40,654 nucleotides of DNA from a virus. The position numbers were made by a program, and so were the translations under genes. Positions 1 through 40,654 of the stretch are shown here, piece after piece. The stretch covers positions 1 to 40,654 of the IMG/VR virus record IMGVR_UViG_3300046006_001780. One strand, written 5' to 3'. Numbering within the stretch: the first letter of the stretch is position 1; each line of letters opens with the position of its first letter. The notes beneath the pieces are model-generated. The model saw nothing but the letters and a program-made list of their open reading frames with translations. It searched no databases and was not told the DNA's origin.

Positions 1-111
1 ATCGCACGAATTCTGAATGGCGATCCGAACTATGCCGACAACTGGATTGACGTTGCGGGCTATGCCACCTTGGTAGCGAACCGACTGGAAAAAGAGGACA
101 ATCAATCATGA
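1..111 (+). CDS. 3' end of DUF6378-like protein (partial, cut by window start)
   Basis: This is the last 36 codons of a 95-residue protein whose complete copy lies at 36016-36303. Reading starts in frame at base 1, equal to residue I60 of the full protein, and ends at the TGA at 109-111. The stop overlaps the ATG of the next gene (ATGA). Its sequence is identical to the complete copy. The function is unknown; see the full-length entry. Confidence 0.85.
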   Translation: MARILNGDPNYADNWIDVAGYATLVANRLEKEDNQS

Positions 112-127
112 CCACAAAATCACACAA
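1..127. repeat. 127-bp exact repeat, copy 1 (window start)
   Basis: Bases 1-127 match 36193-36319 at every position. The next base differs (T at 128, A at 36320) and the sequences then become unrelated. The repeat covers the end of the gene preceding the packaging locus and the first six codons of the following gene. The length equals a common maximum assembler k-mer, so this is probably an assembly branch node and not a biological terminal repeat. Confidence 0.95.
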
Positions 128-638
128 TCCCGCCGACAAGGTTGAGCGCTGGGACATCACCCGCCTCACACCCTACGCACGCAACAGCCGCACCCACTCC
201 GACGAGCAGATCGGCCAAATAGCCGCATCAATCAAAGAATGGGGCTGGACCACCCCAGTCTTGGTTGACGAGGACGGCAGCATCATTGCAGGCCACGGGC
301 GCACCTTGGCCGCCCAACGTCTCAAGATGACCGAAGTCCCTGTCATGGTGGCCAAAGGCTGGAGCGATGCCAAGAAACGCGCCTACGTCATCGCTGACAA
401 CAAACTGGCCATGAATGCAGGCTGGGACAACGAGATGCTTGCTTTGGAATTCAGCGAGTTGCAGGGCATGGACTTCGACCTCGACCTGACAGGCTTCAAG
501 ACTGAAGAGATCCAAGCATTGCAGCCACCAGACTTTGAGCCTGGCACTGAGGATGACCAAGGCAAGCTGGACCAGCTTGATCCAAAATACATTGCTTGTC
601 CACACTGCGGCAAAGAGTTCGATTCCCGTGAAGCCTGA
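108..638 (+). CDS. ParB-like N-terminal domain protein with C-terminal CPHC knuckle
   Basis: The 176-residue protein has a ParB/Srx-type domain over roughly residues 14-105, with the recognisable GHGRTLAAQRL segment at 62-72 followed by an ADNKLA segment near 96-101. Phage proteins of this kind are often linked to DNA methyltransferases or other DNA modification genes, and here the next gene is Mom-like. The C-terminus carries a lone CPHCG zinc-knuckle-like motif at 164-168. The first six codons are identical to those of the alternative TerS gene at 36300, which marks the left edge of an exchanged cassette. The ATG overlaps the preceding stop. The biochemical role is not established; a DNA-binding or CTPase-like accessory to modification is inference. 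Confidence 0.85.
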   Translation: MTTKSHNPADKVERWDITRLTPYARNSRTHSDEQIGQIAASIKEWGWTTPVLVDEDGSIIAGHGRTLAAQRLKMTEVPVMVAKGWSDAKKRAYVIADNKLAMNAGWDNEMLALEFSELQGMDFDLDLTGFKTEEIQALQPPDFEPGTEDDQGKLDQLDPKYIACPHCGKEFDSREA

Positions 639-1317
639 ACTCAAAATAGATTGGGCAAGCCATGATGCCGCCAAATATGCCTGTGAAAACTGGCATTACA
701 GCAAGTGCTTGCCTGTTGGCAAACTGGTAAAAGTCGGTGCTTGGGAAGGTGGAAAATTCATTGGCGTTGTGATTTTTGGCCGTGGTGCAAACAACAACAT
801 GCTCAAGCCTTTTGGCTTAGAACAAGATGATGGCTGTGAACTGGTCAGGATTGCCCTAACAAAGCATGTCACACCAGTGAGCAAAATCATGGCCTTTGCC
901 ATCAGATTCTTGAAAAAGTCCCAAGCAGGCTTGCAGGTCATCGTCTCTTATGCTGACCCAGAGCAAGGGCATCATGGTGGCATCTATCAAGCATGTAATT
1001 GGATTTACACAGGCCCAAGTGACAAGGCTGTCAAAGTTTTCTACAAGGGAAAGTGGTCACACAAAAAGACAGTTGATGATGCTGGTGTAGATCAGACCAA
1101 TCTGCCAAAGAAAGTTGTGGCAGGAAAACACAGATACTTAATGCCGCTTGACAAGATGATGGATGCTAAGATTCAGCCACTTGCAAAGCCATATCCTAAG
1201 CGGGTGAAGCAGGCGATGACTGGCGACCAGCCAGAACAGCGACGGCGCGACACCGATCCACCCGCTCCATTAAACGCAGAAAACCAACCTTTCGCGGAGG
1301 TTACAAATGGCAACTAA
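628..1317 (+). CDS. Mom-like DNA adenine modification protein
   Basis: This is a predicted GNAT-fold DNA modification enzyme related to phage Mu Mom, which converts adenines in phage DNA to a carbamoylmethylated form and so protects against host restriction. With the GTG start at 628 the protein has 229 residues. Family-like features are ENWHYSK at 20-26, LVRIAL near 72-77, SYAD at 107-110 and a following GGIYQACNWIYTG segment at 117-129. I prefer GTG 628 because it is preceded by AAAGAG and overlaps the upstream stop by 11 bases; an upstream in-frame start at 535 would bury over 100 bases in the ParB-like gene. Mu mom is translationally controlled by the zinc-binding Com protein; the CPHC-ended upstream gene could be analogous, which is speculative. 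The C-terminal 40 residues are basic and low in complexity. Confidence 0.75.
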   Translation: MKPELKIDWASHDAAKYACENWHYSKCLPVGKLVKVGAWEGGKFIGVVIFGRGANNNMLKPFGLEQDDGCELVRIALTKHVTPVSKIMAFAIRFLKKSQAGLQVIVSYADPEQGHHGGIYQACNWIYTGPSDKAVKVFYKGKWSHKKTVDDAGVDQTNLPKKVVAGKHRYLMPLDKMMDAKIQPLAKPYPKRVKQAMTGDQPEQRRRDTDPPAPLNAENQPFAEVTNGN

Positions 1318-1747
1318 GAAACCAAAACTTGAAGAAAAACCACCCGTAAAAAAGCACGGTGGTGCACGACCAGGCACTGGCGGTGCTCAACCAGGCGCTG
1401 GCCGACCAGCCTTCGTCCCCACCGATGCTGAGCGCAAACAGGTGGAAGCATTCTCAGGTTATGGCCTGCCAATCGAGCAGATTGCAGTCCTGGTGCGTGA
1501 TGGCATCCACATCGACACCCTCCGTGCCCACTTCGCCACTGAACTGCAATCCGGCAAGGCCAAAGCCAACGCCCAAGTCGGCAAGACGCTGTTTCAAAAG
1601 GTCATGGCAGGCGACACCACAGCAGCCATCTGGTGGAGCAAGACCCAGATGCGCTGGGCCGAGACCCAAAAGCACGAACTCACCGGGGCCGACGGCGCTC
1701 CTTTGGAATTTGCCAAGATCGAGCGGGTGATCGTCAAGAATGGGTAA
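1307..1747 (+). CDS. Terminase small subunit, cassette A
   Basis: The 146-residue protein has the place and size of a TerS: directly upstream of, and overlapping, the large terminase. The N-terminus is basic and Gly/Pro-rich with repeated GARPGTGG and AQPGAGRP motifs (about residues 19-34), which resemble flexible AT-hook-like DNA contacts. A helix-turn-helix-like region follows at about 40-75, then a helical segment with a WWSKTQMRW motif. TerS recognises the packaging site and regulates TerL. Translation starts at ATG 1307 after a strong CGGAGG, overlapping the Mom-like gene by 11 bases. Assignment rests on context plus general family features. Confidence 0.75.
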   Translation: MATKKPKLEEKPPVKKHGGARPGTGGAQPGAGRPAFVPTDAERKQVEAFSGYGLPIEQIAVLVRDGIHIDTLRAHFATELQSGKAKANAQVGKTLFQKVMAGDTTAAIWWSKTQMRWAETQKHELTGADGAPLEFAKIERVIVKNG

Positions 1748-2966
1748 GGTCTTGCAACTCCCCACCCCCGAATGGGCCTTACCCCTGCTCAACCCCAGCC
1801 GCTACAAAGGCGCATGGGGTGGACGTGGCTCTGGCAAGTCCCACATGTTCGCCGAGCTCATGATTGAGGCCCACATCCTCGACCAGAAGCGGCGCAGCGT
1901 CTGCGTGCGCGAGATTCAGAAATCCCTCAACCAGTCCGTCAAACGCCTGTTGGAAACCAAGATCGAGGCCATGAATGCCGGGGCTTACTTTGAGGTTCAG
2001 GATGCCGTCATCAAGTCCAAAAAAGGCGACGGCTTGATCATCTTTCAAGGAATGCAGAATCACACCGCGGATTCAATTAAAAGTCTTGAGGGCGTGGACT
2101 GCGCCTGGGTCGAAGAAGCCCAAAGCTTGAGTCAGCGAAGCCTTGACCTGCTCCGGCCCACCATCCGAAAGCCAGACAGCGAACTGTGGTTCACATGGAA
2201 CCCGCGCCAGGCAGCCGACCCAGTGGACTTCCTGCTGCGCGGCCCCACGCCACCCAAAGACGCCCAAGTCTTGAAGGTCAACTTCACCGACAACCCGTGG
2301 TTTCCAGACGTCCTGCGCGATGAGATGGAATACGACAAGCGCCGCGACCCAGACAAATACCACCACGTTTGGATGGGCGGGTATCTCACCAACAGCAACA
2401 CCCGTGTGTTCAAGAACTGGCGCGTCGAGGAGTTTGAGGCCCCGCGCGATGCCATCCACCGCCTGGGTGCAGACTGGGGCTTTGCCGTTGACCCCACAAC
2501 CTTGGTGCGCTGCCACATCATTGGACGCACCCTTTACATCGACTACGAGGCCTACATGATCGGCTGCGAGATCGTCAACACGCCCGAGCTGTTTATGCAG
2601 GTGCCCGAGGCCGAGAAGTGGCCCATCGTTGCTGACAGCGCCCGGCCCGAGACCATCAGCCACATGAAGAAGAACGGCTTTCCAAAGATCATGACCGCAG
2701 TCAAAGGCCCAAAGTCGGTCGAAGAAGGCATCGAGTTCCTGAAGAATTACGACATTGTGGTCCACCCCCGCTGCATTCACACCATCGACGAGCTGACCCT
2801 GTACAGCTACAAGACCGACCCACTCACAGGCAAAATCCTGCCCGTGCTTGAGGACAAAAAGAACCACGTCATCGACGCCCTGCGCTACGCCTGCGAGGCC
2901 GTGCGCCGCTCCGGTGCAGCCAAACCCGCCAGCTTCACACCGTTGCCCAACGTCAAGAAGTGGTGA
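1740..2966 (+). CDS. Terminase large subunit, cassette A (PBSX/Terminase_3 type)
   Basis: This is the ATP-driven DNA packaging motor and headful nuclease, 408 residues. The ATPase domain has Walker A GGRGSGKS (27-34), Walker B VDCAWVEEA (119-127) and a coupling-like WFTWNP (150-154). The RNase H-like nuclease domain shows the expected acidic residues: D245 in GADWGF, D299 in VADSA and D379 in HVIDALRYA. The start at 1740 overlaps the TerS stop. The protein ends in PLPNVKKW, a tail shared exactly with the unrelated TerL of cassette B. TerL C-termini are known in several phages to contact the portal or prohead, so this may be a docking tail. Confidence 0.93.
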   Translation: MGKVLQLPTPEWALPLLNPSRYKGAWGGRGSGKSHMFAELMIEAHILDQKRRSVCVREIQKSLNQSVKRLLETKIEAMNAGAYFEVQDAVIKSKKGDGLIIFQGMQNHTADSIKSLEGVDCAWVEEAQSLSQRSLDLLRPTIRKPDSELWFTWNPRQAADPVDFLLRGPTPPKDAQVLKVNFTDNPWFPDVLRDEMEYDKRRDPDKYHHVWMGGYLTNSNTRVFKNWRVEEFEAPRDAIHRLGADWGFAVDPTTLVRCHIIGRTLYIDYEAYMIGCEIVNTPELFMQVPEAEKWPIVADSARPETISHMKKNGFPKIMTAVKGPKSVEEGIEFLKNYDIVVHPRCIHTIDELTLYSYKTDPLTGKILPVLEDKKNHVIDALRYACEAVRRSGAAKPASFTPLPNVKKW

Positions 2967-2978
2967 GACAATCGCACA
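2967..2978 (+). repeat. GACAATCGCACA element, left of portal copy 1
   Basis: This 12-base element lies between the TerL stop and the portal start. The same 12 bases recur right after the portal stop (5070-5081) and at the equivalent places around the second portal gene (38271-38282, 40374-40385). It could be a regulatory site, an RNA-processing site or a recombination seam. Confidence 0.7.
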
Positions 2979-2998
2979 ATTCATAAGGACGCCCACTC

Positions 2999-5071
2999 AT
3001 GGCCCGAATCTCCAACGACCAACGCCTGGCCAACCTGCACACCGAGGCCCTCGCGCAATTCGATGACGTGCAAACAGCCCTGCGCGACGAGCGCCTGCAA
3101 TGCCTTCAAGATCGGCGCTTTTACAGCCTCTCGGGCAGCCAGTGGGAGGGTCCGCTTTGGGACCAATATGAAAATAAACCCAAGTTCGAAGTCAACAAGG
3201 TGATGCTGGCCGTGATCCGCATCATCAACGAGTACAGGAACAACAGAATCACCGTGGACTACGTGTCCAAGGACGGCCAAGAAAACGACAAGCTGGCCGA
3301 GGTCTGCGATGGCCTCTACCGTGCAGACGAGCAGGCATCCGTGGCTGACGAGGCCTACGACAACGCCTTCGAGGAAGCAGTCGGGGGCGGCATCGGGGCA
3401 TGGCGTTTGCGCACCGTCTACGAGGATGAGGAAAACGACGAGGACGACCGCCAGCGCATCAGGATCGAGCCCATCTTTGACGCCGACAGCTCAGTGTTCT
3501 TTGACCTCGGGGCCAAGCGCCAGGACAAGAGTGACGCCAAGTTCTGCTTCGTTGTCACCAGCATGACCCGCCAGGCCTACAAAGACACCTGGGGCGATGA
3601 CCCCACCGACTGGCCCAAGATCATTCACCAGTATGAATTCGACTGGTGCACACCCGATGTGGTCTACGTGGCCGAATACTTCAAGGTCGAGGAAAAGACC
3701 GAGACCATTCGCATCTTCCAGGCCATCGACGGCACCGAGGAACGCTACACCCCGGCAGACTTCGCAGCCGACGAGACCCTCGAAGAAACCCTCCGCGCCA
3801 TCGGCACGGTCGAGGTACGCCAAAAGCGAGTCAAGCGCAAGCGCGTTCGCAAGTACATCATGTCCGGTGGTCGCGTGCTGGAAGATGCCGGGTACATCGC
3901 AGGTAAGTGCATCCCCGTCGTGGTGGTGTACGGCAAGCGATGGTTTGTCGATAACGTCGAGCGTTGCATGGGTCACGTGCGCCTTGCCAAAGACGCCCAA
4001 CGCCTCAAGAACATGCAGCTGAGCAAGCTGGGCGAGATCAGCGCCCTGTCGTCGGTCGAGAAGCCCATCCTGACACCTGAGCAAGTCGCAGGCCACCAAG
4101 TCATGTGGTCCGAGGACAACCTCAAGGACTACCCCTACCTGCTCATCAACCCGATCACCGACCAAAACGGCAACCAGGTCGTGTCGGGGCCAGTCGCCTA
4201 CACCCGCGCCCCCAACATCCCCCCGGCAATGGCCGCGCTCTTGCAGATCACCGAGACCGACATGCAGGACATCCTTGGCAACCCCCAAGGCGCAGACAAA
4301 ATGGTCAGCGGCATGTCCGGCAAAGCCGTCGAGATGATCCAGACCCGCGTGGACATGCAGGCCTTCATCTACATGTCCAACTTCGCCAAAGGCATGAAGC
4401 GATGCGGCGAGATTTGGCTCTCGATGGCCAAGGAAATCTACACCGAGGAAAAGCGCAAGATGAAGACCATCGCCGCCGATGGCCAGGCAGGCACGGTCGA
4501 GCTCATGCGCCCCACCATCGATCAAGAGACCGGCGCTGTGGTGCTCGAGAACGACCTCTCCAGCGCCACCTTTGACGTGGTGTCCGAGGTCGGCCCGTCC
4601 AGCACCAGCCGCCGAGACGCCACCGTCAGGGCCATCACCGGCATGTTGCAGATGACCACCGACCCAGAAACCGCTCAGGTGCTCACGGCAGCGGCAATGA
4701 TGAACATGGAAGGCGAGGGCCTCTCAGACCTCAACGCCCACTTCCGCAAGAAGCTGCTGCGCATGGGTGTGATCAAACCCACCGACGACGAGGCCCAAGA
4801 ACTCATGGCAGAGATGCAAGGCCAGCCGCAAGACCCAAACGCCATGTACCTGCAAGCCGCAGCCGAAGAAGCCACGGCCAAAGCAGCCCAGGCCCGTGCC
4901 AACACAGTCAAGACCGTGGCCGATGCCGAACTCAGCCGCGCCAAGACCATCGAGACACTGAGCACCGTGGACATGGACTCCCAAGACCATGCCCTCAACT
5001 TGGCCCAGCAAATCGGCGGCATGGTCCAACAACAAACACAGCCTGTTGTCAATCAACCCACAATTGAGTGA
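2999..5071 (+). CDS. P22-like portal protein (copy 1)
   Basis: The dodecameric portal forms the DNA gate at the capsid vertex, nucleates procapsid assembly with scaffold, and docks the terminase. The 690-residue protein matches the P22-type portal family in size (P22 gp1 has 725) and character: an N-terminal helical region with WEGPLWDQYENKPKFEVNKV near 49-68, an acidic DEENDEDDRQR loop, the basic KRVKRKRVRKY segment, and a long Ala/Gln-rich helical C-terminus (about 630-690) like the P22 barrel. The neighbours are TerL upstream (32-base gap) and scaffold downstream. A second copy at 38303 is 99% identical in protein but clearly diverged at synonymous sites. Confidence 0.93.
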   Translation: MARISNDQRLANLHTEALAQFDDVQTALRDERLQCLQDRRFYSLSGSQWEGPLWDQYENKPKFEVNKVMLAVIRIINEYRNNRITVDYVSKDGQENDKLAEVCDGLYRADEQASVADEAYDNAFEEAVGGGIGAWRLRTVYEDEENDEDDRQRIRIEPIFDADSSVFFDLGAKRQDKSDAKFCFVVTSMTRQAYKDTWGDDPTDWPKIIHQYEFDWCTPDVVYVAEYFKVEEKTETIRIFQAIDGTEERYTPADFAADETLEETLRAIGTVEVRQKRVKRKRVRKYIMSGGRVLEDAGYIAGKCIPVVVVYGKRWFVDNVERCMGHVRLAKDAQRLKNMQLSKLGEISALSSVEKPILTPEQVAGHQVMWSEDNLKDYPYLLINPITDQNGNQVVSGPVAYTRAPNIPPAMAALLQITETDMQDILGNPQGADKMVSGMSGKAVEMIQTRVDMQAFIYMSNFAKGMKRCGEIWLSMAKEIYTEEKRKMKTIAADGQAGTVELMRPTIDQETGAVVLENDLSSATFDVVSEVGPSSTSRRDATVRAITGMLQMTTDPETAQVLTAAAMMNMEGEGLSDLNAHFRKKLLRMGVIKPTDDEAQELMAEMQGQPQDPNAMYLQAAAEEATAKAAQARANTVKTVADAELSRAKTIETLSTVDMDSQDHALNLAQQIGGMVQQQTQPVVNQPTIE

Positions 5072-5081
5072 CAATCGCACA
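5070..5081 (+). repeat. GACAATCGCACA element, right of portal copy 1
   Basis: Second occurrence of the 12-base element, overlapping the portal stop codon and leading into the spacer before the scaffold gene. The following spacer contains an imperfect hairpin (CACC..CGTT / AACGGGTG) that is conserved in the second copy. Confidence 0.65.
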
Positions 5082-5131
5082 CATACGGATTCCACCCGCC
5101 GTTCCAACGGGTGAGTTGCACAGGGTCACAG

Positions 5132-6001
5132 ATGAACATAAAGGCAGATCAGGAGATCGACACCAACGACGATGACACCATCGTCCTCGACGACCAGGAC
5201 ACCGAGCAGCCAGCGGCGCAAGCCGATGACGAGCAGGCCCAGGCCGCCGAAGACGAAGGCGACACCGACGAAGTGGTGGTCTCCATTGGTGAGGAAGCGC
5301 CACCTCCCGAAGAACCAGCACATGCTCCAGAATGGGTGCGCGAGCTGCGCAAAACGAACCGAGAACTTCAGCGCCAGAACCGCGAACTTCAGAGCAAGCT
5401 TCAGACTACCGCCATCACTGAGACCAAGCCGGTGACGTTGGGGCCAAAGCCAAAGCTCGAAGACCACGACTATGACGCCGACAAGTTCGAGACAGCATTG
5501 GCCAATTGGTTTGAGCGCAAGCGACAAGCCGACGAAGCCAACGCCAAGCAAGAAGCCGAGGTTATGACTCAGCAAAAGGCTTGGCAAGCCAAACTGGACG
5601 GCTACGGTAAAGCGAAAGCTGAACTGCGAGTCAAAGACTTTGAAGACGCCGAGGCCGTGGCCCAGGAGTTGTTCAACGTCACCCAGCAAGGCGTGATGCT
5701 GCAAGGTGCGGACAACCCCGCCCTCGTCGTTTACGCACTCGGCAAGAACCCCAAGAAGGCGCAAGAGCTGGCGGCCATCAAAGACCCCGTAAAGTTTGCT
5801 TTTGCGGTAGCGAAACTGGAGAAAGACTTGAAAGTGACGAACCGCAGAGCAGCCCCACCGCCTGAGCGAGTCGTGTCCGGAACAGGGCGCGTCTCGGGGG
5901 CGGTGGACTCAACCCTCGAACGGCTGCGCGAAGAAGCCGCCCGTACTGGCAACATGACCAAGGTCATCCAGTACAAGGCCCAAAAGCGCAGCGCAAAATG
6001 A
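5132..6001 (+). CDS. Scaffolding protein, P22 gp8-like
   Basis: The 289-residue protein sits between portal and coat, exactly where P22 places its 303-residue scaffold. It is highly charged and predicted mostly helical: an acidic N-terminus (residues 1-55, rich in D and E), a coiled-coil stretch with NRELQRQNRELQ at about 76-87, and a basic C-terminal tail ending QYKAQKRSAK. In P22 a basic C-terminal helix-turn-helix binds coat protein, which fits. The start is ATG 5132 and not GTG 5111, because the methionine and the CAGGG before it are preserved in the second copy at 40436. No scaffold protease is visible nearby, as in P22. Confidence 0.85.
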   Translation: MNIKADQEIDTNDDDTIVLDDQDTEQPAAQADDEQAQAAEDEGDTDEVVVSIGEEAPPPEEPAHAPEWVRELRKTNRELQRQNRELQSKLQTTAITETKPVTLGPKPKLEDHDYDADKFETALANWFERKRQADEANAKQEAEVMTQQKAWQAKLDGYGKAKAELRVKDFEDAEAVAQELFNVTQQGVMLQGADNPALVVYALGKNPKKAQELAAIKDPVKFAFAVAKLEKDLKVTNRRAAPPPERVVSGTGRVSGAVDSTLERLREEAARTGNMTKVIQYKAQKRSAK

Positions 6002-6021
6002 CCATTTTTTAGGAAATCACC

Positions 6022-7302
6022 ATGTCAAACTCCTTCAGCAAAGAAGAACGCGTAGCGTTTGAAGACATCCTCGAAGGCTTCCAAGACCTCTTGGTCCTGA
6101 GCCGCAACGTCTCGGTATACAACACCGACCAGACCATGATGGAGCGTGCCAACAACACCATCTGGCGTCCAATGCCCTACATCGCTCAGTCGATCAACAG
6201 CACACCAGGCACAAGCATCTCTGGCAGCTACCAGAACATGACCCAGTTGTCGGTCCCCTCGACCCTCGGCTTCAGCAAGACCGTGCCCTGGACCATGACC
6301 ACATTGGACCTGCGCGATGCCTTGCAAGAAGGCCGCCTGGGCGACAGCGCCAAGCAAAAGCTGGCATCCGACATCAACGTGGCGATCATGAACACCGCAG
6401 CCGCTCAAGGCACGCTGGTTGTGCCCGTGTCCACAGCTGCCGGTGACTACGACGACATCGCCTTGTGCGATTCGATCATGAACGAGCAGGGCGTTCCTGA
6501 CTATGACCGCTTCTTGGGTCTGGCCAGCCGCGACTACAACGGCCTGGCAGGCAACCTGTCGCAAGCCAGCCGCTCGTTTGGCAACCAGAAGTCCGACAAG
6601 GCCTACGAGCGCAACTTCGTTGGCATGGTCGCAGGCTTCGACACCTACAAGTTCGACTACGCAAACCGCATCGCAGCGGCAGGCGGCGGCACCACCACCA
6701 TCGCCACCAACGGCTCGCAAGTTGACTACGTGCCCCAGGCCACCTCCACCTCCGTGGGCGGCCAGATCAACGTGGACAACCGCTACCAGACCGTCACTGT
6801 GTCCAACTCCGTGGGCGTGGTCGCTGGCGACTGCTTCACCATCGACGGCATCCAAGCCGTGCACCACATCACCAAGCAAGCCACCGGCCAGCTCAAGACG
6901 TTCCGCGTCATCAGCGTCCCAGCAGGTGGCACCACCTTGGTGATCAGCCCCCCCATCATCGGCGCGACCAGCTCGCCCACCGATGCCGAGCTGCAATACA
7001 AGAACGTGCAAGTGGTCAGCGAGTCGGCCACGGCCAACATCAACTGGCTCAACGTCGCCGCCTCGAACATCAACGTGTTCTGGCAGCGTGACGCCTTGGA
7101 AATCTTGCCCGGTCGCTACGCAGTTCCTTCGGACGCAGGCACAGCCGTGATGCGTGCCACCACAGACCAAGGCATCGAGTTGGTCATGCAGAAGTTCTAC
7201 GACATCGACAGCATGACCATCAAGTACCGCCTCGACACCCTGTTCGGCGTGGTCAACAAGCAGCCCGAGATGTCCGGCATCTTGCTGTTCAACCAAGCCT
7301 AA
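6022..7302 (+). CDS. Major capsid protein, P22 coat-like
   Basis: The 426-residue protein is close to P22 gp5 (430). It shares recognisable landmarks of that HK97-fold family: NNTIWRPMP near residues 44-52, a DLRD motif near 96-99, the INVDNRYQTVTVS segment opening the inserted I-domain-like region, a GDCFTIDGIQAVHHI stretch, and the late NVFWQRDAL near 350. The RBS is AGGAAATC before ATG 6022. A strong terminator follows the gene, which is consistent with setting the dose of the most abundant virion protein. Confidence 0.93.
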   Translation: MSNSFSKEERVAFEDILEGFQDLLVLSRNVSVYNTDQTMMERANNTIWRPMPYIAQSINSTPGTSISGSYQNMTQLSVPSTLGFSKTVPWTMTTLDLRDALQEGRLGDSAKQKLASDINVAIMNTAAAQGTLVVPVSTAAGDYDDIALCDSIMNEQGVPDYDRFLGLASRDYNGLAGNLSQASRSFGNQKSDKAYERNFVGMVAGFDTYKFDYANRIAAAGGGTTTIATNGSQVDYVPQATSTSVGGQINVDNRYQTVTVSNSVGVVAGDCFTIDGIQAVHHITKQATGQLKTFRVISVPAGGTTLVISPPIIGATSSPTDAELQYKNVQVVSESATANINWLNVAASNINVFWQRDALEILPGRYAVPSDAGTAVMRATTDQGIELVMQKFYDIDSMTIKYRLDTLFGVVNKQPEMSGILLFNQA

Positions 7303-7317
7303 ACAGGCCAGCAAATT

Positions 7318-7342
7318 GAAGGGGCTTCGGCCCCTTCTTTTT
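7318..7342 (+). terminator. Rho-independent terminator after the coat gene
   Basis: There is an 8-bp perfect stem, GAAGGGGC (7318-7325) with GCCCCTTC (7330-7337), closed by a TTCG tetraloop and followed by five T residues. It lies 15 bases after the coat stop. It probably acts as an attenuator, because the next structural genes continue on the same strand with no obvious new promoter. Confidence 0.88.
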
Positions 7343-7356
7343 CATAGGAGCACCCC

Positions 7357-7527
7357 ATGCCACTGACCAAAGGCTATTCAGCTAAATCCATCGGTAAAAA
7401 CGTCTCCAAAGAGATAAAAGCAGGCAAGCCCCAAAAGCAAGCCGTGGCAATCGCTCTCAGCACAGCCACCAAAGCGGCCAAGGCAGCAGGCAAGCCAGGC
7501 AAAGCACCCAAGAAGGCCAGCAAATGA
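7357..7527 (+). CDS. Small basic protein with KQAVAIALS motif
   Basis: This 56-residue lysine/alanine-rich protein begins MPLTKGYSAKSIGKN and contains KAGKPQKQAVAIALSTA, a motif seen in many small phage and metagenomic proteins of unknown role (DUF6496-like wording is possible but not certain). The RBS TAGGAG precedes ATG 7357. The stop overlaps the next start (ATGA at 7524-7527). The position directly behind coat and the high net positive charge suggest a capsid- or DNA-associated protein, but this is inference. Confidence 0.75.
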   Translation: MPLTKGYSAKSIGKNVSKEIKAGKPQKQAVAIALSTATKAAKAAGKPGKAPKKASK

Positions 7528-7964
7528 CCCAAGCATTCCCCGTCCTCGTTTACCGCAGCCCAGGCGAGAACAAAAAGCCCGGTGGCGGCACGTACAAATA
7601 CACCAGCGTCCGTTCGCAGGGCGAACTTGACACCAGGCTCGCCGAAGGCTGGCACCCATCATCAGCCGAGGCCATCACTGCCGCTGGCGACAAAGCCAAC
7701 GGCCTGACCAAGCCAAAGCCAAAATGGGCCACCAAGCCCACCAAAAAGAAAAAGCCAGCCAATCCACTTGGTCAGCGCAAAGAAGTGCCGCAAGCCCCCA
7801 TTACGGCCCAGCCAGATGCCACAGATGACGCGCCACCCACACGCGCAGAGCTTGAGGCCAAGGCGAACGAACTTGGCATCCGCTTTGACGGTCGCACCAA
7901 AGACAAAAAGCTGGGACAATTGATTGCCGACCGGCTCGCAGAGCCAGCACCACAAGGAACATGA
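7524..7964 (+). CDS. Hypothetical basic protein with SAP/HeH-like C-terminus
   Basis: The 146-residue protein has a short N-terminal folded-looking part (FPVLVYRSPGE), a Lys/Pro-rich linker (about residues 60-90), and a C-terminal helix-extended-helix-like segment from TRAELEAKANELGI to LGQLIADRL (about 105-138). That resembles SAP/HeH DNA-binding modules found at the ends of phage head-completion proteins. It is translationally coupled to the preceding small protein by an ATGA overlap. A head-associated role is likely from context; no precise homologue is recognised. Confidence 0.75.
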   Translation: MTQAFPVLVYRSPGENKKPGGGTYKYTSVRSQGELDTRLAEGWHPSSAEAITAAGDKANGLTKPKPKWATKPTKKKKPANPLGQRKEVPQAPITAQPDATDDAPPTRAELEAKANELGIRFDGRTKDKKLGQLIADRLAEPAPQGT

Positions 7965-7966
7965 TC

Positions 7967-8449
7967 ATGGGATGGACCAAGCGCCAATTCGTCACCCAGG
8001 CCTTCGATGAAATCGGCCTTGCATCCTACGTCTTCGACCTAACGCCCGAGCAATTGCAGTCAGCACTCCGCAGGCTCGACACCATGATGGCCGCATGGAA
8101 CGCCCTTGGCATCCGCTTGGGCTACCCGCTCCCGTCCAGCCCCCAGGACAGCGATCTCGACGAGCAAACCAACGTGCCCGACAGCGCCAACGAGGCCATT
8201 TACAGCAACCTGGCGATCAAGCTGGCCCCGTCCTACGGCAAGCAGGTGATGCCCGACACCAAGGCCACGGCCAAAGAGTCTTACAACACGCTCCTGTCCC
8301 GCGCCGCCATGCCAATGCAACAGCAAATGCCCGGCACCATGCCGTCCGGCGCTGGCAACAAACCCTGGCGCGTCTACGACGACCCCTTCCTGCGTCAGCC
8401 CATCGATTCGGTCTTGGCCGGTAGCGATGGCCCCATCGAATACAACTGA
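7967..8449 (+). CDS. Head-tail adaptor / tail accessory factor, P22 gp4-like
   Basis: P22 gp4 (166 residues) is the first ring added beneath the portal after packaging and helps retain DNA. This 160-residue protein has the same fold signature: a helical start TKRQFVTQAFDEIGLA, the LQSALRRLDTMMAAWNALGI segment (about 30-49), then DSANEAIYSNLAIKLAPSYG (about 68-87). I chose ATG 7967 over ATG 7961 because AAGGA at 7954-7958 is 8 bases from 7967 but only 2 from 7961. The upstream gene ends at 7964. Confidence 0.87.
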   Translation: MGWTKRQFVTQAFDEIGLASYVFDLTPEQLQSALRRLDTMMAAWNALGIRLGYPLPSSPQDSDLDEQTNVPDSANEAIYSNLAIKLAPSYGKQVMPDTKATAKESYNTLLSRAAMPMQQQMPGTMPSGAGNKPWRVYDDPFLRQPIDSVLAGSDGPIEYN

Positions 8450-8458
8450 AAGCCCCAC

Positions 8459-8914
8459 ATGCCAACGATCAACCAACTCGCCCCCGTCTCGCAACTCTCA
8501 GGCGGAGATCAGTTCCCGATCTACGTCCCCAACAACGGCGACGCTCGCCGGGTCTCGGTCACGCAGTTGCTTCAGTACTTTCAGGCCACCTTTGCCGCCC
8601 CAACCGTGGCCACCAACCTGTACACCCCCAGCACCGGCTTCAACATCACCGTGCCCACGCCCACCACAGAGCAGCAATGGATGGTCATTCAGCCTGCCGG
8701 AACCCTGGCCGCTGGCACCGTCACCCTGCCCCTGAATACTGGCGTACCGGATGGGACACAGGTGCTGGTCACCACCACCCAGATCATCACCAGTTTCACG
8801 CTTGCGGCCAACGGCGCTGCCAACACCTTTGGAGCTCCCACCACTTTGGCCGCAAACGCCTTCTTCACCATGCGCTTCTATCAAGCCACCAACTCTTGGT
8901 ATCGCGTCTCTTAA
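8459..8914 (+). CDS. Hypothetical virion protein
   Basis: The 151-residue protein opens MPTINQLAPVSQLSGGDQF followed by IPN-type and QLLQYF segments. This N-terminal pattern is common in phage fibre or head-fibre proteins that begin with a short attachment module. The remainder is Thr/Ala/Pro-rich and predicted beta, without Cys or catalytic motifs. It lies between gp4-like and gp10-like genes, so it is probably a structural or decoration protein. No specific function is assigned. Confidence 0.75.
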   Translation: MPTINQLAPVSQLSGGDQFPIYVPNNGDARRVSVTQLLQYFQATFAAPTVATNLYTPSTGFNITVPTPTTEQQWMVIQPAGTLAAGTVTLPLNTGVPDGTQVLVTTTQIITSFTLAANGAANTFGAPTTLAANAFFTMRFYQATNSWYRVS

Positions 8915-8932
8915 ACCCAGCAAGGAACCGCC

Positions 8933-9883
8933 ATGAACATTCAGCCCAGCCTCACGACCAACGATGTTGACGTCACCCTGCCCGCAAATCAGTTGATCAG
9001 CATCGGCAGCATCGGCAACCAGCCCACCACCGTCCAACTGCAAACCGCATACCCCGGCCAAGCGTGGATTTACACCACCATCGGCAGCCTGTTTAACAGC
9101 GCCCAAACCTTCGGCCCCTACGGCGAAGACCGGGTTATCCGCATCTCCAACCGTAACGCCCAGGTCGAGTACAGCGTTGGTGCTGCGCCACAGTTGCGCA
9201 GCTTCCCCCCGCTGGTCATCGGCAGCCTTGCCCCTGTCAGTTTGGTGCAGCCTGCCGCCACCTTCACGACCCTGACCTACAACACCAACGCAGGCAAAGT
9301 GCGATTGGTCAGCGCAGGCGCTCACGGCCTCACGGCAGCCGTGGCTGTCGGCCAAGACATCTACGTGACCTGGGCCACAGGAACAGGCGTCAACGGATTC
9401 TATGAAGTCACCGCCCTGGATGCCGATACCACCGGCGTGGCTATCACCATTGATCTGACCTACGTCACCGGCCTGGGCACCCCGACAGTGGCCGTGGCCA
9501 ACACAGCCGTCACCGTGGCATCCGTCACCGTCCCCGGATGGGCAATGGGCGCAGGCGGAGGCATGGAAATCGACGCCCTGTTCACCCTCACCAACAACGC
9601 CACAGTCAAGACCTTGGGCATGACCTACGGAGGCGGCACCTTGCTTTCAGCCGCAGCGGCCAGCAACGCCAGCGCCTGCGTGCAAAAACTCATGTGCAAC
9701 CGTGGCGGCTCGCAAGTGGTCAGCAACTCAGCCAGCGCCGTGGGCCACGGGCTCTCGACTGGTGCAAACGTGTTCCTGAGCGTTGACACCACCGTGGATC
9801 AGACCTTCGCCATCACGGTGCAACCCGCCACGGCCAACAACTTGATGCGCCTTGAAGCCTTCAAGCTGCACATCAATTTCTGA
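8933..9883 (+). CDS. Hypothetical structural protein, beta-rich
   Basis: The 316-residue protein is rich in Thr, Val, Ala and Asn with repeated beta-strand-like stretches. There are no membrane segments or recognisable enzymatic motifs. The RBS AAGGAACC precedes ATG 8933. Its place among tail-completion genes and its composition suggest a virion surface or head-fibre protein. I do not recognise the family. Confidence 0.75.
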   Translation: MNIQPSLTTNDVDVTLPANQLISIGSIGNQPTTVQLQTAYPGQAWIYTTIGSLFNSAQTFGPYGEDRVIRISNRNAQVEYSVGAAPQLRSFPPLVIGSLAPVSLVQPAATFTTLTYNTNAGKVRLVSAGAHGLTAAVAVGQDIYVTWATGTGVNGFYEVTALDADTTGVAITIDLTYVTGLGTPTVAVANTAVTVASVTVPGWAMGAGGGMEIDALFTLTNNATVKTLGMTYGGGTLLSAAAASNASACVQKLMCNRGGSQVVSNSASAVGHGLSTGANVFLSVDTTVDQTFAITVQPATANNLMRLEAFKLHINF

Positions 9884-9885
9884 GC

Positions 9886-10149
9886 ATGGCCACCAAAGAC
9901 AGCCGCCTTGCCCGTGCCGGGGTCTCGGGCTACAACAAGCCCAAGGCCACGCCATCGCACCCCACCAAAAGCCACGTTGTCGTGGCCAAGTCGGGTGACG
10001 AGATCAAAACCATCCGGTTCGGTCAGCAAGGCGTCAAAGGCTCACCAGATGGCAGCAAGCGCAATGAGGCCTTCAGGGCCAGGCACGCCGACAACATCGC
10101 CAAGGGCAAACTGAGTGCCGCCTATTGGGCCAACAAAGTGAAGTGGTAA
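9886..10149 (+). CDS. Small conserved basic phage protein
   Basis: The 87-residue basic protein contains TIRFGQQGVKGSPDG (about 42-56) followed by RNEAFRARHADNIAKGK and an AAYWANKVKW end. This pattern is familiar from small proteins in the structural modules of many proteobacterial podoviruses and of metagenomic phages, but without a known function. It begins 3 bases after the preceding stop and ends 2 bases before the gp10-like start, so it is tightly coupled to tail completion. Confidence 0.75.
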   Translation: MATKDSRLARAGVSGYNKPKATPSHPTKSHVVVAKSGDEIKTIRFGQQGVKGSPDGSKRNEAFRARHADNIAKGKLSAAYWANKVKW

Positions 10150-10151
10150 GT

Positions 10152-11579
10152 ATGCAGATTCAGATATTAAACGGCATCTATGTCGATGCCACCCCGGAGC
10201 TGCGCACCGCCTACCCGGTCAACATGATGCCCGTGCCGCTCCAGTCAGGCATCAGCAATGGGTTTCTTCGGCCTGGTGATGGCATCGTCAGCTCAGGCCC
10301 ATCAGGCCCAGGCCCAGCAAGCCCAGCAGGCGCAGACCGTGGCGGCATTGAGTGGAATGGCATCTGCTATCGCGTCATGGGCACGCAACTCGTCGAGGTC
10401 AACCGCGACAACATCAACCCCTTGCTCGGCGATGTTGGCGGCCCCGCAGGCAGCCTCGTCACGATGGATTACAGCTTCGACCGCTTGGCCATCGCCAGCG
10501 GTGGCCGCCTCTACTATTACAACGATGACGGCCTGGTCCAAGTCACAGATCCAGATCTCGGAACGGTGATTGATTTCTGCTGGGTCGATGGTTATTTCAT
10601 GACCACGGACGGTGAAAACCTCATCGTTACCGAGCTCAACGACCCCACCCAGGTCAACCCCCTGAAGTACGGCAGCTCGGAAGTGGACCCTGACCCTGTG
10701 GTAGCCCTGCTCAAGCTGCGCAACGAGGTCTACGCCCTCAACCGCCACACCATCGAGGTCTTCGACAACGTGGGCGGCGATCTTTTCCCCTTCGCACGCA
10801 TCGACGGCGCACAGATTCAGAAGGGCGTCATCGGCACCTTCGCCTGCTGCGTCTACCTCGACCGAATCGCCTTCCTCGGCGGTGGCCGCAACGAGGCACC
10901 GGCCATCTACGTGGGCGCATCCGCGCAAACCCAGAAACTCAGCACGCAGGAAATTGACGAGCTCTTGCTGACCTACTCCGAGGAGCAACTCTCACTGGTC
11001 AAGCTCGAAGCACGCAACGACAAGGCGCACCAGCACCTCTACGTCCACCTGCCCGACCGAACGCTTGTCTACGATGCAGCCGCATCCGAGGCCCTGCAAA
11101 CGCAAGTCTGGTTCACCCTCACCAGCACCGTGGCAGGCTTCAGCCAGTACCGGGCACGCAATTTCGTGTGGTGTTACGACAAATGGCTCGTCGGCGATCC
11201 GCTCTCCAACAACCTCGGCTACTTCACCCAGGCCACCGGCCACCATTGGGGCCAGCAGGTGCGCTGGGAATTCGGCACGACCATCGTCTACAACGAAGGC
11301 AACGGCGCGATCTTCAACCGCCTGGAACTGGTCAGCCTCACCGGCAGCGTGGAGCTCGGCAAGAACCCCCGCATCAGCACCAGTTACAGCACCGATGGCC
11401 GCGCATGGAGCCAAGACCGCAGCATCACCGTTGGCACCACAGGCACCACCGCCAAGCGCCTTGCATGGTTCCAGCAGGGCCACATGCGCAACTGGCGAAT
11501 CCAACGATTTCAGGGCGACAGTGACGCCCACGTCTCCTTCGTTCGCCTTGAGGCGCAACTCGAACCCCTGGCATTCTGA
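10152..11579 (+). CDS. Tail accessory / DNA stabilisation protein, P22 gp10-like
   Basis: P22 gp10 (472 residues) forms the ring below gp4 and seals packaged DNA. This 475-residue protein matches in length and in dispersed motifs: TAYPVNMMPVPL (about 19-30), a repeated propeller-like beta pattern, YALNRHTIEVFDNVGG, IQKGVIGTFACCVYLD (about 220-235), HLPDRTLVYDA, and a late RLAWFQQGHMRNWRI region similar to the P22 WKRVGRIRR segment. Start ATG 10152 follows the previous stop by two bases; an alternative in-frame TTG at 10125 would overlap the upstream gene and has no better RBS. Confidence 0.88.
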   Translation: MQIQILNGIYVDATPELRTAYPVNMMPVPLQSGISNGFLRPGDGIVSSGPSGPGPASPAGADRGGIEWNGICYRVMGTQLVEVNRDNINPLLGDVGGPAGSLVTMDYSFDRLAIASGGRLYYYNDDGLVQVTDPDLGTVIDFCWVDGYFMTTDGENLIVTELNDPTQVNPLKYGSSEVDPDPVVALLKLRNEVYALNRHTIEVFDNVGGDLFPFARIDGAQIQKGVIGTFACCVYLDRIAFLGGGRNEAPAIYVGASAQTQKLSTQEIDELLLTYSEEQLSLVKLEARNDKAHQHLYVHLPDRTLVYDAAASEALQTQVWFTLTSTVAGFSQYRARNFVWCYDKWLVGDPLSNNLGYFTQATGHHWGQQVRWEFGTTIVYNEGNGAIFNRLELVSLTGSVELGKNPRISTSYSTDGRAWSQDRSITVGTTGTTAKRLAWFQQGHMRNWRIQRFQGDSDAHVSFVRLEAQLEPLAF

Positions 11580-11581
11580 CT

Positions 11582-12262
11582 ATGGCCACCGCCCCCGTCT
11601 CCCGCCGCCTCAACCTCACCCGCGATCAGCTCGCGGCCTTCCTGACCGACCAGCAGCAGATCAGGCAGTTTGAATTACTGTTCAGCACGCTGGACGCCAT
11701 CGCCATTCAGAACGTCAACGCCAACCTGGTCTATGCAGGCCCAACAGGCGGCGCGGCATCAACCCCGTCATTTCGTGCGCTGGTGCAGTCCGACATCCCG
11801 GCGCTTGATTACGTCGAGTCCGTCAACATCACGGCTCCGCTGACCTCGGACTTGGACCCACTCAACCCCACGCTCGGCATCGCAGGGTCAGCCCTCACCA
11901 AGACCGACGACACCAACGTCACACTCACCTTGGGCGGCACACCGGCCACCGCCTTGCTTGCTGCCGTTTCGCTCACGCTGGGCTGGACTGGTGAACTTGC
12001 AGTCAGCCGGGGCGGCACAGGTCAAAGCAGCTTCACCGATGGCCAGCTCTTGATCGGCAACAGCACCGGCAACACGCTGACCAAAGCCACGCTCACGCAA
12101 GGCCCAGGCATCAACATCACCAACGCAGCCGGGGCTATCACCATCGGCACCGCTGGCGGCATCTCAGGCACAGCCGCACTGGCAAAGCTCACGGTTGCTG
12201 GAACAAACGGCTCCCTTACCTTCACAGACGGCATCATCACCGGCTACGTGGCACCCACTTAA
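11582..12262 (+). CDS. Putative tail fibre/needle-position protein
   Basis: The 226-residue protein occupies the place of the tail needle gp26 (233 residues) in P22, right after gp10. It has a helical N-terminus (RRLNLTRDQLAAFLTDQQQI, about 8-27), followed by fibre-like beta repeats with SFRALVQSDIPALDY and SRGGTGQSSFTDGQLLIGN motifs of the kind found in phage fibre shafts. It lacks the long coiled coil of gp26. It could be a needle analogue or a short fibre; position is the main argument. Confidence 0.65.
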   Translation: MATAPVSRRLNLTRDQLAAFLTDQQQIRQFELLFSTLDAIAIQNVNANLVYAGPTGGAASTPSFRALVQSDIPALDYVESVNITAPLTSDLDPLNPTLGIAGSALTKTDDTNVTLTLGGTPATALLAAVSLTLGWTGELAVSRGGTGQSSFTDGQLLIGNSTGNTLTKATLTQGPGINITNAAGAITIGTAGGISGTAALAKLTVAGTNGSLTFTDGIITGYVAPT

Positions 12263-12273
12263 AGGACACCCCA

Positions 12274-12672
12274 ATGGACAAATTCATGATCATCCCCAAG
12301 GGCTTCGCAGGCCTGCCAATGGGCGAGGAATTCATCACCGCAGCGCAGAACAAAAAGAACACCCAAGTGGTGATCGACGATTGGATGCTCGGACCTGAAG
12401 CCCCAAGCAACGAGCCCACGGCCAACAAACCCTACTGGCTCGCGCTCGGCCAGGCTATGCAGGTGGACGAGAAAGAAGCACGCCGCCGCCGCTGCTCCAA
12501 CTGCGAGTATTTTGAGGCGACCCCGTTGATGCAAGCAAAAATGGATCGCATACCCAGAAACCAATGGGATCAAAACGCTGGTTATCGAGGGTATTGCCAC
12601 AAATTTGAATTCATCTGCCATGACATGAGATCGTGTCAGGCATGGGAAGGCCGTGAGTACGAGAACGATTAA
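12274..12672 (+). CDS. Hypothetical Cys-containing protein
   Basis: The 132-residue protein has an N-terminal half without recognisable motifs and a C-terminal Cys cluster: C74, C77, C108, C115 and C121 with H109 and H116 nearby. This suggests bound zinc or an iron-sulfur site. Base composition falls in its second half. The last four bases overlap the tail of the oppositely oriented HNH gene, so insertion of that endonuclease may have truncated or replaced its original end. Function unknown. Confidence 0.7.
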   Translation: MDKFMIIPKGFAGLPMGEEFITAAQNKKNTQVVIDDWMLGPEAPSNEPTANKPYWLALGQAMQVDEKEARRRRCSNCEYFEATPLMQAKMDRIPRNQWDQNAGYRGYCHKFEFICHDMRSCQAWEGREYEND

Positions 12673-13148
12673 ATAGTGCACGCATCATGCAATCGTCTTT
12701 TTGCCTGAACGTAGGCTTCATGCGCAGCTTCTGGCGTCTCAAAGATGCCAAGATAGGTACGCTTGCCATTGCTAACGATGCTGGCAACAAACCCACTCGG
12801 ATGCCTGATCACACCAAGCAATCCAGTCGTGCTAGTACGTTTGGCCATGCGCTTGTTTTCGGTGTTAGATCTCCTACTGACCTGGCGCAAGTTGGCAAAG
12901 ACATTGTTGGCTTTATTGCCGTCAATGTGGTCAATTTCTTGCGTTGGCCATTCGCCAGTCGCGTACAGCCATACAAACTGGTGAGACATTCCACGGAAGC
13001 CGTCAAACATGACATAGACGTACCCATCGGAACGAAGCGATCCGGCAGGCATTCCAGCTTTTTTCCGTCCTTTGGACTGCAAGTGAGTAAATTGCCCGGT
13101 TTCGGGGCAGTAATGCGCAAGCTCGCGCAGGCGTTTTTGTGTGATCAT
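12669..13148 (-). mobile_element. HNH homing endonuclease with AP2 domain
   Basis: This is a free-standing selfish endonuclease gene. With the start at 13148 it has 159 residues. The HNH core contains QEIDHIDGNKANN (about 70-82) followed by NLRQVSRRSNTENK, with an upstream conserved histidine in MSHQFVWLYATG. An AP2 DNA-binding module follows at about 109-152 (GLLGVIRHPSGF ... YLGIFETPEAAHEAY). It is the only leftward gene inside the virion block and is noticeably less GC-rich than its neighbours. The internal ATG at 13148 has GAGGTG just upstream, whereas ATG 13160 has no RBS. Confidence 0.92.
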
Positions 13149-13334
13149 GTCGCACCTCATCAGAGTGGAAAGTCATCGAAGGATGCAGCAAGCGGTGATG
13201 AATCGCCTGTCCCCCGTCAGGTAAGCTGCATTGCTATTTTACGTTCTGGCGTTGCAAAATCAAGCAACTGTGTGAAAATCGAGCCGCTGAGAAAATTGCT
13301 ACCAGCGGCATCCAATATTTATTGAGGTGTTTTT
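13149..13334. promoter_or_regulatory. Divergent gap between HNH gene and ejection genes; weak promoter candidate
   Basis: This 186-base gap separates the leftward HNH gene from the rightward gp7-like gene and has no ORF of note. It is relatively AT-rich. A weak rightward sigma70-like pair is TTGCTA (13231-13236) and CAAAAT (13255-13260) with an 18-base spacer. TTGAGGTG precedes ATG 13335 as RBS. Because the endonuclease insertion interrupts the late operon, a local promoter would be useful, but the match is poor. Confidence 0.3.
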
Positions 13335-14090
13335 ATGGGCTTACTTAGCACTCTTGGCGGACTGGCAGGGACATTTTTTGGCGGCCCCATCGGTGGCGCA
13401 ATCGGCGGCGCACTTGGCGGCGCAATTGAAGGCAAAGAGTCAGTCGGCCAGGCTTCAGCCGTCCAACAGCAAGCCGCGCAAGGCGGCATCGACGAACAGC
13501 GCAGACAGTTCGACGCCATTCAAAAGCTCTTGCAGCCTTACTCCCAAGCAGGCACAGCAGCCCTCGGGCAACAGCAGGCCTTGCTCGGCATGGGCACACC
13601 AGAAGCCCAACAGCAGGCCATCAACGCCATTCAAAGCAGCCCACAGTTTCAGGCCCTTCAACAGCAAGGCGAAGAAGCCATCCTCCAAAACGCATCAGCC
13701 ACCGGCGGCCTACGTGGCGGCAACGTGCAAGGCGCTTTGGCTCAGTTCCGACCCGCCTTGCTCTCAGGCTTGATCGAGCAGCAATACAACCGCTTGGGCG
13801 GCCTCACATCCATCGGCCAAAACGCAGCCGCAGGCGTTGGCAATGCAGGGATGCAAACAGGCGCAAACGTGGCCAACTTGCTGGGCAGGCAAGGCCAAGC
13901 GGCAGCCGGTGGCATTTTGGGCGAGCAGGGCGCACTCACAGGCGGCATCAACAAAGCCTTCGGCGCTGTTCAGGGCGCAGGAGGTTTTGGCCAGTTGTTT
14001 GGTGGCTCATCCAGTCCGTTCACTGGCACGGCAATCTCAGGCCCCACCAGCATGTCACAAGCCGATTACGCAGCCCTCAGTGGCTTTTAA
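13335..14090 (+). CDS. Ejection (DNA transfer) protein, P22 gp7-like
   Basis: P22 gp7, gp20 and gp16 are released from the virion and form a conduit through the cell envelope. This 251-residue protein is first in a row of three genes with the P22 order. It starts with a glycine-zipper membrane-active segment (residues 8-33, GGPIGGAIGGALGG), then a Gln/Ala-rich helical region with repeated QQQ runs, and a Gly-rich C-terminal part (NLLGRQGQAAAGGILGEQG). These are typical of phage DNA-transfer proteins. Location in the virion is expected. Confidence 0.82.
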   Translation: MGLLSTLGGLAGTFFGGPIGGAIGGALGGAIEGKESVGQASAVQQQAAQGGIDEQRRQFDAIQKLLQPYSQAGTAALGQQQALLGMGTPEAQQQAINAIQSSPQFQALQQQGEEAILQNASATGGLRGGNVQGALAQFRPALLSGLIEQQYNRLGGLTSIGQNAAAGVGNAGMQTGANVANLLGRQGQAAAGGILGEQGALTGGINKAFGAVQGAGGFGQLFGGSSSPFTGTAISGPTSMSQADYAALSGF

Positions 14091-14099
14091 GGAAAAGAC

Positions 14100-15452
14100 A
14101 TGGAACCCATCAACTACCTGGCCCAAGTAGCCGACCCATTCGCTCAGGCGGCAAGCGGACTCCAACTTGGCGCAGGCATGGTCGAGTTGCAGCAAAAGCA
14201 AGCCGCACTGGCCCAGCAACGCCAGCAGCAGCAACTGGCCGCGCAGGAGCAAGCACGCTTCTTTGCAAACCCCAAGCCCACCATGCGCGATGCCGCCCGC
14301 TTCGCTTCGTTGCTTTCACCAGAGCAAGCAAACGCATTCCGACCCTATATGGAGGGCATCACCAAGGAGCAGCAGCAGGGCACGCTTCGCCGCACTGGTC
14401 AACTGTTGTCATCGCTTCAACTCAATCCCAGCATTGCCGTCGAGCGCCTCAAGCAAGAGTCCGAAGCCGCACGCAACAGCGGCGATGCAGAAGAGGCCGC
14501 TTTGTTCGACCGCTTGGCCACCGCAGCAGCAGACCCAGCTCAAGGCCCATCGGTTGCATTCAAAGCACTGGTGCAGAGTGCCTCAGCCATCCCAGGCGCA
14601 AAGGACATGTTTGAGACCATCGACAAGGGCATGAGCACGGCACGGGCAGAGGCCAAAGCGCCATCAGAGTTGGCAGAAGCGCAGCAAAAGGCAAACAAGG
14701 CCAGGTCTGATGCAGAAATTCGAGCAGAAGAAGCAAAAAATATTGCCGCAGTCATCAAGGCTGATTTGGAGAAAAAAGCCGCTGATCTTGGATTGACAAA
14801 AGCTCAGACAGGAACCGCATTGGCTCAATCCAAGAAGCTTGGCGTTGAGACTGCAAAAGCAGTTCTTGAGCTTGAGGCCCTCAAAACCAGTGGCGGTGTG
14901 GACCCGGCAAAATCATTTGATCAAGAAGAAAAGTTGCGCAAAGAATTTCAGACGCGCACCAAGACGTATCAGGAAGTCAACCAGACATACCAAACGCTCA
15001 AAGCATCATCGAATGCAAAATCAGGCCCTGGTGACATTGCCTTGATCACAGGTTTTATGAAGATGCTTGACCCCGGCTCGGTGGTGCGAGAAACAGAATT
15101 TGCCACAGCACGCGACACGGCGGGCCTGTACACGCGACTGGAAAACAGCCTCCAGAAAGCAAACAACGGTGAATTCCTGAAGCCAGCGCAGCGCGATGAA
15201 TTTGTCAAACTTGCAAATGAGTATTACAAGGCTGCGCAAAAGAAAGCTGACGAAGACAAGAGGGCTCTTGGTGTGGTGGTCAAAAACTACAAACTCAATC
15301 CAGAAAACGTGTTTGGAGCGGAGACTTCGCCCGATGCGCCAAAACCATTGCCAGCCAGTGCGACAGTTGGCGGGAAAACTTACGCAAGACCAGCCAGCTT
15401 TACCGACGCCCAATGGGGCGACTACCTGAAAGCCAACGGGGTGATTCAATGA
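14100..15452 (+). CDS. Ejection protein, P22 gp20-like position
   Basis: The 450-residue protein is predicted almost wholly helical. It has Gln/Ala-rich heptads at about 28-60, a long coiled-coil stretch of AEAQQKANKARSDAEIRAEE type near 195-215, and a C-terminal segment ending FTDAQWGDYLKANGVIQ. P22 gp20 is 471 residues and lies at the same place. The stop overlaps the next ATG (ATGA), so it is coupled to the gp16-like gene. Part of the gene (about 14700-15330) is visibly lower in GC than its surroundings. Family identity is by position and composition. Confidence 0.72.
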   Translation: MEPINYLAQVADPFAQAASGLQLGAGMVELQQKQAALAQQRQQQQLAAQEQARFFANPKPTMRDAARFASLLSPEQANAFRPYMEGITKEQQQGTLRRTGQLLSSLQLNPSIAVERLKQESEAARNSGDAEEAALFDRLATAAADPAQGPSVAFKALVQSASAIPGAKDMFETIDKGMSTARAEAKAPSELAEAQQKANKARSDAEIRAEEAKNIAAVIKADLEKKAADLGLTKAQTGTALAQSKKLGVETAKAVLELEALKTSGGVDPAKSFDQEEKLRKEFQTRTKTYQEVNQTYQTLKASSNAKSGPGDIALITGFMKMLDPGSVVRETEFATARDTAGLYTRLENSLQKANNGEFLKPAQRDEFVKLANEYYKAAQKKADEDKRALGVVVKNYKLNPENVFGAETSPDAPKPLPASATVGGKTYARPASFTDAQWGDYLKANGVIQ

Positions 15453-17518
15453 GTCCAGAAGAATGGCTGAAAAAGCAACCGCCACAGACGTTCAACGTCC
15501 AGACTGACGCAGGCAGAAATGTTGCTGTTGATGTCAGTTTTCCGACATCAGAGCAAACCCCCAAGGCCGATGTTGCGCCACAACAGCCAGCGCAGGGAGT
15601 GACACCAGCATCGCCAGAGCAGTGGCTTGCTTCTCAGCAAACGCCATCCACCACGGCCACAGGCCTTGCCGGGGCTGCCACCAGAGGCTTAGCCCTTCCA
15701 GCCGCAGGCGCATTGGCTGGTGGCACCGCCGGGGCTTTGCTTGGGGGTGTTGGCGCTATCCCCGGCGCACTCGCAGGCGCAGGCGCTGCCACCCTGGCAG
15801 GAATGGTTGCAGACCCCATTGTCGGGTCTATCAACAGCATGTTTGGCACCACCTACACGCTGCCCACCGATGCGCTGCAAGACCTTCTCACCCGTGTTGG
15901 CGTGGCCGACCCCAAGACAGCCGCAGAGCGCATTGTTCAGACCACCGCAGCAGGCGCTGGCATGGCAGGTGGCACCGTAGCCCTTGGCAAGACATTACAG
16001 GCCGCTGCTGGCCCCGTTACGCAAGGCGTAGGCCAACTCATGGCAGCGGCCCCAGGCCTTCAGGTGGCAAGCGGCGCATCAGCCGGGGCATCCGGGCAGA
16101 TTGCAAAAGAGTCGGGCGCTGGTCCCATCGGCCAAATTGCCGCATCAGTAGGCGGCGGCCTTTTGCCTGCCGTTCCGCAGATCGTCAAAGCCGCAACGCA
16201 AGCCACGGCCAAGGCAATAGCCCCCAAAGGCGCTGGCATCACGCAGCAAGAGTTGTCGGCCTCTGGAATCCCGCTCCCTCGGACTGAACCCACATTCCAA
16301 GAGTCGGTGCAAAGCATCAAGGCCACGGTGGGCGAGAAGATTGCACCAGAGAATCAGCGCATCATCAAAAGCCAACTCACGCAAGACCCATATTCAACCG
16401 ATCTGGTGAATGTCCGGCTTTCAGGCACTCAAGTGGTGCCCGACAACGAGGCAGCGGCGGCCCTCAAGCAAGGCTGGAAGGATGGCACCGTGGCCAGCAT
16501 CAAAGCGGCCACCGACAAAGACCGCCAAGCCATGACCAAGATGCTCAACATCTTCAAGATTGGCGACAAGAACGACAAGTTCAGAGCCATGAATCGGCCT
16601 GCCGACATTTTGGGTGACACCGTGCAAGCTCGCGTGGACTTCTTGGCAAACGCCAACAAGCAGGCAGGCAAGGCCATCGACCGAATCGCGCAAACCCGGC
16701 TGCGAGGCCAAGCTGTTGATTACGATCCGGCCATCAATTCGTTCCTGAACGATCTGGGCGCAATGGGCGTCAAGGTTGAGTTGGATCAAAACGGCGTGGC
16801 CAAGGCCATTTTGCAAGGCTCAGACATCCAAGGCGACAAGGCGGCCCAGCGCATCTTGAACACTGTCTTGGAGCGTCTCAGCACTGCCAACGCACCGGAC
16901 GCCTACGGGGTGCACACGGCCAAGCGGTTCATTGACACCCAAGTCAACTACGGCAAAAAAAACTTGGCCAACCCGCTGACAGCCCAGGCCGAACGCGCCC
17001 TGAAAAGTCTGCGCCGAAACCTGAACCAGTCGCTTGGCGAGAAGTTCCCGGTCTACAAAGCCGCCAACGAAAAGTATGCCGACACCATCACGGCGCTCGA
17101 CGACTTGCAAAAGGCCGCAGGAACTCAGATCGACTTCGATTCTGAAAGTGCCAACAAGGCCCTCGGAACGGCCATGCGCAAGCTCACCAGCAACTATGGC
17201 ACCCGTGCAAACCTGATTGACTCTCTCGACCAGGCCAACCAAGTGGCCAGCAAATACGGCATGAAGCTGGATGACGACATCGTGAACCAGCTCATCTTCG
17301 TCAACGAGCTGGACCGCATGTTCGGCGCTGCCGCTGACACATCCCTCAAGGGCCAAATGTCGCAAGCCTTGGAGACTGGCGTGGACATTGCCCGAGGCGG
17401 CGCAGCAAGACGGGCCATCGAGCTCTTGGCAGAGAAGGCCGAGGGCTTGCGCGGCATCAACAAAGAGAACGCCATCAAAGCGATGGAAGAAATACTCAAG
17501 CGCAAAGCGAATCAATGA
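15449..17518 (+). CDS. Ejection / internal virion protein, P22 gp16-like position
   Basis: This 689-residue protein is third of the ejection set (P22 gp16 has 609). A duplicated short motif, SPEEWLKKQ (2-10) and SPEQWLASQ (55-63), opens the protein. Residues 71-127 form a strongly hydrophobic Gly/Ala stretch likely to enter the membrane. The rest is helical and charged with no lysozyme or transglycosylase motif that I can see. Start ATG 15449 shares bases with the preceding stop; the in-frame start at 15413 would lie inside the upstream gene. Confidence 0.72.
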   Translation: MSPEEWLKKQPPQTFNVQTDAGRNVAVDVSFPTSEQTPKADVAPQQPAQGVTPASPEQWLASQQTPSTTATGLAGAATRGLALPAAGALAGGTAGALLGGVGAIPGALAGAGAATLAGMVADPIVGSINSMFGTTYTLPTDALQDLLTRVGVADPKTAAERIVQTTAAGAGMAGGTVALGKTLQAAAGPVTQGVGQLMAAAPGLQVASGASAGASGQIAKESGAGPIGQIAASVGGGLLPAVPQIVKAATQATAKAIAPKGAGITQQELSASGIPLPRTEPTFQESVQSIKATVGEKIAPENQRIIKSQLTQDPYSTDLVNVRLSGTQVVPDNEAAAALKQGWKDGTVASIKAATDKDRQAMTKMLNIFKIGDKNDKFRAMNRPADILGDTVQARVDFLANANKQAGKAIDRIAQTRLRGQAVDYDPAINSFLNDLGAMGVKVELDQNGVAKAILQGSDIQGDKAAQRILNTVLERLSTANAPDAYGVHTAKRFIDTQVNYGKKNLANPLTAQAERALKSLRRNLNQSLGEKFPVYKAANEKYADTITALDDLQKAAGTQIDFDSESANKALGTAMRKLTSNYGTRANLIDSLDQANQVASKYGMKLDDDIVNQLIFVNELDRMFGAAADTSLKGQMSQALETGVDIARGGAARRAIELLAEKAEGLRGINKENAIKAMEEILKRKANQ

Positions 17519-17583
17519 CGCCCTCAACGCATTGCCACCCGCCCAGCCCTAAGCGACAATCCACCATCCAGGAGACCCCATAA

Positions 17584-19512
17584 ATGTCCACACTCTCGAT
17601 TCAAGTACCATTCCCGGTCTTTCAAGACCGGGATGGCCAACCTTTGGACAACGGTTATGTTTGGATTGGCGAGCCAAGTCTGAATGCACAAACCAATCCG
17701 GTTGTGGTTTACTTTGACGCTGCTTTGACCATTCAGGCAGCCCAGCCACTGCGCACCCTCAATGGCTACATCTACCGCAGCGGATCGCCTGCCCAGGTTT
17801 ACGTTGACGGCGTGAACTTCAGCATCTTGGTGCAGGACAGCAAAGGCTCTTTGGTTTACAGCCTACCCAACGGCACGGGCATCAGCCCCAATGCGGCTGG
17901 CATCGTCTACAACCCATCAGGCACGGGCGCTGTGCCAACCACTGTGCAGGCCAAGCTTCGGGAGACTGTCAGCGTCAAGGACTTTGGTGCTGTGGGGGAT
18001 GGGGTAACGGATGACACGGCGGCGATTCAGGCTGCCATTGATAGTGGGGCCAAGGAAATCATAATCCCTTCCGGAACTTATGCACTTGGGTCTTATGTCA
18101 ATGTCGCGTCCAAAACTGATTTAACTATTCGCGGCACAGGAAGTCCCGTGTTGTTCCAGCCGTCTGGAAAAACTACATCCAACGCGTTCAACGTCAGTTT
18201 TTTCCGATTCACCAGTTGCACGAACGTCACTATGACTGGTCTGAAAGTTGATGGCAACCGTGCAGCTTACGCGACGGTGAACACTTACTTTGCAAATGCT
18301 GACAACTTCAGAGTGTTCTGGATTGTCGGTTGCACGAATGTGGCAGTGCAGGATTGCATCTTTGAAGCCTGGCAGGGTGTTGTAGTAAAGGTCATCGCAC
18401 TCGGAGCCAGCGGCGGGGCCACCATTCCCGCCATACGTGCTGACGCTGCACTTCCTGGGTGCGATGGTCTTAAAGTCATTGGCAACACGTTCAGTTATTG
18501 CGGCACGCCTATACAAGTAAACCCAAGCACTAGCTACAACATTTACGTTCAGAACAACACGATCTTCAACACCGACTATTCTGCCGTAACCATTTATCCA
18601 CATGGATATAACGTGTTTGCGCAAGACAACACAATGGAAGAAATCGGACGTGTTACGACTGGCCCACTGCCGAATGATGGATATGCCATCCGATACTACG
18701 AATGTGCTGGCGGCGTCATTTCAGGGAACCAGATCAATAAGTGTGATTACGGCATTGTTCTGCTTTACGGAACCATTGATTTTGTCAACCGCGACATCAA
18801 TATCGTGAGTAATACCATCATTGACGATACTCAATATGGCACGACTGGAGCGTCAATTGCTATTACTGGTGACAATATCCAGATCAGCGGAAATACAGTT
18901 GGTGAAACTTCAACAACAGCCAAATACATTGCAGTTGAACTTGAGGGACACAACATCTCGTTCACCGATAACGTAGTTGAGTATTCTCCCTCGGTGGCAG
19001 GTCAATCGTTCAGGATCGGATACGATGCTATTCACGGCCCTGCGACGTATTCTTGCGACAACATCAATGTGACCAACAACAGGATTGCTGTTACCAGTGG
19101 GTTTTATGGAATTTTGCTTAACCCAGCAGCAACTGCAAGTGGTATCTACATTGGTCAAAATAAGATTACTGGTCAGGCTGGGCCAGAGGTTTATGATCCA
19201 AACAGCGTTGTCATTTACGAAATCACAGGGTCAAAGGCGACAGCCGAGCCGATTGTTGGGACATGGAAACGCGGAGATATTGTTTACAACTCTGCCCCCA
19301 GCGCGGGTAGTGTGTTTGGTTGGGTGTGCGTTACCGCAGGTACGCCGGGGACATGGGTGCCGTTTGCTGGAGTGCAGCCTGCCAACGCTTATACCGTGGC
19401 CAACCCCTCGACAGATCGCGCACTCAATGTGACCGGAGACACGACGGCGCAAGTCGCTGCAGTTCTCGGAACCCTGATCGCTGATTTGCAAGCCAACGGG
19501 GTGTTGAAATGA
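17584..19512 (+). CDS. Tailspike with P22-like head-binding domain and beta-helix
   Basis: This is the receptor-binding and probably polysaccharide-degrading spike, 642 residues. Residues 1-115 resemble the P22 gp9 head-binding domain (PFPVFQDRDGQPLDNGYVWIG, N-rich turn, GYIYRSGSPAQVYVDG). From about 131 there is the typical start of a right-handed beta-helix, DFGAVGDGVTDDTAAIQ, followed by repeated NNTI, NTFSY and GNQI coils to about residue 540. Active-site acids cannot be assigned by eye. From about 18060 the DNA becomes AT-richer than the head-binding part, as expected when receptor-binding modules are exchanged. RBS CAGGAG precedes ATG 17584. Confidence 0.9.
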   Translation: MSTLSIQVPFPVFQDRDGQPLDNGYVWIGEPSLNAQTNPVVVYFDAALTIQAAQPLRTLNGYIYRSGSPAQVYVDGVNFSILVQDSKGSLVYSLPNGTGISPNAAGIVYNPSGTGAVPTTVQAKLRETVSVKDFGAVGDGVTDDTAAIQAAIDSGAKEIIIPSGTYALGSYVNVASKTDLTIRGTGSPVLFQPSGKTTSNAFNVSFFRFTSCTNVTMTGLKVDGNRAAYATVNTYFANADNFRVFWIVGCTNVAVQDCIFEAWQGVVVKVIALGASGGATIPAIRADAALPGCDGLKVIGNTFSYCGTPIQVNPSTSYNIYVQNNTIFNTDYSAVTIYPHGYNVFAQDNTMEEIGRVTTGPLPNDGYAIRYYECAGGVISGNQINKCDYGIVLLYGTIDFVNRDINIVSNTIIDDTQYGTTGASIAITGDNIQISGNTVGETSTTAKYIAVELEGHNISFTDNVVEYSPSVAGQSFRIGYDAIHGPATYSCDNINVTNNRIAVTSGFYGILLNPAATASGIYIGQNKITGQAGPEVYDPNSVVIYEITGSKATAEPIVGTWKRGDIVYNSAPSAGSVFGWVCVTAGTPGTWVPFAGVQPANAYTVANPSTDRALNVTGDTTAQVAAVLGTLIADLQANGVLK

Positions 19513-20717
19513 TTGCGCTTGCCTTGGATTTTACTTCTGCGTTGTTAGACCCACGTATCACGTTTTCGCGGGCTGACAACACCGCTACCAGAGTTGGCAA
19601 CAATGGTTTAATTGAAACTGTCAGCGAAAACGTAGCGAGGTTTGATTTTGATCCGCTGACGTTGGCGTGCAATGGTCTTTTAATTGAATCCGAACGCGCA
19701 AACTTGTTGCTTCAAAGTGAAAATTTTGGGGCGGTTAATTGGAGCAGAGCAGACACGTCTTTTTCTGAAAACGTTGCAGTAGCGCCAAACGGGCAAACAA
19801 CCGCCGATCTTCTAACCGAAGGAACGGCAGGAACCGCAATCACAACGCAAACTGTTAGCTCATCGGGGCCGACAGTGGCGTATTCCCTTTACATCAAAGC
19901 CGGTACTGCTACTTGGGTCAGGTTGCAAATTACAAGTGGCGCAAATGCGATAAGACTGTGGTTCAACGCATCAACCGGGGCTATTGGAAATACATCGGTG
20001 GCTGGAACTGGCGTGTTCGTTTCATGCACTTTTGAAGCATATGCCAACGGATGGTATCGACTAGAACTGGTCGGAACAATACCATCAGTGACAATATTTA
20101 ACGCAACCATAAACTCGTCACCTTCAAATGGTTCTCCTTCTAGAGTTAACAATGCATCTTATTATCCTTGGGGTGCGCAATTAGAAGTTGGATCGGAGGC
20201 CACCAGCTACATCCCGACAACCACAACCAGCCTGACTCGCAACGCAGATGTCGCCACCATCACCGGCAGCAACTTCACCAGCTTCTGGAATGCGACACAA
20301 GGCGGCGCAACGGTACAGGCCACCCAATCCACTGTGTCTGGCATCAGGCCCTTGGTCCAATACGACGATGGCACGGCCAACGAGATCATCGCGCTGCGTG
20401 GCAACACCACCAACCCAGAGCTGTACATCGTTGACGACGGCACACCACAGGCCCAGCTTGACGCTGGCACCATTGCGGCCAACACAGCCTACAGCTTGAC
20501 CGGCTGGTGGGAGACCAACGATTGCAGAGCACGCAAGGACTCTGGCGCGGCGGTCACGGATGCCACGGCCACCATCCCCACGGTTACGCAGGCAAGGATC
20601 GGCTCAGATGGCACCAACTACCTGAACGGCACCATTGCCACCATCAACTATTACGCAGCGTTCTCCAGCCATATTTACACTCGGCGCAAGAACAAAGTCG
20701 TCTCTTCACTTTTCTGA
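19509..20717 (+). CDS. Fibre-associated lectin-like (concanavalin/CBM-like) protein
   Basis: The 402-residue protein starts ALDFTSALLDPRITFSRA and contains LLLQSENFGAVNWSRA (about 70-85) and WGAQLEVGSEATSYIPT (about 222-238). These are hallmarks of jelly-roll carbohydrate-binding modules found in phage head-spike and tail fibre proteins. A LamG-like second half follows. It overlaps the tailspike stop by four bases (ATGA), so the two are co-translated. The first two thirds are AT-rich and the last third returns to the high-GC phage norm, suggesting a swapped binding domain on a conserved C-terminus. It is probably a second adhesin or spike partner. Confidence 0.75.
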   Translation: MIALALDFTSALLDPRITFSRADNTATRVGNNGLIETVSENVARFDFDPLTLACNGLLIESERANLLLQSENFGAVNWSRADTSFSENVAVAPNGQTTADLLTEGTAGTAITTQTVSSSGPTVAYSLYIKAGTATWVRLQITSGANAIRLWFNASTGAIGNTSVAGTGVFVSCTFEAYANGWYRLELVGTIPSVTIFNATINSSPSNGSPSRVNNASYYPWGAQLEVGSEATSYIPTTTTSLTRNADVATITGSNFTSFWNATQGGATVQATQSTVSGIRPLVQYDDGTANEIIALRGNTTNPELYIVDDGTPQAQLDAGTIAANTAYSLTGWWETNDCRARKDSGAAVTDATATIPTVTQARIGSDGTNYLNGTIATINYYAAFSSHIYTRRKNKVVSSLF

Positions 20718-20730
20718 AAGGTCAGCACCA

Positions 20731-21084
20731 ATGTCCACCAATTCGCAAATCGCCTTTTCGCCTCTTGGCAAAACCATTGTTGTAGCAGCCGCTAGCACAG
20801 CCCCCACTGGCGTGCAGGCTCCTGTCTATGAGAAGTTCAATCCGCAAAACGCAGGCCAGTACCGTTTTGTGAACGATGGCAATGAGACCGTGTTTCTGGG
20901 CACCGGTCCTACAGCTGCACTGGCCCAGGCCGCAGCTATTGCTCCAGTGGCTGGGACGCCCTCGGACGCTATCGTGCTTCTGCCTGGTGCCATCGAGATC
21001 CTGCGCTTCAACAAAGACACCTTTTTCAGTGGTCTGGCCGCAGCGGCCAACACCGTCTACATCACACCAGGCCAAGGCATTTGA
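20731..21084 (+). CDS. Hypothetical small virion or accessory protein
   Basis: The 117-residue protein is Ala/Val/Thr-rich, predicted beta, without Cys or membrane segments. It begins at ATG 20731 after AAAGGT. Motifs visible are VYEKFNPQNAGQYRFVNDGNE (in its middle) and an AIEILRF segment, reminiscent of small decoration-type proteins. It lies between the adhesins and the lysis cassette. No family recognised. Confidence 0.72.
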   Translation: MSTNSQIAFSPLGKTIVVAAASTAPTGVQAPVYEKFNPQNAGQYRFVNDGNETVFLGTGPTAALAQAAAIAPVAGTPSDAIVLLPGAIEILRFNKDTFFSGLAAAANTVYITPGQGI

Positions 21085-21359
21085 TCCGCCCAGCCCCAGC
21101 CCCTGTGCGGTGGTATTTGCGTGCAACTGGCTTTGCCGGGATCACGCTTCCGCCCTTCGGCATCTTCATCTTGTCCGAGCGCATCGACGACCAGCGCCTG
21201 CGACTGCATGAGATGGCCCACTGGCATCAATACCAGCGCATGGGGCTTGTCGGCTTTTACTTGAAGTATTTTTGGAACACCCTCTGCCACGGGTACAGGA
21301 ACAACCCGATGGAGATCGAAGCAAGGAAAGCGGAAAATGGAACAGCCCAGCAGCATTGA
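21081..21359 (+). CDS. Small HExxH putative metallopeptidase, TTG start
   Basis: The 92-residue protein carries HEMAH at 43-47 followed by WHQYQRMG, and later NNPMEIEA with E78/E80 as a possible third zinc ligand. HExxH plus a downstream Glu is the gluzincin pattern. A hydrophobic stretch at 16-31 might anchor it to the membrane. The only sensible start is TTG 21081, whose last two bases begin the preceding stop codon (TTGA); AAGG lies just upstream. It sits at the head of the lysis cassette, so a role in envelope opening or processing is possible but unproven. Confidence 0.7.
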   Translation: MIRPAPAPVRWYLRATGFAGITLPPFGIFILSERIDDQRLRLHEMAHWHQYQRMGLVGFYLKYFWNTLCHGYRNNPMEIEARKAENGTAQQH

Positions 21360-21573
21360 CCCAGTGAAATATGGCGTCTTGTGGGAGCGCGTTCAGAACT
21401 ACGAACGGCGCTTTGACGAGATGTCCAGCAAAATGGACAAGATGGAGGCCAACGTCGAGAAGCTGGTGGCCCTTGCCAACCAAGGCCGGGGTGGCTTCTG
21501 GGCAGGAATGGCATTCGTGTCGTTCATCTCCAGTGCCATCGGGTTTGGTTTGAGCTGGCTCAAGGGTCACTGA
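21337..21573 (+). CDS. XhlA-like coiled-coil/transmembrane lysis protein
   Basis: The 78-residue protein has an N-terminal charged coiled coil (about 12-48, with RFDEMSSKMDKMEANVEKL) and one C-terminal membrane helix (about 53-74, FWAGMAFVSFISSAIGFGL). That is the architecture of XhlA/haemolysin-type holin partners. It overlaps the HExxH gene by 23 bases and the endolysin start by one base. RBS GGAAAGCGGAAA precedes ATG 21337. It may be a holin, antiholin or holin accessory. Confidence 0.78.
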   Translation: MEQPSSIDPVKYGVLWERVQNYERRFDEMSSKMDKMEANVEKLVALANQGRGGFWAGMAFVSFISSAIGFGLSWLKGH

Positions 21574-21953
21574 TGTACAGCCTCGGCCCACGCTCCAGGC
21601 AACGGCTCAGAGGTGTGCACCCTGACCTTGTTAAAGTGGTTGAGCGTGCCATCAAGATCACCGAGGTGGACTTCACGGTGCTGGAAGGCTTGCGCTCACC
21701 AGAGCGCCAGAAAGCACTGGTGGAGGCCGGGGCCAGCCAGACCCTCAACAGTCGGCACCTGACGGGTCATGCAGTCGATCTGGGGGCTTGGGTCGGTGAC
21801 GAGGTGCGCTGGGACTGGCCGCTGTACCACAAGATTGCAGCGGCCATGATGGAAGCGGCCAGGCAAGAAGGCATCAAGATTGTGTGGGGCGGGGACTGGC
21901 GAACATTCAAGGACGGCCCTCATTTCGAGCTCGACCGAAAGGCATACGCATGA
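21573..21953 (+). CDS. M15-family endolysin (L-Ala-D-Glu / D-Ala carboxypeptidase-like)
   Basis: This 126-residue enzyme cleaves peptides of the host cell wall. The zinc site is clear: SRHLTGHAVDL gives H62 and D69, and DGPHFEL gives H117; the upstream LEGLRSPERQ (38-47) is also typical of VanY/M15C peptidases. There is no signal peptide, so it needs a holin for export. It lies between two candidate holin-type membrane proteins. The ATG overlaps the upstream stop by one base. Confidence 0.93.
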   Translation: MYSLGPRSRQRLRGVHPDLVKVVERAIKITEVDFTVLEGLRSPERQKALVEAGASQTLNSRHLTGHAVDLGAWVGDEVRWDWPLYHKIAAAMMEAARQEGIKIVWGGDWRTFKDGPHFELDRKAYA

Positions 21954-22363
21954 TTTGGCAAGCACTCATCCCTGTCATTGGTGGCATCTTGGAGAAGGTG
22001 CTGCCCGATCCACAGGCAGCGGCAGACGCAAAGATCAAACTGCTTGATCTGGCGCAGCGCGGCGAGTTGGCCGTGCTCGACGCAGAGACCAAGCTGGCCT
22101 TGGGTCAGCTTGAGGTCAACAAGACCGAGGCAGGAACCGACATGTTCCGTGGCGGCTGGCGTCCTGCAACCGGCTGGGCCTGCGTTTTCGGTCTGGTGTA
22201 CCAGTTCCTTGTCCAGCCGCTTTTACCGTGGCTGCTGGCCGTTCTAGGCGTCTCCGTGCCACCATTGCCACTTATCGACAACGAGACGCTCATGGTCTTG
22301 CTCACTGGCATGCTGGGCCTGGGTGGCCTGCGCTCATGGGAGCGCATCAAAGGCAAGGCTTAA
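21950..22363 (+). CDS. 3TM holin (gene-transfer-agent type)
   Basis: The 137-residue membrane protein begins MIWQALIPVIGGILEKVLPD and then has a charged helix (AAADAKIKLLDLAQRGELAVL), followed by the GGWRPATGWACVFGL segment and two further hydrophobic spans to the end. This is the pattern of the PF11351 3TM holin family. It would permeabilise the inner membrane to release the M15 endolysin. The start overlaps the endolysin stop (ATGA). Its end overlaps by four bases the end of the convergent leftward operon, with no terminator at the junction. Confidence 0.85.
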   Translation: MIWQALIPVIGGILEKVLPDPQAAADAKIKLLDLAQRGELAVLDAETKLALGQLEVNKTEAGTDMFRGGWRPATGWACVFGLVYQFLVQPLLPWLLAVLGVSVPPLPLIDNETLMVLLTGMLGLGGLRSWERIKGKA

Positions 22364-22581
22364 GACCAGTGGACGGCACAGGCCGCGAGAAACCCCATCC
22401 ACAGCATGCCCAGGATCGCCAGCAGCATCCAGTACGCCAGCTTCTTGAGCTGGTAACGCCAGATGCTCGGTGGCAGGGGGTCAGCGGCCCTCATGACAGG
22501 CTTGGCCTTTGCCACACGGGCAGGGCAGTCACGGCCCTGGTTGCACCCGTAGTTGGTGCAGTATTCATCACAGCAGTTCAT
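22360..22581 (-). CDS. Small Cys-rich membrane protein, last gene of leftward operon
   Basis: The 73-residue protein has a Cys-rich N-terminus (MNCCDEYCTNYGCNQGRDCP, residues 1-20, six Cys) and a single C-terminal membrane span (about 47-70, KLAYWMLLAILGMLWMGF). The N-terminal motif with a trailing transmembrane helix is recurrent in small Burkholderiales phage proteins of unknown role. It converges tail to tail with the holin gene. RBS GAGAGATGAA precedes the ATG. Confidence 0.75.
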   Translation of the reverse strand: MNCCDEYCTNYGCNQGRDCPARVAKAKPVMRAADPLPPSIWRYQLKKLAYWMLLAILGMLWMGFLAACAVHWS

Positions 22582-22829
22582 TTCATCTCTCCTTTCGTTG
22601 CGGGTCTTGGGCAGTCTTCAGGTGGCACTACAACGGCCCACACGGCCTCGTATTTGCTTTTTGGTGCATCAGCCTTCACCCACCGATCAATGTAGGCGTC
22701 AGGCATATTTTTCAGGGCTGTGCGGGTTGGCCCTTGCGTTGCCGGTATCAGTTCCACCAACTGTTTGATCGTCAGGCCATCGGTGTGCTCACGCAGAATG
22801 GCGCGAATGACGGGGTGGTTGGCTTTCAT
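22578..22829 (-). CDS. Small winged-helix-like protein
   Basis: The 83-residue protein starts MKANHPVIRAILREHTDG and contains LTIKQLVELIPATQGPTRTAL, which looks like a winged helix-turn-helix over residues 5-50. A DNA-binding early protein is plausible. The start at 22829 is chosen because it follows AAAGG and overlaps the stop of the upstream mini-gene; an in-frame upstream start at 23018 would overlap two other genes. Confidence 0.7.
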   Translation of the reverse strand: MKANHPVIRAILREHTDGLTIKQLVELIPATQGPTRTALKNMPDAYIDRWVKADAPKSKYEAVWAVVVPPEDCPRPATKGEMK

Positions 22830-22936
22830 TTCAAGCCTTTCAGTGTTGCCCAGATCACGTTGCCGCACCGGGTGCACTGGTAATGGGCGTGGGTGTTGCG
22901 CTCCCAGATAGGCTCCCAGCGGTGTTTGCAGGTCAT
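22826..22936 (-). CDS. 36-residue zinc-ribbon mini-protein
   Basis: This tiny protein begins MTCKHRWEPIW and contains a CTRCG pair, giving a CxxH..CxxC zinc site. It is linked by overlapping stop/start codons to genes on both sides, which supports it being real. Such mini zinc ribbons recur through this early operon. Function unknown. Confidence 0.65.
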   Translation of the reverse strand: MTCKHRWEPIWERNTHAHYQCTRCGNVIWATLKGLK

Positions 22937-23988
22937 GCGTCCCCCTTGATGCCGTGGGCGGCCTCGACGGCTCGGGCCATTCGTGTTGCGTTGTCATGTT
23001 CTCTGCGTCCGGGGTCATAGGCTTGTTTCCAGCAATCTAAGACCTGCTCATCCGTCAGCGGCTTGCGGTAGTGGCACAGCCCTGTGCTGCACACGATCTC
23101 TTGTGCTGGTGGGGTGGTGTAGAGCTCAGTTCCATCAGAGATAGGCTGGTTCGACCGGAACAAGATAGTGAAAAACCCTTCATGCGAGGCGCACCCTGTT
23201 GTTACCCCCACAGGCTGCACAGGTGCTGGCTGTGCTGCTGGTGGGGTGGCAATCCACTCTTTTGCGGCGTCCAGTGCGTTATGCCACGGAAAATTTGAAC
23301 TGGTGTGCTCTCCAATATCTGCGCCAGTGATTTGGGCGATTACTTCAGCAAGCTGATCGGCAATGGAGTGATATTCGTCGCGCTCAATTAGTGCTTGCGT
23401 CAAATCATCGTCAGGCTCCTGCACAGGTGCTGCAAGGCGCTTACCGGCTTCGCAGTTACATACGCCCCGCCACTCGCCAGTTTTGTCATGCACATCACCA
23501 GTGCCATCGCAGTATTCGCAACGCTCCTGCACAGTAGGTGCTGGCTGTGCTGCGGGTGAAGGAGTGTCGCCAAAGACAAGAGGCCGCTTTTGAGTTGCCT
23601 CTGGGTGTGGTTCATCGCTAAACTGCCAGTGGTCTGCGTTAGGGCTAATTCTCCATGCCCATGCCACCGGCTCCTGCACAGGTGCTGGCTGTGCTTCCGC
23701 TTTAATTGGCTCGCAGTAGAGAGGGACATTGAAGCGCAAACCTTCACGCATTTCGCTTGCATGTTTAACAATTAATGTGTCCCAATTACCATCTTTTGCA
23801 AGGTCACGACTATCTGCATATCCCACAGGCTCCTGCACAAGTGCTGACTGCTCTGGTTTCCAATTAAACGCCTCCCAATCTTCTTTAATTGCGTCTGGCA
23901 TGTACCCTTTACGATCTGCGTGATCCAGCGCCTGCATCAGTTCATCAAAACCAACGACGCTTACGGTCCTCCATTGATACTCGGTCAT
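22933..23988 (-). CDS. Modular patchwork early protein with QEPV/PPAQ linkers
   Basis: This 351-residue protein is built from short unrelated modules joined by recurrent linkers of the AQPAPVQEPV and LYTTPPAQE types. One module (about 158-180) is a DnaJ-like zinc element CEYCDGTGD..CNCEAG. The C-terminal 60 residues (VCSTGLCHYRKPLTDEQ to RAVEAAHGIK) are paralogous to the end of the protein at 24427-25056, with near-identical DNA. Similar composite proteins are common in early regions of betaproteobacterial phages, with no known function. The start is ATG 23988 with GGATTGA upstream. Confidence 0.8.
   Translation of the reverse strand: MTEYQWRTVSVVGFDELMQALDHADRKGYMPDAIKEDWEAFNWKPEQSALVQEPVGYADSRDLAKDGNWDTLIVKHASEMREGLRFNVPLYCEPIKAEAQPAPVQEPVAWAWRISPNADHWQFSDEPHPEATQKRPLVFGDTPSPAAQPAPTVQERCEYCDGTGDVHDKTGEWRGVCNCEAGKRLAAPVQEPDDDLTQALIERDEYHSIADQLAEVIAQITGADIGEHTSSNFPWHNALDAAKEWIATPPAAQPAPVQPVGVTTGCASHEGFFTILFRSNQPISDGTELYTTPPAQEIVCSTGLCHYRKPLTDEQVLDCWKQAYDPGRREHDNATRMARAVEAAHGIKGDA
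23047..23124. repeat. 78-bp direct repeat, copy 1
   Basis: Nearly identical to 24535-24612 (offset 1,488; about four mismatches), same orientation. It encodes the PPAQE-VCSTGLCHYRKPLTDE end module of two neighbouring proteins. The sharp loss of similarity outside the repeat fits module shuffling or gene conversion. Confidence 0.85.
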
Positions 23989-24158
23989 GCTTCAATCCTT
24001 TGCGGTTTCTCGCCAATTACTTTTGCTGTGGCTTTGAGTTCTTCCAGTCTGTCCATTGCGTGCGCCCAGTCCACTGCGTAGAACTCAAACTGAAACGTGC
24101 CCTCTTGGGTGTCGTACTCAACCAAGAATGGCAGCCACTTCACGCCGTTAACGATCAT
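23985..24158 (-). CDS. Hypothetical 57-residue protein
   Basis: The small protein begins MIVNGVKWLPFLVEYDTQEG and contains FEFYAVDWAHAMDRLEELKAT. The alternating strands followed by a helix look like a compact folded domain, similar to other small phage proteins that carry a DWAHAMDRLE-like segment. It overlaps both neighbours by four bases (ATGA junctions). No function recognised. Confidence 0.7.
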   Translation of the reverse strand: MIVNGVKWLPFLVEYDTQEGTFQFEFYAVDWAHAMDRLEELKATAKVIGEKPQRIEA

Positions 24159-24430
24159 GTGTTTTTCTCCAACATACTCTTGACCTGTTCGTACACGCCG
24201 TTCCTTGCCGGGTTGTCAGCCTCCAGCCTGTCCCACCCTGCGTAGCGCATCTCGTTTTCGCAGCGTTGCAGAAGCTCATACATCTCGCGCAAGCAGTCAG
24301 CAGCCTTGCCGTGCAAGGGCCACCGCATTGTCTTCTCCAGCATGGCGGCAAGGCGCAAAGGCTTTGGCAGTTGGCCCACTCGCAGCAGTTCTGCGGTGTC
24401 TTCTTCGGTTGTGTATTGATCTTGGTTCAT
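24155..24430 (-). CDS. Hypothetical 91-residue early protein
   Basis: The protein has a mostly helical, charged sequence with EEDTAELLRVGQLPKPLRLA at 9-28, and single Cys residues at two places. No catalytic motif is seen. AGGAGAACAA precedes the ATG; the stop overlaps the next gene. Early-operon context only. Confidence 0.7.
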   Translation of the reverse strand: MNQDQYTTEEDTAELLRVGQLPKPLRLAAMLEKTMRWPLHGKAADCLREMYELLQRCENEMRYAGWDRLEADNPARNGVYEQVKSMLEKNT

Positions 24431-25056
24431 TTGTTCTCCTTGATGCCGTGGGCGGCTTCAATGGCTCGGACAAACGGCTTCACACAATCGTGAAAATCAT
24501 TTGCTTGGACACTCATCCAAACCGTTTCAATCTCCTCATCCGTCAGCGGCTTGCGGTAGTGGCACAACCCTGTGCTGCACACGAACTCTTGTGCTGGTGG
24601 GGATGTGTAGAGGGGCTGGCGTCCCGGTGCTGGCAAGCGATACGCAGTGGCGCAATTTACGCGATTGCAGTGTTCCCAGAAATCAGGCTCCACCCACACT
24701 GCGGCTGGCACTTCTGCCTGATCTGAAACCCAACCATTGGCAACAGTCCAATATTCCACAGGCTCCAGCTGTGCTGGTGGGGATGTGTAAACGGCTTTCC
24801 AACCGTAACTTTTTGCTTCTTCTTCTGTGAATTCCATTGGATGTACAAAGTTGCGTGCTTGAGTCATCCACGCCACAGGCTCCTGCTGCGGCTGTGCCAG
24901 TGCTTCAGCAACCATCTGATACAACTCGTTCTTTGCAACCTCCGCCTCATCCATTGCGTTGCCACCATCGAATCGACCACCGACAAGCGACCATGCTGAC
25001 GCAAACACTTGTGCTTGCGTCATGATTTCTTGCAGCTTCATTACTTCTGTGCTCAT
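24427..25056 (-). CDS. Modular patchwork early protein, paralogue of the 351-residue gene
   Basis: The 209-residue protein has a helical N-terminal module (about 1-52) and then QEPVAWMTQAR, two YTSPPAQ linkers, and the shared C-terminal module VCSTGLCHYRKPLTDEE to RAIEAAHGIK. It shares linkers and end module with the gene two places downstream, so both come from a shuffled module family. RBS AAGGAG lies in the end of the glutaredoxin gene and the ATG overlaps its stop. Function unknown. Confidence 0.78.
   Translation of the reverse strand: MSTEVMKLQEIMTQAQVFASAWSLVGGRFDGGNAMDEAEVAKNELYQMVAEALAQPQQEPVAWMTQARNFVHPMEFTEEEAKSYGWKAVYTSPPAQLEPVEYWTVANGWVSDQAEVPAAVWVEPDFWEHCNRVNCATAYRLPAPGRQPLYTSPPAQEFVCSTGLCHYRKPLTDEEIETVWMSVQANDFHDCVKPFVRAIEAAHGIKENK
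24535..24612. repeat. 78-bp direct repeat, copy 2
   Basis: Partner of 23047-23124. Outside the repeat the two genes differ. Confidence 0.85.
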
Positions 25057-25289
25057 AACCCCAGCTCCTTCAGTGCTTGTTGCAATCCGGCCAGACCGCC
25101 CACGCGCTGGCCTTGGATAAAAATCTGGGGCATCTGTCGGTATTGAGCATCGACTTGCGCCATCATCTTCTTGTGACCGATGTTCGTTTCGACATCAAAC
25201 TCCATGTACCCAATGCCTTTGTCATCAAGCAGCCGTTTGGCGCTGGTGCAGTTGGGGCAGTTGCTTTTGGAATAGATCACGATATTCAT
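25053..25289 (-). CDS. Glutaredoxin
   Basis: The 78-residue thiol-disulfide oxidoreductase has active site CPNC at 11-14, the cis-proline loop QMPQIFI (P54) and the GG motif at 64-65 that binds glutathione. Length and order fit phage glutaredoxins/NrdH-like proteins, which supply electrons to ribonucleotide reductase during DNA synthesis. No reductase gene lies in the window, so it would serve the host enzyme. Confidence 0.93.
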   Translation of the reverse strand: MNIVIYSKSNCPNCTSAKRLLDDKGIGYMEFDVETNIGHKKMMAQVDAQYRQMPQIFIQGQRVGGLAGLQQALKELGL

Positions 25290-25426
25290 TTGATTGCCTC
25301 CGCGAGCATGACAATTCCGTCAACAATCCAACCGCCTAAAATATAAGCAGCCATGATGACATTGGCTACAACGACTCCTATGACGCAGGCCATGGCCACA
25401 ATTTCCAAACCACTAGCAGTTTTCAT
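25286..25426 (-). CDS. 46-residue membrane protein
   Basis: The mini-protein is mainly hydrophobic, with likely membrane segments at about 8-30 and 31-42 (VAMACVIGVVVANVIMAAY, then GGWIVDGIVML). It is coupled by overlapping stop/start codons to both neighbours. Function unknown. Confidence 0.6.
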   Translation of the reverse strand: MKTASGLEIVAMACVIGVVVANVIMAAYILGGWIVDGIVMLAEAIK

Positions 25427-25578
25427 TTAGTTGCCTCCCGCATTTCCCATCCGAGTAAAAACATTGGCCAGCGCACTTGCAGGCCGGGATTTAAATATTT
25501 GCCAGTCGGCGACTTGGCAAAGTCATCGTGCCCCTTGCCGCGCATCACGGCCTCAAAGACTCGTTGTGCTTGTGTCAT
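25423..25578 (-). CDS. Hypothetical 51-residue protein
   Basis: Starting at ATG 25578 the protein reads MTQAQRVFEAVMRGKG and ends WPMFLLGWEMREATK. Small early phage proteins with this W-x-x-F/W-x-x-GW end are common, without known function. The start overlaps the preceding gene's stop; an upstream in-frame start at 25620 would lie well inside that gene. Confidence 0.65.
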   Translation of the reverse strand: MTQAQRVFEAVMRGKGHDDFAKSPTGKYLNPGLQVRWPMFLLGWEMREATK

Positions 25579-25877
25579 GTCAGCTCCTTTTCGGCCAGCT
25601 CGTCGGCCATCTTTGCCCAATAGGCCCTGCTGATGCCATCAACCAGGATGCCAACTTGATCAAACTTGCGCTCGGCCAACACCTTGCCCAAGACCATCTT
25701 CTCGTTGGCGCTGGCGTTGTCCAGCGCCTCGCAGATGTTCACCCCATCCATCGGATCGCAGGCCTCACCATGCGTCAGCAACTCGGCAGCACGCGCCTCG
25801 ATCGCATCGGCCAGGCGCTCGGCTTGGTCATCGTCGGCCTGGCGGCCTCGCATCATCATTGTGTTCATGCAAGTCAT
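25575..25877 (-). CDS. Hypothetical 100-residue early protein
   Basis: The acidic, helical protein has an N-terminal Met-rich stretch and then QAERLADAIEARAAELL and NEKMVLGKVLAE segments. No catalytic motif. It overlaps both neighbours by four bases. Confidence 0.68.
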   Translation of the reverse strand: MTCMNTMMMRGRQADDDQAERLADAIEARAAELLTHGEACDPMDGVNICEALDNASANEKMVLGKVLAERKFDQVGILVDGISRAYWAKMADELAEKELT

Positions 25878-26056
25878 TCTTCAATCTCCAAAGTGCATTC
25901 CTCTTTCGAGAAAATTTTGATCTCGGTCGGCCTGCCGTCCTCGTCGGTGATCGTGATCGTCCGGCACACAAACAACAGCAAGCCGTTGGCGTCCTCAAGG
26001 CGGTCAGGCTTGCCTAGCTTCACGCTGGCGGTGCGGTGCATGTTGGTGACGATCAT
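25874..26056 (-). CDS. Hypothetical 60-residue protein
   Basis: With ATG 26056 the product reads MIVTNMHRTASVKLGKPDR and later RTITITDEDGRPTEIKIFS, an all-beta-looking chain with an acidic end. The start shares bases with the preceding stop. No family recognised. Confidence 0.62.
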   Translation of the reverse strand: MIVTNMHRTASVKLGKPDRLEDANGLLLFVCRTITITDEDGRPTEIKIFSKEECTLEIEE

Positions 26057-26211
26057 GACGACCACCACGCGACCAGCAATGCGGCCATAGCCACGCCGAT
26101 TACAAAAGCCAAGGCATAGGGTGCCAGGCGCTTCAAAAGCGGCTCCTTGCGGCCATAGCCTTGCACCCAAGTGCAGTCGGCGTAGTTGCGGGGGGTTGTG
26201 TAGTTTTTCAT
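26053..26211 (-). CDS. 52-residue membrane protein
   Basis: The product starts MKNYTTPRNYADCTWVQGYG and has one C-terminal membrane helix (about 27-48, LAPYALAFVIGVAMAALLVAW). CAGGAG precedes ATG 26211. Function unknown. Confidence 0.65.
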   Translation of the reverse strand: MKNYTTPRNYADCTWVQGYGRKEPLLKRLAPYALAFVIGVAMAALLVAWWSS

Positions 26212-26230
26212 GTCGTTTTCTCCTGAGGGT

Positions 26231-26250
26231 GGGGCCGGTGGCCCCGGTTT
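26231..26250 (+). terminator. Hairpin in the leftward operon, T-tract on the rightward side
   Basis: GGGGCC (26231-26236) and GGCCCC (26240-26245) form a 6-bp stem with a 3-base loop, followed rightward by GGTTTATT. It lies between the stop of the 97-residue gene and the start of the next leftward gene. On the leftward transcript the stem is not followed by a U-tract, so it is either a weak rightward (antisense) terminator or an RNA-stabilising stem. Confidence 0.4.
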
Positions 26251-26251
26251 A

Positions 26252-26545
26252 TTAAGCTGCAACTGCTGGGACAATTTCGACTTTGAGATTGCAAGTTTGC
26301 AAAAACTCAGCATTTTTTTGATTTACGGTGGCACGATCTTTGGTGCTCATACCGGGAACACCACCCCAAGGCAGAAAAGGTTTGGCAGCTTTTTGAGCCA
26401 ATTCAAAAGATGCAGAGAAACCAGACTCATAAGTTTCAGAGCCATCTTTGCGTGTCCAAGTTGCCATCCACGCAAATGCGTAGCCATTATTTGACTTACG
26501 GGTCAATGTTTTGCCGTTTTTGAAGGTTGCTGTGTAAGTTGCCAT
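26252..26545 (-). CDS. Hypothetical 97-residue protein
   Basis: The protein starts MATYTATFKNGKTLTRKS and has an aromatic, mixed alpha/beta N-terminal half including AFAWMATWTRKDG, then a FELAQKAAKPFLPWGG helix. No known family. It is preceded by a real intergenic gap with a strong GGAG RBS, so a promoter may lie just upstream. Confidence 0.7.
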   Translation of the reverse strand: MATYTATFKNGKTLTRKSNNGYAFAWMATWTRKDGSETYESGFSASFELAQKAAKPFLPWGGVPGMSTKDRATVNQKNAEFLQTCNLKVEIVPAVAA

Positions 26546-26634
26546 GTCGGTTACTCCGGTTTGGTTTGTTGCGATGACTGAATCATAACATCATTTCCCA
26601 CAATTTCACACAATTTATTTTATAGGGACAAACC
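26546..26634 (-). promoter_or_regulatory. Intergenic control region in leftward operon
   Basis: The 89-base AT-rich gap holds a leftward TTATGATTC (complement of 26580-26588) that could serve as a -10 region; the same 9-mer occurs in the other leftward control gap (33327-33335). No convincing -35 is seen. A small inverted repeat TAGGG-acaaa-CCCTA (26623-26637) overlaps the stop of the upstream gene and could be a weak terminator or operator. Confidence 0.4.
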
Positions 26635-27132
26635 CTAAAGCGAAGTGATCTCCACATCGTGCGGCTTGCGCTTGCCGTCCAGCAGCTCATGCAGGCGTTT
26701 CTCGGTTAGGCGGTGGCATCGAATCATGGTGCGTGCTGGCAGCACGTCCAGCAGCTCGGCATAGTCGGCCAAGATGGCACGCACGGCCTGAATGCCTGCA
26801 CCGTCCAGCCGGATCGCGGCCCCGGCCAGGTTGCGGCGGCCAGCCATTGCCAGCGCGGTGATGGCGTCCATCAGCAGGCCCGAGGCGTCCTCGCAGACCT
26901 GCATGGTTTCAATCAGCGTCTCCATCAGGTTGACTGCATCAGACACCACCCGCCAATCGTCTGTGGTGGGGTTAGCGCCCTGCTCCATCGCGGCCAGGCC
27001 TTCATACATGCGCGTGAGCTGGTGCGTGCGGTGCTCCAGCGGCAACGGCTCAGTGGGGCTGGCCATCATCTCGTCCATGATGGTGTAGTGCTTGGGCCTT
27101 TGGGCCGGGCGTTTCTTCCCGGCCTTTCTCAC
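26635..27132 (-). CDS. Hypothetical early protein, GTG start
   Basis: The 165-residue protein has a basic N-terminus (RKAGKKRPAQRPKHY) and then an all-helical body with NLMETLIETMQVCEDASGLL and AVRAILADYAELLDVL. Proteins of this helical type are frequent in early operons of betaproteobacterial phages without known role. The start is GTG 27132, overlapping the stop of the NTPase gene (GTGA), with GGGGG as RBS. Confidence 0.72.
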   Translation of the reverse strand: MRKAGKKRPAQRPKHYTIMDEMMASPTEPLPLEHRTHQLTRMYEGLAAMEQGANPTTDDWRVVSDAVNLMETLIETMQVCEDASGLLMDAITALAMAGRRNLAGAAIRLDGAGIQAVRAILADYAELLDVLPARTMIRCHRLTEKRLHELLDGKRKPHDVEITSL

Positions 27133-27575
27133 ACAAACCCCCGCAGGTCTGGCGCTTTCCACCCCTCTGGCTTGCCGATCTTGCCGCCCTCAAGGATCAC
27201 CGGCTTGCCGTCCACCAGCTTGGCATCGTTGGAGTCCAGCACGGCCATGTCGGCCCACGGCTTGTCCATCTCGGCCAGGTAGGCCACCCCGTTGGCCGTG
27301 ACCTCGATGTCACACAGGGCGTCCAGCGCATCGGTGCGCAGGTGGATTGGGATGTAAACCACATGCTCCCCGCGCTTGAGTTTCGATGCAAACCACTCCA
27401 GATCAACACGCGTGCGATCCAGCAGCTTGGCGTAGCCCTCAGAGTCGGTGCGCAGACACGACAGCATCTCGCAAATCTCCTCGATCATGCACCCGGCCTG
27501 CACGCTCACGGCTTCAGGGCTTGGCGTCTTTCCGCAGGCCTTCAGCCATGCGGCGGTGCGTTCGTAGTTGGTCAT
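27129..27575 (-). CDS. MazG/PRA-PH-like NTP pyrophosphohydrolase
   Basis: The 148-residue protein carries the metal-binding pattern of all-alpha NTP pyrophosphatases: EExxE at 32-36 (MIEEICEML) and DxxxD at 85-89 (DALCDIEVTANG). The tail LVDGKPVILEGGKIGKPEGW is typical of phage members annotated as phosphoribosyl-ATP pyrophosphohydrolase-like. Phage MazG-type enzymes hydrolyse nucleotides, affecting dNTP pools or the alarmone response. It is coupled to a RHH regulator gene. Confidence 0.85.
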   Translation of the reverse strand: MTNYERTAAWLKACGKTPSPEAVSVQAGCMIEEICEMLSCLRTDSEGYAKLLDRTRVDLEWFASKLKRGEHVVYIPIHLRTDALDALCDIEVTANGVAYLAEMDKPWADMAVLDSNDAKLVDGKPVILEGGKIGKPEGWKAPDLRGFV

Positions 27576-27736
27576 GCTTTTGCCTCCTTGGCCATGCCTG
27601 CCTTGACCAAGTGCAGGATCTGCGCGGCCAAGGTGCGGGTGTTCGCCTCGGCCATCTTGCGCAGGTCACGCTCAACGTCAGCAGGCAGCCGGATCGTCAT
27701 GTAGCGGTCCTTGGTTTTGGGGGCGGCGGTGGTCAT
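27572..27736 (-). CDS. Arc-like ribbon-helix-helix DNA-binding protein
   Basis: The 54-residue protein has the RHH pattern: a strand DRYMTIRLP (10-18), then helix DVERDLRKMAEANTR (20-34) and helix LAAQILHLVKAG (36-47). P22 Arc is 53 residues, and these are alike in size and layout. It would bind operators as a dimer of dimers. An AAGGAGGAGG ribosome binding site precedes the ATG. Its operator is not identified. Confidence 0.85.
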   Translation of the reverse strand: MTTAAPKTKDRYMTIRLPADVERDLRKMAEANTRTLAAQILHLVKAGMAKEAKA

Positions 27737-27960
27737 GCCTCCTCCTTCACGTCATCAAACATGTCGCGGATCGCGCCCTCACCGGCCATCTCAATAGCGA
27801 TGCCAGCAGACAGCAGCCCCACCAGGTCGTCTTGCTCGGCATACGCCACGTCAAAACGTGTTTGCGCAGCGTGCCGGATGGCCTGCGTGCGGTTGCCTGC
27901 TCGGATCAGGCGGCGCTTGTTGGTTTCAATGTCGGTCACGACATAAATGTGTGTGCTCAT
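27733..27960 (-). CDS. Hypothetical 75-residue early protein
   Basis: The product starts MSTHIYVVTDIETNKRRLIRAGN and goes on with RTQAIRHAAQTRFDVAYAEQ, a beta-beta-alpha fold seen in small proteins of many phages where the strand pair carries IETNKRR-like turns. Function unknown. It lies directly upstream of the RHH gene and overlaps it by four bases. Confidence 0.72.
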   Translation of the reverse strand: MSTHIYVVTDIETNKRRLIRAGNRTQAIRHAAQTRFDVAYAEQDDLVGLLSAGIAIEMAGEGAIRDMFDDVKEEA

Positions 27961-27963
27961 TTT

Positions 27964-28326
27964 TCACTCCAAATTTTCAATGGTTACAAAGGCCTGAATC
28001 TGCCTCTTTGCATCTTCAGCACCTTTGCACACTTTAACACAATAACCCACTTTCTGAAGATACAACATCCAGTCTTTCTGTTCCATGCTCACGCTCCCGC
28101 CCTTGGTCCGCTTCATCTCGATCCACAACTTCCACTCAGGAATGAAAAGGTCAGGCACGCCCGAGGACACGCCTGTCGCTTTCATCTTGGCGGCCACAGC
28201 CGGGTGCCGATGGCCGCCGTTTGGAATGGCAAAGATGCGAACAAGCGGGTAAGTGCGGCGAAACCACTGCACCAGGTGCATCTGCTCTTGGTCTTCGCTG
28301 GGGACTTTTTCAGTCGTAGTTGCCAT
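27964..28326 (-). CDS. VRR-NUC domain nuclease
   Basis: The 120-residue protein is a stand-alone PD-(D/E)XK nuclease of the VRR-NUC family. It has E11/E14 with EQMHLVQWFRR at the start, FAIPNGGHR (32-40), SGVPDLFIP with D59, and IEMKR with E70 and K72; Q83 follows. Relatives act on branched or flapped DNA in recombination and repair. It overlaps the upstream small gene by 17 bases and sits in the replication/recombination part of the leftward operon. Confidence 0.92.
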   Translation of the reverse strand: MATTTEKVPSEDQEQMHLVQWFRRTYPLVRIFAIPNGGHRHPAVAAKMKATGVSSGVPDLFIPEWKLWIEMKRTKGGSVSMEQKDWMLYLQKVGYCVKVCKGAEDAKRQIQAFVTIENLE

Positions 28327-28477
28327 TCATGATCCTTTCGATGGCTTCAAGTTTCATCTTCACGTCCACCAGCTCATACATGGCGCTTCGGTAGGCGTCC
28401 CATGCCTTGTCTGACCGCTCCTTCTCGGCGGCCAGCAAGCGCTCCAGTCGCTCAAATTGGCGCTGCTCTTTTTTGTT
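28310..28477 (-). CDS. 55-residue coiled-coil protein, TTG start
   Basis: From TTG 28477 the protein reads MNKKEQRQFERLERLLAAE and is helical and highly charged, consistent with a short coiled coil. TTG overlaps the TGA of the preceding gene (TTGA) with GAGGTG upstream, as at the other rare-start junctions of this phage. Function unknown. Confidence 0.62.
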   Translation of the reverse strand, partial: NKKEQRQFERLERLLAAEKERSDKAWDAYRSAMYELVDVKMKLEAIERIMNGNYD

Positions 28478-28671
28478 CAAAACGGCACCTCTTGCATCCA
28501 GCTCGGGCACTCGCCAACGGCCTCGGCAAACTCGGCGGGTGGCGTCATGAAGAACTCAACACACAGCCCATCGTTGCCGTAGTTTTCGCAGGTGTGGCAG
28601 CAGCGCGGTGGGCCAGCTGCAAGCCAGCGTTTGTAGTCGGTCACAAAATCGGGTTCGGCGTGTCTGCTCAT
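28477..28671 (-). CDS. Small zinc-binding-like protein
   Basis: The 64-residue protein carries CCHTCENYG (about 24-32), a following C37 in GLCVEFF and C54 in GECPSWM, a likely four-Cys zinc site. RBS GGGGG precedes the ATG. Function unknown; early-operon context. Confidence 0.68.
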   Translation of the reverse strand: MSRHAEPDFVTDYKRWLAAGPPRCCHTCENYGNDGLCVEFFMTPPAEFAEAVGECPSWMQEVPF

Positions 28672-28814
28672 TTCAGCCCCCGCTGCATCGCCTTAACCCA
28701 GCACCTGGCGCAGTGCCATTTGGTGCGCAGCTCGATCCCGCCTCTCGGCTCGCTTTGCAGTTTGCACACGTCACACTCGCGCAGCTTTTGCGCTTTCACT
28801 GTTTCGTCAATCAT
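28668..28814 (-). CDS. 48-residue double-CxxC zinc-finger protein
   Basis: The mini-protein has CDVC at 14-17 and CARC at 35-38, spaced like a zinc ribbon. It overlaps the helicase stop (ATGA) with AGGAG in front. Such small ribbons could help recruit replication proteins, but nothing specific is seen. Confidence 0.65.
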   Translation of the reverse strand: MIDETVKAQKLRECDVCKLQSEPRGGIELRTKWHCARCWVKAMQRGLK

Positions 28815-30409
28815 TCCCAGCTCCTTTTCATCACTCTAAAAAATTTCCCGTCCTTGCGAAACTCAATCAGCTTCGGCGGCGTGGCGTTGTTCAGGTTTTG
28901 CACCATCTCGATCATGGTCTGCACATTCAGGCCGCCTTCCACAATGCTGGCGCTGTTGGCCATGCTCACCAGTTGGCTCATGGCACGCTGCCCCGCATAG
29001 CCCTCATGCAAGATCGGCAGATACTCTGTGATTGGCGCATCGCTCAAGCCCCCGTAATAGGTCACGGCCAGCATCTGCTTGCCGCTGGCCTTGCTGGTGT
29101 GTTCTTTCCACGCCCAGGCGCTCACCTCAAGCTCCTTGCCTTCCAGCCCCATGATGTCGTCATTGCGCAACACAAGCGCCTTCTTGACCGGCTCAGGGAA
29201 CGCAGCACCGCACGCAGGGCAGGTCATCGCAGAGATGTGCACCAGCTCCCCGCAGGCATCGCAAACCTTCACGGGAGCCTCGCCCTCCCCATCGCCTGCC
29301 GACTTCTTCGGCGGCTGCACGTTGGTGATGGGGCCGTGCATCTCAACCACCCCGGCAAAGTCCAGCACCAGGCAATCAGCCTTGCCAGCGTGCGGCCTCA
29401 TGCCTCGCACGGCCATTTGCAGGTAAAGCCCAGGCGACATGGTGGATCGCAAAAAAGCGATGCAGTCCAACGCCGGGAAGTCATAGCCAGTTGTCAAAAT
29501 TCCGACATTGCACAGCGCACGCAACTTGCCAGATTCAAAGTCGGCAATCTTTCGCTCTCGCTCAGACTTACTGTGCGTTGCATCCAAGGCCTCAGCAGGA
29601 ATCCCGGCGACACGCAGACATTCGGCCACGGCCTCAGAGTGCGCAACACCAGAGCAGAAAATCAACCAGTGCTTGCGACTGCTTGCCTTCTCGATGATCT
29701 CCTGCACCACGGCGCTGTTGTGGTCATCGGTGTTGAACTTGGTCTCCATCTCGGATGCGATGTATTCCCCCTGGCGCTTGTGCAGTCCATCGGTGTCCAG
29801 CTTGTGCTTTGTGATTTTTGAGCGCAGCGGCACAAGGTGGGTTTTGAAGACCAACTCCTCAATGCTCACCGGCTCCAGAATCTCGGAAAAGATCGCGGTC
29901 GGCCCTTCGGTTATCAGACCCTGCCCAAGCCGATACGGACTGGCGCTCAGGCCCACAATCCGCATAGCCGGGTTGATTTCCAACAGGTCAGAAATCAGCT
30001 TGCGGTAAATGCCACTCTCAGCGGTTGAGACAGCGTGCACCTCGTCAATGATGCACAGGTCAATGTGTCCGATCCCCTTGGCCCGTTTGGCCACAGACCC
30101 AATGCCAGCGTATGTGATCGGCTCCCCAAGATCGCGCCTGCCCACGCTGGCGCTGTAAATGCCAAGCGGCGCACCGGGCCACAGCTTGCGCAGCTTGTCG
30201 GCGTTTTGCAAGATCAGTTCCTTGGAGTGAACCAGCATCAAGATGCGCGTGTCCGGCCAGTTTTGCAGTGCATCTTTTGCCAGTGATGCAATCACCACAG
30301 ACTTTCCAGACCCGCCCGGCATGTTCAGCACTGGATGGCCGGTCGCGTTCTTGCCAAACCACGCATAAAGCATGTCCAGTGCGCGTGTTTGATATTCACG
30401 CAGTTGCAT
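28811..30409 (-). CDS. SF2 DNA helicase with C-terminal zinc motif
   Basis: The 532-residue helicase shows motif Q/I region LREYQTRAL (3-11), Walker A PGGSGKS (31-37), DEVH box (122-125), SAS motif III (155-157), motif V-like GILTTGYDFPALD (303-315) and motif VI QMAVRGMRP (331-339). A zinc element with C383, C386, C397 and C400 follows. It resembles phage helicases related to RecG/UvsW-like branch processing enzymes. ATG 30409 with AAGGGG upstream is preferred over an in-frame start at 30490, which would bury 81 bases in the neighbouring gene. Confidence 0.9.
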   Translation of the reverse strand: MQLREYQTRALDMLYAWFGKNATGHPVLNMPGGSGKSVVIASLAKDALQNWPDTRILMLVHSKELILQNADKLRKLWPGAPLGIYSASVGRRDLGEPITYAGIGSVAKRAKGIGHIDLCIIDEVHAVSTAESGIYRKLISDLLEINPAMRIVGLSASPYRLGQGLITEGPTAIFSEILEPVSIEELVFKTHLVPLRSKITKHKLDTDGLHKRQGEYIASEMETKFNTDDHNSAVVQEIIEKASSRKHWLIFCSGVAHSEAVAECLRVAGIPAEALDATHSKSERERKIADFESGKLRALCNVGILTTGYDFPALDCIAFLRSTMSPGLYLQMAVRGMRPHAGKADCLVLDFAGVVEMHGPITNVQPPKKSAGDGEGEAPVKVCDACGELVHISAMTCPACGAAFPEPVKKALVLRNDDIMGLEGKELEVSAWAWKEHTSKASGKQMLAVTYYGGLSDAPITEYLPILHEGYAGQRAMSQLVSMANSASIVEGGLNVQTMIEMVQNLNNATPPKLIEFRKDGKFFRVMKRSWE

Positions 30410-30620
30410 CACGGCCCCTTGCTCGGATGGCTTTGCCAATTTCGTACACATCTTCCCGACCATTTGGCCAATCGTCACACACTTTTGCACAGGCTTCTCT
30501 TTCGGCTTTTACCCCGGCCAACCAACCCTCCCACGCCCAGAAAGCTGGAGTTCCTTCGACATAGGGGTTGTCTTCGGTCAACAGGTCTTTGTTCCACCAG
30601 TCGTTGAATTCTGTTTTCAT
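30396..30620 (-). CDS. Hypothetical 74-residue early protein
   Basis: The protein contains FNDWWNKDLL, FWAWEGWLAG and EREACAKVCDDW, motifs seen in the helix-rich 'W-x-G-W-x-A' small proteins of early phage operons. No function is known. It overlaps the nuclease stop by four bases and the helicase start by 14. Confidence 0.7.
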   Translation of the reverse strand: MKTEFNDWWNKDLLTEDNPYVEGTPAFWAWEGWLAGVKAEREACAKVCDDWPNGREDVYEIGKAIRARGRDATA

Positions 30621-31648
30621 CCCACAACCCTCCCACCAAACTGCTTGCGCATGTCGTGCAACTGCGTCCAGCCCTTATCAGCGCACGCTGCCGGGTTGGC
30701 CAGCAGTTCTTTGGACCCAAACACGCCCTCGATCTCAGGATCGCCATTCGCAACATTCACCCCGTTGATCTCGTAAACAGCGGTGAACTCGTCCGGCCCA
30801 TCCTTGCGCTGCCACGGCACCAGGTCAGGGTGCAAGACGTGGCCATCACAGCCCTTGTGCTGGGCTTCAACAGGGATCACGTCATCCCACTTCGCGCAGT
30901 GCCAGGTCGAGTCCGACAGCGGCGTTGACAGGGCGCAGGTGCGGCAGTTCACATGCTGGGTTGTTTTGGTGTACGCGCAGAACTGCGAAGCCTCACAGAA
31001 CTTGCATTGATACCAAGTGGCAGGGTCTGCACTGATTGGCTCGGGCATCCGGTCCAGCAGGGCAATGCGCTGGCCTCGCTGGATTGCAGGCAGGGCCACA
31101 TCCTTATCAAACTTCACGCGCTCGGTGTGGATGCGGTCGTCATCCTTGCACACGGCCAGGTACAGTGCACGATCCAACCCAGTCCCGGCCATGTAGACCT
31201 GCATCTGCACAAAGTGCTCAGGCTTGGCTTTCTCAACACCATCTTTGACCAGCGCATCAAAGGATTTTTTGCTGTGCGTCTTGAACTCGGCCACATGCTT
31301 GGTCTTGGGCGCTTCAGGCACGCCAGCATCAATGATGGCATCCAGGCTCCCAGACACATGGCCGCCAAAGTCCACGCGATGCTGGCTCGACACCTTGCGC
31401 ACATCCATGCCAATTGCTCGCAGGTCGCTGATGATGTTGGCCTCCTCTTGGTGCCCACGGCGAAACAACCGCAGGATGCGCCCAGGGAATGACGGCTGCA
31501 CAGCCCAGCGAAACGACAGCCACAGCCAACGATCACACGGGTGGCCCAGCCCGCTGGCCCCCATGTGCGGACGCGGCCGTTCGGCCTTGGCCTCATGCGC
31601 TTTGTCGATCAGGGCTTGGATGTTATGCTCGCTCTCTGGTATCTTCAT
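30617..31648 (-). CDS. Fe-S PD-(D/E)XK exonuclease (Cas4/AddB-like)
   Basis: This 343-residue nuclease has the RecB-family core: D103 in GSLDAI, E121 and K123 in AEFKT, Q148 and Y152 in QMQVYM. It also has the four-cysteine layout of iron-sulfur nucleases: C38 near the N-terminus (SGLGHPCDRWLW) and C215-x2-C218-x5-C224 behind the core. A second Cys group (C235, C238, C251, C267) may bind zinc. It probably resects DNA ends for the recombination genes upstream (DUF669, Sak4-like). ATG 31648 follows AGGAGA. Confidence 0.88.
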   Translation of the reverse strand: MKIPESEHNIQALIDKAHEAKAERPRPHMGASGLGHPCDRWLWLSFRWAVQPSFPGRILRLFRRGHQEEANIISDLRAIGMDVRKVSSQHRVDFGGHVSGSLDAIIDAGVPEAPKTKHVAEFKTHSKKSFDALVKDGVEKAKPEHFVQMQVYMAGTGLDRALYLAVCKDDDRIHTERVKFDKDVALPAIQRGQRIALLDRMPEPISADPATWYQCKFCEASQFCAYTKTTQHVNCRTCALSTPLSDSTWHCAKWDDVIPVEAQHKGCDGHVLHPDLVPWQRKDGPDEFTAVYEINGVNVANGDPEIEGVFGSKELLANPAACADKGWTQLHDMRKQFGGRVVG

Positions 31649-31667
31649 GGCTTTCTCCTGAGTGATT

Positions 31668-31699
31668 GCCCCGGCCCTCAACAGCCGGGGCTTTTTTTT
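31668..31699 (+). terminator. Strong rho-independent terminator pointing rightward inside the leftward operon
   Basis: GCCCCGGC (31668-31675) pairs perfectly with GCCGGGGC (31684-31691) over an 8-base loop, followed by eight T residues on the + strand. All genes here run leftward, and in that direction the stem is preceded by A residues and has no U-tract. It would therefore stop antisense transcripts entering from the rightward late genes, or serve leftward only as an RNA stem. Confidence 0.75.
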
Positions 31700-31701
31700 G
31701 C

Positions 31702-32193
31702 TTACTTCTTGGCCCAAAATGGCGCGGCCTTGGATGCCGCAGCAGGCGCACCAGATGCTGGCACAGAGGCCGCCGAAGGCGCTGCACTACCTGACACAGA
31801 CTTGAAGCCCTTCACCTCGTTGCTGGCCCCATATTGCGCGTCCTGCTTCACATCCAGCTTGATCGCAATGTGACCACCAATCAACTGGTCGGTGTCGGTC
31901 ACTCGGGCCAGGCCGATCGCACGCATGATGTCGCCCAACTGCTGGCGGCCAATCTCCTCAGCCTTGCTGTTGGCGTTCTTGATGTTCAAATTGCCAAACA
32001 CCACGCGCCCTTGATGCGTTGGTCCTGTCACGTCATAGCGCAGTTTGATGTACTGGCCAGTTCCAGACTTCGTGTCCTTCAGTTCGGCCTGGCTCACGGT
32101 CACGTTGTACCAGCCAGCAGGCAGCGGCTCAAAGTTGCCAGTGTTGCCAACGGGCAGTTCGTTGACGTCAAATGCTTCGTTTAAAAATGACAT
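31702..32193 (-). CDS. DUF669 family protein, likely ssDNA-binding
   Basis: The 163-residue protein has the family opening FNEAFDV-type and PLPAGWYNVTVSQAELKDTKSGTG split over residues 5-45, the QYIKLRYDVTGP strand and a Pro/Ala/Ser-rich disordered tail after about 128 ending in PFWAKK. DUF669 proteins accompany phage recombination genes and are thought to act as single-strand DNA-binding proteins; the acidic-tail equivalent is missing here. It is flanked by an Fe-S nuclease and a Sak4-like ATPase. Confidence 0.88.
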   Translation of the reverse strand: MSFLNEAFDVNELPVGNTGNFEPLPAGWYNVTVSQAELKDTKSGTGQYIKLRYDVTGPTHQGRVVFGNLNIKNANSKAEEIGRQQLGDIMRAIGLARVTDTDQLIGGHIAIKLDVKQDAQYGASNEVKGFKSVSGSAAPSAASVPASGAPAAASKAAPFWAKK

Positions 32194-32196
32194 GAT

Positions 32197-32601
32197 TTAC
32201 TCCTTGGGGGTGATTGAAAAAGAGGCACGGCCAGGCTTGGCCGTAATTGCACCGGCCAACGGGCCTGTGATCGTTTCGTCGGCAGCTTTCCATGCCGACA
32301 TGTTCAGTTCAGGCTTCCAGCGAAACAGCGTTGCAAGGTGGTCAGTCAGCCCATGCTCGGCGGCCAGCTCTTGCACTTTGTCACCGTCAACCTTGCAGTC
32401 GATCCGGCCAGCGATTTTGATGACGTACTGCCCAGGCTCGACGGTCTCGGTGCCGTCCAAGTTTTCGGCAATACGTGCCAGCTTCTTGATGTGGTCTTCA
32501 ACAATTCGGCGATCTTCTGTTGCATCTTTTTCCGCTTGCTTTGCACGCAGCCACATCTGGGCCAGCTCGTTCATGTTGGTGGTTTCGAGCGCGATAATCA
32601 T
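32197..32601 (-). CDS. Recombination-associated hypothetical protein
   Basis: The 134-residue protein has an N-terminal helical hairpin (MNELAQMWLRAKQAEKDATED region, about 10-30) and a C-terminal part with VEPGQYVIKIAGRIDCKVD. It belongs to the small family found between phage Sak4/Erf-type and DUF669 genes (DUF7173-like), which has no proven activity. The start shares bases with the stop of the upstream ATPase gene. Confidence 0.75.
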   Translation of the reverse strand: MIIALETTNMNELAQMWLRAKQAEKDATEDRRIVEDHIKKLARIAENLDGTETVEPGQYVIKIAGRIDCKVDGDKVQELAAEHGLTDHLATLFRWKPELNMSAWKAADETITGPLAGAITAKPGRASFSITPKE

Positions 32602-33275
32602 GCCTTCCCCCCAATCTTGGAAATGATCGCGCCCAGGTCCGGCGCTTCCCATCCAGACAGCTTGCCGCTACGATCCTTGGCCAGCCACAAGCCATCGCTA
32701 TCGCACATCAGGGCACGCTGGGTCACACCCTCAGCATCGCGTTCGACACGCAGGGCCAGCACCTCATCGAAGAAATAAGGCAGGGCTTGGCCGGTCTTGT
32801 TACCGGGCATCGAGGGGCTGTAAAGCACCCGGCCCATCTCGTCTTGCGTCTTCTCCAGCTTGGCGGACATGTAGACGTGCTTGCCGGGCAGGTCGCGGAA
32901 TGCCCGAATGATGTCGGCCATCTGCTCTTGCATGGCACCGTAGGCCGCCCGAGGGTCTTTGTTCGCCTTCTTCTCGGTGTTCAGGCACACCTCGGCGATC
33001 TCGCTGATCGAGTCCAAGGCCACGGACTGGAACCCAGCGGCCTCTGCGCTGCTGGTCAGCCACATGTAGGCCTCGCGCAGATCATCCATCGACGCGATCT
33101 CGATGTAGGGCAGGTCAGCATCCTGAATGGACAGCAGGCCACCCTCGGCCGAAAGCACAATCGGCTGTGGCAGGGTCTTCACCAGCATGGTCTTACCCGC
33201 GCCAGCTTGGCCGTAAACCAACAGCTTTACCCCATTGGCAGACAAACTGCCGGTCGTCTTCAAATTGATAGCCAT
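32598..33275 (-). CDS. Sak4-like RecA-fold ATPase / single-strand annealing protein
   Basis: The 225-residue protein has Walker A GQAGAGKT (22-29) and Walker B SVALDS (84-89) on a compact RecA-like core, matching AAA_24/Sak4 phage proteins that promote single-strand annealing with an SSB partner. It is the first gene of the leftward operon, preceded by AAAAGGAGAG and the divergent control region. DUF669 and a PD-(D/E)XK nuclease follow, making a complete phage recombination set. Confidence 0.87.
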   Translation of the reverse strand: MAINLKTTGSLSANGVKLLVYGQAGAGKTMLVKTLPQPIVLSAEGGLLSIQDADLPYIEIASMDDLREAYMWLTSSAEAAGFQSVALDSISEIAEVCLNTEKKANKDPRAAYGAMQEQMADIIRAFRDLPGKHVYMSAKLEKTQDEMGRVLYSPSMPGNKTGQALPYFFDEVLALRVERDAEGVTQRALMCDSDGLWLAKDRSGKLSGWEAPDLGAIISKIGGKA

Positions 33276-33395
33276 TTTGGCTCTCCTTTTTGCACCACTG
33301 TCAGGGAATCTGTTTGTGGTGTGATCGAATCATAAACCATTTTTTAGGGTAAGATTCGCACATCAAAAGATTTTTTTTCAACAGGAGAAACCCAC
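33276..33395. promoter_or_regulatory. Divergent early control region
   Basis: This 120-base AT-rich gap separates the leftward recombination operon from the rightward HTH/primase genes. It contains an imperfect dyad GTG(AT)CGAATC (33321-33331) and GATTCGCAC (33353-33361) that could be an operator, and the leftward TTATGATTC (33327-33335), a -10-like 9-mer shared with 26580-26588. No good -35 hexamers are seen on either strand. The HTH product encoded next is a natural candidate to bind here. Confidence 0.5.
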
Positions 33396-33581
33396 ATGAT
33401 GACCCTTGAGCAAATACGCCACGCCCTCTATGACCGCATGCCCATGAAGGTGGCAGACGCAACCGGCATCCACTACAACACCATCCGCAAGGTGCGCGAT
33501 GATCCCAACGCAAACCCCACACACAAAGTCTTGCAGGCTCTTTCTGACTACCTGGAAAGCCGCAAGGTGACACATGGCTGA
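33396..33581 (+). CDS. Small HTH regulator (Cro/CI-like)
   Basis: The 61-residue protein is close to a bare helix-turn-helix: LEQIRHALYDRM, then MKVADATGIHYNTIRKVRDDP (about 16-36) with the A-x3-G turn and recognition helix, and a final helix HKVLQALSDYLESR. It is the first rightward early gene, next to a putative dyad operator, and could control the divergent promoters. GGAGAAACCCAC precedes ATG 33396; ATG 33399 is an alternative. It overlaps the primase start by eight bases. Confidence 0.85.
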   Translation: MMTLEQIRHALYDRMPMKVADATGIHYNTIRKVRDDPNANPTHKVLQALSDYLESRKVTHG

Positions 33582-35625
33582 CCTCTCCAACGTCCTCGGC
33601 GGCCCTTGGTCGCCGCCACCAGAGAAACTGCTTGCGCCACCAGAAGCGCAGCTTATTGATGCCATCAAAGCCGCAGGCCTTGAGCCGCCAGACCACATCG
33701 AGATGGATGGCAAGATTCACCGCTTCAAGTCCGGCACCAAGGGCACGCCAGGCATCGATAAGCCGGGCTGGTATCTGGTGTTTGGCGATGGCATCCCAGC
33801 CGGTCGCTTTGGCTGCTGGCGTGCAGGCATCGAGGTGACATGGCGTGCAGACGTTGGCCGCAAGCTCACCGAGTTTGAGGAAATGGCCCACGCCAGGCGA
33901 ATTAACGAGTCCAAGGTTTTGCGCGAAGCCGCCCAAGAGCGCCAGCACCAGGTGGCCAGCGAGACGGTGGAAAAAATCTGGCTCAGTGGCGGCGCAGCTC
34001 ACCCCGATCACCCCTACCTCAAGCGCAAGGGCATTCAGACCCACGGCGTGCGCATCACTGGGGACGGACGATTGATGGCCCCCCTCTACGATCAGGACGG
34101 CACCCTCAGCACCCTGCAATATATCGACGAGGACGGCGGCAAGCTCTACCACCCAGGCGGCAAGTCGGGCGGCAAATTCTGGATGGTAGGCTCACTGGAT
34201 GAGCCGGGCACGCTGTACGTTGCCGAGGGCTTCGCCACTGCGGCCACAATCCACGAAACCACCAACCGCCCCTGCATCGTTGCTTACAGCGCCAGCAGCC
34301 TCGTGCCGGTCATCGCCAGCCTGCGCGAGATGTACGGCGCAACCCAGGACATCGTTATCGTGGCAGACCATGACAAACACGGCGTCGGCCAACGCTACGC
34401 AGACCAAGCCAGCGCCAAGTACGGGGCCAAGGTCATCATGCCACCCATCGAAGGCATGGACGCCAACGACTACGCCCAGGCAGGGCACGATCTCATGGCG
34501 CTCTTGGTTCAGCAAACCGGATCAGCTGTGATCGATAAGCTCAAGGTCATCTTTGGCGATCAGCTGGGCAGCGACTACGAGGCACCAGACGAGCTGGTCG
34601 AAGGCCTCATGACTATTGGCAGCTCAGTCGTAGTCTACGGTGACAGCAACTCAGGCAAGACATTTTGGGCACTCTCAGTGGCCACAGCCATCGCCACGGG
34701 ATCGGACTGCTACGGCCTCAAGACCGACCCCGGCCTCGTTATCTACTTGGCCAGCGAAGCCCCCGGCAGCATCAGATCCAGGATGCAGGCCATCAAAAAG
34801 TATTACGGCTGTGACCTGGCTAACCTTGCAATGGTCCCGGTGCCCATGAACTTTTACAACGGCGACCAAGACGCCCATGACGTCATCGAACTGGTCAGGG
34901 CCATTGAAAAGATCAAAGGCCAGCGCGTTAGGCTCATCATTGGCGACACGCTGGCCAGAATGAGCGCAGGGGCCAACGAAAACAGCGGCGAGGACATGGG
35001 GCCAGTAATGGCCAGATTCGACCAGGTGGCCACGGCCACAGGTGCCGCCCTCATGATCATTCACCACAACGGAAAAGACGCCGCCAAGGGCGCACGGGGC
35101 TGGTCAGGCATCCGCGCCCACATCGACACCGAGATTGAGGTGGTGGAGAAAGAAGGCATCCGCTCAGTCACCGTCACCAAGCAACGCGAACTCCCCAGCA
35201 AAGGCGAAACCATCTATTTCAAGCTGGAGATCATCGAGATGGGCACCACCAAGTTTGGCAGCCCAGCCACCACCTGCGTGGCTGTTCCGGATGAGGAAGC
35301 TATTGCCACAAATCCACACAAAAAACCAACAAAGCATGACGAAAACATGCGTACCATTGAGCGATCATGGTGGGACAGCAAAGCCGAAATGCGTAATGGT
35401 TTTCCCTACATTAGCCGATCAGCCCTCAAAGACTTTTTGGTCAAAAACGGGTCTACTGAGCGAACAGCCAGGAACAAAACAGAGGCATCCAGGCCAGGAT
35501 CATTGATCCTGGAAATGCTCAATGCAGAGGTTTTGCAGGCTTTTGAACATGGCTGGATTTTCATCAATGACGCTCAAGTCAGCGCCATGATGATGCAAAA
35601 AAACGGGGGGAAATCTTGCCCCTAA
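33574..35625 (+). CDS. Primase-helicase (Toprim plus RecA-like helicase)
   Basis: The 683-residue replication protein joins two enzymes. Residues about 130-315 form a Toprim primase domain: E218 in VAEGFATA, D265 and D267 in ADHDKHG. Residues about 325-580 form a hexameric RepA/DnaB-like ATPase: Walker A GDSNSGKT (356-363), IYLASEAPGS, Walker B LIIGDTLARM and a HHNGKDAAKGARG segment. The C-terminal 80 residues look like a small DNA-binding domain. No DNA polymerase is encoded in the window, so host polymerase III is likely recruited. The iteron cluster at the gene's 3' end may be its origin. Confidence 0.88.
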   Translation: MADLSNVLGGPWSPPPEKLLAPPEAQLIDAIKAAGLEPPDHIEMDGKIHRFKSGTKGTPGIDKPGWYLVFGDGIPAGRFGCWRAGIEVTWRADVGRKLTEFEEMAHARRINESKVLREAAQERQHQVASETVEKIWLSGGAAHPDHPYLKRKGIQTHGVRITGDGRLMAPLYDQDGTLSTLQYIDEDGGKLYHPGGKSGGKFWMVGSLDEPGTLYVAEGFATAATIHETTNRPCIVAYSASSLVPVIASLREMYGATQDIVIVADHDKHGVGQRYADQASAKYGAKVIMPPIEGMDANDYAQAGHDLMALLVQQTGSAVIDKLKVIFGDQLGSDYEAPDELVEGLMTIGSSVVVYGDSNSGKTFWALSVATAIATGSDCYGLKTDPGLVIYLASEAPGSIRSRMQAIKKYYGCDLANLAMVPVPMNFYNGDQDAHDVIELVRAIEKIKGQRVRLIIGDTLARMSAGANENSGEDMGPVMARFDQVATATGAALMIIHHNGKDAAKGARGWSGIRAHIDTEIEVVEKEGIRSVTVTKQRELPSKGETIYFKLEIIEMGTTKFGSPATTCVAVPDEEAIATNPHKKPTKHDENMRTIERSWWDSKAEMRNGFPYISRSALKDFLVKNGSTERTARNKTEASRPGSLILEMLNAEVLQAFEHGWIFINDAQVSAMMMQKNGGKSCP

Positions 35626-35667
35626 TGCCCCTCGCTGCCCCTAGGGGTAAAAGGGGCAAAAGGGGCA
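35617..35667. repeat. Symmetric iteron array (3x TGCCCCT, 3x inverted)
   Basis: Three TGCCCCT units (35617-35623, 35626-35632, 35636-35642) run with 9-10 base period straight into three inverted units AGGGGTA (35643-35649), AGGGGCA (35652-35658) and AGGGGCA (35661-35667). The axis is between 35642 and 35643. The first unit overlaps the primase-helicase stop. Such ordered arrays are typical of initiator binding sites; the RNA would also fold strongly. Confidence 0.75.
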
Positions 35668-35681
35668 AAAGCCCGGAAATA

Positions 35682-35726
35682 TGCCCCTCCCCTCCCCTTC
35701 CCCTTATAGGGAAGGGGAAAGGGGCA
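35682..35726. repeat. Nested GC-rich palindrome next to iteron array
   Basis: The same unit TGCCCCT (35682-35688) pairs with AGGGGCA (35720-35726) outside an inner perfect stem CCCCTTCCC (35694-35702) / GGGAAGGGG (35709-35717) with loop CTTATA. One strand is almost pure pyrimidine over about 20 bases. With the adjacent array this makes a likely replication origin or strong regulatory stem; no T-tract follows, so it is not a simple terminator. Confidence 0.7.
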
Positions 35727-35782
35727 ACCGGGATGCGGCGAAAAAAGGCAGATTATTCACATCAATGTAAGGAATCACTAAC

Positions 35783-36019
35783 ATGACAACTGAAACCAAA
35801 AAGTTTTTTCACACCATCAGTCAAACCAGCCAAATCGAAAAGCAGGGCATGGTTTTGAGTCGCGATCCAAAACGAATGACAGTCCATGTTGAGTTCTTTT
35901 CATGGATGACTGGCGAGCCCAACGGCCAGCAGACTTTCGACGAGGCAGACACCGTGACCTGGCGCTTTTACGAATCCAAGGCAGCATGGAACCATGCCGG
36001 TGATAAGGTGTTCGCATGA
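35783..36019 (+). CDS. Hypothetical 78-residue protein
   Basis: The product starts MTTETKKFFHTISQTSQIEKQ and contains FFSWMTGEPNGQQTFDEADTV followed by a WRFYESKAAWNHAGDK end. It looks like a small mixed beta protein; no family recognised. The stop overlaps the next ATG. It lies 57 bases after the origin-like palindrome. Confidence 0.68.
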   Translation: MTTETKKFFHTISQTSQIEKQGMVLSRDPKRMTVHVEFFSWMTGEPNGQQTFDEADTVTWRFYESKAAWNHAGDKVFA

Positions 36020-36303
36020 CCAGCACCAACGTCAACGAAATGCTCGCAGGCCGCGAGGCCAGGTACGGCAGCTTTGAAGGCCACGCCGAGATCAGCCAAC
36101 AGCTCAAGGGCGTGATCCTGAAATACGAAGCCAAGCGCGGATGCGATCTCGACCAAGACCAGCGCGAAGCCCTTGAAATGATCGCCCACAAAATCGCACG
36201 AATTCTGAATGGCGATCCGAACTATGCCGACAACTGGATTGACGTTGCGGGCTATGCCACCTTGGTAGCGAACCGACTGGAAAAAGAGGACAATCAATCA
36301 TGA
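36016..36303 (+). CDS. DUF6378-like phage protein
   Basis: The 95-residue helical protein has GREARYGSFEGHAEISQQLK (12-31), LDQDQREALEMIAHKIARIL and NGDPNYADNWIDVAGYATL. The YG-x-F..A pattern followed by AL-x-M-x3-KIARI and DNW-x-D-x-AGYA is seen in a widespread family of phage proteins usually labelled DUF6378, of unknown activity. Residues 60-95 recur at window start because the assembly wraps. Its stop overlaps the first gene of either packaging cassette. Confidence 0.8.
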   Translation: MTSTNVNEMLAGREARYGSFEGHAEISQQLKGVILKYEAKRGCDLDQDQREALEMIAHKIARILNGDPNYADNWIDVAGYATLVANRLEKEDNQS

Positions 36304-36319
36304 CCACAAAATCACACAA
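36193..36319. repeat. 127-bp exact repeat, copy 2
   Basis: Identical to bases 1-127. After base 36319 the sequence departs into packaging cassette B instead of cassette A. Confidence 0.95.
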
Positions 36320-36806
36320 AACGAAAGCGCCAGCAAAGTCCACAAAGCCAGGCAGCGAAGAACGCGCCAAGGTCAGCGCATTGGTGTTGGAAGGTATGCG
36401 CAGTGGCTTGAGTGCGTTCAAGGCTTGTGAGGCCGCTGAAGTGCCTCAGACAACCTTCCTGCGCTGGTGCGACGATGACGCGACACTGGCGGAGAATTAC
36501 GTGCGTGCGCGCGAGGCGTTGATTGAGAAGATGGCCACCGAGTTGTTGGAGATCGCAGACACCCCTGTTGGCAGCACTGACAGCGGGGCGACAGACACGG
36601 GCGCTGTGCAAAAGCAACGCCTGCAAGTGGACACCCGCAAGTGGCTATTGTCCAAGCTGGCCCCCAAGAAATACGGCGACAAGCTGGAAGTGTCTGGGGA
36701 CAAAGAAAATCCATTGCACGTAAAACAGACAATTGATGCCAGCAAATTGTCAACAGATGTTTTGGCACAAATCATGGCCGCAAAAGATGCAACTGACGCA
36801 AGCTGA
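36300..36806 (+). CDS. Terminase small subunit, cassette B (Sf6-like)
   Basis: The 168-residue protein has an N-terminal helix-turn-helix (ALVLEGMRSGLSAFKACEAA and VPQTTFLRWCDDDATLAENY, about 27-67), a central helix and the phrase RKWLLSKLAPKKYGDKLEVSG (near 118-138) that is characteristic of Sf6/Terminase_2-like small subunits. It recognises phage DNA for packaging. It shares only its first six codons with the ParB-like gene at 108 and has no resemblance to the TerS at 1307. It overlaps TerL by 20 bases. Confidence 0.88.
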   Translation: MTTKSHKTKAPAKSTKPGSEERAKVSALVLEGMRSGLSAFKACEAAEVPQTTFLRWCDDDATLAENYVRAREALIEKMATELLEIADTPVGSTDSGATDTGAVQKQRLQVDTRKWLLSKLAPKKYGDKLEVSGDKENPLHVKQTIDASKLSTDVLAQIMAAKDATDAS

Positions 36807-38270
36807 CCTGCTGGCCATTGAGCGCGAGCTGTGCAGGAGAAACCTGGCCGAGTTTGCTAAGCGAGCTTGGCGCGTGCTTGAACCGGCTGCCGAGCTGAAG
36901 TGGGGATGGGCGCTGGACGCCATCTGCCTGCACTTGGAGGCCGTGACCAAGGGTGACATCACCCGCCTTCTGATGAACGTGCCACCAGGGTCCATGAAGT
37001 CCCTGCTGACCGGCGTGATCTGGCCAGCATGGGAATGGGGGCCAAGAAACCTGCCCGAGATGCGCTTTGTCGGAACTGCCCACGAAGAACAACTGGCTAT
37101 CCGAGATAGTCGACGCTGCCGAGATCTGATCAAGTCAGAGTGGTTTCAAAAGCTCTGGCCTCTTGACCTGCTGGCCGACTTAGACGGGAAGCGCGAGTTC
37201 GGAAACACCAGTAAGGGCGTGCGCCAAGCTCGTTCATTCACCAGCATGACCGGCGTTCGTGGCGACAGGGTGATTTTGGATGACCCGATCAGCGCCGACA
37301 ATGCCAACAGCACAGCAAAGCTGGAAGCCGCACGGGTTGCCTTCACCGAAACCCTGCCAACCCGAGTCAACTCCGACAAGTCTGCCATTGTGGTAATCAT
37401 GCAACGCCTCAACGAGAAAGACATCTCCGGCGTCATCAAGGAGATGGGCCTGCCTTACACTCATCTGTGCATCCCGATGCGCTTTGAGGCAGCCTTTCGC
37501 TGCACCACCAGCATAGGCTGGACAGATCCGCGCACTCATGATGGTGAATTGATGTTCCCCGAGCGTTTCGGCGAGGCCCAGGTGGCCGAACTGGAGAAAA
37601 CATTGGGCACCTACGGAACAGCCGGACAGCTTCAGCAACGGCCAGCACCCCGAGGCGGCGGCATCATCAACACCGAATGGTTCAAGTACTGGTCAAGCAT
37701 TCCTCAGCTTGAGTTCCGCTTTCTGACCGTGGACACAGCGCAAAAAACAGCCGACCACAACGACTGGACGGTGTTGCAGTGCTGGGCACGCTCGACTGTT
37801 GGTCAAGCCGTGAAGCTCGATCAGATTCGAGGCAAGTGGGAGGCTCCAGAGCTGCTGGTGCAGGCCAGGGCTTTTTGGCTAAAGCACCTGAACGACCAGC
37901 GCCCCGTGGCCCTAGGCTCTGTCATGCGCGGCATGTACGTCGAAGACAAGGTGTCTGGCACAGGCTTGATCCAGACCTTCCGGCGCGAGGGAATCCCCGT
38001 GGTGGCCGTGCAGCGCAACAAGGACAAAATCAGCCGAGGCTATGACGCAGCCCCGTTCATCGAGACTGGCAACGTCCTGTTGCCGAACGATGCGCCATGG
38101 CTGTCCGACTTTCTGGCCGAGGTGGCCGCTTTCCCTTCTGGTGCTCACGATGACCAACTCGACCCCATGTTTGACGCAATCAATTTGGTACAAAGAATGC
38201 CAGCCAATAGACAGCAAACAGTCATCCCATTGCCAAATGTAAAAAAGTGGTGATTTTTTAAGCGCGGTGA
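36320..38270 (+). other. Packaging cassette B (Sf6-like TerS, TIGR01630-type TerL)
   Basis: This block replaces cassette A at the same genomic position. It lacks the ParB-like and Mom-like genes, so the interval is about 0.9 kb shorter. After the TerL stop it carries an extra TTTTTTAAGCGCGGTGA-type spacer before the common sequence resumes at the GACAATCGCACA element. Confidence 0.8.
36787..38253 (+). CDS. Terminase large subunit, cassette B (TIGR01630/Terminase_6C type)
   Basis: The 488-residue motor protein has a deviant Walker A VPPGSMKS (65-72), Walker B VILDDP (162-167) and nuclease acids D316 (TVDTA), D387 (VEDKVSG) and D455/D456 (HDDQLD). It is a different family from the TerL at 1740: other motifs, other length, no visible similarity apart from the last eight residues PLPNVKKW, which are identical. 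ATG 36787 is chosen since the reading opens with MQLTQADLLAIE; the in-frame start at 36733 would overlap TerS by 74 bases. Confidence 0.92.
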   Translation: MQLTQADLLAIERELCRRNLAEFAKRAWRVLEPAAELKWGWALDAICLHLEAVTKGDITRLLMNVPPGSMKSLLTGVIWPAWEWGPRNLPEMRFVGTAHEEQLAIRDSRRCRDLIKSEWFQKLWPLDLLADLDGKREFGNTSKGVRQARSFTSMTGVRGDRVILDDPISADNANSTAKLEAARVAFTETLPTRVNSDKSAIVVIMQRLNEKDISGVIKEMGLPYTHLCIPMRFEAAFRCTTSIGWTDPRTHDGELMFPERFGEAQVAELEKTLGTYGTAGQLQQRPAPRGGGIINTEWFKYWSSIPQLEFRFLTVDTAQKTADHNDWTVLQCWARSTVGQAVKLDQIRGKWEAPELLVQARAFWLKHLNDQRPVALGSVMRGMYVEDKVSGTGLIQTFRREGIPVVAVQRNKDKISRGYDAAPFIETGNVLLPNDAPWLSDFLAEVAAFPSGAHDDQLDPMFDAINLVQRMPANRQQTVIPLPNVKKW

Positions 38271-38282
38271 GACAATCGCACA
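38271..38282 (+). repeat. GACAATCGCACA element, left of portal copy 2
   Basis: Same 12 bases as at 2967-2978. Here it begins 18 bases further from the TerL stop, so it marks the right seam of cassette exchange. Confidence 0.7.
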
Positions 38283-38302
38283 ATTTACAAGGACGCCCAC
38301 TT

Positions 38303-40375
38303 ATGGCCCGACCCTCCAACGACCAACGCTTGGCCAACCTGCACACCGAGGCCCTCGCGCAATTCGATGACGTGCAAAGCGCCCTGCGCGACGAGCGCCT
38401 GCAATGCCTTCAAGACCGGCGCTTTTACAGCCTCTCCGGCAGCCAGTGGGAAGGCCCACTGTGGGATCAGTACGAGAACAAGCCAAAGTTCGAGGTCAAC
38501 AAGGTGATGCTGGCCGTGATCCGCATCATAAATGAATATAGAAACAATCGTATTACTGTTGATTACGTGTCCAAGGACGGCCAGGAAAATGACAAACTGG
38601 CCGAAGTCTGCGATGGCCTCTACCGTGCAGACGAGCAAGCATCCGTGGCTGACGAGGCCTACGACAATGCCTTTGAAGAAGCAGTCGGGGGCGGCATTGG
38701 AGCCTGGCGTTTGCGCACTGTCTACGAGGACGAGGAAAACGACGAGGACGACCGCCAGCGCATCAGGATCGAACCCATCTTTGACGCCGACAGCTCAGTG
38801 TTCTTTGACCTCGGGGCCAAGCGCCAAGACAAGAGTGACGCCAAGTTCTGCTTTGTCGTCACCAGCATGACCCGCCAGGCCTACAAAGACACCTGGGGCG
38901 ATGACCCATCCGACTGGCCCAAGATCATCCACCAGTACGAGTTCGACTGGTGCACGCCCGATGTGGTCTACGTGGCCGAATACTTCAAGGTTGAGGAAAA
39001 GACCGAGACCATCCGCATCTTCCAAGCCATCGACGGCACCGAGGAACGCTACACCCCCGCAGACTTTGCAGCCGACGAGACCCTCGAAGAAACCTTGCGT
39101 GCCATCGGCACCGTCGAGGTCCGGCAAAAGCGCGTCAAGCGCAAGCGCGTTCGCAAGTACATCATGTCCGGTGGCCGCGTGCTGGAAGACGCCGGTTACA
39201 TCGCAGGCAAGTGCATTCCCATCGTGGTGGTCTACGGCAAGCGCTGGTTTGTCGATAACGTCGAGCGTTGCATGGGCCACGTGCGCTTGGCCAAGGACGC
39301 CCAGCGCCTCAAAAACATGCAGCTCTCCAAGCTGGGCGAGATCAGCGCCCTGTCGAGCGTCGAGAAGCCCATCCTGACCCCTGAGCAAGTCGCAGGCCAC
39401 CAGGTCATGTGGTCCGAAGACAACCTCAAGGACTACCCGTACCTGCTCATCAACCCCATCACCGACCAAAACGGCAATCAGGCCGTCAGCGGCCCGGTCG
39501 CCTACACCCGCGCCCCCAACATCCCCCCGGCAATGGCCGCGCTCTTGCAGATCACCGAAACCGACATGCAGGACATCTTGGGCAACCCCCAAGGCGCAGA
39601 CAAGATGATCAGCGGCATGTCCGGCAAAGCCGTCGAGATGATCCAGACCCGCGTGGACATGCAGGCCTTCATCTACATGTCCAACTTCGCCAAAGGAATG
39701 AAACGCTGCGGCGAGATCTGGCTCTCAATGGCCAAGGAAATCTACACCGAAGAAAAGCGCAAAATGAAGACCATCGCCGCCGATGGCCAAGCTGGCACCG
39801 TCGAGCTCATGCGCCCCACCATCGACCAAGAGACCGGAGCTGTGGTGCTCGAAAACGACCTCTCCAGCGCCACCTTTGACGTGGTGTCCGAGGTCGGCCC
39901 GTCCAGCACCAGCCGCCGAGACGCCACCGTCAGGGCCATCACCGGCATGCTCCAGATGACCACCGACCCAGAAACCGCCCAGGTGCTCACGGCAGCCGCC
40001 ATGATGAACATGGAAGGTGAGGGCTTGTCCGACCTCAACGCCCACTTTCGCAAGAAGCTGCTCCGCATGGGCGTTATCAAGCCCACCGACGACGAAGCCC
40101 AGCAACTCATGGCCGAGATGCAAGGCCAGCCGCAAGACCCCAACGCCATGTACTTGCAAGCCGCAGCCGAAGAAGCCACAGCCAAAGCCGCCCAGGCCCG
40201 TGCCAACACCGTCAAGACCGTGGCCGATGCCGAACTCAGTCGCGCCAAGACCATCGAGACCCTGAGCACCGTGGACATGGACTCTCAAGACCACGCCCTC
40301 AACCTGGCCCAGCAAATCGGCGGCATGGTCCAACAACAAACACAGCCTGTTGTCAATCAACCCACAATTGAGTGA
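38303..40375 (+). CDS. P22-like portal protein (copy 2)
   Basis: The 690-residue portal is almost identical to the one at 2999. The changes are I4P, T to S near residue 26, T to S in DDP(T/S)DW, V to I in CIP(V/I)VVV, V to A in NQ(V/A)VSG, V to I in KM(V/I)SG and E to Q in AQ(E/Q)LMAE. Strong conservation against synonymous drift shows selection on the protein in both variants, although each is served by a different terminase. ATG 38303 aligns with the start of copy 1; an in-frame upstream start at 38267 is not conserved. Confidence 0.93.
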   Translation: MARPSNDQRLANLHTEALAQFDDVQSALRDERLQCLQDRRFYSLSGSQWEGPLWDQYENKPKFEVNKVMLAVIRIINEYRNNRITVDYVSKDGQENDKLAEVCDGLYRADEQASVADEAYDNAFEEAVGGGIGAWRLRTVYEDEENDEDDRQRIRIEPIFDADSSVFFDLGAKRQDKSDAKFCFVVTSMTRQAYKDTWGDDPSDWPKIIHQYEFDWCTPDVVYVAEYFKVEEKTETIRIFQAIDGTEERYTPADFAADETLEETLRAIGTVEVRQKRVKRKRVRKYIMSGGRVLEDAGYIAGKCIPIVVVYGKRWFVDNVERCMGHVRLAKDAQRLKNMQLSKLGEISALSSVEKPILTPEQVAGHQVMWSEDNLKDYPYLLINPITDQNGNQAVSGPVAYTRAPNIPPAMAALLQITETDMQDILGNPQGADKMISGMSGKAVEMIQTRVDMQAFIYMSNFAKGMKRCGEIWLSMAKEIYTEEKRKMKTIAADGQAGTVELMRPTIDQETGAVVLENDLSSATFDVVSEVGPSSTSRRDATVRAITGMLQMTTDPETAQVLTAAAMMNMEGEGLSDLNAHFRKKLLRMGVIKPTDDEAQQLMAEMQGQPQDPNAMYLQAAAEEATAKAAQARANTVKTVADAELSRAKTIETLSTVDMDSQDHALNLAQQIGGMVQQQTQPVVNQPTIE

Positions 40376-40385
40376 CAATCGCACA
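40374..40385 (+). repeat. GACAATCGCACA element, right of portal copy 2
   Basis: Fourth occurrence of the 12-base element, overlapping the stop of portal copy 2. Confidence 0.65.
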
Positions 40386-40435
40386 CATACGGATTCCACC
40401 CACCGTTCAAACGGGTGAGTTGCACAGGGTCACAG

Positions 40436-40654
40436 ATGAACACAAAGGCAGATCAGGAGATCGACACCAACGACGATGACACCATCGTCCTCGACGACCA
40501 GGACACCGAGCAGCCAGCGGCGCAAGCCGATGACCAGCAGGCCCAGGCCACCGAAGACGAAGGCGACACCGACGAGGTGGTGGTCTCCATTGGTGAGGAA
40601 GCGCCACCTCCCGAAGAACCAGCACATGCGCCTGAATGGGTGCGCGAGCTGCGC
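40436..40654 (+). CDS. Scaffolding protein copy 2 (partial, cut by window end)
   Basis: The first 73 codons of a scaffold gene homologous to 5132-6001, in frame to the last base. It differs by I3T, E34Q and A39T-type changes in the acidic N-terminus. The remainder lies outside the window. Confidence 0.85.
   Translation, partial: MNTKADQEIDTNDDDTIVLDDQDTEQPAAQADDQQAQATEDEGDTDEVVVSIGEEAPPPEEPAHAPEWVRELR

Follow-up and report, generated by a model that had tools for sequence, protein, structure and literature searches.

The window analysed here, i.e., the whole of the 40,654-bp IMG/VR viral record IMGVR_UViG_3300046006_001780, carries at the 3' end of its primase-helicase gene an iteron array combined with a hairpin, which very probably forms a phage replication origin read by the primase-helicase encoded just upstream; origin activity and binding are inferred. 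Computation established the layout of this element, its coupling to the primase gene, the co-variation of repeat unit and protein domain, the exchange of domain and array together, the covariation within the hairpin, and an enrichment of DnaA boxes. Criteria of an iteron origin were thus seen, namely multiple short repeats near an initiator gene and a unit that co-varies with a domain of the replication protein. An initiator-binding origin at this place, as put forward in the original prediction, is supported and remains the best fit to the data, its activity being inferred and not shown.

In the window, the array begins at the stop codon of a gene for a Toprim primase and RSF1010-RepA-type helicase, in agreement with the predicted location at the 3' end of that gene. 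The element and its flanks comprise:

35616..35668, + strand: repeat array / hairpin I, three direct and three inverted units (one imperfect)
35617-35623, 35626-35632 and 35636-35642: direct units, TGCCCCT
35643-35649: third inverted unit, imperfect (AGGGGTA), abutting the axis at 35642/35643
35652-35658 and 35661-35667: inverted units, AGGGGCA, exact
35661..35671, + strand: AGGGGCAAAAG, invariant in the TGCCCCT family; its GGGGCAAAA-like core often precedes hairpin II
35672..35732, + strand: hairpin II, with outer stem, unit arms, apical stem and TATA-type loop
35672-35676 / 35728-35732: enclosing outer stem of hairpin II, CCCGG/CCGGG
35682-35688 / 35720-35726: outer unit arms of hairpin II
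35693-35702 / 35709-35718: inner perfect 10-bp stem of hairpin II, TCCCCTTCCC/GGGAAGGGGA
35733..35738, + strand: ATGCGG 3' of hairpin II (in others ATGCAG, GTGCGG, ACGCGG or TCGCGG)
35753..35761, + strand: TTATTCACA, a degenerate DnaA box; a perfect TTATCCACA stands there in most close relatives

Within 111 bp there are seven exact copies and one imperfect copy of TGCCCCT/AGGGGCA; the 40,654-bp record as a whole has ten TGCCCCT copies, all but three of them inside the array/hairpin region. The largest 7-mer cluster per 110 bp has seven members in the record, compared to a maximum of four in 60 first-order Markov simulations, which upholds the claim that order and repetition go beyond simple low complexity; a scan of the record for further 7-mer clusters of at least four found none besides the TGCCCCT array. 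The predicted layout of three direct units meeting three inverted units at an exact axis was recovered, except that the third inverted unit is imperfect, and two dimensions had to be corrected: the palindrome follows the array after 14 bases (not 15), and its inner perfect stem measures 10 bp (not 9). The single-strand fold of the element beats 200 of 200 dinucleotide shuffles (z -3.8 as RNA, z -4.3 as DNA), with a T-G closing pair at the apical part of hairpin II in the window.

The upstream genes and the parts of the primase-helicase considered as candidate reader are:

33396..33578, + strand: small Cro-like helix-turn-helix regulator, 61 aa, overlapping the primase start (PHROG transcription regulator match)
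33574..35625, + strand: primase-helicase with Toprim_3 primase, RepA/RecA-type helicase (AAA_25) and C-terminal winged-helix-like domain (Pfam, RSF1010 RepA match, AlphaFold model)
35326..35568, + strand: C-terminal domain, aa 585-665, candidate iteron-reading domain (AlphaFold pLDDT 83, helix-turn-helix plus wing topology)
35452..35502, + strand: codons of aa 627-643, with candidate specificity residues N634, K635, E637, R640 and P641 (column ranking)

RSF1010 RepA (1g8y, E 3e-15) is the only solved relative of the helicase by sequence, and the full-length AlphaFold model is similar to both T7 gp4 and RepA. Toprim primase and helicase are present in one chain; the C-terminal winged helix is there only as a predicted fold, since a Foldseek search with the model of this domain returned mostly winged-helix proteins as top matches, none of them significant among PDB structures, and a Pfam search of the domain gave no match below E 0.02. 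Downstream follow a small ORF, a DUF6378 gene, the small and large terminase genes and a P22-type portal gene, terS lying approximately 560 bp downstream of the array. The array sits between early and late rightward genes. A plasmid search for the primase found no full-length relative, and there is therefore no natural minimal replicon for comparison. The Cro-like regulator was considered as a reader of the units and excluded, because it is near-identical (one residue difference) in two relatives with different units (L574, CGTACC; L579, CGGACC).

About 200 related phage sequences were compared in total, most of them metagenomic contigs without known host. The element is found at the stop codon in every close relative (80 contigs, primase 76-92% identical) that reaches past the primase gene, and all of these carry units and layout; a lack of conservation in close relatives, which would have refuted the original prediction, is therefore not what we see. 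Within 400 bp around the stop codon, 95 non-redundant loci showed a median of eight copies of one 6-mer versus three in controls (coding DNA of the same genes, n=90), and an array of at least six copies was present at the same place in 84 of the 95 non-redundant relatives versus one of the 90 controls. The order of parts does not vary: the repeat array comes first, then the GGGGCAAAA motif, then a short-looped hairpin whose arms are units, and finally nTGCGG. This layout persists across primases of about 40% identity; no array was found in the distant relatives L512 and L513. The distance from array to stop codon is not fixed, because the array lies farther away in L208 and L573 and behind an inserted gene in L089 and L557. 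Four of the 80 close-relative contigs (L011, L042, L057, L073) end in or at the element, probably reflecting assembly breaks at hairpins. Nine contigs (L047, L053, L054, L055, L060, L061, L068, L079 and L083) carry, just after the primase, an element termed type B (e.g., L055:5120-5320), in which another hairpin II is followed by a T-run, and several of them have a sigma70-like promoter and CCTATAGG motifs before a small gene; this has the look of a gene cassette that was inserted and is transcribed separately.

The large stem-loop just 3' of the primase-helicase gene keeps its structure without sequence conservation. The 13 seed sequences of a covariance model have standard pairing at every one of its 29 pairs, and at six hairpin pairs both partners have changed (22 cells); neither the covariation cell count nor the score was matched in any of 500 shuffles, and 4 of 500 reached six two-sided pairs. 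In most relatives the conserved apical part consists of a bulge of two bases, three base pairs of varying sequence and a loop of TATA. G-T pairs are absent from the seed alignment and occupy 5 of approximately 2,060 pair cells in two overlapping wider alignments, in which A-C pairs are absent. These alignments were fitted to the model and are hence biased, and the near-absence of G-T pairs leans towards a structure at the DNA level without proving it.

The repeat unit itself is highly variable, with more than a dozen types in total (TGCCCCT, TGACCCT, CGGACC, CGTACC, GGTACC, GGAACG, GGTAAC, GGTTCA, GGTACA, GGGACA and others), the classes having been defined after inspection of the data. Named phages with primases 36-41% identical display the same layout 3' of the gene, with units GGGGACA in Salicola phage CGphi29, GGTTCA in Alteromonas phages XX1924 and PB15, and GGTACA in Idiomarinaceae phage 1N2-2, and 67 further contigs contributed TGACCCT, CGGACC, CGTACC, GGTACC, GGAACG, GGTAAC, GGGACAA, GGGGCAAA, GGGGAAA and others. 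Written on a single strand, most units match GG-N-N-(C/A)-N by our own reading of the list. GGGCAAA (or a variant) before hairpin II and nTGCGG after it are kept with many units, although not with all. Searching bacterial genomes with a broad DNA pattern yielded chance matches only, as judged by regular expression and reading. Four other viral contigs found as pattern matches (L175, L217, L196, L229) have short inverted repeats of TGGAAC or GGGGCA type beside TTATCCACA, which are possibly further origins of a similar kind with another initiator.

The element goes with the primase and not with the terminase, because a set of 80 contigs picked for a 78-98% identical large terminase mostly lacked it, and because L208 combines the unit and primase family of the window with a different terminase. 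The contigs with a similar terminase that were inspected (L091, L099, L136, L152) have another primase and another unit; in L091 (GGTAAC) and in L099 and L152 (GGAACG), this primase still belongs to the wider family. The terminase was thus ruled out as the partner.

The unit switches no fewer than 18 times on a tree built from primase residues 1-570, in which sequences with CGTACC and with CGGACC are interleaved. We ranked alignment columns by how well they separate different-unit from same-unit pairs, using pairs 72-96% identical over residues 1-570 and excluding the same-unit pairs of the big GCCCCT family, which share clade history. The top four columns (641, 640, 633, 634) all map to the predicted helix 629-636 or the turn after it. 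Once the GCCCCT family is included, column 640 comes second and other protein columns are also high, as expected from shared ancestry. Among 11 interleaved sequences, Y640-P641 accompanies CGGACC (five sequences) and S640-A641 accompanies CGTACC (six). A second CGGACC clade (L576, L579) relies on different residues, SQG or GQG, and the code is therefore not one residue per base. Residue 637 is acidic (D/E) with TGCCCCT in the clades of the window and of L373, and N with TGACCCT in the clades of L518 and L524. Contacts of Asn with adenine and of acidic residues with cytosine are common in DNA readout; a contact of this kind by residue 637 is not shown. The sequence pairs are not independent, and a strict test on independent pairs was left with only two usable pairs on well-supported branches, with which significance cannot be reached. 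The proposal that the C-terminal domain of the primase-helicase is the reader gains support from this co-variation, in the absence of binding data.

Where the unit differs, primases 95-99% identical over residues 1-560 may be only 40-45% identical in the C-terminal domain, as in L575/L576 (99% and 41%; units CGTACC/CGGACC), L517/L297 (98% and 40%), L517/L373 (97% and 40%) and L520/L522 (95% and 42%). By comparison, the C-terminal domains of 800 same-unit pairs at 92-99.5% have a mean identity of 86% and a minimum of 64%. Switches of the L527/L533 type (92-93% in the N-terminal part, 64% in the C-terminal domain) equal this minimum and are weaker evidence. L520 and L522 cease to be similar in DNA where the C-terminal domain starts and become similar again at ACGATGCG past the hairpin, the next 300 bp being 88-97% identical; this is a swap of domain and array together. 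Domain and array can be exchanged in one recombination event because they are neighbours. A TGCCCCT group (L373, L514, L515) and a TGACCCT group (L518, L563, L564, L570, L571) show fixed differences at only five positions of the last 357 aa, D637N among them, alongside which the array units changed together from GCCCCT to GACCCT, and the flanking DNA of L515 and L518 is mostly 89-100% identical.

In the 350 nt that follow the primase, the strict DnaA box is enriched 19-fold, a perfect box being present in 34 of 96 loci, and L091, L152 and L523 have two boxes before the array and one after it. Several clades, among them those with CGTACC and CGGACC, have no DnaA boxes, and the window has only the degenerate box; help by DnaA is therefore not universal. 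A lone perfect box, TTATCCACA, lies at 18594-18602 of the window, far from the array. A turn of GC skew near 35.7 kb, which the original prediction had offered as a check, is not clear there or elsewhere, and skew is thus uninformative. In L089 a host-type gene resembling 1-acyl-glycerol-3-phosphate acyltransferase (PlsC-like, 4320-5220) has been inserted between the primase (stop at 4215) and the array (5181-5380), behind which array and DnaA boxes are intact. In L557 (4990-5430) a DNA methyltransferase-like gene separates the primase from a GGTACA array; its close relatives L561 and L562 have GGGACA directly after the primase and different recognition residues.

Since co-variation demonstrates a reader and not an origin, the array between early and late genes could instead be an operator, bound by the primase-helicase or another phage protein and controlling the early-to-late transition or the enzyme's own level, with the true origin elsewhere, and the sigma70-like promoter and T-run just after the element in some relatives (type B, e.g., L053 and L055) would fit such a role. 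However, a primase-helicase is improbable as a repressor, a promoter at the element is missing in most relatives, DnaA boxes are concentrated around it, and the Cro-like regulator is excluded as reader, which leaves the operator an outside chance. A structured cis-acting RNA, which might control read-through, act as a put-like antiterminator or stabilise the 3' end of the primase mRNA, could account for the strong fold, the compensatory changes and the conserved bulge and loop, but it leaves unexplained the joint change of all unit copies and their co-variation with a protein domain. We regard it as very improbable, given the scarcity of G-T cells (counted with the bias mentioned above), the array kept behind inserted genes, and the lack of a + strand terminator in the window and of any Rfam family above threshold (the sole match in the window was a sub-threshold CRISPR repeat, E 0.94); the RNA stem limiting read-through that had been envisaged earlier lacks support on the first three of these grounds.

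A packaging site of the cos or pac kind, with the small terminase as its reader, would suit the proximity of terS. Against it, this array is replaced by another or missing in phages whose large terminase is 78-98% identical, the unit recurs in L208 beside a different terminase, and the element follows the primase gene and not the terminase genes, for which reasons we give a packaging site hardly any credence. Just as little can be said for functionless hairpin repeats left by replication slippage or template switching. Template switching would likewise produce perfect inverted repeats lacking G-T intermediates, but the persistence of the repeats across primases of about 40% identity, the conserved flanking motifs and the coupling to a protein domain speak against this reading.

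A replication origin combining array and hairpin has partial counterparts in known systems, although an incomplete literature search found no paper describing this combination for these phages. In the Sulfolobus plasmid pRN1 a stem-loop 3' of the primase-helicase gene is required for replication, and Bordetella phage BIP-1 has been proposed as a phage counterpart (PMC4234260). The likeness extends to a repressor gene, a multifunctional primase-helicase gene with a C-terminal winged helix (here only predicted), and a stem-loop just 3' of the gene whose structure is kept while its sequence varies. pRN1 differs in having an archaeo-eukaryotic primase, an SF3 helicase and no iterons, whereas the phages studied here have a Toprim_3 primase and an AAA_25/RepA-type helicase, along with iterons whose sequence varies together with the protein. 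The alpha protein of phage P4 unites Toprim primase, helicase and a C-terminal winged-helix iteron-binding domain, with iterons at ori and crr (PMC4234260). The window protein resembles it in joining Toprim primase and helicase in a single chain, the winged helix being only a predicted fold, and differs in helicase family. Replication of P4 depends on two sites that lie apart, ori1 and crr. The oriV of RSF1010 works with RepA, RepB', RepC and ssi hairpins (PMC4234260). Its RepA is a relative of the window helicase, and both systems have iterons and hairpins, which in RSF1010 are priming sites; however, RSF1010 uses three proteins instead of one and another primase family, and hairpin priming is not shown in the window. 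In lambdoid phages the iterons lie inside the gene of the initiator O (PMC7466680). Initiator and origin are thereby linked, as they are here, but O is neither primase nor helicase and its iterons are intragenic, whereas the window group has many more unit types, a 3' position and hairpins. Lambdoid O/ori pairs show type specificity between phages.

We propose that at this putative origin the C-terminal winged-helix-like domain would bind the 7-bp units as double-stranded DNA and that the bound proteins would load or assemble the RepA-type helicase ring, helped in some phages by host DnaA at adjacent TTATCCACA boxes. Unwinding would expose hairpin II, whose nearly unit-independent flanks (GGGGCAAAA, nTGCGG) may place the Toprim primase where the first primer is made. 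Unit binding, melting, the use of hairpin II or its flanks as priming sites, and origin activity are all inferred. Domain and array may have been exchanged jointly by recombination, or may have changed by point substitution with concerted change of the array. It is an even bet, in our judgement, that C-terminal domain and array are exchangeable specificity cassettes that swap as one piece between phages otherwise almost identical and create replication-incompatibility types, with a winged-helix code readable from natural pairs (such as an acidic residue 637 with TGCCCCT and Asn637 with TGACCCT), the pressure behind this possibly being to escape decoy or co-infecting origins.

The finding points to the origin of a widespread, little-studied phage group and to its reader protein. 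Because there are more than a dozen unit types, and the unit can differ even where primases share up to 99% identity over residues 1-560, DNA recognition by the initiator could be tested by simple swaps. The repeated change of the unit together with the matching part of the enzyme amounts to a natural experiment on protein-DNA recognition, and the switching suggests that there is selection on origin identity.
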